Source: Pelagibacteraceae bacterium AG-365-D07 | GTDB lineage: Bacteria > Pseudomonadota > Alphaproteobacteria > Pelagibacterales > Pelagibacteraceae | NCBI GenBank assembly: GCA_003280005.1 | Contig: QCGH01000004.1 | Coordinates: 1-64,000 of the forward strand | Reading direction: 5' to 3' | DNA length: 64,000 nt | Shown here: positions 1 to 64,000 of the stretch, piece by piece | Position numbering within the stretch: position 1 is the stretch's first letter | Layout of the letters: each line of letters starts with the position of its first letter | The notes under the pieces: generated by a model | Told to the model about the DNA's origin: nothing | The model's input: only the letters and a program-made list of their open reading frames with translations | Databases searched by the model: none | Translations under genes and position numbers: made by a program

Positions 1-432
1 TATGAAACCTTAAGTGTATATGGAATTAAAATACATAGACATAATTCTGAAATCCAACAAGAGCTAGATAACGAAACAGGAAGTAAAGTAGAATTTAATT
101 TTACACCACATTTATCACCAATGTTTAGAGGTATTTTAACAACAATTTATTGCAATGTTACAAAGAATAATAATATTAATTCAATTATAGCTTCTCTTAA
201 AAAATTTTATAAAAATGAAATATTTGTAAAAATAACTAAAAAAAATTTACCTATAAGTACTAATGATGTTATTAATACAAACAAATGTTTGATTTCAGTT
301 TGTGAATCAAAGTCTAAAAAACAGTTAATTATATTATCAGCAATTGATAATCTAATTAAAGGTGGAGGAGGACAAGCTATTCAAAATATGAATTTGTTAT
401 TTAATTTTAAAAAAAATATGGGTTTACAATGA
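1..432 (+). CDS. argC: N-acetyl-gamma-glutamyl-phosphate reductase, C-terminal part
   Basis: Last 143 residues of the enzyme that reduces N-acetylglutamyl phosphate to the semialdehyde with NADPH in arginine synthesis. The frame is open from base 1, so the start, the NADP-binding fold and the catalytic cysteine lie outside the window. Visible family landmarks are NFTPHLSPMFRGIL (about residues 33-46 of the visible part) and the closing GGGGQAIQNMN motif (about 121-131). Its stop overlaps the next start as ATGA, so it opens a tightly coupled operon with the lipoprotein and hom genes. Identity is from recognised motifs; truncation is by the window edge, not a mutation. Confidence 0.9.
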   Translation, partial: YETLSVYGIKIHRHNSEIQQELDNETGSKVEFNFTPHLSPMFRGILTTIYCNVTKNNNINSIIASLKKFYKNEIFVKITKKNLPISTNDVINTNKCLISVCESKSKKQLIILSAIDNLIKGGGGQAIQNMNLLFNFKKNMGLQ

Positions 433-611
433 AATATTTACTATTAGCTTTCATTTTTGTAAGCGTCTCAAGCTGTAATAATCAGGTTTCAAATTTTGAT
501 GATAAAGGTTTAGATATTGATATATATAAAAAAGATATGACTTATGAGAAATTCAAACAAACTATTATAGAATATGCTGATAAAGCATCTTTCCCAAATT
601 TAACAAATTAA
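429..611 (+). CDS. small lipoprotein of unknown function
   Basis: A 60-residue protein with a short hydrophobic signal followed by a lipobox-like VSSC (Cys16), so it is probably a lipidated periplasmic peptide of about 45 residues. I do not recognise a family. The mature part is polar with no repeats. It overlaps argC by four bases (ATGA) and hom by one base (TAATG), so it is translated with amino-acid biosynthesis genes, although nothing in the sequence suggests an enzymatic role. The tight coupling on both sides argues that it is a real gene rather than a chance frame. Confidence 0.7.
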   Translation: MKYLLLAFIFVSVSSCNNQVSNFDDKGLDIDIYKKDMTYEKFKQTIIEYADKASFPNLTN

Positions 612-1903
612 TGATAAATAATAAGATTAATATAGCTGTTGTTGGACTTGGACAAGTCGGAAATTATTTACTCAATGAATTAATTACAAAAAAAAAAGAT
701 ATCGAATTAAAAACAGGAAAAAAGATACAAATTGTTGCAATTTCTGCCAGAAATAAAAACAAAAAAAGAAAATTTAAAATAAATAAATCAATTTTTTTTC
801 AAAATCCTTTAGACATATTTAAGAAAAAAAAAATAGATATACTTTTTGAGGCAATTGGCCAAAGCGATGGAGTTTCAAAAAAAATTGTTGAAACTGCACT
901 AAAAAATAAAATTCATGTAGTTACACCAAACAAGGCTTTAATTTCTAAACATGGTGATTTTTTATCTTATTTAGCTGAAAAAAATCATGTGAATCTTGAG
1001 TTCGAAGCTTCTGTTGCAGGAGGTATACCAATACTAAGAACTATTAAGGAAGGACTTGCTACAAATAAGTTAAATAAAGTTTATGGAATACTTAATGGAA
1101 CTTGTAATTATATTTTATCAGAAATGGAAAAAACTCGAGACAGTTTTTCAATTGTTTTAAAAAAAGCTCAAGACCTTGGATATGCTGAACCTGGAAATCC
1201 AAAATTAGATTTAAATGGTTACGATGCATTTGCTAAAATAAGAATTTTATCCTCATTAGCATTTAATAAAAAAATATCTAAAAATAAATGTTTGATGGAG
1301 GGTATAGAAAATATTGAATATAAAGATATAGAAATAGCATCCCAACTAAATTTTCGTATAAAATTATTAGGAATTACTGAAATTATTAATGGTGAATTAT
1401 TTGAAAGAGTACATCCTGCTCTAGTAAATAAAGACACATATATAGGTAATGTAAATGGAGTAATGAATGCAGTAATTGTTGAGGGTTTACCAGTAGGGGA
1501 GAGCGTCCTTCAGGGTGAGGGAGCTGGACCTGGTGCTACTTCATCCGCCTTAATGTCAGATTTGTTGTCAATTCTAAGAGGTAATATTAAATATCCATTT
1601 GGATTGCCAGATTTTAAAAGACAAAATCCTATTTCTTATAATCAAAAACTATCATCAAATTCTCTATACTTAAGATTAGAGGTAAAAGATAAGTCTGGTG
1701 TCTTGTCTGAAATTACAAAACTTTTAGCAAATAATAGAATTTCTATTCAAAGAGTTATTCAAATTCCTAATCATAAAAAAAAATCCGCCTCAATTGTGAT
1801 TATTACTCATAAATCTTTAGAATTTAGATCTCAAAATTTAATAAACTCTCTTAAAAAAAATAAAAATGTTTTAAAAAAACCAGTTTTAATAAGACTTTTT
1901 TAA
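611..1903 (+). CDS. hom: homoserine dehydrogenase
   Basis: Reduces aspartate semialdehyde to homoserine, the branch point to threonine and methionine. At 430 residues it has the usual monofunctional layout. There is an N-terminal NAD(P) fold with GLGQVG (residues 12-17), TPNKAL (105-110), the catalytic region with FEASVAGGIPI (131-141) and GTCNYIL (163-169), then a C-terminal ACT domain from about residue 350 (LEVKDKSGVLSEITKLL), the usual site of threonine feedback. It starts on the last base of the lipoprotein stop (TAATG). The following transporter gene starts the same way, so all these genes probably share one mRNA. Confidence 0.95.
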   Translation: MINNKINIAVVGLGQVGNYLLNELITKKKDIELKTGKKIQIVAISARNKNKKRKFKINKSIFFQNPLDIFKKKKIDILFEAIGQSDGVSKKIVETALKNKIHVVTPNKALISKHGDFLSYLAEKNHVNLEFEASVAGGIPILRTIKEGLATNKLNKVYGILNGTCNYILSEMEKTRDSFSIVLKKAQDLGYAEPGNPKLDLNGYDAFAKIRILSSLAFNKKISKNKCLMEGIENIEYKDIEIASQLNFRIKLLGITEIINGELFERVHPALVNKDTYIGNVNGVMNAVIVEGLPVGESVLQGEGAGPGATSSALMSDLLSILRGNIKYPFGLPDFKRQNPISYNQKLSSNSLYLRLEVKDKSGVLSEITKLLANNRISIQRVIQIPNHKKKSASIVIITHKSLEFRSQNLINSLKKNKNVLKKPVLIRLF

Positions 1904-2805
1904 TGGGAATTTACATAAAGCTCTTTGAGGTATTATTTCCAGTCTTTTTTGTAATTGGTATTGGTTATTTTTTAGGTAGAAAAAATTCTAAAATAGATAC
2001 TTCATTTATAACTAGTTTTGCCGCAAATATTGGTACACCTGCAATGATTATATATGCGGTTACTTCAACTGGAATAACATTTGATATTTTTGCAAATTAT
2101 TTTTGGTATTACTTAATTGCTATATTTCTTTTCTCAATATTTGGAATTTTGACCTTATATTTTTTAAAAACTAAAGATATAATAAGAGAACTTCCACCTC
2201 TAATTCTCCCTAACACTGGCAATATGGGTCTACCTATTTGCTTATTTGCTTACGGATCTCAAGGATTAGGTGTGTCTGCAGCAATATCTTCTCTAATAAT
2301 TCTTTTTCATTTTACATTAGGAGTTTTTTTAGCTGACAGAAAATTTAATTTTAAAATTATAACAAAAAATCCTCCATTTTATGCAATAATAATTTCTGCA
2401 TTAATTTTGTTTTATGAACTAGAACTTCCAAAATTTATTATAAATACTACTGAATGGCTTATGTATGCTACAATTTTTTTAATTTTAATGTCTTTAGGTA
2501 TTGCCCTTACTAGATTGAAAGTTTTTTCTATAAATAAAGCAATTTTTTCTTCTTTAACTAGAATGATTATTGGACCGATAATTGGTTTTTCGTTGATAAC
2601 TTTTTTTAATTTAACAGGTTACGCAGCGGGAGTGCTTTTAATTCAATGTTCAATGCCAAGCGCAGTTTTAAATTACCTTGTAGCATCAATTTACTCCCCT
2701 AAAAAAATTGTAGATTCTATTGCTAGTACAATAGTAGTTTCCACATTAATGTCATTTATAACTATACCCATTGTCGTCTTTGTATCATTAAAATATTTTT
2801 CTTAA
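1903..2805 (+). CDS. AEC-family permease (auxin efflux carrier/malonate transporter type)
   Basis: A 300-residue inner-membrane protein with about ten hydrophobic segments and the two-halves organisation of AEC carriers, including the conserved NTGNMGLPI segment near residue 104 and a late SMPSAVLNYLVA segment. Members export or exchange small organic anions or amino-acid-like compounds; the substrate cannot be read from sequence. The start overlaps the hom stop (TAATG) and its own stop overlaps the next permease. Position after hom allows, but does not prove, a role in export of aspartate-family amino acids. Confidence 0.85.
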   Translation: MGIYIKLFEVLFPVFFVIGIGYFLGRKNSKIDTSFITSFAANIGTPAMIIYAVTSTGITFDIFANYFWYYLIAIFLFSIFGILTLYFLKTKDIIRELPPLILPNTGNMGLPICLFAYGSQGLGVSAAISSLIILFHFTLGVFLADRKFNFKIITKNPPFYAIIISALILFYELELPKFIINTTEWLMYATIFLILMSLGIALTRLKVFSINKAIFSSLTRMIIGPIIGFSLITFFNLTGYAAGVLLIQCSMPSAVLNYLVASIYSPKKIVDSIASTIVVSTLMSFITIPIVVFVSLKYFS

Positions 2806-3653
2806 TGAAAGCTATTTTACTTAATATATCTGCGTGGATTATGCTCCCATTTATGGATGCAATTGCTAAATATTTATCTTCAGATCTACCTTTCTTTCAG
2901 ATTACGTGGGCAAGATATTTTTTTACAGTTTTTCTTGTACTACCTTTGATGTTCTTTTTTTTTAAGGATCAACTTAAATGGACAGAAAATCCAAAGCTAC
3001 AATTCTACAGAGGAATAACTTTATTTTTTGCTAACATCTGTTTTTTTTATTCGATATCTATAATCTCCATGGCTAAGGCATTAACTTTAGCATTCGTTGC
3101 TCCGTTAATTACAACAATTTTATCGTCTATTTTTTTAAAAGAGAATGTTGGATTCAAAAGATGGTCAGCGGTTATTGTAGGTTTTATAGGTATACTTATA
3201 GTCATTAGACCTGGATTTATAGAATTTAATCTAGCTAGCATTGCAGCTGTCTGCACTGGTTGTTTCTACGGTGTTTATTTAATTATTACTAGACAACTTC
3301 ATTCAACTGATAGTCCTTTGTTAACTTTATTATTAACAGGTCTAGTAGGGGCTTTTATTGGATCAATTATTGTGCCTACTGTTTGGGTTAATCCGACTTT
3401 AATTCAGTGGTCATGGCTGATTATCATGGGTTTATTTGCTTGTTTGGGTCACATATTGCTTATCTATTCATTAAAATACGCTGATGCTTCTAAATTAGCT
3501 CCATTTGGCTATATTGAAATAGTCCCCAATATTATTTTAGGTTATTATTTATTTAATGATTTCATTGATATTTGGACTTTTATAGGTTTGTTTGTAATAA
3601 TTTCATCAGGACTTTATATAATTAGAAGAGAGTATATTTTGAATAAAAAGTAA
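2805..3653 (+). CDS. DMT superfamily (EamA) transporter
   Basis: A 282-residue membrane protein with about ten predicted helices arranged as two EamA repeats (about residues 4-136 and 146-275). The end of the first repeat shows the usual pattern GFIGILIVIRPG. EamA proteins of this size commonly export amino acids or metabolites; S-adenosylmethionine import has been described for some relatives. The substrate here is unknown. It is the last gene of the argC-hom operon, joined by a one-base TAATG overlap, and is followed by about 420 bases without a convincing gene. Confidence 0.85.
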   Translation: MKAILLNISAWIMLPFMDAIAKYLSSDLPFFQITWARYFFTVFLVLPLMFFFFKDQLKWTENPKLQFYRGITLFFANICFFYSISIISMAKALTLAFVAPLITTILSSIFLKENVGFKRWSAVIVGFIGILIVIRPGFIEFNLASIAAVCTGCFYGVYLIITRQLHSTDSPLLTLLLTGLVGAFIGSIIVPTVWVNPTLIQWSWLIIMGLFACLGHILLIYSLKYADASKLAPFGYIEIVPNIILGYYLFNDFIDIWTFIGLFVIISSGLYIIRREYILNKK

Positions 3654-4045
3654 ACATATATTTACTATATTATAAAGTATTACTTTAAATATGATATATA
3701 AGTTACTGTAATTATTAAATTTTATAAGTATAAAATTAATTATAAAATTTTAGAAATTATAAGTTAATAAAATCTAGAAGTAACCTAAAAAATTTACAAT
3801 TTTAGTTATATTTCTTGTTTTATTAGGTTATTGAATTTTAAATTTAACATAATCAGTTAAAACTCGATTACTTGTTTCGCTTTATTGCTGAATTTATTAA
3901 GAAAAAAGCAATAAAAATTATAAGCTTTGCAAATAGTGAATATAGCGATTAAAGAGCCATAGAAGGGGCTTATTTAAGGATTATTTGATAGAAGGTTCAA
4001 CTGACAGGAGAACTAAAAAAAAATTAACATTTTTTATGAAAATTT
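3654..4045. other. AT-rich intergenic stretch with leader-like 3' part
   Basis: No convincing coding frame on either strand. The left half (to about 3840) is nearly pure AT. It contains one widely spaced inverted repeat, AGTAACCTA near 3779 and TAGGTTATT near 3826. The right part holds the structured candidate described separately. The stretch separates the hom operon from the accessory region and may be the left edge of inserted DNA. Confidence 0.6.
3881..4020 (+). ncRNA. candidate structured leader (riboswitch-like), no gene after it
   Basis: Seen directly: a 9-bp perfect hairpin TTTATTGCT/AGCAATAAA (3881-3889 with 3907-3915). The segment AAAGC at 3905-3909 could instead pair with GCTTT at 3924-3928, so two exclusive hairpins are possible. 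These are followed by AGCC/GGCT near 3955-3969, then GGTTC and GAAC around 3993-4013 enclosing a good Shine-Dalgarno sequence CAGGAG (about 4005-4010). No start codon at usual spacing follows; the next ATG (4036) opens a three-codon frame. The layout recalls small translational riboswitches of marine bacteria such as SAM-II or SAM-V, but I did not match a consensus. It may be a leader whose gene was lost. Confidence 0.3.
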
Positions 4046-4071
4046 AAAAAAATCGTTTAAAATTAACGATT
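4046..4071 (-). terminator. intrinsic terminator of the methyltransferase gene
   Basis: Read on the minus strand, directly after the stop codon at 4072, AATCGTT (4065-4071) pairs with AACGATT (4051-4057) around a seven-base AT-rich loop and runs into at least seven T. This is the standard layout of a rho-independent terminator, with an AT-rich stem as expected in this genome. Confidence 0.7.
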
Positions 4072-4347
4072 CTAAAACAAAATTCCTTCCATTTTAAGTA
4101 GTTTTTTTTTAGTTTTTATACCTCCGGGACCTGAATAACCACCTAGACCACCATCAGATCTTATAACTCTATGACATGGTACTTTTGGAGCATATGGGTT
4201 TTTGCCAATAGCATTTGCCACCGCCCTTACTGCTTTTGGTCTATTTATAGCTTTTGCAACATCAAGATAAGTTCGGGTTTGACCCTTTGGAATTTTTTTG
4301 AGATATTTCCAGACTTGTATTTGAAACTTGGTACCGTTAAAAACCAT
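4072..4347 (-). CDS. ogt: methylated-DNA--protein-cysteine methyltransferase, C-terminal-domain type
   Basis: A 91-residue protein made only of the alkyl-acceptor domain of O6-alkylguanine-DNA alkyltransferases. The acceptor motif PCHRVI is at residues 57-62 (Cys58), preceded by RAVANAIGKNP and followed by GGLGGYSGPGG. Short stand-alone versions of this kind include both true repair enzymes and alkyltransferase-like proteins, but the latter lack the cysteine, so repair of O6-methylguanine is likely. I chose the ATG at 4347. A longer frame reaches a GTG at 4440, but it would run through the terminator and stem-loops of the upstream RNA candidate, and the added residues do not resemble the family. 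Confidence 0.85.
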   Translation of the reverse strand: MVFNGTKFQIQVWKYLKKIPKGQTRTYLDVAKAINRPKAVRAVANAIGKNPYAPKVPCHRVIRSDGGLGGYSGPGGIKTKKKLLKMEGILF

Positions 4348-4351
4348 ATTG

Positions 4352-4396
4352 AAAAAAACCCCTGTTTCCTTGCACTTTTTATGGTGCAAAGAACAG
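4352..4396 (-). terminator. rho-independent terminator of the RNA candidate
   Basis: On the minus strand CTGTTCTTTGCAC (from 4396 to 4384) pairs with GTGCAAGGAAACAG (4375 to 4362) with a single bulged A. This gives 13 base pairs around an eight-base loop, followed by GGG and seven T (4358-4352). It is by far the strongest terminator I see in the window. The downstream methyltransferase ATG begins only five bases after the T run. Confidence 0.8.
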
Positions 4397-4532
4397 TTGT
4401 TTTGGCACGTCGTTGTATGCGCTACCGCCATGCCCACCACTCTACGATTTTAGCGCTACTCCGCAGAGTTTTCTGCCCCCTGAGCTTGAACCTCTCGGTT
4501 TTTCCTCAATTGGCCAGTTAAGAGTTGCCCCT
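4352..4532 (-). ncRNA. GC-rich structured non-coding RNA candidate
   Basis: About 180 bases with close to 48% GC by eye, in surroundings well below 30%, a mark of structured RNA in AT-rich genomes. Stems that can be seen: GCGCTA/TAGCGC (4419-4424 with 4451-4456), GCAGA/TCTGC (4463-4467 with 4472-4476) and a long 3' hairpin ending in GGG plus T7, a classic terminator for the minus strand. Neither strand carries a recognisable protein. I compared it from memory with RNase P, SRP, 6S and tmRNA and saw no convincing match; only a short GAGGAAA recalls RNase P. The 5' end is uncertain. It lies just upstream of the methyltransferase gene. Confidence 0.6.
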
Positions 4533-4536
4533 TAAG

Positions 4537-4554
4537 TTGATAATATAATATCAA
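4537..4554. promoter_or_regulatory. near-palindrome TTGATA-N6-TATCAA upstream of the RNA candidate
   Basis: Perfect six-base arms TTGATA and TATCAA separated by six A/T bases, located where the promoter of the minus-strand RNA would be expected. It may be an operator, or simply an AT-rich promoter region. A related element lies before the integrase gene. Confidence 0.3.
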
Positions 4555-4643
4555 GTTTTAATATAAATGTTATCACTTAATCGTTGAATTTGGTGACTTT
4601 TTAACATATTGGAATAGTGGGGATAAATCTAAAATCATATGTT

Positions 4644-4820
4644 TTAAGTCATAAATATAAGACCAAAATAGCTTAATGAGAACAAAATAGCTAAAATTGA
4701 CAGGAAATATGTTTCTATTGTTTTTCCCTCTTTTTTATTTTGAATATAAGCTAAAACCCAAAAACCTATTGCGCTTAATAGAAATATTAAGTTAGGTATT
4801 TCTCCATCAATTGAACCCAT
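4644..4820 (-). CDS. small membrane protein, 58 residues, unknown function
   Basis: An ATG-initiated frame encoding two hydrophobic segments (about residues 10-26, LIFLLSAIGFWVLAYI, and 38-57, YFLSILAILFSLSYFG) joined by a charged loop containing NKKEGKTIE. The composition, with charged residues only in the loop and ends, is that of a genuine two-helix membrane protein rather than a random AT-rich frame. I recognise no family. No clear Shine-Dalgarno sequence precedes it. It is divergent from the integrase gene at 4900 and upstream of the RNA candidate on the same strand. Confidence 0.6.
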   Translation of the reverse strand: MGSIDGEIPNLIFLLSAIGFWVLAYIQNKKEGKTIETYFLSILAILFSLSYFGLIFMT

Positions 4821-4837
4821 AATTGCAATTTAAACTA

Positions 4838-4866
4838 TTGACAATATAAATCACTTAATATATTAC
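4838..4866 (+). promoter_or_regulatory. sigma-70-type promoter of the integrase operon
   Basis: A consensus -35 box TTGACA (4838-4843), a 17-base spacer and TATTAC (4861-4866) as -10. The expected start would be about 4873, some 27 bases before the integrase ATG. Confidence 0.55.
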
Positions 4867-4869
4867 TAA

Positions 4870-4888
4870 TGATAATTAATTGTTATCA
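4870..4888. promoter_or_regulatory. inverted repeat TGATAA-N7-TTATCA at the integrase start region
   Basis: Arms TGATAA and TTATCA flank seven bases, right at the predicted transcript start and 11 bases before the integrase ATG. A repressor binding here would block transcription; as RNA it would be a weak hairpin. The arms resemble those of the element at 4537-4554. Confidence 0.35.
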
Positions 4889-4899
4889 ATAGTAATTAT

Positions 4900-5853
4900 A
4901 TGAGTGAACTAACTACAGAATTAAAAACGCTTCATGAGGCAACTTTAAATAACCTAAGAAGCTCTAAAGCAAATAATACTTTAAGAGCTTATAAATCTGA
5001 TTTTAATGATTTTATGACATTTTGTGTAAAGCATGGATTAAATTCATTGCCAACAGAGCCTAAAATAGTATCTTTATATCTAACCCATCTCTCTAAAAAT
5101 TTAACAATAAGCACTTTAAAGCGAAGATTGGTATCAATAAGCATGGTTCATAAATTGAAAGGTCATTATCTAGACACTAAACATCCAATTATAGTTGAGA
5201 ATTTAATGGGAATAAGAAGAGTGAAAGGCAGTATTCAGAAGGGTAAAAAACCTATATTAATCAATCATTTAAAATCAATTATTAATGTAATTAATGAACA
5301 AAAAACTGATGAAATAAAAAAATTAAGAGATAAATCAATAATCTTAATTGGCTTTGGAGGCGGATTTAGAAGAACAGAGCTAATTTCAATTGATTATGAA
5401 GATTTAGAATTTGTTACTGAAGGGCTCAAAATTTATATTAAAAGATCAAAAACTGACCAATTTGGAGAAGGGATGACCAAAGGACTACCCTACTTCACTA
5501 ATGATATTTATTGTCCAGTTACAAATCTTAAAAAATGGTTAGAAATTTCAAAAATTAAATCTGGACCTATATTTAGAAGATTTTCAAAAGGATTGTCGTT
5601 ATCAGATAAAAGATTAACTGACCAATCTGTAGTTTTGCTTATGAAAGAATATTTGAACTTAGCAGGTGTCGAAAATAAAAATTACGCAGGTCATAGTTTA
5701 AGATCAGGTTTTGCAACAGTAGCTGCTGAGTCCGGAGCGGATGAAAGAAGTATAATGGCTATGACAGGGCATAAAAACACGCAAATGGTGAGAAGATATA
5801 TAAGAGAGGCAAATCTATTTAAAAATAATGCATTAAACAAAGTTAAACTATGA
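4900..5853 (+). CDS. tyrosine recombinase / integrase
   Basis: A 317-residue site-specific recombinase. The N-terminal SAM-like core-binding domain covers about residues 5-105 (NTLRAYKSDFNDF at 26-38). The catalytic domain follows, with Arg157 or Arg158 in GFRRTEL, a likely Lys184, the HSLR box (His265, Arg268), GHK (His291) and the nucleophile Tyr300 in RRYIRE. All expected active-site residues are present, so it should be functional. Its stop overlaps the following glycosyltransferase start as ATGA, unusual for an integrase. It sits at the opposite end of the accessory region from tRNA-Glu. The class (phage, island or transposon) cannot be told from the protein alone. Confidence 0.9.
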   Translation: MSELTTELKTLHEATLNNLRSSKANNTLRAYKSDFNDFMTFCVKHGLNSLPTEPKIVSLYLTHLSKNLTISTLKRRLVSISMVHKLKGHYLDTKHPIIVENLMGIRRVKGSIQKGKKPILINHLKSIINVINEQKTDEIKKLRDKSIILIGFGGGFRRTELISIDYEDLEFVTEGLKIYIKRSKTDQFGEGMTKGLPYFTNDIYCPVTNLKKWLEISKIKSGPIFRRFSKGLSLSDKRLTDQSVVLLMKEYLNLAGVENKNYAGHSLRSGFATVAAESGADERSIMAMTGHKNTQMVRRYIREANLFKNNALNKVKL

Positions 5854-6584
5854 CAAAATTCTGTGTATCTTTAACAAGTTTGCCATCAAGAATTGATAAT
5901 TTAAATCAAACACTGCTATCAATACAAAATCAATCCGTAAAACCCGACAAAGTTTTTTTAAATTTACCATATAAATTTAAAAGATTTCCAAATTATAGTT
6001 TTACATCTGAACAAATTAATAAAATTTCAAAGTATGAACTAGAAATATCTAGATGCGAAGATTTTGGACCGGGAACAAAATTAATGGGATCCTTAAACAA
6101 AATGTACGATAATTTTGATTGTGTAATTTTAATTGATGATGATCATATTTATCATGAAAAAATGTTTGAAATATTAATTGATAACTTTAATAAAGAGCAA
6201 ATCAATTATTCTTACTATTTAAATAAAATATTTAATATAAGAAATGGTCAATGTTCAGACGGATTTTTGATAAATATTAAATTTTTAGATAAAATTGAAA
6301 AATTTTATGACCAATATGTAAAGAATAGCAAAAATATGTTTTTAGATGATGATTTATGGTTTGCTATATACCTTTATTGTGAAAAATATTCAAAAACAAA
6401 AAATATAATTGAAGATTTTAGGGCAAAAACAGGTGAACACTTGTCTTATAAACAGCATATAAATAAAGATATCGATGCACTTCATAAAACAGAGCATAAA
6501 TCAAATATATTCTTAAATAGAAGAAAAATTCAAAAAATTGAATTTATAAAATACAAGCTTAAGAAACTTGCTTATTTTGTGTGA
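5850..6584 (+). CDS. glycosyltransferase family 2-like protein
   Basis: A 244-residue protein with a GT-A-like start (CVSLTSLPSRIDNLNQTLLSI) and a nucleotide-sugar/metal-binding aspartate cluster IDDDH (about residues 95-99). A second cluster LDDDLWF is at about 165-171. It lacks membrane segments and is probably cytoplasmic or peripheral, adding a sugar to a surface glycan; donor and acceptor are unknown. The start overlaps the integrase stop (ATGA). Its 3' end overlaps the convergent gene at 6559 by 26 bases. Confidence 0.7.
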   Translation: MTKFCVSLTSLPSRIDNLNQTLLSIQNQSVKPDKVFLNLPYKFKRFPNYSFTSEQINKISKYELEISRCEDFGPGTKLMGSLNKMYDNFDCVILIDDDHIYHEKMFEILIDNFNKEQINYSYYLNKIFNIRNGQCSDGFLINIKFLDKIEKFYDQYVKNSKNMFLDDDLWFAIYLYCEKYSKTKNIIEDFRAKTGEHLSYKQHINKDIDALHKTEHKSNIFLNRRKIQKIEFIKYKLKKLAYFV

Positions 6585-7563
6585 TTAAATTAATTAATTC
6601 ATTAGCCACATGAGAGTAATTACGTGAATTTCGCAAAGAGAACAGGTATGATCTAAATTTTAAATAAAGATCTTTATCATTTAGCAATTTATGAGAATAG
6701 TGAACAAACTCATCGATATTTTTTGCAATATATCCTGTTTTATTATGCTCTACTCTTTCATAAAGTGACCCATAACCCATTGTAACTATCGGCAAACACA
6801 GTTCTCTTGCCTCCTCAGCAGCCAAACAGAAAACTTCACCCTTATGACCTGGCACAAGCATAATCATTGAAGTTTTTAGGTCATTTATTAAATTATTTTT
6901 TGATCCTTTGTTTCTTAATTTAATTTTAAGATTAACTAAATCTTCAGAAATATTATAAGGTGGATTAACATATAGTTCAGCATCCTTATTTAATGAATAT
7001 ATTTGTCTCCAAGCATTTATCAAAAAATCAAGATTGCGATCTGATTTCGTTGTAAATATACACTTTTTTGACGGTAATTCATTTATATTAATTTCTTCAT
7101 TTATAAATTCATAATCAGGAGCTAATTTAATTATGTGTTTTCCAAATATGGATGTAATTATTGATCTTTTTTTTAAATGATAATCTCCCTCTAATATTAT
7201 TGTTGGTCTGTATAATAGGTACGGAATTAATTGTTTTTTTCTAATAAATTTTTCTAAGTTTTGAACACTATGAGACCATAAGAAATTTTTATTACATTTG
7301 AAATTTTTAAACAAATTCATGTCAGAAAATGAAATTAATACATCAGGACTTTTATAATTATGACAAGAATTAATATTAATCCAATTAACCTTATTTATTT
7401 CAACATTTGTTTTTGTTTGATTAAAAACTTTTACATTAAAATTAGGTTTCTTTGCCAATTCATTGGCAATATTAATTAGCACTTTTTCTGTCCCACCAAT
7501 CAAAGCACTATTCAAATCATTTCCATTAAAAGGTATTGATTTTTCTAAAAAATATAAATCCAT
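6559..7563 (-). CDS. glycosyltransferase, GT4-like
   Basis: A 334-residue GT-B type glycosyltransferase. The N-terminus contains the GGTEKVLINIANEL pattern (about residues 23-36). The C-terminal half shows the donor-binding region with GHKGEVFCLAAEEAREL and the following PIVTMGYGSLYE, matching the E-x7-E region of family 4. It is the last gene of the minus-strand cluster that starts at 11942, one base after the GT9-like gene, and it ends inside the convergent glycosyltransferase gene. The likely role is addition of a sugar to a surface polysaccharide or lipid; specificity is not predictable. Confidence 0.75.
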   Translation of the reverse strand: MDLYFLEKSIPFNGNDLNSALIGGTEKVLINIANELAKKPNFNVKVFNQTKTNVEINKVNWININSCHNYKSPDVLISFSDMNLFKNFKCNKNFLWSHSVQNLEKFIRKKQLIPYLLYRPTIILEGDYHLKKRSIITSIFGKHIIKLAPDYEFINEEININELPSKKCIFTTKSDRNLDFLINAWRQIYSLNKDAELYVNPPYNISEDLVNLKIKLRNKGSKNNLINDLKTSMIMLVPGHKGEVFCLAAEEARELCLPIVTMGYGSLYERVEHNKTGYIAKNIDEFVHYSHKLLNDKDLYLKFRSYLFSLRNSRNYSHVANELINLITQNKQVS

Positions 7564-7564
7564 T

Positions 7565-8575
7565 CTATAATCTTTTTTCTAATTTTCTAATTGAGTCATC
7601 AAAATTTTTTTTTAAAACAACAAAATTGAACTTGGTTGGAGGAAACCATTCTTTGCATGATATAATCTGATTTATAAAATCTTGTCTATTTCTTAAATTA
7701 AAATGCATAAGAGATAATATTTCTTTTTGTAGATGATAACCTATGTGTGTAATAATTCCTTCTGGAGCTATAATTTTCGAACTATTTTTGATTGTTGTAT
7801 ACAAATTCAATCCATCTATATTTTTTAAAAAAAGTATCTTTTTTGAATTTATAATGTTTTCTTTCTTATTATTAAAGTCATAGCTATTAAAACTTTGAGT
7901 AAAAAATTCATCTGATGATTTATTATTTAACTCAGATGAAAATACTATATTACCTTTTACTGATGATAAAAATTCAATAAATTTTTTAACTTTTATAAAA
8001 TCCCATTTTAGTAAATCATTAAACATTTTATGTTTATAGTGAAAATAAACAGGATTTTTTGGAAAATTAAAATTTAAGTTTGATGCTACATCATCATTTA
8101 ATAAATTTGTAAAATTATTTTGTTTCTCAATTAGCAACTGCTGTATATCATAGGTTGAGTTTCTTTGTTTGATATTAATTCTATTTATAACTATTTTTTT
8201 ATATAAAAATTTTCTTAAAAACAAATTAGGTCTGAATTTTTTGGCATCAATACAAATTCCATAAAATTTTATTTGTTTATAAAAAAAAAATAGAGGTAAA
8301 AAAAAATAAAAATTTTTTGGAGTAAGTATGTAGACAGTATCAATTTTGTTACAAAAAAAATAAAAAAGAATTTTTATTTTATTTAAAAAATCAAGATTTA
8401 AATTAATAACTTTAATTTTTTTAGGCTTAAACAAAAATTTAAAATTTTCATTTATTTTTGATAAGTAAATTTCAATTTGATCATGCTTATGTTTATTAAA
8501 TATCAAATTAATTGTTTTTAAAGATGTAAATAAATCTCCTGTTCTATCATTTTTAAGTATTAGGATTTTTTTCAC
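7565..8575 (-). CDS. GT9-like (heptosyltransferase-type) glycosyltransferase
   Basis: A 336-residue protein with the GT9 N-terminal pattern ILILKNDRTGDLFTSL (residues 4-19). Near the C-terminus is the donor-site segment IAPEGIITHIGYHL, as in ADP-heptose:LPS heptosyltransferases. The middle is very rich in Lys, Asn, Phe and Ile. Many GT9-fold proteins in surface-glycan clusters do not use heptose, so only the fold is claimed. The start codon is GTG at 8575, the only one that gives the complete N-terminal motif. It lies three bases after the bifunctional gene and one base before the next. Confidence 0.7.
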   Translation of the reverse strand: MKKILILKNDRTGDLFTSLKTINLIFNKHKHDQIEIYLSKINENFKFLFKPKKIKVINLNLDFLNKIKILFYFFCNKIDTVYILTPKNFYFFLPLFFFYKQIKFYGICIDAKKFRPNLFLRKFLYKKIVINRINIKQRNSTYDIQQLLIEKQNNFTNLLNDDVASNLNFNFPKNPVYFHYKHKMFNDLLKWDFIKVKKFIEFLSSVKGNIVFSSELNNKSSDEFFTQSFNSYDFNNKKENIINSKKILFLKNIDGLNLYTTIKNSSKIIAPEGIITHIGYHLQKEILSLMHFNLRNRQDFINQIISCKEWFPPTKFNFVVLKKNFDDSIRKLEKRL

Positions 8576-8578
8576 TTA

Positions 8579-10705
8579 TTATTTTTTTGCCCAAATAAAT
8601 TTATTATTGTTACCCTTATCGAAAGTTTTGTTAACAATATAGTCCGCCACTATTGTTGAATTAAAGTATTTCATATATTTTTCTTTACCATTTTTAGCGA
8701 TTTTTTTTCTTAACTTTTCATCCTTGCTTATTTTTTGTATTTGATCTGCCAAATGATCTATTGTTGAATAGAATACCATTTCATTGCTTTCAAAAAAATC
8801 TCTATAAAAAGTTTTTTCATCAATTAGTGTCACTAAACCGTTTCCTATAATTTGCGTTATTCTATCACTGCTGTAATATTTTATTGGTGATCCCCTACTG
8901 AGATTTAATCCCATTTTGGAATTAGAAATATTTTTAAAATATTGGTCTGCCCATATTGGCTGGACACCATTCATGCCATAAATATCAAATCTAACATTAT
9001 TACATTTCATCATTAACTTATTTATAAATATTTCTCTATCATCAGTAGTTCTGTTTTTTAACTTTCCTCTATGAACACCATGACTAAGTGCAAAAAAAAC
9101 ATCATTTGAACAATTTTTTTTATGATTTGAAAGAGTTTCAATAGAATGGTCGCAAGGATTTGGAATAAAATAACTGTTTGTTTTATTTAAAAATTTTAAA
9201 ACATCCGGAGCAGTAGTTAAAAAATTACCGTCAATTACATCTATCTTGTCTAAAATTCTTTTTTTGTTCTTATGATAATCAGGACCATTAGAATTTAAAG
9301 GATCTAGGAACCATTGAGCAACTTTAAGATTTGAATATTCGCTTTTAAGACTATCAATTATATCGAGAGAAATCATATCAGCATGACCGAGAACAAGTAA
9401 GTCAGGTTTAAAATGGTAACAAGTTTTAATCAATTTATCATTTAAAGTTTTAGAACCGTTTAGATCTCTATAATTTTTACTTCGACTTACTATATCTCTA
9501 TCACTAAATTCTAAAACACTATGACCCAATCTAATAAATCCATTATTAATCCTACGACCAGTATTAAAAAATAGTCTTCCATTATGTCTTTCATTAAAAT
9601 TAGTTATATGAAGGATCCTTAATTTTTTATCTTTATTAATAAGAAATGGTTTTGATATATTTACTAAAGATTTTCTAACATTGTCAATTTGATCTGATAC
9701 AAATTTATGGGTTAAATAAAAATTTTTATATGACAATTTTTGTAATTGTTTTCGTTTAGTTTTGTTAATAATTAATTTATCAATTCTTTCATAGATTTCT
9801 TTAACATTTAAATTTTTTAAAATAATTCCATTGGTCAGAGTTTCAGGAAGACCTCCTCTATTGCTTATAATTACTGCACACCCATTAGCAGATGCCTCGA
9901 GACTAGTTCTTCCAAAAGGTTCTTCCCACCTGGAACAAACTACAGCAATGCTTGATATTTTATAAAGGTTAATAATTTCAGTATGATTTATAAAACCTAA
10001 CTTAACTAATCTTGCATGATTAAAATCAATCTTATCCCTAGGTTCATCACCTGCAACATAGGCTTTCCAGTTTTTATGTTTTTTTAATATTTTTATTACA
10101 GCTTTACCAAATAAATCATAACCTTTAGATCTATTGAGTTTACCAACAAAAGTTATAATATTTTTTTTTCTTTTTATTTGTATTTTATTCTTTGCTGCAG
10201 ATTGATTTATTACAGTTAGTTTTTCGCTATTTATTGCATCTGAACTCATTCCATCGAGAAATCTTTTTTTTGACCAATTGCTGTTAAAAATTATTTTGAA
10301 ACAATTTTTTAGCAAAAATATCCTATCATTTTTAGAAGAAGATCCATTCATAGAGAGAGGATCATTATGAAAATAAAGAATATAATTTCTTTTGGACAAA
10401 CTTTTAACTAGATAATTAAGATAAATTGGACGATTGTGAATTTCTATTAAATCAGACTCAGACTTTTTTTCGATGGAAATAAATTTTTTTACATAATCTT
10501 TATTTGAGCTAAAAAAAAGACGATTTGATGTTTCAATATTAACATAAGAATTTTGAAACTTTTTTTTATATTCTGTATAACCATAAACAGTACTTGTGTG
10601 TTTAAATTTACTATATTTAATTGTATCGTTTATAAACAAAGATACAGCACCAGCATAATCTGGTGAAAAATTTTCTTTAAATGGTAATAAAATAGAGATT
10701 TTCAT
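8579..10705 (-). CDS. two-domain glycosyltransferase (GT4 plus CgeB-like)
   Basis: A 708-residue fusion. Residues 1 to about 350 form a GT4 enzyme with the donor motif EPFGRTSLEASANG and NRGGLPE around 262-288. From about 362 a second GT-B unit begins (LRILHITNFNERHNGRLFF). It continues with DLLVLGHAD, WFLDPLN, the FALSHGVHRG segment and a C-terminal GNGLVTLIDE segment, resembling the CgeB/spore-maturation type of glycosyltransferase. Two active sites in one chain suggest two consecutive sugar additions to the same acceptor. The start overlaps the GIY-YIG stop (ATGA). Confidence 0.75.
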   Translation of the reverse strand: MKISILLPFKENFSPDYAGAVSLFINDTIKYSKFKHTSTVYGYTEYKKKFQNSYVNIETSNRLFFSSNKDYVKKFISIEKKSESDLIEIHNRPIYLNYLVKSLSKRNYILYFHNDPLSMNGSSSKNDRIFLLKNCFKIIFNSNWSKKRFLDGMSSDAINSEKLTVINQSAAKNKIQIKRKKNIITFVGKLNRSKGYDLFGKAVIKILKKHKNWKAYVAGDEPRDKIDFNHARLVKLGFINHTEIINLYKISSIAVVCSRWEEPFGRTSLEASANGCAVIISNRGGLPETLTNGIILKNLNVKEIYERIDKLIINKTKRKQLQKLSYKNFYLTHKFVSDQIDNVRKSLVNISKPFLINKDKKLRILHITNFNERHNGRLFFNTGRRINNGFIRLGHSVLEFSDRDIVSRSKNYRDLNGSKTLNDKLIKTCYHFKPDLLVLGHADMISLDIIDSLKSEYSNLKVAQWFLDPLNSNGPDYHKNKKRILDKIDVIDGNFLTTAPDVLKFLNKTNSYFIPNPCDHSIETLSNHKKNCSNDVFFALSHGVHRGKLKNRTTDDREIFINKLMMKCNNVRFDIYGMNGVQPIWADQYFKNISNSKMGLNLSRGSPIKYYSSDRITQIIGNGLVTLIDEKTFYRDFFESNEMVFYSTIDHLADQIQKISKDEKLRKKIAKNGKEKYMKYFNSTIVADYIVNKTFDKGNNNKFIWAKK

Positions 10706-10953
10706 TTGTTAGATATTATTTTTTTTCTAAGAATATAATTTTTTTTTAATTTAAATTCGTTTTTCATCGCATCAGATTTTGAATCATACTTTTCATAATA
10801 AACCAACTTCCATATTTTTCCTCTAGTAAACTTAGCTCCCCTCCCCGTGTTATGTAATTTAATCCTTTTTTTTAAGTTATTTGTGTACCCTACATATGAA
10901 AATATTTTATTATTTTTAATTTTCGACACAATAAGATATACAAAATATGTCAT
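10702..10953 (-). CDS. GIY-YIG superfamily protein (YhbQ/UPF0213 type)
   Basis: An 83-residue single-domain protein. YFVYLIV at the start and SYVGYTNNLKKRIKLHN form the GIY-YIG core with its arginine, and the later MKNEFKLKK supplies the conserved glutamate. Small proteins of this type are putative nucleases of unclear biological role, and they turn up often in variable regions. I prefer the ATG at 10953; a TTG four codons upstream (10965) is possible. It is coupled by ATGA to the bifunctional glycosyltransferase, which is an odd partner for a nuclease. Confidence 0.8.
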   Translation of the reverse strand: MTYFVYLIVSKIKNNKIFSYVGYTNNLKKRIKLHNTGRGAKFTRGKIWKLVYYEKYDSKSDAMKNEFKLKKNYILRKKIISNK

Positions 10954-11015
10954 TTTAACGGCCAATGCGAATGGTTATATTTTATAATAAAAAACATAAA
11001 CGCTGTATCATAATT

Positions 11016-11942
11016 TTATTCTAGACTTTTGATTATTAAATTAATCCTTTTTTTAAAAAGTAAATAATTATCCTGGTGATAATTCATAATTTCTTGAAGA
11101 TGTTTTTGATTAAATTGATCAACAGATTTTACTATTTCATTTTTATTAAAAATATTAAATAAATAAATAAAAAAACTTATTACATCCCAATATTTAATAT
11201 TAAAAATATTCAAATACCATCTAATTATACTAATAGAAAAAAAACTTTTAAAAAAATTTAGTAAAAAATAGTTTTTATAAAAAGGAATATAGATCAAATT
11301 TTTTATAGATTTATTGTACTTTTTTATAGTAATGAAATTTAAATTCTTACCAATAAAATTATAAAATTTATCGTATTCTTTTTTACTTTTATTGATAAAA
11401 AATTCTTCAAATTCTAAAAATAGAACTCTGTTACAAATTTTAAGATAATCATTAAAAATTATATTATAATTATATACTTTATAATTAGTTCCCATTGAAT
11501 TATTTAAATTAATTCTTTTATTTAGTAAGTTTATATTAGTTGATGTGTAATCCACAAAATTAGTAGTTATTCCTTTTTTAAGAGAAAAATTATAAAAAGA
11601 GTATATTAATGCTGACGGTTCTCGAAAAAAAATAATATATTTAGGTTTATTGAACAAATCATCCAATATCTTTAATCTATTATTTACATCAACAAATCCA
11701 TTTGCTTGATGACCAAATGCACCTTCATTGGAAATAATTATATTTGGTTCTTTTGTTTCATTAATTTCTCTTTGAATTTCTTTTTTAATTTTATTATTTG
11801 GAAATTTTAGATAATTTTGTAACTTATTGTATTTATAAAAAAATTTATAGTCTTTATTATTCATATTCAAAAAATTTTGTTGAAGCGTTGTAGATCCACA
11901 TTTATGTAAGCCTATATGTAGAATAATATTTTTATTTTTCAT
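11016..11942 (-). CDS. sulfotransferase-like protein
   Basis: A 308-residue protein with a PAPS-binding P-loop at its N-terminus (HIGLHKCGSTTLQQNFL, about residues 9-25). A second short motif, KYIIFFREPSALIYSFYNF (about 98-116), corresponds to the 3'-phosphate-binding Arg/Ser region of sulfotransferases. The C-terminal half is extremely Asn/Ile/Lys/Phe-rich and poorly conserved. By family it would move a sulfate from PAPS to a hydroxyl, here probably on a glycan made by the neighbouring glycosyltransferases. It is the first gene of the minus-strand cluster. The acceptor is unknown. Confidence 0.7.
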   Translation of the reverse strand: MKNKNIILHIGLHKCGSTTLQQNFLNMNNKDYKFFYKYNKLQNYLKFPNNKIKKEIQREINETKEPNIIISNEGAFGHQANGFVDVNNRLKILDDLFNKPKYIIFFREPSALIYSFYNFSLKKGITTNFVDYTSTNINLLNKRINLNNSMGTNYKVYNYNIIFNDYLKICNRVLFLEFEEFFINKSKKEYDKFYNFIGKNLNFITIKKYNKSIKNLIYIPFYKNYFLLNFFKSFFSISIIRWYLNIFNIKYWDVISFFIYLFNIFNKNEIVKSVDQFNQKHLQEIMNYHQDNYLLFKKRINLIIKSLE

Positions 11943-12038
11943 AAATTAGCAATAATACTAAAAGTATAATTTATTTAGCTAATTATTAAATTTATAAATG
12001 TCATTTTAAATAATAATAATACTGTATTTAGTAGCTAG

Positions 12039-12113
12039 TGGCGGTCCCTAGGGGAATCGAACCCCTCTTTCATGGATGAAAACCATGTGTCCTAACCGAT
12101 AGACGAAGGGACC
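12039..12113 (-). tRNA. tRNA-Glu (UUC)
   Basis: Cloverleaf read on the minus strand: acceptor GGTCCCT pairs with AGGGACC, anticodon loop TTTTCAT gives TTC, T arm GGGGTTCGATTCCCC, discriminator G, encoded CCA at 12039-12041. The 3' end faces the accessory region, the usual orientation for island insertion. Confidence 0.97.
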
Positions 12114-12158
12114 AAAAAACATTCTTCTATTGTAAAATAATAATTTAATCAAGTTTAA

Positions 12159-13853
12159 TCAAACAATAGCATCTTTAATTATTAAATTAAATTCACTATT
12201 ATTTTTAATAATTTTATTATTAATTTGAACAATTAAATCAATTTTTTTTTTGGAATTCATTAATAAATATCCCAGTTTTGTTCCAATTACATTAAATGCA
12301 AAACCTAAATAAAATTTATTATCTTTTTTTTTTATTATAAGTTGTAAATGTGAATCTTTAATAATTTTAAATTTAACAATTTTGTTATTTCTTACTAAAA
12401 ACAGTGGACTTGTATTATAGTTGCCAAATGGTTCTAATTTCTGAAAGTCCTGCTTGGCAAAAATTAAAAGTGAATCAATTTTTTGTTCACTTATGTAAAA
12501 TTTATTGTTTTCTATTTTTTTAAAGTTTTTATTATAGACAAAATTAAGAAATTTTTTAAAATCATTTAGTTTATCCTTTTCTAACACGCACCCTGCGGCC
12601 ATTGCATGTCCACCACCTTTAAGAATAATTTTTTTTTTAATAGCTAAATAAAAGATATTTCCAATATCAAAACCTTGAATAGATCTTGATGAGCATTTTA
12701 TTAATTTGCCTGAATTTGTTAATACAAAACATGGTTTATTATAAAGTTCAACAAAATTAGCTGCAATAATTCCTAACAAACCTTCATTAATATTATTTTT
12801 ATAATTGAAAATAACTTCTGTTTTAAAATTATCTAAATTTTTATTTAATAATTGAAACGTATTATTTTGAATTTTTTTTCTTTTATTATTTAAAAAAATT
12901 AGCCTTTCAGAAATTTTATCAATATTAAATTTATTTTTTTCAATTAGTAAACTAATGGGCAAATCTGAAAAGCCTAATCTACTTGGAGAATTTAATATTG
13001 GACCTAGTGAAAAGCTGATATCTGAAGTCATCAATCTATTTTTGAGATTGAGTAACTTATTTAAATTTTTAAAGTTATTATATTTAAAATTTTTAAGACC
13101 ATTAATTACAATTGATTTATTGTAATCTCTTAATGGCATTTGATCACAAATTGTTGCAATAGCTGAAAAGAATAAATACTTATTTAAATCAATATTTTTA
13201 TTTATTTTAAAATTTTCTATTAAATATTTAATAAAAAAATAAACCAAAGATGTGGCACAAAAAAGGAAATGTTTTTTATCTGTTGGATTTTTAAGTGGGT
13301 TTATGAGAACAGTTTTTTTAAATCTTTTTTGTTCATGTACTTTATGATGGTCAATAATAATAGTTGATAAACCTCTTTTCTCTAAATAATTGATCTCTTC
13401 AAGTGAATTTGAGCCACAATCTACAAATATAATTAATTCATAATTATTTTTATTAATTAATTTTTCTAATAGTAGTTTATTTGGTCCATACCCATCTAAT
13501 AATCGATTGGGTATAAAATAATTACAATTAATATTAAGATTAGTTAAATAATCATATAACAAATATACTGAAGAATAACCATCGACATCATAGTCACCAA
13601 AAATTAATATTTTTTTATTATTCTTGTAACAATCAAATATAAACTTATAAGCAAGTTTAAAGTCTTGATTTTTATAAATAATTTTTTTTTGTTGCATTTT
13701 ATAAATTGAATTGTGAATTTCTTCATCTGTATAATGTTTATCAATAAAGATTTTAGATAATAAATATGAAATACTGAATTTTTGTTTGTTTTTTAAAATT
13801 AAGCGCTCTGGAATATCACTTTCTTTCCAATTAATACCATTAATAGATTTCAT
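12159..13853 (-). CDS. recJ: single-stranded-DNA-specific exonuclease RecJ
   Basis: A 5'-3' exonuclease for single-stranded DNA in recombination and mismatch repair. All DHH-family motifs are present: DYDVDG (residues 87-92), DCGSNS (145-150), IIIDHH (165-170), a later ICDQMPL and the DHHA1 motif GGGHAMAAGC near 410. At 564 residues it is of normal length. Its start overlaps the glpX stop by four bases (ATGA), so the pair is co-transcribed. tRNA-Glu follows on the same strand 45 bases after the stop. Confidence 0.95.
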   Translation of the reverse strand: MKSINGINWKESDIPERLILKNKQKFSISYLLSKIFIDKHYTDEEIHNSIYKMQQKKIIYKNQDFKLAYKFIFDCYKNNKKILIFGDYDVDGYSSVYLLYDYLTNLNINCNYFIPNRLLDGYGPNKLLLEKLINKNNYELIIFVDCGSNSLEEINYLEKRGLSTIIIDHHKVHEQKRFKKTVLINPLKNPTDKKHFLFCATSLVYFFIKYLIENFKINKNIDLNKYLFFSAIATICDQMPLRDYNKSIVINGLKNFKYNNFKNLNKLLNLKNRLMTSDISFSLGPILNSPSRLGFSDLPISLLIEKNKFNIDKISERLIFLNNKRKKIQNNTFQLLNKNLDNFKTEVIFNYKNNINEGLLGIIAANFVELYNKPCFVLTNSGKLIKCSSRSIQGFDIGNIFYLAIKKKIILKGGGHAMAAGCVLEKDKLNDFKKFLNFVYNKNFKKIENNKFYISEQKIDSLLIFAKQDFQKLEPFGNYNTSPLFLVRNNKIVKFKIIKDSHLQLIIKKKDNKFYLGFAFNVIGTKLGYLLMNSKKKIDLIVQINNKIIKNNSEFNLIIKDAIV

Positions 13854-14797
13854 TCAGATTGATATTTTTTATGAATTACATTAACTAAATTTTGGCTTTT
13901 ATGAGTTATTAGTGTCTCTGTATAAAACAAACTTCCATCTTTTTTTACACCATTAATCAAATCACCCGTAGTTATGCCTGTTGCGCAAAACATTGAGTCT
14001 CCTCTTACAATTTCATTGATTTCATATTTTTTATTTAAATCATTAATGCCCATTTGTTTTGCTCTTACTTTATCTTTATCTGTTTCAAATATAAATCTAC
14101 CTTGAAACTTACAATTTAATGCATCTAATGCAGAAGCCGCTATAACTCCTTCGGGTCCGCCACCAATACCCATGAAAATATCTACATCATATTTTTTATC
14201 AGAAACCAATAATGCACCAGCTACATCACCATCGGTTATTAATTTAGCTTTTGCTCCGATTTTTTTTATCGAATTTATTATTTCATTATGCCTTTCTCTA
14301 TCAAGCAAACAAACAGTAATATCCTCTATTTTTTTATTTTTAAAATCTGAAAGATTTTTAAGATTTTTTTCAATTGTATTATCTAAGTCGATTACATCAC
14401 TTGGAATATTCTGACCAAACGCGATCTTGTTCATATATGTTTCAGGTGCCTTAAATAAATTTCCTTTTTCTGAAACAGCTATTACTGAAATTGCTCCTGG
14501 TAAATTTTTGGCAACAAAATTTGTACCTTCAACAGGATCTACGGCTATATCGATTTTTTGTCCTTTGTTGTTTCCTAATTTTTCTCCAATATATAACATT
14601 GGAGCCTCATCTAATTCACCCTCCCCGATAACTACTTCACCTTCTATATTCAATTTATTGAGATTGAGTCTCATTACATCAGTTGCTGCTTTATCAGCAA
14701 GAGTTTTATCTCCGTTTCCTAAATGAGGATAACAAGAAATTGCTGCTTTGGACGTGATATCAATTAAATTTTCTAAAAGATTTTTATCTAAAGACAT
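13850..14797 (-). CDS. glpX: class II fructose-1,6-bisphosphatase
   Basis: Hydrolyses fructose-1,6-bisphosphate to fructose-6-phosphate, the committed step of gluconeogenesis. At 315 residues it has the GlpX length, with GEGELDEAPMLYIG (metal ligands) near 58-71, the signature VDPVEGTNF near 86-94, GDGDVAGALLV-like TDGDVAGALL near 188 and MGIGGGPEGVIAA near 209. SAR11 lacks several usual glycolytic routes, so gluconeogenic enzymes are central here. It lies between the SbmA-like gene (three bases) and recJ (ATGA overlap). Confidence 0.95.
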   Translation of the reverse strand: MSLDKNLLENLIDITSKAAISCYPHLGNGDKTLADKAATDVMRLNLNKLNIEGEVVIGEGELDEAPMLYIGEKLGNNKGQKIDIAVDPVEGTNFVAKNLPGAISVIAVSEKGNLFKAPETYMNKIAFGQNIPSDVIDLDNTIEKNLKNLSDFKNKKIEDITVCLLDRERHNEIINSIKKIGAKAKLITDGDVAGALLVSDKKYDVDIFMGIGGGPEGVIAASALDALNCKFQGRFIFETDKDKVRAKQMGINDLNKKYEINEIVRGDSMFCATGITTGDLINGVKKDGSLFYTETLITHKSQNLVNVIHKKYQSE

Positions 14798-14800
14798 TCA

Positions 14801-15796
14801 CTAATCTATAGCATGTTCTTTTTCATCTACAAATTTAAGTTTAGTCTCAAATTCTCGTAATCTCTTATAAACACTAGCTAATTCAATTATTGTAGGCCAT
14901 GCTTTTAATAAATATTGCATAGACCCTTCAACTCTACCAAATGCTCTTATAATTTGCTGCATCACTCCCAGGGTAACTGCTCCTGCTACTATCGCGGGTG
15001 CTAAAAAAACATATGCTGATAAAACATTTGCCTGTAAATAAGCTATTCTGCCAATATTAAAGTATAAGTATCTTATGTAACTTAAAAAATGAATACTTCT
15101 GACACCATCGAATAACTCCTCTAAGGTTTTAGGTCTTACAGTTCCATCATCTTCTGCTATAACAAGTATTTTTCTGTAAGCAGCCTCTTTCTTTTGAAGA
15201 TCATACTCAATTCCGACTAATCTTAAAATTAATCCAAGAACAATTAAAAAAATTGTACCACCTACCGACCATATTAAAGCTCCTACAATTAAACCATAAT
15301 CCCAATCACCAAAAAAAAATATTGGTATAGAGATACTTAATCCAAAAAGAATAGGCATAAACTCAACTAAAATCATTAAAGCCTCAATAAAACTTGTTCC
15401 TAACGACTCCATAATTCTAGAAAATTTAATGGTATCTTCCTGTACACGTTGTGAAGCTCCTTCAATTTTTCGAGCCCTATCGTACACGCTATGATACCAT
15501 TCAACCATTGCTGTTCTCCATCTAAACAAATAGTGAGAAGTGAAAAAACTAATTAAGACCGCCAGACCAACATATAAAGCGGCCAAAGTAATAAATGATA
15601 GTAAGCTAGTCCAATATTCCTCAATTGTAATAGCGTTAGGTGCAGTTAAAGCTTTCTGAATCATGTCATAAAACTCACCAAACCATTCATTTATTTTAAC
15701 ATCAATTTTTACTTGGATCCAAAGAGATGATAAAATTATAATTGATCCTAACCATGACCACGTAAACCAATGTTTTAAAGTAAAAAATCTAAACAT
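14801..15796 (-). CDS. sbmA: SbmA/BacA-like peptide transporter
   Basis: A 331-residue inner-membrane protein of the SbmA/BacA family, which imports proline-rich and other peptides by proton coupling and lacks its own ATPase domain. Landmarks are KINEWFGEFYDMIQKAL near the first helix, FRWRTAMVEWY (about 110-120) and EGASQRVQEDTIKFS (about 132-146). At the end is AWPTIIELASVYKRLREFE. About seven hydrophobic stretches are visible. It is slightly shorter than E. coli SbmA. It is followed by glpX after three bases and preceded closely by the complex I protein gene. Confidence 0.9.
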   Translation of the reverse strand: MFRFFTLKHWFTWSWLGSIIILSSLWIQVKIDVKINEWFGEFYDMIQKALTAPNAITIEEYWTSLLSFITLAALYVGLAVLISFFTSHYLFRWRTAMVEWYHSVYDRARKIEGASQRVQEDTIKFSRIMESLGTSFIEALMILVEFMPILFGLSISIPIFFFGDWDYGLIVGALIWSVGGTIFLIVLGLILRLVGIEYDLQKKEAAYRKILVIAEDDGTVRPKTLEELFDGVRSIHFLSYIRYLYFNIGRIAYLQANVLSAYVFLAPAIVAGAVTLGVMQQIIRAFGRVEGSMQYLLKAWPTIIELASVYKRLREFETKLKFVDEKEHAID

Positions 15797-15798
15797 TA

Positions 15799-16080
15799 TT
15801 ACTTTGTAAAATTATCAGAATATGATTTTTTATTAACTTTCCTTGCTTGTGACTCTATTAATTCATATTCAATTTTATTTTTTTTTGCATAATCAACCGC
15901 TAATTCTTTTGAAGTAAATTCCATTTTTAATTCTGAGTAAGTATCATTAGAACTTTCCCATCCCATTAATGGATTTATTGTTGGGTCATTAGCAATAAAT
16001 TCTAAAATCCATTTATCGAATTTTTTTAATCCAGACTGCATAGCAGTTTTTGATGGTTTGTATATTTTTGCTTTTTTCAT
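15799..16080 (-). CDS. NDUFS4-like complex I accessory protein (ETC complex I subunit)
   Basis: A 93-residue protein of the family shared by mitochondrial NDUFS4 (18 kDa) and alphaproteobacteria. The pattern [13 protein letters not shown] at the start, then [24 protein letters not shown] and the later [14 protein letters not shown] are all characteristic. It is thought to stabilise the NADH-dehydrogenase arm of respiratory complex I. It is not linked to the nuo genes here. It starts three bases before the tRNA-Pro 3' end. Confidence 0.9.
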
Positions 16081-16083
16081 AAA

Positions 16084-16160
<77 letters not shown>

Positions 16161-16169
16161 AAGAGTGTA

Positions 16170-16197
16170 CTAATACAATAGAAATATTAAATTTCAA
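16170..16197 (-). promoter_or_regulatory. putative promoter of tRNA-Pro
   Basis: On the minus strand TTGAAA (16197-16192), 16-base spacer, TATTAG (16175-16170), ending ten bases before the tRNA. Confidence 0.4.
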
Positions 16198-16255
16198 AGT
16201 ATATAAAGTTGTAAAATAAAAGCTTTTTTAAGAGAATCTGCTATATATTTATTTA

Positions 16256-16717
16256 ATGATTGTAACTTGTGAAAAATGTTCAAAAAAATTTAATATAGAT
16301 GATAATTTAATTCCAGATGAAGGAAGAGAATTGCAATGTGGAAGTTGTAACTATAAGTGGTTTTATAAAAAAAATGAAAATGCAATTTCGTTAAAAAATG
16401 AAATATCTGAAAGTTTGTCTAAAAATTATGATTTTGAGTATGCCAATAATGATTTATCGAGTAAAAAATTAGAAAATTTAGATAAAGCTAAATACAAAGA
16501 TTTAAAAAAACCTTCTGTTGATAACAAAATAAAAAAAAAACCAAAAATAATTAAAAATTCTCTAGTTTTTGTTATATCTGTGATAGCTTTAATTGTTTTA
16601 TTGGATACTTTTAAATATCAATTAAATTATTATTTCCCAGAATTAGATTCAATCTTGAATAATCTCTATGAATCTTTAAAAGACCTTTCATTATTTTTTA
16701 AAGATCTTATTAATTAA
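16256..16717 (+). CDS. zinc-ribbon (MJ0042-type) membrane protein
   Basis: A 153-residue protein. Residues 1-36 form a zinc ribbon with two CxxC pairs (CEKC at 5-8 and CGSC near 28-31) and the family pattern KFNIDDNLIPDEGRELQC. A charged linker follows, then one transmembrane helix (about 107-122) and a short C-terminal tail. Proteins with this ribbon-plus-helix plan are common in alphaproteobacteria and are of unknown function. It ends immediately before nhaA with no intergenic base, so the two are co-transcribed. Confidence 0.8.
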   Translation: MIVTCEKCSKKFNIDDNLIPDEGRELQCGSCNYKWFYKKNENAISLKNEISESLSKNYDFEYANNDLSSKKLENLDKAKYKDLKKPSVDNKIKKKPKIIKNSLVFVISVIALIVLLDTFKYQLNYYFPELDSILNNLYESLKDLSLFFKDLIN

Positions 16718-17890
16718 ATGATTAGACATATAACCAATTCTTTTAAATGGTTTTTTAAATTAGAGGCTGCTAGTGGTCTTTTTTTGCTTTTTTCAGCAAT
16801 TATTGCTTTGATAATAAGTAATTCAAATTATGCAAATTTATATTTTGATACACTTAATCAATATTTATTTATAGGTATAAATAATGTAGGTCTAAAGTTG
16901 AGTGTGTTGCATTGGATAAATGATGCTCTTATGGCTATATTTTTCTTTTTTGTAACTCTAGAAATTAAAAGAGAATTTATTCAAGGAGAATTATCTAATA
17001 TTAAACAAGCAATGCTACCTATAATTGGAGCTGTAGGCGGCATGTTAGTTCCGGCATTAATTTATGTTGCAATAAATTTTAATGATACAGCAACGCTAAA
17101 TGGTTGGGCCATTCCTTCAGCTACTGATATTGCTTTTTCACTTGGTGTTTTATCATTGCTTGGATCAAGAGTTCCTCTTTCGTTAAAAGTTTTCCTAACA
17201 GCTTTAGCAATTATTGATGATTTGGGAGCAATTCTTATTATTGCGATATTTTATTCTGGTGACTTAAATATAAAATATTTATCCTTAATGTTAGTATCAT
17301 TTATTATTTTACTAATATTCAATAAAATTAATATTAAAAGATTTTTACCATATCTTATAGTTGGAATATTATTGTGGGATTTTACACACAACTCAGGGAT
17401 ACATGCAACAATAGCTGGTGTTTTATTAGCTATGACAATTCCTCATAGAAAGAAAAATAAAGATTTTTCTTTATTAATTAAGTTAGAACATGCCATCAGT
17501 CCTTATGTAGCATTTGGGATTATGCCTTTATTTGCATTCGCAAATGCTGGTGTTTCACTTGATGGCTTATCATTTAGCAGTTTGTTAAATAAAGTACCAT
17601 TGGGAATTTTGTTAGGATTATTTGTTGGTAAACAAATAGGTGTTTTTCTATTTTGCTATATATCAATTAAATTAAAGTTTGCTCAATTACCCACAAGTTC
17701 AAACTGGTATAATTTTTATGGAGTTGGTGTTCTGACGGGAATTGGTTTTACAATGAGTTTATTTGTTGGAAATTTAGCTTTTGTTGAAAATATTCAATAT
17801 ATTGACGGGGTTAAGATTGGAGTTTTAACTGGGTCATTATTGTCAACCTTATTTGGTTATTTCTTGATATTACTTACGCCAAATAAATAA
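16718..17890 (+). CDS. nhaA: Na+/H+ antiporter NhaA
   Basis: A 390-residue inner-membrane antiporter that expels sodium in exchange for protons. The ion-binding aspartate pair lies in AIIDDLGAILIIAIFY, and ATDIAFSLGVL, HNSGIHATIAG and the end motif GIGFTMSLFVGNLAF are all present. About 12 helices match the family. It begins on the base after the zinc-ribbon protein stop and is followed after five bases by the glutathione-peroxidase gene. A role in sodium homeostasis in seawater is expected. Confidence 0.95.
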   Translation: MIRHITNSFKWFFKLEAASGLFLLFSAIIALIISNSNYANLYFDTLNQYLFIGINNVGLKLSVLHWINDALMAIFFFFVTLEIKREFIQGELSNIKQAMLPIIGAVGGMLVPALIYVAINFNDTATLNGWAIPSATDIAFSLGVLSLLGSRVPLSLKVFLTALAIIDDLGAILIIAIFYSGDLNIKYLSLMLVSFIILLIFNKINIKRFLPYLIVGILLWDFTHNSGIHATIAGVLLAMTIPHRKKNKDFSLLIKLEHAISPYVAFGIMPLFAFANAGVSLDGLSFSSLLNKVPLGILLGLFVGKQIGVFLFCYISIKLKFAQLPTSSNWYNFYGVGVLTGIGFTMSLFVGNLAFVENIQYIDGVKIGVLTGSLLSTLFGYFLILLTPNK

Positions 17891-17895
17891 AAATA

Positions 17896-18447
17896 ATGAA
17901 AGCAAAGATATATTTTTTAATATTAATTTTAATGATTTTTTTTAAAAATAATTTATCTGCAAACTATGACAAATTATTTTATGATTTCAAAATTAATGAT
18001 GTTTCAGGTAATAAACTAGATCTTAAAGAATTTAAGAATAAGGTTGTTTTATTAGTTAATACAGCAAGTTACTGTGGTTTTACAAAACAGTACGATGATT
18101 TACAATTTATTTGGGATAAATATAAAGAAAAAAATTTTGTTGTTTTGGCTGTTCCATCAAATTCTTTTAATCAGGAAAAAAAAACAAATGATGAAGTAAA
18201 AGAATTTTGTAAATTTAACTTTAATATAACTTTTCCTATTACCGAAATAAGCGAGGTTAAAGGTGATTTGGCTCATCCTATTTATAAATGGGCAATTGAA
18301 AATCATGGTTCATCCGCAAAACCTAAATGGAATTTTCATAAAATTTTGATAAATCGTGATGGTAAAGTTGTAGATACTTATAGTTCATTAACAAATCCAA
18401 AATCAAAAAAAATTACATCAAAAATAGAAGAATTAATTAATAATTAG
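17896..18447 (+). CDS. glutathione-peroxidase-family thiol peroxidase, exported
   Basis: A 183-residue protein with an N-terminal signal peptide (hydrophobic residues 5-20, ending near SAN), so it is probably periplasmic. The catalytic motif NTASYCGFTKQY carries cysteine, not selenocysteine. The second signature VLAVPSNSFNQE (family: GFPCNQFGxQE) and the WNFHKILINRDG tryptophan region are present. It should reduce peroxides, probably with thioredoxin-like donors. It overlaps the convergent MBL-fold gene by 15 bases. Confidence 0.9.
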   Translation: MKAKIYFLILILMIFFKNNLSANYDKLFYDFKINDVSGNKLDLKEFKNKVVLLVNTASYCGFTKQYDDLQFIWDKYKEKNFVVLAVPSNSFNQEKKTNDEVKEFCKFNFNITFPITEISEVKGDLAHPIYKWAIENHGSSAKPKWNFHKILINRDGKVVDTYSSLTNPKSKKITSKIEELINN

Positions 18448-19206
18448 TTTCATTCCATCGTATGCTGGATAAACAAATTTTGGTAATTTTTTCTTCAATT
18501 TTTCGTAATCTAGTGAACTATGTAAATTAGTCAAAATAGTATATTTTGGCTTAATCTCACTAATAAGTTTTAAAATCTTATCTAAATTATAATGCGATGG
18601 ATGGGGCTCCTCCCTTAAACAATCTACTACAAAATATTTTAACTTAGAAATATTGGGATAATTTTTTTGATTTATAAAGCTTACATCGCTTACATATGCA
18701 AGTTTATTATTTATTATATAACAAATGCTATTTATTGATCCATGCGTTACTTCAAATGAAGTAATTTTAATTTTATTTCGTAAAAAGGTATGTTTTTTTT
18801 TTAATTTATTTAATTTCATTATAGGCGGATAAAACTTACTTGTTTTAATAAAACAATACTTAAATGAATTTAATAAATAATTAGAGGTAGTCGTGTTGGC
18901 AAAAACTGGAATTGCTTTTCTTTGTTTTAAATAAAAATATCTTAAATCATTAATTCCATGTGTTTGATCTGCATGTTGATGTGTATAAAAAACATAATCC
19001 AAAGATTTAACTTTAGACTTTAAAAATTGTTGTCTTATATCAGGTGACGAGTCGATTAATAGATTGAAATTTTTTGCACTAAGTAAAGCAGAGCATCTAG
19101 TCCGATAATTTTTACTATTTTTAGGATTGCATTTCCCAAAATTTCCATCTATTCTTGGAACTCCTAGGCTGCTACCACTACCCAATATTGTAAAATTGAT
19201 TTTCAT
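18433..19206 (-). CDS. MBL-fold metallo-hydrolase (PhnP-like)
   Basis: A 257-residue metallo-beta-lactamase-fold hydrolase: GSGSSLGVPRIDG at the start, the metal motif YTHQHADQTHGINDLR (about 95-110), the late SYVSDVSF-like AYVSDV and LREEPHPSHYNLDK. The arrangement matches the PhnP-type phosphodiesterase branch, but similar proteins occur without phosphonate metabolism, so the substrate is open. The stop of tatD (19203) overlaps its start by four bases, and it is the last gene of the metG-tatD run. Confidence 0.85.
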   Translation of the reverse strand: MKINFTILGSGSSLGVPRIDGNFGKCNPKNSKNYRTRCSALLSAKNFNLLIDSSPDIRQQFLKSKVKSLDYVFYTHQHADQTHGINDLRYFYLKQRKAIPVFANTTTSNYLLNSFKYCFIKTSKFYPPIMKLNKLKKKHTFLRNKIKITSFEVTHGSINSICYIINNKLAYVSDVSFINQKNYPNISKLKYFVVDCLREEPHPSHYNLDKILKLISEIKPKYTILTNLHSSLDYEKLKKKLPKFVYPAYDGMKLIIN

Positions 19207-19967
19207 TTCGATGCAAAAAGATTGTTAAAATTATCAGTTGTAACTTTATCCATATTTTCTTCTTTCATTTTTTTTATTTCTGCTAATTTCTGTAAAGTAA
19301 ATTTAATAAAACTAGGTTCATTTTTTTTTCCTCGCATTGGTGATGGGGCAAGAAAAGGACTATCTGTTTCAATTATTAACTTTTCGTTAGGTATATATGC
19401 GAAAGTTTCTCTTAAATCAGATGAATTTTTGAAAGTTATTATTCCGCTGGCTGAAAAGTAGCAATTTAAATCTAATAATTTCTTAGCAAATCCATAAGAT
19501 CCTGTAAAACAATGCATTAATATTTTTAGATTAGAGTTTTTGTAATTATTCAAGATATTGAATGTATCTACTTCAGCATTTCGAGAATGGACAATTAAAG
19601 GAACATTTAAATCTAAACAAGCCTCTATATGATTTTCAAAACTCTTAATTTGGTTACTTCTATCACTATTATCGTAATAAAAATCTAGCCCAGTTTCACC
19701 AATACCAATAATTTTATTAGAGTATTTTGTATTTTCTATTATTTTTGATTTTGAAATTAAATTTTTATCAACCTCATGAGGATGTATTCCAAAAGTACCA
19801 TAAATTATTGGATCAATATTTATTATTTTCTTTATATTTTCAAAACTTTGAATATTTGTGCAAATTGTAAGTAGTTTTGTAATACCTGCTGCTTTTGACC
19901 TTGAAATAATATCATTAATATTTTGATATAAGGGTTCGTGATCTAAATGACAATGTGAATCAATCAT
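19203..19967 (-). CDS. tatD: TatD-family metal-dependent DNase
   Basis: A 254-residue TIM-barrel hydrolase. IDSHCHLDH (residues 2-10) supplies the first metal ligands; GIHPHEV, GEIGLDFYY-like GETGLDFYY, HSRNAE, HCFTGS and ETDSPFLAPSP follow in family order. TatD proteins act as 3'-5' exonucleases or deoxyribonucleases in DNA quality control. It overlaps metG by eight bases and the MBL-fold gene by four, the usual metG-tatD-MBL order of alphaproteobacteria. Confidence 0.95.
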   Translation of the reverse strand: MIDSHCHLDHEPLYQNINDIISRSKAAGITKLLTICTNIQSFENIKKIINIDPIIYGTFGIHPHEVDKNLISKSKIIENTKYSNKIIGIGETGLDFYYDNSDRSNQIKSFENHIEACLDLNVPLIVHSRNAEVDTFNILNNYKNSNLKILMHCFTGSYGFAKKLLDLNCYFSASGIITFKNSSDLRETFAYIPNEKLIIETDSPFLAPSPMRGKKNEPSFIKFTLQKLAEIKKMKEENMDKVTTDNFNNLFASK

Positions 19968-21498
19968 CGTTATTAATTTTATTAAATAATATTTTAATTT
20001 TATTAATACTCAAATTTGGTTTTAAAAATTCATTATCTTTAATTGAGTCTACATTAATATTTTTTTCATCTAAATTAAATATATGAAGAGCTTTCAATGA
20101 ACTATTTGGAATAACGGGATACAACAATATAGAAATTTTTCTAATAAGTTCTAGAGATGTATAAATTATTGTATGAAGTCTTTTAATATCATTCTTTTTT
20201 TTCCAGGGTTCCTGATCATTAAAGTATTTGTTTGCTAAAAACATATTCTCAACAATAAAATTCATATATGCATTAATATTTTGATTATTTATATTTTGAA
20301 TTAAATTTTCATAATTATTTGTAAAATTATTTAATATATTTAAGTCGTCTTTGTTAAAATAATAATTTTCAGGAATTTTTAATGATAAATTTTTTTCAGT
20401 AAAAGATAAAACTCTTTGACATAAATTTCCAAAATTATTTGCTAAATCACTATTTATACATGAGATTAGTTTATCTTTAGAAATATTTCCATCGTTACCA
20501 AAAGATACTTCTTTTAATAAATAATATCTAAGAGGATCTAAACCATATTCATTAACAATTTCTATTGGATCCAAAATATTACCTTTTGATTTAGACATTT
20601 TTTCGTCACCAGAAAGTATCCAGCCATGTCCATAAACTCTTTTAGGTGTTGGCAAATCTGCAGCTAATAAAAAAGCAGGCCAATATACAGCATGAAATCT
20701 AAGTATATCTTTGCCAATCATATGCAAATCTGCAGGCCAGTAGTTTCTATATAAATTATCATCTGTATTTGGATAATTTAATGCACTAATGTAGTTCGTA
20801 AGTGCGTCAAGCCATACATATATTATATGTTCCTTGTTGGTTGGTACTTGCACACCCCATGAAAAAGATTTTCTGCTTACAGATAAATCTTTAAGCCCTG
20901 ATTTAACAAAACTTACAACTTCATTTCTTCTAGATTTAGGTAAAATAAAATTTTCATTATTATTATAAAGTTCTAGAAGTTTATTTTCCCATTTAGATAA
21001 TTTGAAGAAATATGATTCTTCCTCCAGCCATTCAACTTGTGAACCTGATTGTTTTGCTAATTTAATTCCATTTTTTTCTTCTATTTCATCCTCTAAATAA
21101 AATGCTTCATCAGAAACAGAATACCAACCCGAATATTTTGAAAGATATATTTCTCCTTTACTTTCTAATATACTCCATAGTTTTTGTACAGAATTGTGAT
21201 GTCGTTTTTCTGTAGTTCTAATAAAATCATTGTTTGACAGATTAAGTGTTTTTGTTAAGTCTAAAAAAGTTTTACTAATTTCATTACAAAAATCTAAGGG
21301 TTTTTTATTATTCTTTTCTGCTGCTCTTTGAATTTTTTGACCATGTTCATCAGTACCTGTAAGAAAAAAAACATTATAACCTTCCATTTTTTTAAATCTT
21401 GCAAAAAAATCTGCAACTATACTTGAATATGCATGGCCCATATGTGGTTTGGCTGATGGATAATAAATTGGTGTAGTTATATAATAATTTTTGTTCAT
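19960..21498 (-). CDS. metG: methionyl-tRNA synthetase
   Basis: A 512-residue class I synthetase. The HIGH-equivalent motif is PSAKPHMGHAYSS (about 14-26) and the KMSKSKGN loop lies near residue 300. It is of the short alphaproteobacterial type without the zinc knuckle (GWYSVSDEAFYLEDE replaces it) and without the C-terminal tRNA-binding extension. It charges initiator and elongator tRNA-Met. Genes holB and tmk lie just upstream and tatD downstream, all in one minus-strand run. Confidence 0.97.
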   Translation of the reverse strand: MNKNYYITTPIYYPSAKPHMGHAYSSIVADFFARFKKMEGYNVFFLTGTDEHGQKIQRAAEKNNKKPLDFCNEISKTFLDLTKTLNLSNNDFIRTTEKRHHNSVQKLWSILESKGEIYLSKYSGWYSVSDEAFYLEDEIEEKNGIKLAKQSGSQVEWLEEESYFFKLSKWENKLLELYNNNENFILPKSRRNEVVSFVKSGLKDLSVSRKSFSWGVQVPTNKEHIIYVWLDALTNYISALNYPNTDDNLYRNYWPADLHMIGKDILRFHAVYWPAFLLAADLPTPKRVYGHGWILSGDEKMSKSKGNILDPIEIVNEYGLDPLRYYLLKEVSFGNDGNISKDKLISCINSDLANNFGNLCQRVLSFTEKNLSLKIPENYYFNKDDLNILNNFTNNYENLIQNINNQNINAYMNFIVENMFLANKYFNDQEPWKKKNDIKRLHTIIYTSLELIRKISILLYPVIPNSSLKALHIFNLDEKNINVDSIKDNEFLKPNLSINKIKILFNKINNDD

Positions 21499-21508
21499 TT
21501 ATTATTGA

Positions 21509-22435
21509 TTAATTATTTAAAAATTTTTGATCGAATTTTAAAAAAAAACTATCTAAATCTAGATTATATTTATTCATTAAATTGTGTTCAGTTACACTAC
21601 TTATAAAGAAATCATAATATTTATAATCTTTAGTTTTTGAATACATTTTTGTAAAATAAATTTCAATATATGACTGAAAATAATTAGAAATAAACAAGTT
21701 TTTTTTGTAAAATTTATTATTAACTATATGTCGAATTGTTGTTTCTGCATCATGTGATTTTAAATCAAGATTGTTATCGTTGATAAAGGTAATATGATCG
21801 ATTAAAAACTTTGGTGATAATATAATAGATTTAAAATCATCATTTAGATCACTATAAAAATCATAATCAAAATGCTCCTTTATTACATTTGATAGTTCTT
21901 TATAATTAAAATTTAACTTAAAAGTTAAACATCTTGATTTAATTGTATCTGGGATATGTTTGTTAAGATTATAAGTTAATATAAATATATTTTGTGAATT
22001 CGATTCTTCTAAACTTTTAAGTAAAGCATTAGAAGAATTAGTATTTAAATCTTCTACACTGTCAATTAAAATAATTTTTTTATTACTATTAAAAGAAGAT
22101 TTGTTTAAAAAATTAATCATATTTCTTATTTGATCAATCTCTATAAATTTTTTTTCTTGATTTCTAGAAATATAAAAAAAATTTGGATGTGATAAGTTAT
22201 TTATAAGATTAAACGACACACTATCTTTATTAATTATTGTATTTTTAACGTCATATTTAGTAATTTCATTTTGAGAAAAAAAATAATTTACTAAATGTAA
22301 TGCAAAAGATGTTTTTCCAATTCCTTCTTGTCCTGCGAGAAGAATTCTGGAAGGTAATTTTTTTTTTATATCTAAATTGACAAAATGATTAAATAATTCG
22401 TTATAAGAAAATAATTTTAATGTAGTATTTATCAT
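21509..22435 (-). CDS. holB: DNA polymerase III delta-prime subunit
   Basis: A 308-residue clamp-loader subunit. It has a P-loop GQEGIGKTSFALHL (about 34-47), the Walker B-like KIILIDSVEDLNTNSSNALLKSLEE and the sensor region LNKHIPDTIKSRC. No zinc-module cysteines are seen. The C-terminal half is divergent, as common in small genomes. It follows tmk by a one-base overlap and precedes metG, the common tmk-holB-metG order. Confidence 0.9.
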   Translation of the reverse strand: MINTTLKLFSYNELFNHFVNLDIKKKLPSRILLAGQEGIGKTSFALHLVNYFFSQNEITKYDVKNTIINKDSVSFNLINNLSHPNFFYISRNQEKKFIEIDQIRNMINFLNKSSFNSNKKIILIDSVEDLNTNSSNALLKSLEESNSQNIFILTYNLNKHIPDTIKSRCLTFKLNFNYKELSNVIKEHFDYDFYSDLNDDFKSIILSPKFLIDHITFINDNNLDLKSHDAETTIRHIVNNKFYKKNLFISNYFQSYIEIYFTKMYSKTKDYKYYDFFISSVTEHNLMNKYNLDLDSFFLKFDQKFLNN

Positions 22436-23052
22436 TATTTGATTATTTTTAATATTTTATTTAAAACTTTTTTTTTATTATTATCCAGATTATCATTTGA
22501 ATCTATGATAGTATAAAATGGTTTATTTTTAGACAATTTTAAGTAACCATTTTGAACTTTTTGATAAAATTTGGTTTTAAACTTATCATATCGATTTTTA
22601 TTTCTTCTGGCGGAAAGTCTCTTTGATAAGTTTTGCATACTAATGATATTTAGAAAAATAATATTTGGCTTAATATTTTTAAGTAAGATTTTATTTATCC
22701 TTTCAATTAAAGACTTGTCTAAACCCATGCCATAATGTTGATAAGCAGTTGTTGAGTCTGTAAATCTATCAATTAAAATAATTTTTTTTTTATAATTTTT
22801 TTTAATTACCAAGTCTATATTTTCGCTTCTTGCTGCAAAATATAACATCAAATCAGTGAATGTATTAAATTTGTTATTTCTATTTAATATTAAATTTCTA
22901 ATTTTTTCAGAATTTATATTGCCACCAGGTTCACGTATTTTAATAAAATTAATTTTTTTTTTTTTTAAATATCTTGAAACATAATTTATTAAAGTGGTTT
23001 TGCCTGACCCCTCTATACCTTCAAAAACTATAAGAGGTTTTCTATTAAACAT
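22435..23052 (-). CDS. tmk: thymidylate kinase
   Basis: A 205-residue kinase that phosphorylates dTMP to dTDP. The P-loop FEGIEGSGKTTL (residues 10-21), the REPGG motif near 41, the DR(F/Y) motif with RFTDSTTAYQHYG and the lid region LSARRNKNRYD are all present. Its start overlaps the dacA stop by eight bases, and the holB start overlaps its own stop by one. Confidence 0.96.
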   Translation of the reverse strand: MFNRKPLIVFEGIEGSGKTTLINYVSRYLKKKKINFIKIREPGGNINSEKIRNLILNRNNKFNTFTDLMLYFAARSENIDLVIKKNYKKKIILIDRFTDSTTAYQHYGMGLDKSLIERINKILLKNIKPNIIFLNIISMQNLSKRLSARRNKNRYDKFKTKFYQKVQNGYLKLSKNKPFYTIIDSNDNLDNNKKKVLNKILKIIK

Positions 23053-24193
23053 CGCCCCATATTAAGAAATTTACAGATCTAATTAATTTAGAGAATTTGT
23101 TTACTTCTTCAATATTTTCAGAAGCTAATAATTCTAATGATTCTATCAATTCACCCTTATAATAAATATTTACATCACCAACTTTTTGATCTTTTTCTAT
23201 TGGTGCTTTTATCGGTCCATTATAATTTAGTACAACTTTTAGGTTTCTTAACCTAGCTTTTTGAATTGTTTTATAAACATTATTTTTAAAATGTGTTTTG
23301 ACTGTATTTTTTTTTCCTAACCATACTTGAAGATCTTGAAACGAATTTTTTTCATTATAAATCTCTACTGTATCAAAATTTGTTAATCCATAAGTTAATA
23401 ATCTGGAAGATTGTTTGGATCTAGCGTTCTTAGAATTAAATCCACTTCCAACAGCAATAAGTCTTCTCCCTTTTCTAGTTATAGATGATGCCAGCGAATA
23501 TTTTTCAAGAGCTAAATATCCTGTTTTAATTCCATCAACACCCATATTTTTATAAAGAAGTGGATTTCTATTGCCCTGAGTAATTGGATCTCCGCCTGTC
23601 CTGTCCCATGTAAATTCCTTTTCGGCAAAATAAGTATAATATTCAGGATAGTTTCTGATTAAATAATCAGACATGATTAAAATATCTCTGACAGTTGAAT
23701 AATTATCAGGGTCGTTTATGCCAGATGCATTTGAAAAATTAGTATTATTCATTCCAATTTCTTTTGCTTTAGATGTCATCATAACTGCAAACTCTTCTTC
23801 TGATCCAGCTATTCCCTCAGCCAAAGTAACACAAGCATCATTTCCAGATGCTATAATAATACCTTTTAGCAAGTTTTCTACTGACACCTCATCACCAACC
23901 ATTATAAACATTGATGAGTATCCGGCATTAGCCAAACGCCAGGCATTTTCAGAAACAAGAAATTTTTCATCCAAGTTCAATTGACCTTTTTTAATTAAAT
24001 CAAAAGCAATAATTGAAGTCATTATTTTAGTCATAGACGCTGGATAAATCGACATATCCGCTTCTTTTTCATAAAGGATTTCACCTGATAAATAATCTTG
24101 TAAAATAGCAGTTTTGGCATCAATTTTGAATTCAGCAGATTTTACAAATGTTGTAATAAGAGATAGAAAAAAAACTAATAATATTTTATTCAT
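23045..24193 (-). CDS. dacA: D-alanyl-D-alanine carboxypeptidase (penicillin-binding protein 5/6 type)
   Basis: A 382-residue periplasmic carboxypeptidase with signal peptide (residues 1-19). The three active-site motifs are SMTK (about 53-56), SGN in IIASGNDACVTLAEG and KTG in GIKTGYL. A C-terminal beta domain with a weak amphipathic tail follows. It trims the terminal D-Ala of peptidoglycan stem peptides. It overlaps the RlpA-like gene by four bases and tmk by eight, in a cell-wall block with mltB and the RlpA-like protein. Confidence 0.95.
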   Translation of the reverse strand: MNKILLVFFLSLITTFVKSAEFKIDAKTAILQDYLSGEILYEKEADMSIYPASMTKIMTSIIAFDLIKKGQLNLDEKFLVSENAWRLANAGYSSMFIMVGDEVSVENLLKGIIIASGNDACVTLAEGIAGSEEEFAVMMTSKAKEIGMNNTNFSNASGINDPDNYSTVRDILIMSDYLIRNYPEYYTYFAEKEFTWDRTGGDPITQGNRNPLLYKNMGVDGIKTGYLALEKYSLASSITRKGRRLIAVGSGFNSKNARSKQSSRLLTYGLTNFDTVEIYNEKNSFQDLQVWLGKKNTVKTHFKNNVYKTIQKARLRNLKVVLNYNGPIKAPIEKDQKVGDVNIYYKGELIESLELLASENIEEVNKFSKLIRSVNFLIWGDV

Positions 24194-24948
24194 TGTTTCA
24201 ATAATTCTAAATTTTCAAAATATAGATCTTCCATATCTTCAAAATCTTTTCTTAAATTTTTTAGTGATTTATAAGGACCTAGGGAAAGTCTAAAGGTGTT
24301 AATTGACAATTTGTCTATATTAATTTTTTTAATTTTTGTATCAGCCATTATTCTTTCTTTTACCAAATTTGCTGAGTCTTTATAATAAAAATCAGCAACT
24401 TTAATTATATAATTAAATTTTTTTGTTGATTTGGTGACCTTTTCTTTATTTTCATTAGATGTAGATATATTTACTATATTTACTCCTTCAACTGGTGCCT
24501 TATCAGCTACATTTTTTTCCTCTTCAAAGGTTTTTGCTTTACCTGCATAAAAAACAGAATTTTGATCAACCGACTCGATTAAAATGAAGGGTTCATCAAA
24601 ATCTAATTCAATTTCAGTAGCAATTCTATCTGTGATAACAGAGTTATAAAAATTAGGATACCTCGATTTGCTTTTAACAGTTGCTATCACTGATTTATTA
24701 TTAAGTTTATTAGTTATTTTAACAGTTGTATTTTTTTTTAAATTTTTTTGAAATACAAATAAATCTCTATCATTTAATTTCTTATTAACAGTTTTATCTT
24801 TAAATAACTTATCACTATAAACAAGTGTAAAACCATTATTAGAATATTTATTGAATATTTTTTGTTTTGTTATTTTTTCTCCAAAATCTTGATCAACACA
24901 AGACGAAAAAAATATAAAAAATAAAATATAGAATGGTTTAAAATTCAT
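24190..24948 (-). CDS. RlpA-like lipoprotein with C-terminal SPOR domain
   Basis: A 252-residue lipoprotein (signal with lipobox FSSC, Cys17). The middle (about 35-130) resembles the double-psi barrel of RlpA in KNTTVKITNKLNNKSVIATV, but the glycine-rich catalytic start motif (GxASWYG) and clear catalytic Asp/His are missing. Residues about 170-250 look like a SPOR peptidoglycan-binding domain (YIIKVADFYYKDSANLVKERI). It probably binds septal denuded glycan and may no longer be a lytic transglycosylase. It lies between mltB (overlap) and dacA (overlap), consistent with a wall role. Confidence 0.65.
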   Translation of the reverse strand: MNFKPFYILFFIFFSSCVDQDFGEKITKQKIFNKYSNNGFTLVYSDKLFKDKTVNKKLNDRDLFVFQKNLKKNTTVKITNKLNNKSVIATVKSKSRYPNFYNSVITDRIATEIELDFDEPFILIESVDQNSVFYAGKAKTFEEEKNVADKAPVEGVNIVNISTSNENKEKVTKSTKKFNYIIKVADFYYKDSANLVKERIMADTKIKKINIDKLSINTFRLSLGPYKSLKNLRKDFEDMEDLYFENLELLKQ

Positions 24949-25933
24949 TTGTAAATTTTTCTTTTAAGGTGCAAACTGCTAGTGCAAATCTTAAAGATCT
25001 GTTCCATTTAAGTATTATTTCATAATTATCATAAATAACATAGGCTGGTGAGTATAAGTTTGAATTTTCAACAATTTCTTTGTCAGGGGTTACTATTGCC
25101 ACTACTTCATCGCCATCGCCAAGATTATTACTATAATTTTTTATATACTTTTTAAAAAAAGACAATTTTTTTTTATTTTTAATCTCTTTTGCTGAATAAT
25201 TTAAATATTTAACTGGTATTTTTTCATCTAAAACCACCTCTTCAAAACATTTATTTTTATTATCCCATCCCATTTTGAAAAGATAATTTGCTGCAGATGC
25301 AAAAGAATCTTCATTAGATTTTAAATCTATCAAACTATCTTTGTTATAATCAATTGCGTTGTTTAAAATTGTTGATGGCATAAATTGAAAGTTTCCAAAA
25401 GCACCAGCCCAAGACCCATATAATTCATCAGCTTTTATTTTTTTATTATCAATTAATTTAAGTGCTATAATTAATTCTTTTGTAAAAAATTCACTTCTCC
25501 TCTTATCAAAACTAAGAGTAGCCAAAGATGAGAGGATGTCCATTTTGCCAAGATATTTACCAAAATTTGTTTCAATACCCATTAGCGATAGTAAAAGTTC
25601 TTTTTCAACATTAAATTTTTTTTCAACTTGATTTATTAACTCAGAATTACTTTTATATGTTTTTAAACCAATGCTAACTTTTTTATTGTTCGCTCTTTTA
25701 GTTATGTATGTAAAAGTATCTTCATAAAATTCGGGTTGATACCTATCGTACTCAATTACTTTAGGTAAAAATTTAAAATCTTCAATTAAAAATAGTGTTT
25801 GATCACTAATACCTTCTGAAACTGCATATTTTGAAAAACTTTTTTTCCATTCATCAAAAGACTCTGAAAAGGCATTTATTGTAAAAAATAAAAAATATAT
25901 AAAAGAAAACAATATTAATTTAATTTTTTTCAT
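24938..25933 (-). CDS. mltB: lytic murein transglycosylase (MltB family)
   Basis: A 331-residue periplasmic enzyme with signal peptide (residues 1-22). The catalytic glutamate lies in LMGIETNFGKYLG (about 116-128). The family motif GSWAGAFGNFQFMPSTIL, the DYNKDSLIDL calcium-like segment and NYLFKMGWD follow. It cleaves peptidoglycan glycan strands to anhydromuropeptides. It overlaps rarD by about 14 bases and the RlpA-like gene by 11. No lipobox is seen, so it is a soluble variant. Confidence 0.93.
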   Translation of the reverse strand: MKKIKLILFSFIYFLFFTINAFSESFDEWKKSFSKYAVSEGISDQTLFLIEDFKFLPKVIEYDRYQPEFYEDTFTYITKRANNKKVSIGLKTYKSNSELINQVEKKFNVEKELLLSLMGIETNFGKYLGKMDILSSLATLSFDKRRSEFFTKELIIALKLIDNKKIKADELYGSWAGAFGNFQFMPSTILNNAIDYNKDSLIDLKSNEDSFASAANYLFKMGWDNKNKCFEEVVLDEKIPVKYLNYSAKEIKNKKKLSFFKKYIKNYSNNLGDGDEVVAIVTPDKEIVENSNLYSPAYVIYDNYEIILKWNRSLRFALAVCTLKEKFTNEF

Positions 25934-26792
25934 ACAAATCGTATATATATATCATTACAGCAACCCATATTAGAATAAAACCAATTAACCGATAGAAGTC
26001 AAATGGTTCATTATATAAAAATAATCCTAAAATGAACTGAAATGTAGGGGTAATAAAAAACAACATACCTGAAGGACCTAATCCTGCAAGATGAATGCCT
26101 TTAACGAAGAGAAATAATGGAATCACTGTCATTGGACCAGCTATAGTTAAAATTATAGATAACTTAATTGAGTTTATTCCAAAATTCATGTTTCCACTTT
26201 CATAGATAAAATAAAAGCCTATTAAAGCAAAAGGTAATATCAAAAGTGACTCTATAAATAATCCTAAATCAACTTCGATATTAATTTTTTTTCTAAAAAC
26301 ATTATAAAGTGACCAAGAAAAACCGACTACTAATCCAATCAAAGGAAAATTTTTGTAAAAGTAAAAAAGATACAATACTGAAAAAAATGTTAAAATTATC
26401 GAAAAAATTCTTAATCTATTTAAATTTTCATTAAAAAATAAATATCCAAATAAAACACTTAATATTGGCATTATAAAGTATCCAAAACTTGCATCTACAA
26501 TTTGATTTGTGGATACGGCATAAATCCATACAGACCAATTTAAAAAAATTAAAAAACTTGTTAAAGTTAAATATATTAAATTTTTTTTATTTTTGGTTAT
26601 ATTTATTATTTTCCGCCACTTAGAAAAATATATTGTAGTTATAGTTAACATTACCGCTGTCCAAAATACTCTATGAAGCACTAACTCAACACTACCTACA
26701 AATGATAACTCTCTAAAATAAATTACCCCAATTACTCCCCACCAGAACGAACCTAGTACTATGTAAAAAATCCCTCTATTAAAAGATGACAT
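25920..26792 (-). CDS. rarD: RarD-type EamA permease
   Basis: A 290-residue inner-membrane protein with ten helices in two EamA repeats and the RarD features GSFWWGVIGVIYFRELSFVGSVE (split here only for description) and AVSTNQIVDASFGYF. The RarD family was named from chloramphenicol sensitivity; the substrate is unknown. I start it at the ATG at 26792 (MSSFNRG). A TTG 25 codons upstream would place the start four bases from tRNA-Ser, and the added residues do not match the family. Confidence 0.88.
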   Translation of the reverse strand: MSSFNRGIFYIVLGSFWWGVIGVIYFRELSFVGSVELVLHRVFWTAVMLTITTIYFSKWRKIINITKNKKNLIYLTLTSFLIFLNWSVWIYAVSTNQIVDASFGYFIMPILSVLFGYLFFNENLNRLRIFSIILTFFSVLYLFYFYKNFPLIGLVVGFSWSLYNVFRKKINIEVDLGLFIESLLILPFALIGFYFIYESGNMNFGINSIKLSIILTIAGPMTVIPLFLFVKGIHLAGLGPSGMLFFITPTFQFILGLFLYNEPFDFYRLIGFILIWVAVMIYIYDLYEKN

Positions 26793-26870
26793 AAATTTGA
26801 ATAAACTGTTTATATAGATTGATTTTCTTCTTGCATAATCATTTTTTAACAATAAAAGATTATTCAAATA

Positions 26871-26960
26871 GGAGAGATGGCTGAGCGGTTGAAAGCACCG
26901 GTCTTGAAAACCGGCAAAGGGGCAACTCTTTCCTGGGTTCGAATCCCAGTCTCTCCGCCA
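26871..26960 (+). tRNA. tRNA-Ser (UGA)
   Basis: Cloverleaf with GGAGAGA/TCTCTCC acceptor, anticodon loop CTTGAAA giving TGA, a long variable arm (about 16 bases), T arm GGGTTCGAATCCC and encoded GCCA end at 26957-26960. Confidence 0.97.
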
Positions 26961-27221
26961 CTAAAGTGGCTTAAAATTATAAAATTCTTTGTGTATTTTA
27001 TTTAATTTTTCTTTTTTTTCTTCGCTAAAATTTTTATTCATTTTAATTAGAACTTCATCACTTAAATTTACAAAATTTTCTAAATCAGCCAGTTCCTCAT
27101 AATTTAATTTGTTAATAATACTGGCAACAAATGAGGAAATAAGGACATCCATTTCTTTTGTGCCTCTGTAAGAAGCTCTATAAATAATTCTTTTTTTAAT
27201 ATCATCTTTATTTATTTTCAT
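26961..27221 (-). CDS. sdhE: succinate dehydrogenase flavinylation factor SdhE (SDHAF2)
   Basis: An 86-residue helical protein. The invariant RGTKEMD motif is at about residues 19-25 within RASYRGTKEMDVL, followed by the typical LADLENFVNLSDEVL. It helps attach FAD covalently to SdhA of complex II. It is divergent from recG with 21 bases between starts, the arrangement common in alphaproteobacteria. Its stop codon abuts the CCA end of the convergent tRNA-Ser with no spacer. Confidence 0.93.
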   Translation of the reverse strand: MKINKDDIKKRIIYRASYRGTKEMDVLISSFVASIINKLNYEELADLENFVNLSDEVLIKMNKNFSEEKKEKLNKIHKEFYNFKPL

Positions 27222-27242
27222 AATTCTATATTTATTTTATTT

Positions 27243-29282
27243 ATGAATAATTATGAATATCTTTTATCAGATATTTCAATTTTAAAAGGTGTTGGAGTTT
27301 CTTTAGCTAAAAAATTTAGAAGAAAAAACATAAATACAATTTTTGATTTAATTTTGAGCATTCCCTCAAAATATATTGACAGATCTATAGAAACTAAAAT
27401 TAAAGATCTACATATTGGCAAAATTCAAACAGTAACTATTGTAGTTGAGAAGTACAATTTTCCAAGAGTTAGAAATTTACCTAATAAAGTTATTTGTTCT
27501 GATAATACAGGAAAGCTAGATTGCATCTTTTTTAACTCATTTGAGGGATATATAAAAAAAATACTTCCTTTGAATAAAGTAGTTACAATAAGTGGAAAAA
27601 TAGGTTTCTTTAGAGGTAAATACCAAATAACTAACCCTACACACGTTAGTACAGATGAGAATAAAATAAAAAAAATACACTCTAATTATAGTCTTACAGA
27701 AGGAATTTCAGATAATATTTTTAATAAAGTAATAAATGAAGCATTAATTAAACTTCCAAAAATGAGCGAATGGTTAAGTAAAGATATTTTAAATAAATTT
27801 GAAAACATAAGTTGGAATGAGGCGATAACCAATTTGCATAAACCAAAACAAACAGATATTGAAAAAAAATATATAAATAGACTTATTTTCGATGAAATTT
27901 TATCTACTTTTTTAATAAACTCAAAGATCAGAATTAATTTTAAAAAGAAAAATAAATTTCCAAAAAAGATAAATTCAAAATTAGTCAATTTTGTTGAAAA
28001 TAAAATTGGTTTTACTTTAACAATAGATCAAAATAAAGCCATTAAAGAAATTAATAACGATTTATCATCTAAACAAAGAATGTTCAGGCTTTTACAAGGT
28101 GATGTTGGTAGTGGTAAAACTATTGTTTCATTAATTTCATCACAAAACGTGATTTTTAATAATTATCAAGTTGCATTTATGGCCCCTACAGAAATTTTAG
28201 CGAAGCAGCATTTCAATTTATTTAATAATATTTTTGGAAAATTTTCCAGTGCACAACTTTTAACAGGAAAAACTGATTATAAGGAAAGAAATGAAATATT
28301 AAAAAAATTACAAAATAATAAAATTAATATTGTATTTGGTACACATGCACTATTTCAAAAAAAAATAAAATTTAAAAAATTAGGCTTAATTATAATTGAT
28401 GAACAACATAAGTTTGGAGTAAATCAAAGAAAAAAATTATCAGAAAAAGGTGATGCTAACTGCGATGTATTGGTTATGTCTGCGACCCCTATTCCAAGGA
28501 CAATGATGATGACACTATATGGTGACATGGATATTACTCTAATAAAATCAAAACCTAAAAATAGAAAAGAAATTAAAACCTATACAAAAGATGTAAACAA
28601 AATTAATGATGTAATTAAATTTGTTAAAAAAGAAATTAATTTAGGTAATCAGATATTTTGGGTTTGTCCACTAATTGAAGAGTCGAAAAAGATTGATCAT
28701 CAGTCAGCGGTTATTAGATTTAATAATCTAAAGAAAATATTTTCTAGTAATGTTGGATTGCTACATGGTTCTATAGATAAAGATGAAAAAGATTTGATTT
28801 TAAAAAATTTTTTAAAAAATAAAATTAAAATTTTAGTCTCAACAACTGTTATCGAAGTAGGTATTGATTTTCCTAACGCCACTTGTATCATAATAGAAGA
28901 TGCAAATAAATTTGGTTTGTCACAATTGCATCAATTAAGAGGCAGAGTAGGAAGAGGCATAAAGCAATCGTCATGCATTCTAATTTATAAATCTTCATTA
29001 AGCGAGAATGCAAGGAAGAGACTTAAAATTCTGAAATCTTCAAACGATGGCTTCCTAATAGCAGAAGAAGATCTTAAGCTCAGAGGATATGGAGACCTTT
29101 TGGGCTTTCAACAAAGTGGCCAAAAGATCTTTAAATTAGCAGATCCAATAATAAATGCAGATATGTTTTTATTGGCTGAGAAAGAAATCAAAAATATTGA
29201 AAGAAATAATTTAAACTTAACAAAATATAAATCACTTTTAAAACTTTACGATCGCGCAGATATAATTAACGAATTAATCTAA
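27243..29282 (+). CDS. recG: ATP-dependent DNA helicase RecG
   Basis: A 679-residue branch-migration helicase for stalled forks and Holliday junctions. The N-terminal wedge/OB domain covers about 1-160. Helicase motifs in order: GDVGSGKT (I), APTEILAKQH (Ia), DEQHKFG (II), SATPIPRT (III), TTVIEVGID (V) and QLRGRVGR (VI). The C-terminal segment LKLRGYGDLLGFQQSG is the RecG signature. Its last four bases overlap the convergent DUF502 gene. Confidence 0.97.
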   Translation: MNNYEYLLSDISILKGVGVSLAKKFRRKNINTIFDLILSIPSKYIDRSIETKIKDLHIGKIQTVTIVVEKYNFPRVRNLPNKVICSDNTGKLDCIFFNSFEGYIKKILPLNKVVTISGKIGFFRGKYQITNPTHVSTDENKIKKIHSNYSLTEGISDNIFNKVINEALIKLPKMSEWLSKDILNKFENISWNEAITNLHKPKQTDIEKKYINRLIFDEILSTFLINSKIRINFKKKNKFPKKINSKLVNFVENKIGFTLTIDQNKAIKEINNDLSSKQRMFRLLQGDVGSGKTIVSLISSQNVIFNNYQVAFMAPTEILAKQHFNLFNNIFGKFSSAQLLTGKTDYKERNEILKKLQNNKINIVFGTHALFQKKIKFKKLGLIIIDEQHKFGVNQRKKLSEKGDANCDVLVMSATPIPRTMMMTLYGDMDITLIKSKPKNRKEIKTYTKDVNKINDVIKFVKKEINLGNQIFWVCPLIEESKKIDHQSAVIRFNNLKKIFSSNVGLLHGSIDKDEKDLILKNFLKNKIKILVSTTVIEVGIDFPNATCIIIEDANKFGLSQLHQLRGRVGRGIKQSSCILIYKSSLSENARKRLKILKSSNDGFLIAEEDLKLRGYGDLLGFQQSGQKIFKLADPIINADMFLLAEKEIKNIERNNLNLTKYKSLLKLYDRADIINELI

Positions 29283-29908
29283 TTTTTTTTTTTATTTTCA
29301 CTTGTGCCAGCAGATACTATAAATCTCGAAGCTTCTTCAAAAGTCATATCTAAAAACTTGATTTCATTTTTAGGAAACATCAATAAGAAACCACTTGTTG
29401 GATTAGGAGTTGTGGGAACAAAAACGTTTACTAAGTCTGAATTTGTTTTTTCTGATATTTCACCTTCGTTGTCTTTTGTTGCAAATCCTACTGCCCATAT
29501 TCCTTTTCTAGGATACTCGACAAGTACAACACTTTTTTTTTGTGATCTTTTCTGAGGGGCAAATGTTTCTGTTAATTGACCAATTGCAGAGTAGATTGTT
29601 CTTAAAATAGGTATACGTTTAAGCAAATCATTAAAAATTTGTAAAACTTTCCTGCCGATAAAAGATAAAGATAAACCTCCTATTATTGTAATAAAGATAA
29701 CAGTTACAATTATTTCTAAACCAGGTATTTTTATTGGTAAATAAAAATTTGGATTTAATTCTCTTGGTAATAAATTTGACGAAAAATCAATTATAAATTT
29801 TGTTAGATATAGAGTTAATCCAATTGGTATTAATACTACTATACCTGTAATGAAATAGTTTCTTAATCTTGCAAAAAACGAAATTCTTTTTCTTTTAAAT
29901 GTAGACAT
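29279..29908 (-). CDS. DUF502 membrane protein
   Basis: A 209-residue protein of the DUF502 family with two transmembrane helices (about 15-38 and 58-80) and conserved PIGLTLYLTKFIID, RIPILRTIYSAIGQL and VPTTPNPTSGFLLMFP segments. The function is unknown; relatives are widespread in bacteria and plants. I take the ATG at 29908 (MSTFKRK); a TTG at 29935 would overlap the small frame upstream. It is convergent with recG, overlapping by four bases. Confidence 0.88.
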   Translation of the reverse strand: MSTFKRKRISFFARLRNYFITGIVVLIPIGLTLYLTKFIIDFSSNLLPRELNPNFYLPIKIPGLEIIVTVIFITIIGGLSLSFIGRKVLQIFNDLLKRIPILRTIYSAIGQLTETFAPQKRSQKKSVVLVEYPRKGIWAVGFATKDNEGEISEKTNSDLVNVFVPTTPNPTSGFLLMFPKNEIKFLDMTFEEASRFIVSAGTSENKKKN

Positions 29909-29909
29909 A

Positions 29910-29987
29910 CTAACTATAACTAGAATAAATAACAAATATTAATGCAATAATAAATAGTGCAATTAATATTTTATTATTTAGGTTCAT
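29910..29987 (-). CDS. putative 25-residue membrane peptide upstream of the DUF502 gene
   Basis: ATG-initiated frame encoding MNLNNKILIALFIIALIFV plus a short polar tail ending in YSSYS: one hydrophobic helix after a polar, Lys-containing start. It stops one base before the DUF502 ATG, a spacing that suggests translational coupling. The composition fits a real membrane peptide, but the frame is so short that chance cannot be excluded. Confidence 0.35.
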   Translation of the reverse strand: MNLNNKILIALFIIALIFVIYSSYS

Positions 29988-30026
29988 GGTTGAATTTATA
30001 TTTATCTATATTAAAAATATCACCTA

Positions 30027-30845
30027 ATGAATAGAAGAAAATTTATTAATTTTATTGGTTGTAGTTGCTTATCTTTTGGACTTCATTCTTGTTCATCGGC
30101 TCCCATAACTGATAGAAAGCAACTAAAATTGATTCCTGAGGAGAAACTAAACGCACAAGCTGCAGCTATTTATGAAAAAATAAAAAAAAAAGAAAAAATG
30201 AGTAATGATAAAAACAAACTTAATGAGATTAAAGAAATAGGCTCAAAAATAGAATTTTCAGTTAATGAATACTTTGAAAGAAATAAACTACCTAATCCAA
30301 CTTCAAATTTTGAGTGGGAATACATTTTAATAGAAAGTAAAAAAAAAAATGCCTGGTGTATGCCGGGTGGTAAAATTGCTGTTTATACAGGAATACTTGA
30401 TATTACAAAAAATTCTAATGGCTTAGCTGCAGTAATGGGTCACGAGATAGCTCATGCAGTTGCTAAACATTCTGTTGAAAGAGCTAGTAGAGGTGTTTTA
30501 GTTCAAACAGGTACAAGTTTAATTGATATTTTTAGTGGTGGTGCTTTAAGCCAAATAAATAGATCTACTGGAATGGATACTGTTGGATTAATTTCGTCAA
30601 TAGGCTTAATGAATCCTTTTAATAGAAAACAAGAAACAGAAGCTGACTATCTTGGTATGATTTTCTCATCTTTATCAGGATTTGATATTAGAGAAACAGA
30701 AAAAATTTGGGAACGCATGAAAGAAGCAAACAAAGGTAAAGAGACCTCAGAATTTTTAAGTACACATCCCTCGTCAGATAATAGAATAAAAAATATTCAA
30801 GGATGGTTAAATGAAATAATTATTAAATACCCACCAATCGTATAA
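30027..30845 (+). CDS. M48-family metallopeptidase, exported lipoprotein
   Basis: A 272-residue zinc protease. The N-terminus combines a twin-arginine-like MNRRKF start with a hydrophobic core and a lipobox-like HSC, so it is an exported lipoprotein. The zinc site is HEIAH in MGHEIAHAVAKHSVERASRG (about 133-152), with the third ligand in ETEADYLG (about 206-213). It resembles LoiP/BepA-type outer-membrane quality-control proteases, without the TPR tail of BepA. It stands alone, with tRNA-Lys convergent just downstream. Confidence 0.9.
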   Translation: MNRRKFINFIGCSCLSFGLHSCSSAPITDRKQLKLIPEEKLNAQAAAIYEKIKKKEKMSNDKNKLNEIKEIGSKIEFSVNEYFERNKLPNPTSNFEWEYILIESKKKNAWCMPGGKIAVYTGILDITKNSNGLAAVMGHEIAHAVAKHSVERASRGVLVQTGTSLIDIFSGGALSQINRSTGMDTVGLISSIGLMNPFNRKQETEADYLGMIFSSLSGFDIRETEKIWERMKEANKGKETSEFLSTHPSSDNRIKNIQGWLNEIIIKYPPIV

Positions 30846-30850
30846 ATTAG

Positions 30851-30926
<76 letters not shown>

Positions 30927-30936
30927 AACGCGGGTT

Positions 30937-30964
30937 CTTATAATGATTTATTTTTTTTTATCAA
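30937..30964 (-). promoter_or_regulatory. promoter of tRNA-Lys
   Basis: On the minus strand TTGATA (30964-30959), 16-base A/T spacer, TATAAG (30942-30937). It is followed by a GC-rich discriminator (CCCGCG) before the tRNA, as in stringently controlled stable-RNA promoters. Confidence 0.5.
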
Positions 30965-30973
30965 CGCGAAATA

Positions 30974-32086
30974 TTATAAAATTTTAGAATATTTATTGTA
31001 GAAATCTTCAAAAGTACCATTTTTTATATGTTTTCTTATTGCGGTCATAAGTTCTTGATAAAAATTGATATTATTTAAAGTCAAAAGCATAGATCCAAGC
31101 ATTTCGTTTGTATTAAACAGATGATTTAAATAATTTTTAGTATATCTATTTAATCCAAATTTTTCAGTATTTTGATCAAGTGGTTTATTATCAGATTTAT
31201 AAACAGAATTTCTAATATTTATCTTTCCAGTCCAGGTAAATGCTAAACCATTTCTTCCTGACCTGGTAGGCAAAACACAGTCAAACATATCCACGCCCCT
31301 TCGCACAGCACCAAGTATATCTGATGGTGTACCTACTCCCATAAGATATCTTGGCTTTTCAATTGGCATAATATTTTTTAGACCATCTAAAACTTTAAAC
31401 ATTTCCTTTTGTGTTTCACCCACTGCCAAACCTCCAATTGCATATCCATCAAAATTAATATCCTTAAGTGAATTAATGGATTTTTCTCTCAAATCGTCAA
31501 ACAAACCTCCCTGCACTATTCCAAATAGAGCTTTATGTGGATTTGAACCAAATTGTTTTTTTGATCTTTCTGCCCAAAACATTGATAAGTCCATCGATTT
31601 CTTGATTAATTCATAGTCGTTAGTTTTTTTTGGACATTCATCCATAACCATTACTATATCTGAATTTAAACCAATCTGTATTTTGATACTTTCTTCAGGG
31701 CTTAAAATAAACTTTTTACCATCAATATGAGAATTAAAAATTGCACCTATATTTCTATCAATTTTATTTAATTTTGAAAGTGACATAACTTGAAAGCCTC
31801 CAGAGTCTGTTAATATTGGTAAAGGGCAGTTCATAAACTCGTGCAATCCACCTTGAGATTTTACTCTTTCGACACCAGGGCGGATCATTAAGTGGTAAGT
31901 GTTTGATAATATTATTTGAGAACCAGATTTAATGATATCTTCAATGAATGCACCTTTTATAGTAGCTTGTGTACCTACCGGCATAAATGCTGGAGTATCT
32001 ATATTACCCCTGTGAGTTTTTATTTGTCCTAACCTAGCAAAAGCATCTTTTTTAATAACATTAAAAGAAAATTTTTTTAATGGCAT
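30974..32086 (-). CDS. tgt: tRNA-guanine transglycosylase (Tgt) with altered zinc site
   Basis: Exchanges guanine-34 for the queuosine precursor in GUN-anticodon tRNAs. At 370 residues it has normal length and core: GTQATIKG (38-45), the active-site DSGGFQVMS (Asp94), VQGGLF (191-196), GGLAVGE (218-224) and FDCVLPTRSGRNG (Asp269). The C-terminal zinc site of the family (CxCxxC plus a histidine about 26 residues later) is not conserved. At the aligned region 306-313 there is no cysteine, and TIHNL is replaced by TLNNI (336-340). The frame is intact, so this is replacement, not a frameshift. It follows the cyclophilin gene by eight bases. Confidence 0.93.
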   Translation of the reverse strand: MPLKKFSFNVIKKDAFARLGQIKTHRGNIDTPAFMPVGTQATIKGAFIEDIIKSGSQIILSNTYHLMIRPGVERVKSQGGLHEFMNCPLPILTDSGGFQVMSLSKLNKIDRNIGAIFNSHIDGKKFILSPEESIKIQIGLNSDIVMVMDECPKKTNDYELIKKSMDLSMFWAERSKKQFGSNPHKALFGIVQGGLFDDLREKSINSLKDINFDGYAIGGLAVGETQKEMFKVLDGLKNIMPIEKPRYLMGVGTPSDILGAVRRGVDMFDCVLPTRSGRNGLAFTWTGKINIRNSVYKSDNKPLDQNTEKFGLNRYTKNYLNHLFNTNEMLGSMLLTLNNINFYQELMTAIRKHIKNGTFEDFYNKYSKIL

Positions 32087-32094
32087 TAAATGCT

Positions 32095-32652
32095 TTATTC
32101 AGATCTAAAACTAATAATTTTATCCGGATTTGAAACTGAACCGTTGGGCCCATCTCCTTTAGTTATTTTGTCAATATTTTCCATTCCACTAATTACTTTG
32201 CCAAAAACTGTATATTGTCTATCTAAATGTGGAGCGGCTTCAAAACAAATAAAAAATTGACTGTTTGCACTATTTGGATCAGATGATCTAGCCATTGAAA
32301 GTGTTCCACGCTCATGTGGTATGTCATTAAACTCAGCTTTTAGATCAGGAAGATCTGATCCACCCATGCCCGCTCTTTCTAAATTGAAATTACCACTTGA
32401 AGAATTGCCAAATTTTACGTCTCCTGTTTGTGCCATAAATCCTTCAATTACTCTATGAAAAACTACGTTATCGTATTTACCAGAGTTTGCTAATTCCCTT
32501 ATTCTATTTACATGATTTGGTGCTGCATCTTGAAAAAGTTCTATTTTCACTTCCCCAGTTTTTAATTTTAGTATCATAATATTCTCCTTTGCATTTATGT
32601 TTGTAAAATTAATTAATAAATAAAAAAAAAATAATTTTATAATTAATCTCAT
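32095..32652 (-). CDS. ppiA: cyclophilin-type peptidyl-prolyl isomerase, periplasmic
   Basis: A 185-residue cyclophilin with signal peptide (residues 1-21). Core motifs: FHRVIEGFMAQTGD (catalytic Arg), AEFNDIPHERGTLSMAR and NSQFFICFEAAPHLDRQYTVFGKV. It speeds proline isomerisation during folding of exported proteins. The start overlaps the coaD stop by four bases (ATGA); the downstream gene is tgt. Confidence 0.92.
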   Translation of the reverse strand: MRLIIKLFFFYLLINFTNINAKENIMILKLKTGEVKIELFQDAAPNHVNRIRELANSGKYDNVVFHRVIEGFMAQTGDVKFGNSSSGNFNLERAGMGGSDLPDLKAEFNDIPHERGTLSMARSSDPNSANSQFFICFEAAPHLDRQYTVFGKVISGMENIDKITKGDGPNGSVSNPDKIISFRSE

Positions 32653-33140
32653 ACTTTCTTCTTTATTTCTCTAATTACACTTTTTGTAATAAATTTTTTT
32701 AGATTTCCATTAAATAATGCTATTTCTTTTACTAATCGAGAGGAAATAACTTGATTATCTACATCCGACATTAAAAAAATAGTTTCTATTTTTTCATTCA
32801 GTTTTCTGTTCATTCCAGCTAGCTGAAATTCATACTCAAAATCTGAAACTGCCCTTAAACCTCTTAATATAATTTTAGACTTATATTTCTGACATAATGT
32901 GGTCGTTAAAGATGAAAATTTAATAACCTGAATTTTTTTTGAGGATATTCTTATATCATTGTATAATGAATTTTTAACAAGATTAATTCGTTCTTCAGTT
33001 GTAAAAAGATGATTTTTGTCTCCTCCTTCAGAGACTGCGATAATTAATTTATCAAATAAATTTATTCCCTTTTTTATAACATCTATATGACCAAATGTTA
33101 TTGGATCAAATGTTCCAGGATAAATTGCAATATTTCTCAT
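32649..33140 (-). CDS. coaD: phosphopantetheine adenylyltransferase
   Basis: A 163-residue hexameric enzyme that makes dephospho-CoA, the fourth step of CoA synthesis. The nucleotidyltransferase motif PGTFDPITFGHIDVI (8-22), ILRGLRAVSDFEYEFQLAGMN (around 88; basic ligand residues) and the VISSRLVKEI motif near 130 are all present. It lies between gyrA (three bases) and the cyclophilin gene. Confidence 0.96.
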   Translation of the reverse strand: MRNIAIYPGTFDPITFGHIDVIKKGINLFDKLIIAVSEGGDKNHLFTTEERINLVKNSLYNDIRISSKKIQVIKFSSLTTTLCQKYKSKIILRGLRAVSDFEYEFQLAGMNRKLNEKIETIFLMSDVDNQVISSRLVKEIALFNGNLKKFITKSVIREIKKKV

Positions 33141-33143
33141 TAA

Positions 33144-35714
33144 TTAAATAAAATTATCATCTATTTTAATTGCAGAAACTACTTTTTCATTATCCGAAAG
33201 TTTAATAATCCTTACACCCTGGGTATTTCTTCCTGCAATTCTAATTTCCTTTACATTAGTTCTAATAACTTTGCCTTTATCAGTGGAAATAATAATTTCA
33301 TCTTCTGCTGAAACAGGAAATGATGATGAAACGTTACCATTTCTTTGTGAAGTTACGATATTAATAATTCCTTTTCCTCCTCTATTGGTTACTCTATAAT
33401 CAAAATGTGGTGTTCTCTTGCCATATCCATTTTCTGTTACCGACAAGATAAACTTATCGACAGATTTTTTGTCAATTTTAGAAGATTTTGAACTTTTTTT
33501 TATATGATCAATTATTGATAGAGATACTATTTTATCATTCTGGCTTAAATTTATTCCTCTTATACCTTTTGAAGACCTTCCCTTAAAAACCCTTAACTTG
33601 CTAGATTCGAAACGGATTGATTTACCTGATTTAGTGCTTAAAATAATATCTTGATCACTTCTACAAATTTGCACACCTGCAATTTTATCGTCTTGATCTA
33701 ATTTAATAGCTATTTTTCCAGAAGCATTAATTGAACTAAAATCTTCTAGATTGTTTTTTCTAATCTTACCTTTGCTAGTCACAAATATTAGATGGTAATC
33801 TTTCTTTTGAGATATATCATCAGGAAATGGCATTATAGAACTAATGCTTTGATGATTCTTCCATTGTAAAAGATTTGATACAGCTTTACCTTTTGATGCC
33901 GATGTACCTTCAGGAATTTTCCAAGCTTTTAGTCTATATACAAGTCCTTCAGATGAAAAAAAAAGTACTTGAGTATGTGTGTTTACTGATAACGTCTGAA
34001 CAACTGAGTCCTCTTCCCTAGTTTTAATGCCGGATTTACCTTTTCCACCTCTTTTTTGTTGTTTCACACTACTCAAGGCTCCTCTTTTAATGTAACCTTG
34101 CAGTGTAACAGTAATAATTACAGACTCTTTTTGAATTGTCTCTTCAATATCGTAATTTAATACAGCGTCAATAATTTTAGTTTTACGAGGAGTGCTAAAT
34201 TTTTCTTTAATTTCTTTTAGTTCAATACCTATAACTTTAAATAATTCCTTTTTAGAATTTAATATTTTTTTGAATTGGGTAATTAATTCTATAAGTTTTT
34301 TTAGCTCTACTTCAATTTCATTTATTCCTATTGCTGTTAGTTTTTGAAGTCTCAGGTCTAATATAGCTAAAACTTGATCTTTTGAAAATTTATAATTATT
34401 TTTAGATTTTTTACTTTCAACTAATTTAATCAATTTTGTTGATTTACTTATTGACCAAGATGTTTTTAAAAGTTTATCCTTAGCTTCATCTGGTGTTTTG
34501 GAATTCCTAATAATTTTAATTATCTTATCCAAATTATCTATACTTACGGATAATCCTATTAAGATATGTGCTCTATCCTCAGCTTTTTTTAAATCATATT
34601 TAGTTCTTTTAATGACAACTTCTTCTCTAAAAATTAAAAAGCTTTCTAAAAAATCTTTCAATGAACATGTTTTTGGTTTTTTGTCTACAATAGCCAAGGT
34701 ATTAAAACCAAAAGAACTTTCTATTGATGTAAATTTATATAACTGTCTTTTAATTGTTTCTGGTTCGACGCCACGTTTAAGATCAATAACAACCCTAATC
34801 CCCTCTCTGTTTGACTCATCCCTTATATCACTTATTCCCTCTATTTTTTTTTCTCTTACTAGCTCTGCTATTCTTTCATTTAATAAAGATTTATTAACTT
34901 GATATGGTACAGATGAAATAATTAATCTCTCCTTACCATTTTTTAATTGCTCTGCAGAAATTTCTCCTCTAATTTTAAATGATCCTCTTCCAGTTTTATA
35001 ACCTTGTTTAATGATATCTTTGCCAATAATTAACCCACCTGTTGGAAAATCTGGTCCAGGAATAAGTTTCATTAATTCAGGAATTTTAATATCTCTGTTT
35101 TCGATCAAAGCTAACGTTCCATCAATTATTTCACCTAAGTTATGAGGTGGTATACTTGTTGCCATTCCAACTGCTATACCTCCAGCTCCATTAACAAGAA
35201 GATTTGGATATTGTGCTGGTAGAATCTCTGGTTCTTTCTCTGTTTCATCGTAATTACTTTTAAATTTGACAGTATTTTTATTTATATCGTCAACCAAATA
35301 TTGAGATACTTTTGATAGTCTGGTTTCTGTATATCTCATCGCGGCTGGCGGATCTCCATCTATTGATCCGAAGTTACCCTGTCCTTCAATTAAAGGTAGG
35401 CTCATTGAAAAATCCTGCACCATTCTTACCAAAGCATCATAAACGGCTTGATCGCCATGAGGGTGATATTTACCAATTACATCTCCAACAATTCTGGCTG
35501 ATTTTCTAAATTGTTTTGCCCAATCAAAACCACCTTTATGCATAGCAAAAATAATTCTTCTATGAACAGGCTTTAGTCCATCTCTTATGTCTGGTAATGC
35601 TCTACTAATTATTACACTCATTGCGTATGACAAATATGACGAACTCATTTCGTCATACATTGTAATAGGATTTACTTTTGGCTTATTAACTTCTGTTAAC
35701 TGATTGTTTTTCAT
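33144..35714 (-). CDS. gyrA: DNA gyrase subunit A
   Basis: An 856-residue type II topoisomerase subunit. The active-site tyrosine is Tyr128 in [12 protein letters not shown]. The quinolone region [16 protein letters not shown] has Asp88 at the second position usually involved and no obvious resistance change that can be judged by eye. The C-terminal DNA-wrapping domain has the GyrA box QQKRGGKG near 563. Its presence distinguishes it from ParC. The stop of ssb touches its start (one-base overlap), giving an ssb-gyrA-coaD-ppiA-tgt run on the minus strand. Confidence 0.97.
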
Positions 35715-36169
35715 TAAAATGGAATTTCGTCGTCTAAATCACTATTATTTTGCTGATTTGTTTGATCAAAATCATTATTTTTATTTTGAGATGAATTTGA
35801 AATATTGTTTTGATTAGATCCACCCAACATGGTCAATGTAGAATTATAACCCTGTAAAACTATTTCTGTAGAATATTTATCTTGACCAGTCTGTTCATCT
35901 TTCCATTTTCTTGTTGTTAGTTGACCTTCGATATAGATCTGGGCTCCTTTTTTTAAATATTGTTGAACAACATTTACAAGCCCTTCGTTAAATACAACTA
36001 TACGGTGCCATTCAGTTTTTTCTTTTTTTTCTCCTGAATTTCTATCCTTCCAAGTTTGGCTTGTGGCAATACTTAGTCTAGCGACACTTTTACCATTAAC
36101 CATTTGTTTCACTTCTGGATCGGCGCCTAACCTACCTATTAATTGTACTTTATTTAAACTTCCTGCCAT
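35714..36169 (-). CDS. ssb: single-stranded DNA-binding protein
   Basis: A 151-residue SSB. The OB fold occupies about 1-110 ([34 protein letters not shown]). A Gln/Asn-rich linker follows, then the acidic tip ending in DDEIPF, which recruits partner proteins. It is divergent from uvrA across 81 bases, an arrangement often seen in bacteria because both act in repair. I see no GTTC-N7-GTTC type LexA box in the spacer. Confidence 0.97.
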
Positions 36170-36250
36170 AATTTTTGTATATTAGATGATAATTTAATAT
36201 AACACATTTTACCTTGAATATTAATTTTATTAATCTAAAGCAACTAAATA

Positions 36251-39127
36251 ATGCTTAAAAAGATCGTGATAAAAGGTGCAAAAGAGCACAATTTAAAGAA
36301 TATTTCTTTAGAGATTCCAAAAGAAAAATTTATAGTAATAACTGGACTTTCAGGTTCAGGAAAATCGTCTTTAGCATTCGACACTGTATATGCAGAGGGA
36401 CAGAGACGATATGTGGAAAGCTTATCAGCTTATGCAAGACAATTCCTTGATAAGATGAAAAAACCAAATGTAGACCTTATTGAAGGTCTAAGTCCGGCTA
36501 TATCAATAGAACAAAAGAATACATCAAAAAATCCTAGATCTACTGTAGCTACTGTTACTGAAATATATGATTACATGAGAGTTCTGTTTGCAAGAGCTGG
36601 TATACCGTTTTCACCATTTACAGGTAAACCCATCGAATCTCAAACAATTAGTCAAATTGTTGATAGAATCAAACAGCTTCCAAAAAAATCTACTATTTAT
36701 TTATTTTCACCTGTAGTCAGAGGAAGGAAAGGAGAATACAAAAAAGAAATTCTATCTTATAAAAAAAGAGGATTTAGAAAAATTAAAATTGACAATAAAA
36801 TATATGAAATCGATAAAGCTCCTGAAATCAATAAAAAAATAAAACACGATATATCAATTTTAGTTGACAGAATTGTTATCAATTCTTCTCTAGGAAATAG
36901 ATTGGCTGAGTCAGTCGAAACGGCAATCAATTTATCAAATGGATTATTGTTTGTTGAATATGAAGATGAAACTCTTCCAAAACAATACAGAAAGGTAGAG
37001 AAAATAATTTTTTCTACCAAATTTGCATGTCCAGAAAGTGGTTTTACAATCGAGGAAATTGAACCAAGATTGTTTTCATTTAACAGTCCATATGGTGCTT
37101 GTGAGGAATGTGAAGGTATCGGTGTTAAATTAAATGTTGATCCTAAACTAGTCATTCCAGATGAAAAAAAAACAATATCTGATGGTGCAATTGTTCCTTG
37201 GGCAAAATCTACCTCATTATATTATGCGCAAACTTTATCCTCTTTAGCAAAACATTATAAATTTTCGTTAGAGGAAAAATGGAAAAATCTTCCTAAAAAG
37301 GTGAAAGATGTAATTTTATATGGATCAGATGATGAAGAAATTAAATTTTCTTATGATGATGGATATGAAAAGTATTCACATAAAAAGACTTTTGAAGGAG
37401 TAATTAATAATTTAGAAAGAAGATACTTAGAAACAGATAGCGACTGGATGAGAGAAGAAATATCTCAATATCAGTCAGACACAAAATGTGAGAAATGTGA
37501 TGGTTATAGGCTTAAAGATGAAGCTCTTTGTGTAAAAATTCAGGATTTAAACATTAGTCAAGTTACAGAAAAATCAATTATTGAGGCTAAAGAATGGTTT
37601 TTATCTTTAGAAAAAACACTCGACCCTACAAGATTAAAAATTGCTCAACATATACTTAAAGAAATAAATGAAAGACTTAATTTTTTATTAAATGTTGGCT
37701 TAGATTATCTGACATTATCGAGAGAATCAGGAACATTATCTGGTGGCGAGTCACAAAGAATTAGATTGGCCTCACAAATTGGATCAGGACTTACAGGAGT
37801 TTTATATGTATTGGACGAACCATCTATTGGCTTACATCAAAAAGATAATATTAAATTAATTGAAGCTTTAAAAAGATTAAGAGACCTTGGAAATACAGTA
37901 GTTGTTGTCGAGCATGATACAGAAACAATGGAAAATTCTGATCACATTGTAGATTTAGGTCCTGAAGCTGGTCACAAAGGTGGGCAAGTTGTTGCCCAAG
38001 GAACATGTGAAGAAATTAAAAAAAATAATGATAGTATAACTGGAAGATATTTATCTAACAAAAGTTTCATCCCTGTGCCTAAAAGTCGAAAAATGGCAAA
38101 AAATGGAAAATATTTAGAAATTTTAAATGCATCTGGAAATAATTTAAAAAATGTAAATTTAAAAATACCTTTAGGGGCTTTTACATGTGTCACAGGAGTA
38201 TCAGGAAGTGGTAAATCAACATTAATTCTTCAGACTTTATTTAATGCATTAAATCTTTATCTAAATAACAACAAAACAAGAAAAATTCCTTTGCCATTCA
38301 AAGGAATTAAAGGCATAGAATTAGTAGATAAAATAATAGATATTGATCAATCGCCAATTGGTAGAACGCCAAGATCAAATCCTGCTACTTATACAGGTGC
38401 ATTTGGACCTATTAGAGATTGGTTTACAAATTTACCTGAATCTAAAAGCAGAGGTTATAAACCTGGTAGATTTTCATTTAATGTAAAAGGTGGGAGATGT
38501 GAAGCATGTGAGGGAGATGGGGTGATTACTTACGAAATGCATTTTCTTCCAGATGTGTACGTAACCTGTGATGAATGCAAAGGTAGTCGATACAATAGAG
38601 AAACACTTGAAATTAAATTTAAAGAAAAAAATATTTCAGATGTTTTAAATATGACAGTTGATGAAGGTTGTGATTTTTTTGAAAACATAAATACTATCAG
38701 AGGAAAACTTCTTACTTTAAAAAAAGTAGGCTTAGGTTATATTAAAATTGGACAACAAGCCACAACACTGTCTGGTGGTGAAGCCCAAAGAATTAAACTT
38801 GCAAAGGAACTTTCAAAAAGATCTACTGGACGAACGGTTTATATACTAGATGAGCCAACTACCGGTTTACACCAACATGATATAAAGAAATTGTTAGAAA
38901 TTTTGCACACATTTGTAGCTACTGGAAACACAGTAATTGTAATTGAACATAACCTTGATGTAATAAAAACTGCGGATCATATAATCGATATAGGTCCTGA
39001 TGGAGGAGTTAAAGGTGGTGAAATTATCGCAGAGGGAAAACCTGAAGACATTGTCAAAGTAAATAATAGTTATACAGGCAAATATTTAGCGCCTCTTTTA
39101 ATTTCAAAGTATAAAAAAATTGCTTAA
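36251..39127 (+). CDS. uvrA: excinuclease ABC subunit A
   Basis: The 958-residue damage-recognition ATPase of nucleotide excision repair. Two ABC modules: Walker [13 protein letters not shown] (near 32-43) and [10 protein letters not shown] (near 645), signatures LSGGESQR and LSGGEAQR, Walker [12 protein letters not shown] and [11 protein letters not shown]. The first zinc finger reads CPES-x19-CEEC, with a serine in place of one cysteine, as I recall for other alphaproteobacterial UvrA. The second (CEAC, CDEC) is complete. Length and motif set are normal. Confidence 0.97.
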
Positions 39128-39153
39128 ACAGTTAATTAGTTGTATAAAGTGAT

Positions 39154-39756
39154 ATGACAGAAATTTTACAATCATTATCTAAAACACTGCATTTTTCTCT
39201 AGCTTTAGCTGTTGTGCTATTCTTAGGATTGTATTTTTTAAACGGTGGATTTGATATAGATGTCCTTTTTTGGAGTTGGTTATTTAGATATGTTCATGTT
39301 GTTGTGGGAATTATGTGGATAGGTCTTTTATGGTACTTTAACTTTGTTCAAATTCCAAACATGTCAAAAATTCCTGATGAACAAAAACCAGCCATAGGCA
39401 AGGTTATTGCGCCAGCTGCATTGTTTTGGTTCAGATGGGCTGCTTTATTCACAATAATATCGGGACTAATTTTAGCATATATAAATGGATATGTTCATGA
39501 TGCAATGACTTTAGGTATCACATCTGGTGGAGGAAAAAGTACTGCAATTGGAATTGGAATGTGGTTAGGTTTAATAATGGCTTTTAATGTTTGGTTTGTA
39601 ATATGGCCTAATCAAAAAAGAGCTTTAGGAATAGTTGAAGCTGATCCAGAGTCTAAAGCAAAATCAGCTAAAACAGCTATGTTATTTTCAAGAACAAATA
39701 CATTACTTTCATTACCGATGCTACTTTCTATGGTGGCTGCTCAAAATTTGTATTAA
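39154..39756 (+). CDS. urate hydroxylase N-terminal-domain-like (PuuD-like) membrane protein
   Basis: A 200-residue membrane protein with about five helices. The segments RYVHVVVGIMWIGLLWYFNF, WFRWAALFTIISGLILAY and GMWLGLIMAFNVWFVIWPNQKR match the membrane part of PuuD (Urate_ox_N). The cytochrome c tail of true PuuD is missing, so urate oxidation is not established. Stand-alone versions are common in alphaproteobacteria and of unknown role. Conserved histidines in the first helices could bind haem. It follows uvrA by 26 bases and overlaps the convergent secF by four. Confidence 0.75.
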   Translation: MTEILQSLSKTLHFSLALAVVLFLGLYFLNGGFDIDVLFWSWLFRYVHVVVGIMWIGLLWYFNFVQIPNMSKIPDEQKPAIGKVIAPAALFWFRWAALFTIISGLILAYINGYVHDAMTLGITSGGGKSTAIGIGMWLGLIMAFNVWFVIWPNQKRALGIVEADPESKAKSAKTAMLFSRTNTLLSLPMLLSMVAAQNLY

Positions 39757-40652
39757 TTTTTTTCTTCGTCTTTTTTTACTAAAGTATCGTGATTAACGTT
39801 TAATCTAACTAAAATTGGATTTGCAATATAAATCGATGAATAAGTACCAATTATTACACCCATAATCATTGCAAATGAAAAACCTCTAAGGATTTCACCA
39901 CCAAGAAAGAAAATTGATAGCAAGGCTAACAATGTGGTTAAAGAAGTTAAAATTGTTCTAGACAAAGTTTCATTTATAGATCTGTTTGAAAGATCAAATA
40001 TATCAATGTCTGAATATTTTTTAAGGTTATCGCGGACCCGATCATATATAACAACGGTATCATTCATTGAATAACCAACAATTGTTAATACTGCTGCAAC
40101 AATTGATAAATTAATTTCTAAAGATAAAAGTGAAAATATTCCTAATGTAATAATTACATCGTGGAATAAAGCTACAATTGCTCCTAAACTAAATTGCCAT
40201 TCAAATCTTATCCAAATATAAAATAACATCGCAGCTAGTGATAAAGAAATTGCAATTATGCTAGATTTTAAAAGTTCTGAGCTTACTTTTGGTCCTACAT
40301 TTTCTACTCTTCTAAAATTAATATCAGGGAATGACTTTGAAACTTCATTTTTAAGATTATTAATATATTCTGGATTTCCTAAGTTTTGTTTCTGAAATTT
40401 AATTAAGTAATCTTTATCATTGCCAAAATTTTTAACAGTTAAATTTGGTAAATTTGATTTACTAAATACATCTCTGACTTTAGAAACAGAATGATCTGAT
40501 ATATCGAGTCTTATTTCAATTAAAGTACCACCCTTAAAATCCACACCATAATTTAAACCTTTAAAAGATAGCAAGGATAAAGATATAATAACAAGTATAA
40601 CTGATAAAAAACCAAATTTTTTATAATATTTATTAAATCTAATATTATTCAT
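39753..40652 (-). CDS. secF: protein translocase subunit SecF
   Basis: A 299-residue inner-membrane subunit of SecDF, which uses the proton gradient to pull proteins through SecYEG. Typical features: the first helix followed by GLNYGVDFKGGTLIEI, a periplasmic loop, and five C-terminal helices with YSMNDTVVIYDRVRDNL and a closing GTYSSIYIANPI. It follows secD by two bases. Confidence 0.96.
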   Translation of the reverse strand: MNNIRFNKYYKKFGFLSVILVIISLSLLSFKGLNYGVDFKGGTLIEIRLDISDHSVSKVRDVFSKSNLPNLTVKNFGNDKDYLIKFQKQNLGNPEYINNLKNEVSKSFPDINFRRVENVGPKVSSELLKSSIIAISLSLAAMLFYIWIRFEWQFSLGAIVALFHDVIITLGIFSLLSLEINLSIVAAVLTIVGYSMNDTVVIYDRVRDNLKKYSDIDIFDLSNRSINETLSRTILTSLTTLLALLSIFFLGGEILRGFSFAMIMGVIIGTYSSIYIANPILVRLNVNHDTLVKKDEEKN

Positions 40653-40654
40653 TT

Positions 40655-42208
40655 TTATAAAAGTTTTTCCTTGTCTTTATTTGATTTCACATAAATGGAA
40701 CTTAATAATCTTGCAATAAAGTATACAGAAAACAATGTAGTCAAAATTCCAATGCCTAAAGTTACAGAAAATCCTTTAATTGGACCTGATCCCATTAGAA
40801 ATAAAATTGAGGCAGCTATAAGTGTTGTTATATTTGCATCAATTATAGCTGTTCTTGATTTAATATAACCACTATCAAAAGCTATAATTTTGTTACTTTC
40901 ATTTTTTATTTCTTCTTTAATTCTCTCAAAAATTAGCACATTTGCATCCACAGCCATACCTACTGTTAGAATAATACCAGCAATTCCTGGCAAGGTTAAT
41001 GTTGCGCCAAACATGGTTAATACACCTAACAGTAAAAATAAATTGGTTAATAATGCTAAATTAGCTATCAAACCAAAAATTCTGTATTTATAAACCATAA
41101 ATAAAACAACTAAACTAAAGCCTACAATTAGAGATATAATTCCAGCCTTAATAGAGTCTTTTCCCAAATCTGGTCCGACTGATCTTTCTTCAATAATATT
41201 CATAGGTGCCGGCAATGCTCCAGATCTTAACAATAAGGCTAAATCAGTTGCACTTTGAAAAGTAAAATTACCACTAATTTGACCAGATCCACCCACTATT
41301 GGCTCTCTGATTGATGGTGCACTTATAATTTTACCATCTAAAATAATTGCTAGTTGTTTTCCAACATTCTCGGTGGTAGCTCTACCAAATTTTTTAGCTC
41401 CTACTCTATCTAAAGTAAATGAAACTATTGTTTCATTGCTTTGTGTATCCATTCTTGGTTTAGCATCAATAAGATTATCACCATTTAGAATAATTCTTTT
41501 ACTAACTGTTGCTTCATCAAGGTCATTGTCAAATTTTAAAGTCTCTGTACCAAATCCATCACTTCCAGTTGAAGAAACAAATTGAAAAGTTAAGTTAGCA
41601 GTTTTACCTAAAAGAGATTTTATTCTTGCAGGATCATCAAGTCCAGGCAACTCAACTAAAATTCTATTATTACCTCTTTTTAATATGTTTGGTTCATTTG
41701 TACCTGATTCATCAACTCTTCTTCTTACAATTTCAACTGCCTGGTCTAATGAAGATGAGTTCAATAAAACAATACCGTAATCAGATAATGATAAAGAAAA
41801 AAAATTGTTATTATTTTCTACAATATATTGATGAGTTTTAAATTTTTCAAAATATGGATTTAAATCACTTTCTTTATCAGAAAAAATTTGTTCAATTTCT
41901 TCTACAAATACTTTTTCACTTTCAAAATTTATTTTGTTATTTTCAATAAAAAAATTTTTTACTAAGATTGATTTATCTTTGAAAGTTTTTTTAATATCGA
42001 TCAGTTTATTTTGTAATGTTTGAGAGATAATTGGTTGATTGTCAATTTCAAGCAATAAATAAGATCCACCTTGTAAATCCAAACCAAGATTAATTTTGTT
42101 TTTTAAAAAATTATCATCAAATTTAAATATATTAGAAAATGATAAATAGGTGAATATTAATGTAATTAAAATAATAGTTATAATTTTAATTTTTGTAAAA
42201 TATAACAC
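40655..42208 (-). CDS. secD: protein translocase subunit SecD
   Basis: A 517-residue partner of SecF. Landmarks: INLGLDLQGGSYLLLEID after the first helix, the P1 periplasmic domain with VRRRVDESGTNEP and ILVELPGL, then GSGQISGNFTFQSATDLALLLRSG split over the P1 head, and the RND-type helices with GMAVDANVLIFERIKEE (proton-relay Asp). The start is GTG at 42208; no ATG is available without losing the first helix. It lies 11 bases after yajC in the yajC-secD-secF order. Confidence 0.95.
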   Translation of the reverse strand: MLYFTKIKIITIILITLIFTYLSFSNIFKFDDNFLKNKINLGLDLQGGSYLLLEIDNQPIISQTLQNKLIDIKKTFKDKSILVKNFFIENNKINFESEKVFVEEIEQIFSDKESDLNPYFEKFKTHQYIVENNNNFFSLSLSDYGIVLLNSSSLDQAVEIVRRRVDESGTNEPNILKRGNNRILVELPGLDDPARIKSLLGKTANLTFQFVSSTGSDGFGTETLKFDNDLDEATVSKRIILNGDNLIDAKPRMDTQSNETIVSFTLDRVGAKKFGRATTENVGKQLAIILDGKIISAPSIREPIVGGSGQISGNFTFQSATDLALLLRSGALPAPMNIIEERSVGPDLGKDSIKAGIISLIVGFSLVVLFMVYKYRIFGLIANLALLTNLFLLLGVLTMFGATLTLPGIAGIILTVGMAVDANVLIFERIKEEIKNESNKIIAFDSGYIKSRTAIIDANITTLIAASILFLMGSGPIKGFSVTLGIGILTTLFSVYFIARLLSSIYVKSNKDKEKLL

Positions 42209-42219
42209 TTAAAAATAAA

Positions 42220-42504
42220 TTATTTTTTTACTTCCTGGCCGTTTAAAAGAGCTTGGATACCAGTTGCTTTAACTACTTCAACTTTTACATTATCTGAAAT
42301 AATTACCTCAACTTTTTCTGCATCAATAATTCTTTCAATAGTTCCAACAATTCCTCCTGAAGTAACAACTTTGTCACCTCTTTTAAGATTATCAACCATA
42401 AGTTTATGATCTTTGACCTTTTTTTGCTGAGGTCTTATTAAGAAAAAGTAAAAAATTACAAATATTAGTATTAATGGTATAAATTGTGCTATTCCTGAAT
42501 CCAT
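42220..42504 (-). CDS. yajC: preprotein translocase accessory protein YajC
   Basis: A 94-residue protein with one N-terminal helix (IPLILIFVIFYFFLI), the family motif RPQQKKVKDH and then GDKVVTSGGIVGTIERI. It associates with SecDF. It begins the yajC-secD-secF set, 45 bases downstream of serS. Confidence 0.95.
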   Translation of the reverse strand: MDSGIAQFIPLILIFVIFYFFLIRPQQKKVKDHKLMVDNLKRGDKVVTSGGIVGTIERIIDAEKVEVIISDNVKVEVVKATGIQALLNGQEVKK

Positions 42505-42549
42505 AAATCTCCTATTAATAAAATTCTTTATACCATATAATTAATTTTC

Positions 42550-43815
42550 TCAACCGATAATTGATGAAATTTTCGTCATATTATTCATATATGGTCTTAA
42601 AGCTTTTGGAATAATTATACTTCCATCCTCATCTTGATAGTTTTCCATTATTGCAATTAAGGTTCTACCTACTGCAAGACCGCTACCGTTTAAAGTTCCT
42701 GTAAATACATTTTCATTTTCTAAATTTTTGTATTTTGAATTCATCCTTCTTGCTTGAAAAGTTCCACAAGATGAACAACTTGAAATTTCTCTATATTTTT
42801 TTTCAGATGGTAGCCAGACTTCAATATCGTAAGTTTTTTCAGCACTAAAACCCATATCCCCAGTACATAATATTATTTTTCTGTATGGGAGATTTAATTT
42901 ATCTAAAATCGTAGTTGCGCTTTTAGTCATTCTTTCTAATTCATCTAAACATTTATCATTTTCTACAATGCTAACCAATTCAACTTTGTAAAATTGATGT
43001 TGGCGTATCATTCCTTTTGTATCCTTGCCATAACTTCCGGCTTCCTTTCTAAAACATGGTGTCGAGGCTACTAAACGTAATGGTAATTCACTTGATTTGA
43101 TTATTTGATTTTTAACTATATTGGTTAATATTACCTCAGCAGTAGGAATAAGAAATTTTCTGCCATCATCAGTGTCTAACTTAATTTCAAATTGATCATT
43201 TTCGAATTTAGGCAATTGACCTGTACCATACATGGTGGATTCTGATGCAATTAATGGAGGTGAAATTTCTCTATATCCATTTTCCAAGGTATGAACATCT
43301 AACATAAAATTTGATAAAGCCCTTTCCATCATGGCCAATTTATCTTTTACAAAAACAAATCTAGAGCCAGTTGTTTTTGTTGCTAAATCAAAATCTAACA
43401 TTTTTAAATTTTCTCCCAATTCATAATGTGATTTAATCTTAAAATTTTTAGATTTAATTTCACCTTTAATTTCGATTATTTTATTTAACTTTTCATCATT
43501 TCCCTCAGGTACGTCTTCATGCGCAATATTTGGAATTGAAGAAAGGAGATTATTTAACTCGGTCTTAATTTTGAGTTGATTGTCAGAAATTTTTTTTATT
43601 TTTGAAGAGATATCTTTAGATTTGATAAACATCTTTTCATCTTTAGATTTAGAAATTATTTTTTTTTCTTGTTCTAATTTTTCTTTCTCTTGAATTAATT
43701 CTCTATTTTTTTTATCAAGCTCAGGAAATTTGTCGATATCAGTTGCATTATTTCTCTTTGAAATTTTTTTTTTAAAAATATCAAAGTTTTCTCTAATATA
43801 TTTTATATCATGCAT
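42550..43815 (-). CDS. serS: seryl-tRNA synthetase
   Basis: A 421-residue class II synthetase. An N-terminal coiled-coil arm (about 25-105, heptads of Lys/Glu/Leu) contacts the long variable arm of tRNA-Ser. The catalytic core includes YREISPPLIAS, TGQLPKF, FRKEAGSYGKDTKGMIRQHQF (motif 2; quoted in parts) and the motif 3 region NGSGLAVGRTLIAIMEN. It overlaps the tatC stop by eight bases, so it is coupled to the Tat operon, the usual alphaproteobacterial order. Confidence 0.97.
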   Translation of the reverse strand: MHDIKYIRENFDIFKKKISKRNNATDIDKFPELDKKNRELIQEKEKLEQEKKIISKSKDEKMFIKSKDISSKIKKISDNQLKIKTELNNLLSSIPNIAHEDVPEGNDEKLNKIIEIKGEIKSKNFKIKSHYELGENLKMLDFDLATKTTGSRFVFVKDKLAMMERALSNFMLDVHTLENGYREISPPLIASESTMYGTGQLPKFENDQFEIKLDTDDGRKFLIPTAEVILTNIVKNQIIKSSELPLRLVASTPCFRKEAGSYGKDTKGMIRQHQFYKVELVSIVENDKCLDELERMTKSATTILDKLNLPYRKIILCTGDMGFSAEKTYDIEVWLPSEKKYREISSCSSCGTFQARRMNSKYKNLENENVFTGTLNGSGLAVGRTLIAIMENYQDEDGSIIIPKALRPYMNNMTKISSIIG

Positions 43816-44584
43816 TTTCTTCTTCTCTTTGTTTTTTTAGACTTTTTTCTTTTATTATATTTACTGATATTATGGACAATTCATACAATAATAATAGTGG
43901 TACAGCCAAACCAATTTGAGTAATAGGATCTGGTGGAGTAAGAATTGCAGCAGCTGTAAAAATAATTACTACAACATATTTTCTTCTCTCTTTTAAAAAT
44001 TTTGCATCAATCAAACCTACTCTAGCTAACAAACTAAGCACTATTGGTAATTGAAAACTTAATCCAAATGCAAAAATTAACTTCATGACAAGTGATAGAT
44101 ACTCATTTACTTTTGCTTCAAGTTGTATAGGTAAATTTGTATTTGCGCCTAGACTTTCAAATGAAAGAAAAAAATTAATAGCTAGTGGCATGATCAAGTA
44201 GTATACCAGCATTCCTCCAAGTAAAAAAAGTATTGGTGTCAAAATTAAATAAGGCATTATTGCTTTTTTTTCATGTTTATAAAGTCCCGGGGCAATAAAT
44301 TTCCAAATTTGAATTAGGAAAAATGGACTAGTGGCAAAAAATGCTGCAAAAAAAGAAACTTTTAAATAAGTAAGAAATGTTTCTTGAAGGGCTGTAAATA
44401 TTAATCTTCTATCAGTTCCGTCGTTTTTTACAGCATTTGCATATGGTTCTACCAAGAACCCATAAATACGATCAGAAAAAATATAACATCCAATAAAAAG
44501 AATTGCTAAAAAAACTAATGAGTAAATTAGTCTTTGTCTTAACTCTGTTAAGTGACTTATAAAACCTGTTTCTTTATTTGACAT
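43808..44584 (-). CDS. tatC: twin-arginine translocase subunit TatC
   Basis: A 258-residue six-helix protein that recognises twin-arginine signals. HLTELRQRLIYSL is the cytoplasmic N-terminal signature, then FLTYLKVSFFAAFF, APGLYKHEKK and FGLSFQLPIVL, and a closing charged tail. It overlaps tatB by 11 bases and serS by eight. Confidence 0.97.
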   Translation of the reverse strand: MSNKETGFISHLTELRQRLIYSLVFLAILFIGCYIFSDRIYGFLVEPYANAVKNDGTDRRLIFTALQETFLTYLKVSFFAAFFATSPFFLIQIWKFIAPGLYKHEKKAIMPYLILTPILFLLGGMLVYYLIMPLAINFFLSFESLGANTNLPIQLEAKVNEYLSLVMKLIFAFGLSFQLPIVLSLLARVGLIDAKFLKERRKYVVVIIFTAAAILTPPDPITQIGLAVPLLLLYELSIISVNIIKEKSLKKQREEENA

Positions 44585-44816
44585 CCTTTTTTTCGTTTAA
44601 ATTATGTTTTTGATTACTTTCATCAGTTTTATCATAAATATCTTTAACATCATCATCCATAGATGTAACTTCGGTTTGAACATTTGAAATATATCTCTTA
44701 ACAGAGCCTATCCAACTACCAACTTTTTTTAACATTATTGGAAAATCTTTTGGACCAACAACAATGATTGCAATCGAAACTATTATTAAAATTTCTAACC
44801 AGCCAATTTGTGGCAT
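44574..44816 (-). CDS. tatB: twin-arginine translocase subunit TatB
   Basis: An 80-residue protein with one helix (GWLEILIIVSIAIIVVGP) followed by the amphipathic segment KDFPIMLKKVGSWIGSVKRY and an acidic tail. The Glu in the helix and the GPKDFP hinge identify it as TatB rather than TatA. It follows tatA by five bases. It is shorter than the E. coli protein but similar to other small-genome versions. Confidence 0.93.
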   Translation of the reverse strand: MPQIGWLEILIIVSIAIIVVGPKDFPIMLKKVGSWIGSVKRYISNVQTEVTSMDDDVKDIYDKTDESNQKHNLNEKKDVK

Positions 44817-44821
44817 TGGAA

Positions 44822-45022
44822 TTAATTATTATCTTTTGAGTCTTTGTTTTCTTCGGAAACATCTTTGGGCTGGCTATCTTCAATAGCATCGGACGCCATC
44901 CCTTTTTTAAAACTTTTAATACCTTTGGCAACATCTCCCATTAAACTAGAAATTTTTCCTCTTCCGAATAAGAGTACAACCAAAATTACTACAACGGCTA
45001 TTTGCCAAAAACCTATGCTCAT
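44822..45022 (-). CDS. tatA: twin-arginine translocase subunit TatA
   Basis: A 66-residue pore-forming subunit: one short helix ([16 protein letters not shown]), the FGRGKI hinge, amphipathic [18 protein letters not shown] and a polar tail rich in Asp, Ser and Lys. The order scpA, scpB, tatA, tatB, tatC matches other alphaproteobacteria. Confidence 0.95.
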
Positions 45023-45044
45023 ATCAAGGTTATATACTTAATAT

Positions 45045-45761
45045 TTATTTTTTTAAAGGATCTTTTTCAAAATTTTCATCACTAGCTAATGTGTCTTGCA
45101 GCATTTCATCTATATTGGAGTATATATCTTCCTTTTTTTCGTCCTGTTTTTCTTTATAAAATTTTCCAGTTCCAAATATTGATCTTTCTACTGATGTTGT
45201 ATCAATTAGTCCAGCAGCACCTAATTCATCAACTGTTGGTAAATCAGATAGTTTTTGAAGATTAAAATGACTCAAAAAATCATCTGTTGTAACATATTGA
45301 ATCGGTTTACCGGGAATGTCTTTACGACCACCTGGTTTTACCCAATTAAGCTCCATTAAAATTTCTAAAGTATTAGTTCCAAAAGCAACACCTCTAATAT
45401 CCTCGATTTCTGCTCTAGTTACAGGTTGGTGGTAAACAATAATCGACAAAGTTTCAATTGCAGCCTTTGATAATTTTTTTTCAATGGTTTTTTGTTTTGA
45501 TAATAAATAGGACAACTTATCGGATGTTCTAAAAGACCACTTATTAGATATACAAACTAAATTTATACCTCTATTGGAATAAAAATTTTTTAATTTTTGG
45601 AGTATTTTTTCTACATTAATTTTTTTTGAAATTTTGTTTTCAATAGATTCAATATCTAATGGTATACTAGATGCAAATATGATTGCCTCTACTTCTCTTT
45701 CTTGATCTGTGATTTTTGTTTCAGGAAATTTAACAATATTATTTTTTTTTATTTTATTCAT
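45045..45761 (-). CDS. scpB: segregation and condensation protein B
   Basis: A 238-residue kleisin-associated winged-helix protein that works with ScpA and SMC in chromosome compaction. It has the family segments VEAIIFASSIPLDIESI, AAIETLSIIVYHQPVTRAEIEDIRG and GRKDIPGKPIQYVTT. I take the ATG at 45761, which overlaps the scpA stop region by eight bases. A TTG at 45785 would add eight residues that do not match the family. A charged C-terminal tail follows the core. Confidence 0.94.
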   Translation of the reverse strand: MNKIKKNNIVKFPETKITDQEREVEAIIFASSIPLDIESIENKISKKINVEKILQKLKNFYSNRGINLVCISNKWSFRTSDKLSYLLSKQKTIEKKLSKAAIETLSIIVYHQPVTRAEIEDIRGVAFGTNTLEILMELNWVKPGGRKDIPGKPIQYVTTDDFLSHFNLQKLSDLPTVDELGAAGLIDTTSVERSIFGTGKFYKEKQDEKKEDIYSNIDEMLQDTLASDENFEKDPLKK

Positions 45762-46494
45762 TATTACGAATGTATATATCTCCAAAAGATTTTTCTTGTT
45801 TTAATTTAACGTCACCTTCTTTAACAAGTTCTAATGATCCAGCAAAAATACCTGCATTTCCTGTCTTTTTTATTTTTGTATTAATTTTAAAGTTATCAGG
45901 AATTAAATCTTTAAGATTTTTCCAATCTGATAGTTCGTTTTGAAATTCTTTAATTCTTTTTATTCCCTCTTCCATTGTAAAAACAGATAATTTAGGGATG
46001 CTCATTTTATGAAAATCTTTTGTAGAAATTATAATTGAATAAGTTTTTAATATATCAAAAAGTTTTAAAGAATATTGAGACAAGTTATTAGTTTTTATTT
46101 TGGTATTCATTCCTCTTAAAAAAATATCTTTACCTAACCTTTTTCTTTTGAGCATTTGATCTGATAACAGTCTTATTAATTCTAATTTTTTTAATTGAAT
46201 CTTAAGTTTTTCTGCAATTTCAAGCGCTTTAAATTCTTCTTCCTCATCTAAAGGAAGAAGGAGTTTTGATTTTAAATATGTTAACCATGTAGCCATCAAA
46301 AGATATTCAGATGCTATTTCTAAATTTAAATTTTCTGTTTTAACAATATAATCATTAAATTGGTCTGCCAATTTAGTTATAGATATATCTTCAAGATTTA
46401 CCTTTTGAGACTTTGCTAAATCCAAAAGTAAATCTATTGAACCTGAAAAATTATTAAGATCAATTTGGAATTCCTGTGAATCAAAATTTACCAT
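45754..46494 (-). CDS. scpA: segregation and condensation protein A
   Basis: A 246-residue kleisin that bridges the SMC heads. Its N-terminal motif FSGSIDLLLDLAKSQKVNLEDISI (about residues 15-38, quoted in parts) and ASEYLLMATWLTYLKSKLLLP (around 59-79) are diagnostic. The C-terminal winged helix is short and divergent. It lies eight bases downstream of nagZ and overlaps scpB. Confidence 0.94.
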   Translation of the reverse strand: MVNFDSQEFQIDLNNFSGSIDLLLDLAKSQKVNLEDISITKLADQFNDYIVKTENLNLEIASEYLLMATWLTYLKSKLLLPLDEEEEFKALEIAEKLKIQLKKLELIRLLSDQMLKRKRLGKDIFLRGMNTKIKTNNLSQYSLKLFDILKTYSIIISTKDFHKMSIPKLSVFTMEEGIKRIKEFQNELSDWKNLKDLIPDNFKINTKIKKTGNAGIFAGSLELVKEGDVKLKQEKSFGDIYIRNNE

Positions 46495-46502
46495 AATTAA
46501 AT

Positions 46503-47456
46503 TTAACTTAAAAATTTATAAAATTCAGATGTTTTTTTAATTATAAATTGATCAAGCTTTGGAGAGATTTTGGCCAAACTATTCATTTCTTTCATATTGC
46601 CACTGCAATGCAATACCAGGTTGCATCCAGCCGCAAATGCTCTTCTTACATTTTCACTAAATTCGTACTTTAATGCTTTCATAGATATATCATCTGAGAT
46701 AATCAAATTTTTAAAACCAATTTTATTTCTAATATAGGATATGGATTTTTTTGAATGTGTAACGCAATCGTTTTTATCTAAAGCTTTAAAAACTATATGA
46801 GCTGTCATTGCAAACATTGATTTTTTATTTTTAAAAACTGAGAAATCATTTTTTTCTAAATACTTTAAATTGTCTGATATGTAGGGCAGATTTAGATGAG
46901 TGTCTTTTCGAGATAATCCGTGACCTGGAATATGTTTAATTACAGTTCCAATTCTATTTTTTTTGAAAAGATTAATTGTGACATCTCCTATTTTATTAAC
47001 AATTTTTTTATTATTTGAGTAAGCCCTATCTCCTATAATTTTATGAGAGAAATTTCTTTTTATATCTAAAATTGGAACAGTATTAATATTTACTCCAATT
47101 GAATTTAACACATATGATATTTGGTCAACGTAAACTTTATAAAAAAGATTAAATTTTTGAATATTTTCTTTATATAAATCACCAAAAAATTTTCCAGAAA
47201 AGATTGAATTATCAACAATATTATTTATTCTAGTCACACTACCACCTTCTTCGTCAATTAAAATAGGATAAAACGGATCATTAAATATTTTTTTTATAGA
47301 TTTAGTAAGTTTATTAACTTGATTAATGTTTTTTATATTTCTTTTAAAAAGAATAATACCCCATGGTTTATTTTTTCTGATAAATAAATATTCCTTTTTT
47401 GTTAATAGTGTACTTTTTATTCCACATATAAAAGATTTTCTTAAATTAATTTTCAT
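46503..47456 (-). CDS. nagZ: beta-N-acetylhexosaminidase NagZ (GH3)
   Basis: A 317-residue cytoplasmic glycosidase that removes N-acetylglucosamine from recycled anhydromuropeptides. Motifs: PILIDEEGGSVTRI, VIKHIPGHGLSRKDTHLNLP (the catalytic His/Asp loop) and the nucleophile in ISDDISMKAL. It is coupled to the preceding 87-residue membrane protein by an 11-base overlap. The cell-wall recycling role fits the dacA/mltB genes elsewhere in the window. Confidence 0.94.
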   Translation of the reverse strand: MKINLRKSFICGIKSTLLTKKEYLFIRKNKPWGIILFKRNIKNINQVNKLTKSIKKIFNDPFYPILIDEEGGSVTRINNIVDNSIFSGKFFGDLYKENIQKFNLFYKVYVDQISYVLNSIGVNINTVPILDIKRNFSHKIIGDRAYSNNKKIVNKIGDVTINLFKKNRIGTVIKHIPGHGLSRKDTHLNLPYISDNLKYLEKNDFSVFKNKKSMFAMTAHIVFKALDKNDCVTHSKKSISYIRNKIGFKNLIISDDISMKALKYEFSENVRRAFAAGCNLVLHCSGNMKEMNSLAKISPKLDQFIIKKTSEFYKFLS

Positions 47457-47709
47457 TTTTTAACAAATTCCAAAATGAATATTTTTTTTTATTTGAACTA
47501 TCATCATTGTTTAAATAATTAACTATATTGTCAGTGTCACTAGGGATAATTTTAAGATTGGATTTATAAACACTTATTTTTTTATCGATAGAATTAAGAT
47601 TTCTATAAGTTTTTTTTTTATTTTTATCTGAAATATAAAAATTTATTAAAAAAAAAATAAATAAAGCAATAACTAAGAAATAAAAAAAATATTTAATCTC
47701 TTTTAACAT
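47446..47709 (-). CDS. 87-residue single-helix membrane protein (position of the usual SPOR protein)
   Basis: One N-terminal helix (about residues 7-27, FFYFLVIALFIFFLINFYI) followed by a Lys/Asn/Ser-rich tail without recognisable domain. In other alphaproteobacteria a larger membrane-anchored SPOR-domain protein sits between argS and nagZ. The anchor and position agree, but the SPOR domain is missing. It may therefore be a shortened descendant; this is inference from gene order. It starts two bases after the argS stop and overlaps nagZ. Confidence 0.65.
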   Translation of the reverse strand: MLKEIKYFFYFLVIALFIFFLINFYISDKNKKKTYRNLNSIDKKISVYKSNLKIIPSDTDNIVNYLNNDDSSNKKKYSFWNLLKNEN

Positions 47710-47711
47710 TT

Positions 47712-49445
47712 CTACATCTTTTCTGGAGTAGATACTCCTAAAATATTCATTCCAGATGATATTACACTCGATATTGCTTTAAGAAAAACTAGCTTTTCAT
47801 CAGAAATTTTTTTATTCTCATTAATAAATCTTTTACTTTGATTTTCTTTGCCAAGATTCCAGTATGAATGAAATAATGATGACAGTTCGTATAGATAAGT
47901 AGGAATCCGATGTGGCTCTAAGTTATTAGTAGTTAATTCTATACATTTTGGCCACTCTGATATTTTTTTAAGAATTTCTATTTCGTCTTGTGAATATTCA
48001 AAATTAAATTTTTTGATATTAACCTCTGCCGCAATATTTTTTTCAATATGTCTAAATACAGAACATATTCTTGCATAACAGTATTGAACATAATAAAGTG
48101 GATTATCTTTTGACTTTTCTACAACATTATCAAAATCAAAATCAAGCTCTACATCACTACTTCTGTTCAACATAATAAATCTTGTAGCATCTTGTCCAAC
48201 CTCATTAATTAAATCATTAAGTGTTATATAATCTCCTTTTCTTTTTGACATTTTAAATGGTTTTTTATCTTTAATAAGTTTAACTAATTGACTAACTTTG
48301 CAAATTAACTTTACTTTTGAACTGGATAAAGCCTCTACGGAAGATGAAATTCTTTTAATATAACCAGCGTGATCTGCTCCTAATATATTAATTAAACAAT
48401 CAAACTTTCTATCTATCTTGTTTTTATGATAAGCAACATCGCTAGCAAAATATGTCCATGAACCATCTGATTTTTGTAGAGCTCTATCTTTATCATCACC
48501 GAAGTCAGTTGATCGAAAAAGCAACTGTTCTCTTTCAACCCAGTTTTCATTATCTTCACCTTTGGGCGCTTTTATTTTACCTTTATAAACAAATTTATTT
48601 TTTTGTAGAAAATCAATAACTTTTTGTACTGCATTATCAGTAACAAGTTTCTTTTCACTCACAAAATTATCATGATTAATTCCAATATTAATCAAATTAT
48701 TTTTTATCAACTTTAAAGACTCATCGATTGACAAAGCAGCTAATTTATCTGAAATTTTTTCAAAGTTTTGGAAGTCAATATCTTTATTAAATTTTATTAT
48801 ATTTTGAGCAAAATCAATTATATAATCGCCCGGGTATAAATCTTGATTATTAATAGGAAATTTTTCTTTATATAAGATTTCCCTAATCCGAAAATATACC
48901 GATTTTGTAAAATTGATTATTTGATTTCCGTAATCGTTTACATAATATTCTTTAGTAACTTTATGTTTATTAAAGATTAAAACATTAGAAATTACATCTC
49001 CTAAAATTGCACCTCTACAATGACCTACATGAAGAGGACCAGTTGGATTTGCAGATACAAACTCTACTAAATAACTTTTTTTTTTTTCTTTTTTGCTTAT
49101 TCCAAATGATTTATAATTTACCATTATATCTTCAATAAACTTTGTCCAAAAAATTTTTTTAAATTTAATATTTATAAAACCAGGTTTCTCAACTGTCAGA
49201 ACATCAATTAATGGATCATTATTTATTATATGATTAGATAAAAAATTTGCTAGATCAATTGGAGATTTTTTATTATGTTTGCACAAAACCATTGCTGCAT
49301 TTGTAGATATGTCACAATTAAATTTTGGAGGAGGTATTTCAGCTTTTATTCTATCTAATTTTTCTGGTAAAAGTAATTTTTCGTTTTTTGATAAATCTAT
49401 CAATATCTTTTTTATTTTATCTAAGTAATTTTCAAAAATATTCAT
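47712..49445 (-). CDS. argS: arginyl-tRNA synthetase
   Basis: A 577-residue class I synthetase. HIGH motif in SANPTGPLHVGHCRGAILGD (about 128-147), the KMSKRKGDYI loop near 400 and the C-terminal anticodon-binding DALR domain with VQYCYARICSVFRH near 455. The N-terminal additional domain is present. The start overlaps the dgt stop by four bases. Confidence 0.97.
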   Translation of the reverse strand: MNIFENYLDKIKKILIDLSKNEKLLLPEKLDRIKAEIPPPKFNCDISTNAAMVLCKHNKKSPIDLANFLSNHIINNDPLIDVLTVEKPGFINIKFKKIFWTKFIEDIMVNYKSFGISKKEKKKSYLVEFVSANPTGPLHVGHCRGAILGDVISNVLIFNKHKVTKEYYVNDYGNQIINFTKSVYFRIREILYKEKFPINNQDLYPGDYIIDFAQNIIKFNKDIDFQNFEKISDKLAALSIDESLKLIKNNLINIGINHDNFVSEKKLVTDNAVQKVIDFLQKNKFVYKGKIKAPKGEDNENWVEREQLLFRSTDFGDDKDRALQKSDGSWTYFASDVAYHKNKIDRKFDCLINILGADHAGYIKRISSSVEALSSSKVKLICKVSQLVKLIKDKKPFKMSKRKGDYITLNDLINEVGQDATRFIMLNRSSDVELDFDFDNVVEKSKDNPLYYVQYCYARICSVFRHIEKNIAAEVNIKKFNFEYSQDEIEILKKISEWPKCIELTTNNLEPHRIPTYLYELSSLFHSYWNLGKENQSKRFINENKKISDEKLVFLKAISSVISSGMNILGVSTPEKM

Positions 49446-50560
49446 TTTAAATTGTTATATAATTTAATTGCATATCTATCTGTCATTCCGGAAATAAAAT
49501 CAGAAATTGCTCTATAATTATTTATTTTAAGTTGCTCTCTCGAAATAAATTTTTGTGGATTTTTTTTAATTTTATTAAATAATTTTTTTATAATTAATTT
49601 ACCTTTATTATTTTTTTTTAAAACATTTTTGTTATTATACATTTTAGTTTTCAAAAAATATCGAATTTCATTAACAGAAATTTTAATTCTATAAGAAAAA
49701 TCTACTGTCAACAATTTCGTTTTACTGACATCATTTAATGTTTTTATATTATTTGAATTTATATTTGTTTTTGTATTTTTAATTAAATCTTTAATCATTA
49801 AATCAATTGAGTCCCTTATTATTTGATACGTTGCAATTTTATAATTTAATTTATTAATTTTCTTTCTATATTTTTTGTAAATATCTCTAAAAAAATTTAT
49901 TTCAACTAACTCTTCTAATTTAAATAAGTTTGCATTTATCCCATCTTGTATATCATGATTATTATATGCTATATCATCAGATATTGATGAAATTTGAGCT
50001 TCCAAATGAGGATAACAGTTAAAATTAATCATATTTTTAAAATTTTTAATTCCAATTAAAGTGTCAACTAAATCTAAATTTTTCAGAGGTCCATTATGTT
50101 TAACAAGACCTTCTAAAGTCTCAATTGAAAGGTTTAAACCGTTAAATTTCAGATATTTATTTTCTAGAAACATGACTATTCTTAAAGTTTGTAAATTGTG
50201 ATCAAATCCTCCATAATTGCTCATTTCTTCATTTAGAGACTCTTCGCCAGCATGACCAAAAGGTGTGTGACCAAGATCATGTGCTAAACTTAGAGTTTCT
50301 GATAAATCTTCATTTAAATTTAGATATCTAGCTATAGATCTTGCAATTTGCGCAACTTCCATAGAGTGTGTTATTCGTGTTCTATAATGATCACCTTCAG
50401 TATTTACAAAAACTTGTGTTTTATGCTTTAATCTCCTGAAAGAGGCACTGTGAATTATTCGATCTCTATCTCTTTGAAAAGGGGTTCTATACTTCGATGT
50501 AGATTCCTTTATAATCCTTCCTTTGCTTTTAAATAAACCAATCTTTGAGTATTTTTTCAT
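49442..50560 (-). CDS. dgt: dGTP triphosphohydrolase-like protein (HD domain)
   Basis: A 372-residue HD-domain enzyme of the Dgt type-2 family, which hydrolyses dNTPs to nucleosides and triphosphate. The metal site: RTRITHSMEVAQIAR (His), LSLAHDLGHTPFGHAGE (HD) and SSISDDIAYNNHDIQD (Asp). N-terminal SKYRTPFQRDRDRIIHS is also conserved. It starts the dgt-argS run and is divergent from erpA over 50 bases. Confidence 0.93.
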   Translation of the reverse strand: MKKYSKIGLFKSKGRIIKESTSKYRTPFQRDRDRIIHSASFRRLKHKTQVFVNTEGDHYRTRITHSMEVAQIARSIARYLNLNEDLSETLSLAHDLGHTPFGHAGEESLNEEMSNYGGFDHNLQTLRIVMFLENKYLKFNGLNLSIETLEGLVKHNGPLKNLDLVDTLIGIKNFKNMINFNCYPHLEAQISSISDDIAYNNHDIQDGINANLFKLEELVEINFFRDIYKKYRKKINKLNYKIATYQIIRDSIDLMIKDLIKNTKTNINSNNIKTLNDVSKTKLLTVDFSYRIKISVNEIRYFLKTKMYNNKNVLKKNNKGKLIIKKLFNKIKKNPQKFISREQLKINNYRAISDFISGMTDRYAIKLYNNLK

Positions 50561-50610
50561 GCTTTAAAATAAAATATTAAGTATTATATTACTAATATCA
50601 GTGATCATTA

Positions 50611-50928
50611 ATGATAAAAGAAATAAAATTTACCGATAAAGCTCTAAAACAGATAGATACTCTGCTATCACAAAAAGATAAAGGGTCATTTTTTAGAATC
50701 GCTATCAAGGGAGGAGGTTGTTCAGGTTTCCAATATGAATTTACCTTTGATAATTCAAAAGCAGATGATGATTTAAATTATGAAAAAATATTAATAGACA
50801 AAACTTCTGCAGATCTTTTAAAAGGTTCTGAGGTTGATTATGTAAATGAATTGATAGGTTCACAATTCAAAATTACCAATCCACAATCAAAATCATCCTG
50901 TGGATGTGGCGTATCTTTTTCCTTGTAA
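50611..50928 (+). CDS. erpA: iron-sulfur cluster insertion protein (A-type carrier)
   Basis: A 105-residue A-type carrier. The three cluster cysteines are seen in GGGCSGFQYEF (about 31-41) and SSCGCGVSF at the end. It delivers Fe-S clusters to target proteins. It is co-transcribed with xth; its stop and the xth start share a base (TAATG). The dgt-erpA-xth neighbourhood is typical of alphaproteobacteria. Confidence 0.95.
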   Translation: MIKEIKFTDKALKQIDTLLSQKDKGSFFRIAIKGGGCSGFQYEFTFDNSKADDDLNYEKILIDKTSADLLKGSEVDYVNELIGSQFKITNPQSKSSCGCGVSFSL

Positions 50929-51704
50929 TGCTTATTGCATCGTGGAATGTAAATTCTGTACGTGCACGTATAGAAAATATTAAGAGTTATCTAATAAAGT
51001 ACAAACCTGAAATATTAATGATGCAAGAAATTAAAACAGAGGATTTAAATTTTCCTTATGAGGATTTTTCTTCTTTGGATTATGAGAGTCATGTATTTGG
51101 TCAAAAAAGCTATAATGGGGTTGCAATTATTTCAAAAAAAAAATTAAAAAACATTAAATTTGATTTAATTAAAGATAAGCTTAAACAATCAAGAATAATT
51201 TCTGCAGAAACTAATTATAAAAGTAAAAATATTCAGTTGATAAATATTTATACACCAAATGGTAATCCGGTAGATACAGAAAAGTACGAATATAAAAAAA
51301 AATGGCTTGATTCTTTAATTAAGCAATTAAAATCCTGTTTAAAAAAAAATCCAAATATTATTATAGGTGGAGATTTTAATATAATCCCTTCCTCAGAAGA
51401 TGTTTATAATGCAAAAAGTTATGAGGATGATGCTTTATTTAAGCTTGAAATTAGAAAAAAGTTACGTGAAATAATTAATCTTGGATTTAATGATGTGTAT
51501 AGACATTTTAATAAGACAAAAGAAGGCTATACTTTTTGGGATTATATGAGAGGTGCTTGGCAAAAAAATAATGGTATGAGAATTGACCATTTTTTAGTTT
51601 CAAATTCATTAATTGATATAATTAAATCAGTTAATATTAATAGAGATCCAAGGGGTCGAGAAAAACCATCAGATCATACGCCAATCGAAATTAAATTAAC
51701 TTAA
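50928..51704 (+). CDS. xth: exodeoxyribonuclease III
   Basis: A 258-residue AP endonuclease/3'-5' exonuclease for base excision repair. Motifs: IASWNVNSVRARI (start), LMMQEIKTED (metal Glu), YNGVAIISK, IIGGDFNI and the closing SDHTPIEI. I take the ATG at 50928, which overlaps the erpA stop, because it places the conserved IASWN at the usual position; the longer frame from 50904 adds eight unrelated residues. It overlaps the convergent dehydrogenase gene by nine bases. Confidence 0.95.
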   Translation: MLIASWNVNSVRARIENIKSYLIKYKPEILMMQEIKTEDLNFPYEDFSSLDYESHVFGQKSYNGVAIISKKKLKNIKFDLIKDKLKQSRIISAETNYKSKNIQLINIYTPNGNPVDTEKYEYKKKWLDSLIKQLKSCLKKNPNIIIGGDFNIIPSSEDVYNAKSYEDDALFKLEIRKKLREIINLGFNDVYRHFNKTKEGYTFWDYMRGAWQKNNGMRIDHFLVSNSLIDIIKSVNINRDPRGREKPSDHTPIEIKLT

Positions 51705-52694
51705 AGATTTAATTTTATTAATTAATTCCTCATTAATATTTCTTGGGCCTTTATCTAGTCTATTTTTATGTCTTCTTTCACCTGGCAACCTAACATTGCC
51801 CATTGATTTCATTTTAACAAAAAATTCATCTGCGTGTTTATCCCAATTACCATTGGAAGTTTTTTCTGGGGAAATTGCTATAATAAATTCCCCACCACTT
51901 GGTGGTCCTCCATCATTATTATCTTTTGCTGCGGTTTCATAACTAAAATTATCTCCTACTAGAGCTCCTGCCATTAATTCAACCATCATTGATATGGCTG
52001 AACCTTTGTAACCACCAAAAGGCAACAAAACGCCTCCTTCTGTAATTTCTCCAGGATCAGTAGTTTCTTTTCCTTCCTTTGTTAATCCTGTTCCAGGCGG
52101 AACTTTATGACCTTCCCTTTTTGCAACTTGAACTTCTCCCATAGCCATAGATGCAGTAGCCATGTCATACACTACAGGTGTTTTTCCTGGTCTTGGCCAG
52201 GCAAATGAAATTGGATTAGTGCCAAATAATGGTTTAATTGCTCCCGCAGGTGCTACAGCTGGCTTGTAAGATGTGCAAGCAAAAGCAACTAAACCCTCTT
52301 CGGCAAGTTTTTCTGTTTCAGGCCACATAGCAGCCATGTGGTGGGATTTAGTAATTGCAAGGATTGCTACACCATTTACTTTTGCAGCATTAATAAGTTC
52401 TGGCAAACCTTTGTGAAGAACTACAGGTGCTAAGCAATTATTTCCTAAAACTTTTATAACTGATTGAGAAATTTTTTTTATAACTGGTTTACCCTTTCCA
52501 TTAATTTTACCGCTTTTTAATCCACTTATATACGCAGGAAGTCTAAATAAACCATGAGATAGTGATCCATCTCTTTCAGCGTTTCTTATCAAATCTGCCA
52601 ATATAGAAGCTGTTTCATCATCACAGCCATTTGATAATAAAGTTTTTTTTGCCAAATTATAAATTTCTTCTAAAGATAGACTCACAGTTGTCAT
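51696..52694 (-). CDS. Ldh-family oxidoreductase (malate/L-lactate dehydrogenase type)
   Basis: A 332-residue NAD(P)-dependent dehydrogenase of the unusual Ldh_2 fold. Features: AERDGSLSHGLFRLPAYI (catalytic His region, about 53-70), ILAITKSHHMAAMWPETEKLA, FGTNPISFAWPRPG and GGYKGSAISMMVELMAGAL. Relatives oxidise or reduce 2-oxo/2-hydroxy acids such as malate, ureidoglycolate, sulfolactate and 2,3-diketogulonate; the substrate here is not determined. It lies five bases after the mannose-1-phosphate gene and is convergent with xth. Confidence 0.85.
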   Translation of the reverse strand: MTTVSLSLEEIYNLAKKTLLSNGCDDETASILADLIRNAERDGSLSHGLFRLPAYISGLKSGKINGKGKPVIKKISQSVIKVLGNNCLAPVVLHKGLPELINAAKVNGVAILAITKSHHMAAMWPETEKLAEEGLVAFACTSYKPAVAPAGAIKPLFGTNPISFAWPRPGKTPVVYDMATASMAMGEVQVAKREGHKVPPGTGLTKEGKETTDPGEITEGGVLLPFGGYKGSAISMMVELMAGALVGDNFSYETAAKDNNDGGPPSGGEFIIAISPEKTSNGNWDKHADEFFVKMKSMGNVRLPGERRHKNRLDKGPRNINEELINKIKSLS

Positions 52695-52698
52695 AAGA

Positions 52699-53904
52699 TT
52701 ATTTTACCCTACCGTAGATATCTTGAAATCGAATTATATCGGTTTCTTTAAGAATCGAGCCAGTTTGTACTTCAATAATTTTTACTGGTTTATTAAAATT
52801 ATTTTGTATTCTATGTATAGCACCTCTAGGTACAAATACAGACTCATCTGGTTTTGTATAAAACTTTTTTTTATTGATCGTTATCATTGGCTTTCCATCT
52901 GTAATCATCCAATGTTCAGATCTAAAGTTATGTTTTTGAAGACTTATTGAAGATTTTGAATTTACAGTTAATTCTTTAACAAGAAAGTTTTTGCCCTCAA
53001 ATAAATTAATATATTTTCCCCATGGTCTGTAATAAATATTATTTTTTTTAATATATTTATATTTATTTTTTTTATAGATTTTTGAAATTTCTTTCCAACT
53101 GCCTAGATCAGACCAAGGCATATTAAGTTTAATAGCATTTATTTTTTTTGTTTTTTCTAAAACTGCAAAATCAAAAGATTTCTCTATAGATCTAGAAAAT
53201 TCTGTTTTGTTTAGGTAATAGGTATTATTTTTATATACAGATTTTTTTATGGCCATTTTGCAACTTTTAAAAGTTTTAGGCTGGTACTTTTTAAAATTAT
53301 TGATAATTGAATCTTTTCTTAAGAAGAACATACCAGAGTTCCAGTAACCTTTTTGCCTAATTATTTTTTTTGCTAATATTTTTTTAGGTTTTTCAATAAA
53401 TTTAGTAACTTTATTTATATTATTTTTTATTTTTTTTGTTAAAAAATATCCATATTCACTTGATGGATTGATTGGTTTAATACCAAATATGAATATATTT
53501 TCTTCATTTAAATAGGATTTATTTTTGTAAAGAGATTTATTTAAGATATTCGGTTTTTCAATTAAATGATCAGCCGCTAAATATATCAAAGGTTGTTTTA
53601 ATGGTATTTCCTTTACTAATGCTGATGCTAAAATAGCTGGTGCGGTATTCTTTTTCTCTGGTTCTAAAATAATTTTATACTTTTTAATCTTACTTTTTTT
53701 TAGATATTTTTTAACATCTTTTAAATATTTTCGATTAGTGCTGATTATAGGATAATCAAAAATTGGATTTTTTATTCTTTGCAACGTTTTGCTTATAAGT
53801 GTCCAACCTCCAAAATCTATAAATTGTTTTGCTTGATAGTTTTTTTGGTCCGGCCAAAGTCTGGTTCCAGATCCTCCACAAAGGATAATGGGTCTAATTT
53901 TCAT
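52699..53904 (-). CDS. manC: mannose-1-phosphate guanylyltransferase / mannose-6-phosphate isomerase
   Basis: A 401-residue fusion. The N-terminal nucleotidyltransferase has ILCGGSGTRLWP (about 8-19), IILEPEKKNTAPAILASA and WNSGMFFLR, with FIEKPKK as the second lysine motif. The C-terminal cupin isomerase (about 290-400) shows YRPWGKYI, SLQKHNFRSEHWMITDG and VFVPRGAIHRIQN. It should make GDP-mannose for surface glycans. It is shorter than the usual 460-480 residues, with a compact middle part. The ATG at 53904 shares one base with the ilvD stop (TGATG). Its presence in a core amino-acid block suggests an accessory insertion. Confidence 0.9.
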   Translation of the reverse strand: MKIRPIILCGGSGTRLWPDQKNYQAKQFIDFGGWTLISKTLQRIKNPIFDYPIISTNRKYLKDVKKYLKKSKIKKYKIILEPEKKNTAPAILASALVKEIPLKQPLIYLAADHLIEKPNILNKSLYKNKSYLNEENIFIFGIKPINPSSEYGYFLTKKIKNNINKVTKFIEKPKKILAKKIIRQKGYWNSGMFFLRKDSIINNFKKYQPKTFKSCKMAIKKSVYKNNTYYLNKTEFSRSIEKSFDFAVLEKTKKINAIKLNMPWSDLGSWKEISKIYKKNKYKYIKKNNIYYRPWGKYINLFEGKNFLVKELTVNSKSSISLQKHNFRSEHWMITDGKPMITINKKKFYTKPDESVFVPRGAIHRIQNNFNKPVKIIEVQTGSILKETDIIRFQDIYGRVK

Positions 53905-55622
53905 CAAATATCTGCATATACTTTAACTTCATTTTTTCCACCTGGATGAGTGGGTGCTCCAAGATAAGCTGGACCTACTGTTTGTGCATATTTCCATAGT
54001 GTTCCATTACCAAAATTTATTTTTTTTGGTTTCCATTTTTTCTTACGGGCTGCTAATTGTTTTTTTGTAAGTCGAACATTTATTGTGCCTTTTTTAGCGT
54101 CGATATCAATAATATCTCCATTACGTAGAAGTGCAATTGGACCACCTACCGATGCTTCTGGACCTACATGTCCAATACAAAAACCTCTTGTTGCACCAGA
54201 AAATCTTCCATCTGTGATTAAAGCTACTTTTTCACCTTTGCCTTGCCCATAGATTGCTCCTGTAGTTTGAAGCATTTCTCTCATTCCTGGACCACCTTTG
54301 GGACCCTCATATCTAATAATAATTATATCTCCATCTTTGTATTTCTTATTTTTAACAGCTTTGTATGCACTTTCTTCATTATCAAAACATCTTGCTTTTC
54401 CAGTAAATTGCAATTTTTTTAATCCTGCAATTTTAACTATTCCACCATCTGGAGCTAGATTACCTCTTAAACCAACAACTCCTCCATCTGCTGAGAGTGG
54501 ATTGTTATACATTCTCATTACTTTTTGTTTTGGATTAAATTTTATTTTTTTTAAATTTTCTTTCATTGTCTTTCCTGTAACAGTCATACAATCGCCGTGT
54601 ATATATCCTCCCTCATAAAGAGTTTTTAAAAGCATTGGTACTCCACCAGCCTTCCACATATCTTTTGCAACATATTTGCCTCCAGGTTTAAGGTCTGCTA
54701 AATATGGTGTCTTTTTAAAAATTTTAGCAACATCCATTAGATCAAACTTAATACCAATTTCATTTGCTATAGCTGGAAGATGTAATGCTGCGTTTGTTGA
54801 ACCTCCTGTAGCGGCAACTATTGTAGCTGCATTTTCTAACGCTTTTCTAGATACAATATCTCTAGGTCTAATATTTTTTGATAATAAATTCATTACTGCT
54901 TTTCCACTATCTAATGCATATTTATCTCTTTTTACATATGGAGCAGGTGTTCCTGCAGAATAAGGAAGTGCCAAACCTATGGCTTCAGATACACATGCCA
55001 TTGTATTTGCTGTAAATTGTCCACCACATGCTCCTGCGCTAGGACAAGCTTTTAATTCAAGTTTTCTTAAAGCATGTGCGGTCATTTTACCTGAAGAATA
55101 TTTTCCTACACCTTCAAATACATCAACAACTGTTACATCCTTTCCATTAAATCTACCTGGCAATATAGATCCACCGTAAATAAAAACACTTGGAACATTT
55201 AATCTTACCATTGCCATCATTAAACCAGGCAAAGATTTATCACAACCGGCAAGACCAACCAACGCATCATAACAATGTCCTCTAACGGTTAATTCGGTAG
55301 AGTCAGCAATAACATCTCTGGAGATTAATGATGATTTCATTCCTTCATGACCCATCGCGATACCATCTGTTACTGTTATAGTACAAAATTCTCTTGGAGT
55401 TCCTCCTCTTTGATAAACACCTTTTTTGACAGATTGTGCCTGTCTCATTAATGCAATGTTGCATGGAGCTGCCTCATTCCATGTTGAAACTACACCAACG
55501 AAAGGCTTTGCCACATCCTTCTCTGTAAGTTTCATTGCATAATAAAATGATCTTTGTGGTGCCTTATCTGGACCTAAAGTTGTATGTCTACTTGGTAATT
55601 TTTTTTTGTTAAATTTTTTCAT
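53904..55622 (-). CDS. ilvD: dihydroxy-acid dehydratase
   Basis: A 572-residue Fe-S dehydratase making the 2-oxo acid precursors of valine and isoleucine. Cluster cysteines: APCN (about 52-55), GCDKSLPG (near 126) and SAGACGGQF (near 195). [16 protein letters not shown] and the terminal [20 protein letters not shown] (near 471) are also typical. It follows valS directly (one shared base), so branched-chain synthesis and valine tRNA charging are in one transcript. Confidence 0.97.
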
Positions 55623-58249
55623 TATAAAGTTTCTAAGGTTAGTTGTAATTTTTTAACATCTTTTTCTAAATTATTAAAGTTTGTTCTTTCCTGATCAATA
55701 AGCTCTTTGGGTGCCTTTTCAACAAAGTTATTGTTAACCAATCTTTGATTTATTTTATCCATTTCTTTATTTAATTTATCTAATTTTTTTTTAAGCGTAT
55801 CTTTCACACGATTTAAATTAACATCTTCATCAAAATAAATTTTAAATAATTCACCATCTAAGATTAAAGATGCTGATGATTTATTAAGATCTTTATTTAA
55901 TAGATTTTTAATTCTTCCTAATTTCATTAAAATCGTTTTATTTTTATCAAAAAAATATTTTATTTCATTATTAGTTTTTTCTAAAGAAAGTTCAATAAGT
56001 GAACCTGGCGGTACGCCTAGCTCGTTTTTAAATGATCTAATTGTTGTAATGAATTCTATAATCTTGTTTACTTCTAAATGTGATTTATCAGTTTTGCCCT
56101 TCTCATCCAACCAATTTGCAAACATTAAATAGTCTTTGCTATTTTTATCAAGTTTATTATTCAACCATACTTCCTCTGTAATAAAAGGAATAAATGGATG
56201 TAAAATAATCAATATTTCTCTAAATATAAATGCAGAAACATTTCTAGTTTCTTCCTTGATCATCTGATTATTAGAATAATAAATAGTTTTAGAAAGCTCT
56301 AAATACCAATCACAAAATGAGTGCCATACAAATTGATATACTTTTTTTGAAGCTTCATCAAATCTATAATCCTTAATATTTTTTTTTACATTTTCTTTTA
56401 CTAATAAAAATTCAGTAATAATCCATTTATTAATATTTTCATTTATATGGTTAGGTTTATTTATATTATCGAAGTTACAACTATTTTGAATTAGAAAATT
56501 ATTAGCATTCCATATTTTATTTAAGAAATTTCTATATCCTTTTACCCTGTCTTCTGAGAGTTTTACATCTCGCCCGGGAGATGCCATCGATAGAAGAGTA
56601 AATCTTAATGCATCAGCACTATACTTATCTATTAGTTCAAGTGGATCAATTACATTTCCTTTAGATTTGGACATTTTTTGTCCTTTCTCATCTCTTACTA
56701 AGGCATGAACATAAATATCTTTGAATGGTTCTTTATCTAAAAATTCCATCCCAAACATCATCATTCTTGCTACCCAGAAAAAAATTATATCAAAACCAGT
56801 AACTAAAACTGTCGTAGGATAAAAATTATGAAGATATTCATTTTTTTGAGGCCAACCTAATGTAGCAAATGGCCATAAACCAGAGGAAAACCAAGTGTCC
56901 AAAACATCCTCATCTCTTTTTAATTCAACATTTTTTTTATAAAATTTTTTTGCTTTTAAATTTGCGGTATCCTCATCTAATTCAACAAAAATTTTACCAT
57001 CAGGTCCATACCATGCAGGAATTTGATGGCCCCACCATAGTTGTCTTGAAATACACCAAGGCTCAATATTATCCATCCATTGAAAATATGTTTTTGACCA
57101 ATTATCTGGAAAAAAATTAGTTTTTTTTACCCTTACTATTTCTTTAGCTTTAATAGATAATTTTTTAGCATCTGCAAACCATTGTTCTGTTAAATATGGC
57201 TCAATAATAGAATTTGATCTATCGCCATAAGGTACTTTGTTTTTTATCTTCTCTTCTTTTACAAAAAAATCTTTTTCAATTAGTAATTTAATTATTTTTT
57301 TTCTTGCATCAAACCTATCTAATCCTAAAAATTGCTTGGGAGCGTTATTATTAATTTTACCATCATCAGTTAAAATATTTAATATTTCCAAATTGTTTCT
57401 TTGGCCTACCTCATAATCATTAAAATCATGTGCAGGAGTAATTTTAACTGCACCAGTTCCTTGTTCTGGATCAGCATATTCATCTTCAATAATTTTAATT
57501 TTTCTATTTACAATTGGAATTATTGCATTTTTACCAATTATTTTTTTATATCGCTCATCTGACGGATTAACAGCTATAGCTGTATCACCTAACATCGTTT
57601 CAGGTCTAGTGGTTGCAATTGTAATAAATTCACTAGAATTTTCTATTTGATATTTAATATAATAAAGTTTTGAATTTACTTCTCTCTGGTCAACCTCTAA
57701 GTCTGAAATAGCGGTTTTTAAAACTGTATCCCAATTAACCAGTTTTTTTGATTTAAAAATCAAACCTTTATTGTAAAGATCAACAAATACTTTTCTTACT
57801 GAGTCTGAAAGATTATCGTCCATTGTGAATGCGTTTCTAGACCAATCGCATGAACAACCTAATTTTTTTAATTGGTTAATTATAATATCACCATATTGAT
57901 TTTTCCAATCCCATACTTTTTTGACAAAATTTTCTCTACCAATATCGTCTTTCTTGATACCTTCATTTTCTAATTTTCTCTCTACAAGTGCCTGAGTTGC
58001 TATCCCGGCATGATCAGTTCCCGGTTGCCATAAAGTTTCAAAATTATTCATTCTATGAAATCTAACAAGTAAATCCTGGATTGAATTATTTAAAGCATGG
58101 CCCATATGTAAACTGCCAGTTACATTTGGTGGTGGAATTACAATTGAAAATTTTTTATTATTTTTTTTGGGTTTAAATAATTTATTTTTTTCCCAATAAT
58201 TGTAAATTTTATCTTCAATATTTTTATGATTATATTTATCTAAGCTCAT
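55622..58249 (-). CDS. valS: valyl-tRNA synthetase
   Basis: An 875-residue class I synthetase. [17 protein letters not shown] (about 38-54) is the HIGH motif, the CP1 editing domain contains [17 protein letters not shown], and the [12 protein letters not shown] loop lies near 518. The C-terminal coiled coil (about 805-870, Lys/Leu/Asn heptads) contacts the tRNA. Length and order are normal. It is followed by ilvD with a one-base overlap and preceded by aepY nine bases upstream. Confidence 0.97.
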
Positions 58250-58258
58250 TTATATATT

Positions 58259-59350
58259 TTAACTCATAAATATTTTTTTTATATTTTTTAAATTGATAGG
58301 TCTAGGTAGGTTTTTAAGTTTACAATTAGTAACACATACTTCAAGAAAGCTTAATTTTTTCGAATTTAAGAAAGATTTGATTTTTTTATTAATATCCAAT
58401 TTAGATGTTATTTTATAATAATTTTTAAATCCTAAGCTATTTGTTAATTTTTTTATATTAACATTGTTCATAAAAGTAGATTGCCCACCGACTGAATCAT
58501 GAGTGTTATTATTTAATAAAATATATTTTAGATTATTTGATCCGAATGACCCTACAGATTTAATGGATCCCAAATGCATAAGAAAAGAACCATCACCATC
58601 AATACAAATAATTTTTTTTTTTGTATTTAATGAGTATCCCAATGCAACAGATGAAGTGTGGCCCATTCCACCTACCATATAAAAATCTTTTCCATTTCTA
58701 ATATTATATTTTTTTCTAACGTACATTATTTCTCTCGAATTATAGCCAGTACTTGAAATTATTTGAGATTTTTTATTTAAATTTTCCAAAAGTATTTTAA
58801 GAAAATATTCTTTATCAAGATTGAATTTGTTTATCTTTTTTCTAGAAAATGATTTTTTAATTGTCCCTTTTTTAATTAAACATGCAGCAATTTCATTATT
58901 TTTTTTTGCATTTTTAATGATTGAAGCAAATTTTTTTAAATCTTTTGCATTTTCAATAATTGTATATTTGATTTTTAGTAAGTCTAAAAGATTTCTAGTT
59001 ATTTTACCTTTTTCCACGTGTTGAGGCTCATCATTAATGTTTGGCGATCCTCTCCAACCAATAATTAATATAAGTGGAATCGAATATACATTTTTATTAG
59101 CAATAGAAATAAGTGGATTTATAGCATTTGATAAACCTGAATTTTGCATATATATAACCGGAATTTTTTTTGTCGAAAGATAGTAACCTATACCTATCGA
59201 TATTGCTGAACCTTCATTGGTTGCAACTATATGATTTTTTTTATTTTGTAGGTACATTGATAATTCTTTTAAAATACTATCGGGCACACCAGTATAAAAA
59301 TCTGAATTATTTTTTTTTAGTATATTTACCAATGACTCAATTTCAATCAT
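58259..59350 (-). CDS. aepY: phosphonopyruvate decarboxylase
   Basis: A 363-residue thiamine-diphosphate enzyme that converts phosphonopyruvate to phosphonoacetaldehyde, pulling the unfavourable PEP mutase reaction forward. Landmarks: FYTGVPDSILKELS (about 17-30), ATNEGSAISIGIGYYLS (the glutamate that activates ThDP), QNSGLSNAINPL, the ThDP motif CIDGDGSFLMHLGS and NNTHDSVGGQST, typical of Ppd. I use the ATG at 59350; it overlaps the pepM stop by eight bases, so the two are coupled. A longer frame to a TTG at 59404 lies within pepM and has no family match. Confidence 0.93.
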   Translation of the reverse strand: MIEIESLVNILKKNNSDFYTGVPDSILKELSMYLQNKKNHIVATNEGSAISIGIGYYLSTKKIPVIYMQNSGLSNAINPLISIANKNVYSIPLILIIGWRGSPNINDEPQHVEKGKITRNLLDLLKIKYTIIENAKDLKKFASIIKNAKKNNEIAACLIKKGTIKKSFSRKKINKFNLDKEYFLKILLENLNKKSQIISSTGYNSREIMYVRKKYNIRNGKDFYMVGGMGHTSSVALGYSLNTKKKIICIDGDGSFLMHLGSIKSVGSFGSNNLKYILLNNNTHDSVGGQSTFMNNVNIKKLTNSLGFKNYYKITSKLDINKKIKSFLNSKKLSFLEVCVTNCKLKNLPRPINLKNIKKIFMS

Positions 59351-60644
59351 TTGAAATAAGATTAATAATTTTTTTAATTGATATGATTTTTTTTTCTGTC
59401 TCAAAAGATCTAGAATTTTTCAATATCTTTTTTGCTGTATCTATCATTGCAGGATATGCTGCTCGCAACATATGATTAGCATAAATTACAATTTTAAAAT
59501 TATTTTTAATTAATTCTTTTTCATACACTTTGGAATATGTTGATGGGACAGCAACTAGTGGAATAAAATATTTACTTTTTTTAAATTTTTTTGCAAAAGA
59601 AAATATTTGATTAGGTGTTTTTTCTTTACTGTGAATTAAAATTCCATCAGCACCCGCCTTTGAATATATTTCAGCCCTATTAAGTGCATCTTTTAAAGAT
59701 TTTCCAAGTATAAAACTTTCAATTCTTGCTAAAACCAAAAAGTCATTGGAAGTTCTTGAGCTGCATATTTTTTTTATCTTTTTTGCAAAGGAATGTGGGG
59801 AGTCTTGTTTGGCACCCGACTGATCTTTAAATAAAGAATTTTTTTTTGAACCTACTTTATCTTCTATTATCATCGCGGATACACCAATTCTTTCAAGTGA
59901 TCTTGCTAAAAATGATATGTGTTCATACTGGCCACCATTATCTGCATCAAAAATAACTGGCTTATTCGTAACATCAAGTAAATCATTTAAAGATGAAATT
60001 CTTGAAGAATAATCAACCGATTGGTTATCAGGTTTACCCTTGGTGGCAGAGTCTGTTAAGCTAGAAGACCACATTGCATCAAATTCTTCAAAATTATTTT
60101 TTTTTATTACTTTCAAATTTTCAATAATTAACCCAACTAAAGAATTGTGCGACTCTAAAATTCTTACAATTTTTTTAGAATTAATCAGCCTTTTTAATTT
60201 TGCAACACGATGTACCGTTCTACCTGAAAAATTTGAAATTTTGTCCTTTTGAAAGTTTTTATCACTAAGTTTATAATATTTAGGTTCTATTAATTTTGCA
60301 TTTATTTTTTTTAAGTTTTTGATAACTTTTTTTCTTATAGAAATTCTGTGATCAAATAACCAATCATTAGAATGAACAAGGTAATCTGGTTTTAAAGATT
60401 GTAAATTTTTACGATAATCAACATCGTTTTCGGGTACAACCTTAAAAACTGTTTTAACACTCTTTACTAACATTTCTCTATTTTTATAATCGAGATTAGG
60501 TATAGTTTTATATTGAGATATAGCGCTATCTGTCATTAGACCTACAATTACATCGCCATAGGAATTTGCAATTTTAAGTAATCTGATGTGCCCTTCATGC
60601 AAAAAATCAATTGCCAAAGGTACATAAACTTTTTTTTTTGTCAT
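59343..60644 (-). CDS. pepM: phosphoenolpyruvate mutase with N-terminal nucleotidyltransferase domain
   Basis: A 433-residue fusion. Residues 1 to about 145 are a cytidylyltransferase-type domain with the HxGH motif (HEGH, 16-19) and a later RISIRKKVIKNL segment. Residues about 155-430 are PEP mutase: WSSSLTDSATKG (192-203), metal-binding DADNGG (233-238) and the diagnostic EDKVGSKKNSLF (261-272), which separates true mutases from isocitrate lyase relatives. It forms the C-P bond of phosphonates. The fusion plan recalls Fom1 and other bifunctional mutases that also make CMP-phosphonates. It is the first gene of a two-gene operon with aepY; no transaminase or alcohol dehydrogenase follows. Confidence 0.92.
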   Translation of the reverse strand: MTKKKVYVPLAIDFLHEGHIRLLKIANSYGDVIVGLMTDSAISQYKTIPNLDYKNREMLVKSVKTVFKVVPENDVDYRKNLQSLKPDYLVHSNDWLFDHRISIRKKVIKNLKKINAKLIEPKYYKLSDKNFQKDKISNFSGRTVHRVAKLKRLINSKKIVRILESHNSLVGLIIENLKVIKKNNFEEFDAMWSSSLTDSATKGKPDNQSVDYSSRISSLNDLLDVTNKPVIFDADNGGQYEHISFLARSLERIGVSAMIIEDKVGSKKNSLFKDQSGAKQDSPHSFAKKIKKICSSRTSNDFLVLARIESFILGKSLKDALNRAEIYSKAGADGILIHSKEKTPNQIFSFAKKFKKSKYFIPLVAVPSTYSKVYEKELIKNNFKIVIYANHMLRAAYPAMIDTAKKILKNSRSFETEKKIISIKKIINLISND

Positions 60645-60982
60645 AAAAAATTTTTATTATTTACCTGAACTTATATGAATATTGAAAATTCAGCTACTTA
60701 ATCAATTTATTTAATATATTAATAAATTAAAAAATACAACACTGATGTGATTAAATAAATTAATAAAAAAAATAACAATGTTTAAAAAAAAATTAAAAAG
60801 ATCATAAATTTACTGAATTGTAGATCTGAGAAATAGTGTTATTAAGCAAAAATAAATGGTTTAAAATAAATTTAAGTTAAAAATTAAGGAAATATTTATT
60901 CTTATTCTTTTCTGACTTGTACAATCTAAGACTAGGTGTATAAATACTTTGAAGCTGAAACATTAATTTCATTACTATCCAT
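60645..60982. other. AT-rich intergenic stretch
   Basis: About 340 bases between the divergent pepM gene and tRNA-Cys. No coding frame of note. Near the pepM start there is an inverted repeat CTGAA (60665-60669) and TTCAG (60689-60693). The right end holds the tRNA promoter. I see nothing else in it. Confidence 0.6.
60917..60944 (+). promoter_or_regulatory. promoter of tRNA-Cys (and perhaps tRNA-Asn)
   Basis: TTGTAC (60917-60922), 16-base spacer, TATAAA (60939-60944); the tRNA begins 38 bases after the -10 box. Confidence 0.45.
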
Positions 60983-61056
60983 GGCAACGTGGCGGAATGG
61001 TTACGCAGAGGATTGCAAATCCTTTTACCCCAGTTCGATTCTGGGCGTTGCCTCCA
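60983..61056 (+). tRNA. tRNA-Cys (GCA)
   Basis: Cloverleaf: acceptor GGCAACG/CGTTGCC, anticodon loop TTGCAAA giving GCA, T arm with AGTTCGATTCT, discriminator T, encoded CCA ending at 61056. Confidence 0.97.
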
Positions 61057-61108
61057 AAAAAAACTATTGAGTTCTAATTAAAAAAAAGTAAGTTGACTTA
61101 AATTATAT

Positions 61109-61184
61109 TCCTCGGTAGCTCAGTTGGTAGAGCAGTTGACTGTTAATCAATTGGTCGCAGGTTCGAGTCCTGCCCGAGGAGCCA
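61109..61184 (+). tRNA. tRNA-Asn (GUU)
   Basis: Cloverleaf: acceptor TCCTCGG/CCGAGGA, anticodon loop CTGTTAA giving GTT, T arm GCAGGTTCGAGTCCTGC, discriminator G, encoded CCA ending at 61184. It follows tRNA-Cys by 52 bases and is a substrate for Tgt. Confidence 0.97.
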
Positions 61185-61191
61185 AAAAATA

Positions 61192-61560
61192 TTAACCAAC
61201 TTTTGACATTAACGAATTTAAATTTAAATTTTTTGAAAATTTAGTTTTTTGATCTTCTGATAATTCAGAAAATAATTTTACCAAAAAATTATAATTTACA
61301 TTCATGTGTCCTTCTTTAGATTTTTCTAAATTAATTAAATATTCTGAAAAATCTTCAAAAAAATAGTTTATCGGTACTTTTAAATAGTTTGATAGTTGTA
61401 GCAATCTTAATGAACTTACACCGTTAGTTCCCTTTTCATATTTTTGAATTTGTTGAAACGTTACGTTTATTGCTTTTGCAACTTTTGTTTGTGTTAAACC
61501 TAATGCCAATCTTCTTAATTTAAGTTTATTACCAAGATGTTTGTTAAAATTTTGTTCCAT
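61192..61560 (-). CDS. XRE-family helix-turn-helix regulator
   Basis: A 122-residue protein with an HTH_3 domain at about residues 11-66 (KLRRLALGLTQTKVAKAINV, FQQIQKYEKGTNGVSS), the layout shared by many alphaproteobacterial chromosomal regulators of this length. The C-terminal part is helical and may mediate dimerisation. Its targets are unknown. It lies between tRNA-Asn and the amino-acid transporter genes, transcribed toward the tRNAs, with about 156 bases upstream for its own promoter. It may or may not control the transporter. Confidence 0.88.
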   Translation of the reverse strand: MEQNFNKHLGNKLKLRRLALGLTQTKVAKAINVTFQQIQKYEKGTNGVSSLRLLQLSNYLKVPINYFFEDFSEYLINLEKSKEGHMNVNYNFLVKLFSELSEDQKTKFSKNLNLNSLMSKVG

Positions 61561-61716
61561 TTATTGACCCCTCAATTAATTTCCGCAGCTATTAGTTAAG
61601 TGTATTTATAGATTTAATGCAAGATATAAAATTTTTTTATTTTAATGGATTTTTAAATAATTTTAAAAGCTGTCAAGTACAATTTTGCACAAATTGGACA
61701 CTGTAGTTTAGAACTT

Positions 61717-62451
61717 TTATAAAATTTGACTTAAGAATAATTTAGTTCTATCGCTCTTAGGATTAGCAAAAAACTCTTTTGTTTCTGCTCTTTCAACGAT
61801 CATACCTTCATCCATAAATATAACTTCATCTGCAACTTCTTTAGCAAAACCCATTTCATGTGTTACAACAATCATTGTCATTCCTGCCTTTGCTAAGTTT
61901 ACCATTGCATCTAAGACCTCTTTAATCATTTCTGGATCTAAGGCAGAAGTAGGTTCGTCAAAAAGCATTATTTTTGGCTCCATGCATAATGCTCTTGCTA
62001 TTGCACACCTTTGTTGTTGTCCACCTGAGAGTTGGCCGGGATATTTTAAAGCTTGATCTGCAATTTGTACTTTTTCTAGGTGTTGCATTGCTAAGTCTTC
62101 TGCATCTTTTTTTGGCATTTGTTTAACCCAAATAGGAGCGAGAGTACAATTATCTAGTATTGATAAATGAGGAAATAAATTAAATTGTTGAAAAACCATT
62201 CCAACTTCAGCTCTTATTTTCTCAATATTTTTTGTATTTTCACTTAATTCATTGCCATCAACAATTATTTGACCCTCTTGGTGCTCCTCAAGTCGATTTA
62301 TACATCTAATTAAAGTTGATTTACCTGAACCTGAAGGTCCGCAAACAACAATTTTTTTATTTTTCTCTACCTCTAAATTAATATTTTTTAAAACTTGAAA
62401 CTCTCCAAACCATTTATTTACATCTCTAATTTGAATTATTTGATTTGACAT
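61717..62451 (-). CDS. aapP: amino-acid ABC transporter ATP-binding protein
   Basis: A 244-residue ABC ATPase of the polar amino-acid class. Walker [13 protein letters not shown] (38-49), Q-loop [14 protein letters not shown], signature [15 protein letters not shown], Walker [15 protein letters not shown] and the H-loop VVTHEMGFA. It energises uptake through AapQM. The start is six bases after the permease stop. General L-amino-acid transport is consistent with SAR11 dependence on dissolved amino acids. Confidence 0.94.
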
Positions 62452-62457
62452 TTAGTT

Positions 62458-63891
62458 TTATCTCTCTGTTTTATATTTAATTTCTAAATTATAGCTATAT
62501 TTACTCATTGCATAACAAATTATCCAGAAAATAATTGCAGCAAAGACATAGCCCTCCATCGCAAAACCCAGCCATTCGGGGTTGGTTTTGGCCAAATTTA
62601 ACATTCCAACAATTTCTAATAATCCAACAACAAAAATTAGTGGAGTATCTTTAACTAATGCTAAAAAGGTATTTGCAATTCCTGGTATTACAAGTTTTAA
62701 AGCTTGTGGCAAAATTACAAAAATATGCATTTTCCAATAACCCATGCCTAAAGATTTTGCAGCATCATATTGACCTCTTGGTAAAGCTTGTAAGCCACCT
62801 CTGATTACTTCAGCCACATATGCGGCTTCAAATAAAGATATTGCAATTATACATCTGACTAGCTTGTCAACGTAAACATCCTGAGGAAGAAACATAGGGA
62901 ACATCACAGATGACATAAATAATACAGTAATTAATGGAACGCCTCTCCAAAATTCTATAAATCCTATGCATATGTATCTAATTAATGGAAAATCCGACCT
63001 TCTTCCTAGGGCTAATGCCATACCTATTGGAAAGCAAAATATAAGACAGAAAAAAGAAATTATAAAAGTTAATGATAATCCGCCCCATGCACCAGTTTCT
63101 ACCCAAACCAAACCTTCAATCATTCCAAGTTCAATATATTCCTCAAAGAAAAATACGTATTTAAGAAGAATATAAAATGTTATTGGGACAATTAAAAAAT
63201 AGTACAATTTAAATTTGTTAGGAATAAAAAACCCTAAAATTATTGATATTGCTGCAGCAATAATTCCATATGAAAAATCAAAGAAAATTCTTCCACCAGA
63301 AATAAAAAAATAAATAAATAAAAATGATATAAATGGGTAAATAACAACATAATATAGTGTTAAATATTTTTTGTATTTTTCAGTAGCAAAAAATCCAACA
63401 AGTCCTAAAGCAGTTAATGATATAAAAGATAAATTTATTCTCCATTGCTCAGCATTAGGATACATTCCATATATAAATCTTCTTAGCCATATTTTAATAT
63501 AAGTCCAACAAGCCCCTGTTCCAGTGCAAGCTTCTTTTGAGTCACCTGCTATATTAGCATCAATAATAAACCAGCTTAAAAAGGGAGGTAATGATTTAAT
63601 TATTACAAAAATAATTAGTAAAGTCAGTATGGCATTGAAATTATTGGTATTTATATTTTTATTAATAATATCAAGATTCTTGATTCCGGAATGTTCGACT
63701 CTAATAAAATAAAGACCTATAAAACCAATAATTAAAGGCAAAACAAAACTTAGAAACTCAGGCAAAAAGGAAGTGGCGTTTATAGAAAAAAATGAGTTTA
63801 AAAAAACATCTAAAATAGATATAAAAATTAAAAATATTCCTGAGTATAAGTAATTATTAAAATTATCTTTAGTAATATTAACAAATTTCAT
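62458..63891 (-). CDS. aapM: general L-amino-acid ABC transporter permease AapM
   Basis: A 477-residue permease with about nine to eleven helices. The long N-terminal membrane section, including the SWFIIDANIAGDSKEACTGTG periplasmic loop (quoted in part), separates AapM from the shorter glutamine permeases. The C-terminal part carries the EAA loop AAKSLGMGYWKMHIFVILPQA and the IEFWRGVPLITVLF segment that precedes it. It follows aapQ by a few bases on the same strand. Confidence 0.92.
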   Translation of the reverse strand: MKFVNITKDNFNNYLYSGIFLIFISILDVFLNSFFSINATSFLPEFLSFVLPLIIGFIGLYFIRVEHSGIKNLDIINKNINTNNFNAILTLLIIFVIIKSLPPFLSWFIIDANIAGDSKEACTGTGACWTYIKIWLRRFIYGMYPNAEQWRINLSFISLTALGLVGFFATEKYKKYLTLYYVVIYPFISFLFIYFFISGGRIFFDFSYGIIAAAISIILGFFIPNKFKLYYFLIVPITFYILLKYVFFFEEYIELGMIEGLVWVETGAWGGLSLTFIISFFCLIFCFPIGMALALGRRSDFPLIRYICIGFIEFWRGVPLITVLFMSSVMFPMFLPQDVYVDKLVRCIIAISLFEAAYVAEVIRGGLQALPRGQYDAAKSLGMGYWKMHIFVILPQALKLVIPGIANTFLALVKDTPLIFVVGLLEIVGMLNLAKTNPEWLGFAMEGYVFAAIIFWIICYAMSKYSYNLEIKYKTER

Positions 63892-63892
63892 T

Positions 63893-64000
63893 TTATTTCT
63901 CTTTAATGGCTATTTTTTTGTTATACCAATTCATCAATATTGAGATTGATACACTCAATGTTAAATAAGTTAACATTGTTATGGAAACAATTTCGATGGC
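63893..64000 (-). CDS. aapQ: general L-amino-acid ABC transporter permease AapQ, C-terminal end
   Basis: Only the last 35 residues are in the window (minus strand, frame open to the window edge, TAA at 63893-63895). They contain the final helix (IEIVSITMLTYLTLSVSISI) and a basic tail NWYNKKIAIKEK, typical of amino-acid permeases. The identification rests mainly on its place directly before aapM. Its stop is one base upstream of the aapM ATG. Confidence 0.8.
   Translation of the reverse strand, partial: AIEIVSITMLTYLTLSVSISILMNWYNKKIAIKEK

Follow-up and report, generated by a model that had tools for sequence, protein, structure and literature searches.

IMES-2 is one of the marine RNAs that were catalogued around 2009 and is reportedly an abundant RNA; IMES-1 was named from the same type of marine screen. 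The IMES-2 motif was reportedly published by Weinberg et al. in 2009, in Nature 462:656. In Rfam, it is catalogued as an RNA motif without an assigned function, and a full-text search of the literature on IMES-2 located neither a related paper nor a function. Another structured RNA of the SAR11 bacteria, the SAR11_0636 element, is described as a three-stem junction, is flanked by other genes in HTCC1062, and is thought to be free-standing (PMC2704228). The locus described here lies on the minus strand of the window, which denotes the whole stretch of 64,000 nucleotides analysed from Pelagibacteraceae bacterium AG-365-D07, and had been picked out in an earlier note as an unassigned GC-rich structured RNA.

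Identity and fold of the RNA

When 4227 Rfam families were scanned against the locus, the only significant match was to RF02035 (IMES-2) at 4542-4402 on the minus strand, which covers the model in its full length (positions 1-141 of 141) with 154.8 bits and an E-value of 1.4e-40, compared to a family cut-off (gathering threshold) of 54.7 bits. The label "unassigned" has to be dropped with this match, a significant Rfam hit having been named in the earlier note itself as the outcome that refutes novelty, and its view that the locus is none of RNase P, SRP, 6S, or tmRNA stands; the RNA was already known, and the observation was correct and careful. The consensus structure of the helices P1 to P4 is kept, with covariation among the homologues, and the source is marine bacterial (single-cell genomes and MAGs of Pelagibacteraceae/Pelagibacterales). 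As judged from the sequence, it is virtually certain that the minus-strand element 4352-4542 represents an RNA gene of the IMES-2 family, of which one copy is present in the source genome (assembly about 85% complete).

The element stands out from very AT-rich DNA, as had been noticed before, with a GC content of 0.45-0.55 across 4350-4549 versus 0.20-0.30 in the non-coding flanks (100-base windows). The predicted fold energy of the minus strand from 4350 to 4545 is -66.8 kcal/mol, compared to a mean of -46.8 kcal/mol for dinucleotide shuffles (n = 200, z = -5.2, none of the 200 as stable), and the predicted fold consists, in this order, of P1, P2, P3, P4, and a terminal hairpin, which has about 13 bp and a single bulge and precedes GGG and T7. 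The three clear stems originally counted are thus four helices plus a terminator, the structured nature of the RNA being confirmed, and the original bounds of 4352-4532 are accurate at the T7 end (4358-4352), whereas the RNA body extends about 10 nt further at the other end, to 4542.

P1 (4518-4535, minus strand, as for all parts of the RNA) is a hairpin with a GCAA loop, in which 100% of the cells are paired and four of the seven pairs show double changes. P2 (4473-4517) is a long, interrupted hairpin that contains a conserved internal loop rich in A and ends in a GAGA tetraloop, and the loops of both P1 and P2 are of the GNRA type. P3 (4439-4469) and P4 (4404-4434) are hairpins with large loops containing GUAGCGCU and GUAGCGC, respectively, the latter word being present in both loops. 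All six outer pairs of P3 covary, and P2 and P4 are based on the Rfam structure together with the covariation alignment. In this alignment of 45 IMES-2 copies, which are less than 93% alike, 93.3% of the cells are paired over 45 pairs, and double changes occur in 32 of these; none of 500 shuffles reached as high a value on any covariation measure, and slid registers came nowhere near. The covariation among SAR11 homologues, which had been proposed as a check, is therefore strong. Several single-stranded positions of IMES-2 are invariant, and the linker CAGAAAG is among the conserved unpaired segments.

A kissing interaction is predicted between the large P3 and P4 loops, in which GCGCU in the P3 loop (4452-4456) pairs with AGCGC in the P4 loop (4419-4423). 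These positions are paired in 99.6% of the cells, with compensatory changes in three of the five pairs, and the P3/P4 loop combinations found across genera (GCGC/GCGC, GCAC/GUGC, GUGC/GCAC, GUAC/GUAC, and UCGC/GCGA) are matched variants, as predicted for a loop-loop interaction. Double changes are found in only eight cells of the respective columns, and the support for this putative pairing is clear but not massive. Two copies of one protein-binding word in the loops would not give such matched variants. Pairing between the P3 and P4 loops is missing from the Rfam structure in the cmscan output; since Infernal models are unable to hold pseudoknots, the kissing loop may already be annotated elsewhere.

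The earlier statement that no protein frame makes sense at this locus is consistent with the lack of conservation of the long frames across the RNA, including the frame 4072-4440 (minus strand), an upstream extension of ogt across IMES-2. An antisense ORF of 116 aa (4171-4521, plus strand), which spans IMES-2 and ogt, is probably spurious, because the frame is interrupted at most homologous loci (open in 11 of 44).

Predicted transcription signals

Just beyond the end of the Rfam model lies an intrinsic terminator (4352-4403, minus strand), composed of the hairpin 4396-4362, GGG (4361-4359), and T7 (4358-4352), at the positions claimed before. Of 64 distinct regions downstream of IMES-2, 57 contain a hairpin followed by a T-run, versus 13 of 314 control stretches; the remaining seven regions, all at mnmA, contain a hairpin and then a pyrimidine-rich stretch, and a 3' hairpin is present at IMES-2 copies of all four genomic contexts described below. 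Together with the covariation, these counts bear out the proposal of a gene for a structured RNA that ends in a terminator of its own. A scan with a generic terminator pattern, which disallows GGG between stem and T-run, found none at the locus. The IMES-2 transcript probably extends over about 190 nt on the minus strand, from about 4540 to 4352.

Upstream of the RNA, two sequence features are common to the copies of every context, namely CAACNANAAAGTGATAC, located 45-49 nt upstream of the RNA start, and tandem 9-mers close to the DnaA box TTATCCACA, located about 30 to 42 nt above CAACNANAAAGTGATAC. In the window, the conserved upstream element CAACNANAAAGTGATA (4571-4586, minus strand), which likewise precedes copies in every context, contains a -35-like GTGATA at 4571-4576, and a predicted -10-like GATATT (4547-4552, minus strand; alternatively TATTAT at 4545-4550) follows 18 nt past GTGATA, leaving about 7 nt to the 5' end of the RNA. 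The tandem DnaA-box-like 9-mers TTATCCCCA CTATTCCAA (4609-4626, minus strand) match the DnaA box only approximately; they are conserved at four unrelated loci. A double-box score of at least 13 out of 18 was obtained in 86% of 76 distinct upstream regions, compared to 0 for the reverse complement and a mean of 9.8 for shuffled sequences. The distance between the 9-mers and the -35-like element is either 31-34 or 39-42, two classes that differ by about 9 bp. In the mnmA context, the tandem boxes are located within the last codons of mnmA, and their conservation there could be partly coding, an explanation that would not apply to the ogt, SNase, and selO sites.

The CAACNANAAAGTGATA site is the sole perfect match to the searched pattern in the source genome, and the 18-mer of the tandem boxes is not a common genomic repeat; no convincing further genomic copies of the CAAC...GTGATA element, which might have hinted at a regulon, were found. 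Neither was a DnaA-box cluster marking oriC found in the sampled parts of the genomes G015 and G001. A placement of IMES-2 near the replication terminus was considered and rejected, as proximity to the sampled skew maximum holds for G015 and fails for G001.

Genomic contexts and distribution

In the window, IMES-2 lies between the gene for a tyrosine integrase (PF00589, 4900-5853, plus strand), correctly recognized as its neighbour before, and ogt, coding for a 6-O-methylguanine DNA methyltransferase (PF01035, 4072-4347, minus strand), with the start codon directly after T7. A putative small membrane protein of 58 aa without a Pfam match is encoded at 4644-4820 (minus strand). About two thirds of 165 copies are located between the divergent integrase gene and ogt, as in the window's genus, while about one third are found downstream of mnmA with a convergent gene opposite (genera g5, g6, g9, and others), three (g2) between the genes for an SNase-type nuclease and a convergent SRAP protein, and one (g8) beside selO. 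A selO gene is near IMES-2 in both g2 and g8 (L040, L041, L042, L044), the immediate neighbours differing, and the two sites may share ancestry.

At the mnmA and SNase/SRAP sites, IMES-2 is followed by a convergent gene and thus has no direct downstream target in cis, and no coding partner is conserved 3' of IMES-2, which leaves the former suggestion of an antisense or toxin-pair RNA unsupported. IMES-2 carries its own ends, independent of any single neighbour, which speaks against a role as riboswitch or leader, and because the same upstream block precedes it at four unrelated loci, it should be regarded as a separate transcription unit rather than as an ogt leader. The start of ogt at 4347 compares with the end of the T-run at 4352, and the distance amounts to a few to about 15 nt in the window's genus. 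Since this gap is too short for a promoter, ogt would have to be expressed via terminator readthrough or from an internal promoter of the IMES-2 gene, which is likely a side effect of gene placement and not its purpose.

The gap between the integrase gene and ogt (4347-4900 in the window; L001-L039 and L056-L073) is variable between genomes and holds several combinations of IMES-2, the membrane protein of about 58 aa, a DUF2938 protein, and an acetyltransferase-like protein (by eye). Beside the integrase, a run of glycosyltransferase-like genes (by eye) extends over 5850-10705 in the window, which is probably the edge of the SAR11 hypervariable surface-polysaccharide region, and a small GIY-YIG-like protein (by eye) is encoded within this cluster at 10702-10965 (minus strand).

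Matches to RF02035 above the cut-off were obtained in 200 of 397 Pelagibacterales genomes, with one copy each, and all 200 genomes belong to a single family. A custom covariance model, which recovers IMES-2 in the control genomes G000, G001, and G007, gave no match in 53 sampled genomes of a second Pelagibacterales family, no diverged copies in 80 IMES-2-less genomes (with stricter filters), and none in 385 Alphaproteobacteria searched outside the order. In a pattern scan of named genome records, the whole-motif stretches, among those examined, were all from Pelagibacteraceae/Pelagibacterales. Hits of an 18-nt loop pattern outside SAR11 (Chitinophagaceae, Chloroflexi, and others) were without the motif and were discarded as chance matches, as were four IMG/VR viral contigs matching a conserved 18-nt piece, none of which holds the motif.

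About half of the sampled order is without IMES-2, including complete genomes of the same genus, and the RNA is therefore not essential. Same-genus genomes without IMES-2 keep the order integrase, small gene, ogt, and EamA transporter, and in several IMES-2-less genomes the homologue of the 58-aa protein directly abuts ogt, no trace of the RNA being present. In a phylogeny of the three flanking proteins, the presence of IMES-2 requires six changes, three of which are forced by well-supported branches, indicating that the RNA has apparently been lost or gained several times at one fixed site, with the tree being blind to gain versus loss. Recombination in this variable region could mimic gain or loss.

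Mode of action and comparison with known systems

The best explanation overall, which we regard as reasonably probable, is that the single-copy IMES-2 gene is transcribed on its own into a non-coding RNA of about 190 nt, which acts in trans, binds a protein, and is regulated via the boxes; of this, its nature as an independent trans-acting RNA is held with considerable confidence. We infer from the sequence that IMES-2 is transcribed, with a start near 4540 from the conserved block of tandem TTATCCACA-like boxes, the -35-like GTGATA, and the -10 element, and a stop at 4352. The body would consist of two GNRA-capped hairpins (P1 and P2) and two hairpins with kissing large loops (P3 and P4), which would render the RNA compact, with little free single strand, and the folded surface would be presented to a protein or ribonucleoprotein partner, in principle like in 6S-type RNAs. 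A factor acting at the tandem boxes, possibly DnaA, would tie the supply of IMES-2 to the replication or growth state; DnaA is a lead only and rather unlikely to be correct. Even more doubtful is the far-reaching version of a replication- or growth-coupled global regulator RNA, acting via a protein partner in bacteria without Hfq and 6S and encoded by a portable unit of about 300 bp (tandem DnaA-type boxes, promoter, kissing-loop RNA, and terminator), which would be acquired or dropped in one piece among close relatives.

Action via a protein or ribonucleoprotein is favoured because the RNA is compact, its loops are tied together, and it has no long free conserved seed; protein binding rather than base pairing is nevertheless proposed tentatively, as a plausible mode. 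Hfq-dependent base pairing was rejected, since no Hfq was found in 21 SAR11 genomes, with E. coli and Caulobacter as positive controls. An Hfq-independent sRNA base pairing in trans, with the CAGAAAG linker, the internal loop, or the opened P3/P4 loops as seed, is conceivable but of lower likelihood than protein binding. Its size, terminator, and independent promoter would be typical of sRNAs, as would fit the invariant single-stranded positions, but the long conserved unstructured seed is absent, as is Hfq, and the conserved loop letters are engaged in the covarying kissing interaction, so that their conservation is attributable to the fold of the RNA itself rather than to an external target. 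It appears highly improbable that IMES-2 stands in for a missing housekeeping RNA, chiefly 6S RNA. The length is similar and no 6S match was found in 25 SAR11 genomes (Caulobacter and other controls being positive), but the fold of IMES-2 is not a long open-centred hairpin, and there is no complementary pattern, because the genomes without IMES-2 are also without 6S; the tmRNA and the SRP and RNase P RNAs of HTCC1062 are already assigned (PMC2704228).

Two further alternatives are linked to the neighbouring genes of the window. The same-strand position of ogt, whose start follows so shortly after the T-run in the window's genus, and an AGGGG stretch in the 3' arm of the terminator that resembles a ribosome site would suit a cis-acting ogt leader or attenuator, in which signal-dependent readthrough or opening of the terminator controls the DNA-repair gene. 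However, IMES-2 faces a convergent gene at mnmA or SNase/SRAP in other genera instead of the fixed same-strand downstream gene of a riboswitch or leader, many genomes have ogt without IMES-2, and no conserved terminator-opening alternative pairing was seen in an unsystematic look. Such control is therefore very unlikely, a secondary readthrough effect on ogt being possible. An assignment as cargo or working part of a mobile island under the control of the adjoining integrase, as in the earlier suggestion of an "RNA of the island," is largely refuted and extremely improbable: IMES-2 does adjoin the integrase, on the border of a region rich in glycosyltransferases, and shows a patchy presence at several chromosomal sites, but the integrase is kept in genomes where the RNA is absent, the other three sites in other genera are away from any adjoining integrase, and none of the four IMG/VR contigs holds the motif.

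IMES-2 is present in about half of the Pelagibacterales genomes sampled; these bacteria are among the most abundant ocean cells and have few regulators. The promoter block, the kissing loop, and the pairs of genomes with and without the RNA make its function testable. The specific questions opened concern the factor at the tandem boxes, the protein on the folded RNA, and the comparison of isolates with and without IMES-2.

Among the known systems, the SAR11_0636 element and other Pelagibacter candidate RNAs (PMC2704228) resemble IMES-2 as GC-rich, intergenic, structured SAR11 RNAs, but SAR11_0636 is set apart by its description as a three-stem junction with other flanking genes. A search for IMES-1 RNA (RF02034), run without a positive control, gave no match in 35 SAR11 genomes. 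6S RNA (RF00013) is similar to IMES-2 in length, as a free-standing gene, and in the proposed protein-binding mode, but differs in its fold, shows no detected homology, and is found in none of the 25 SAR11 genomes with or without IMES-2. The closest system is IMES-2 (RF02035) itself, from which the window copy is indistinguishable, with a full-length match, all helices, and a marine SAR11 source; the present comparison adds a terminator located past the 3' end of the model, the putative kissing loop, the shared promoter block, the four contexts, and the pattern of presence and absence.
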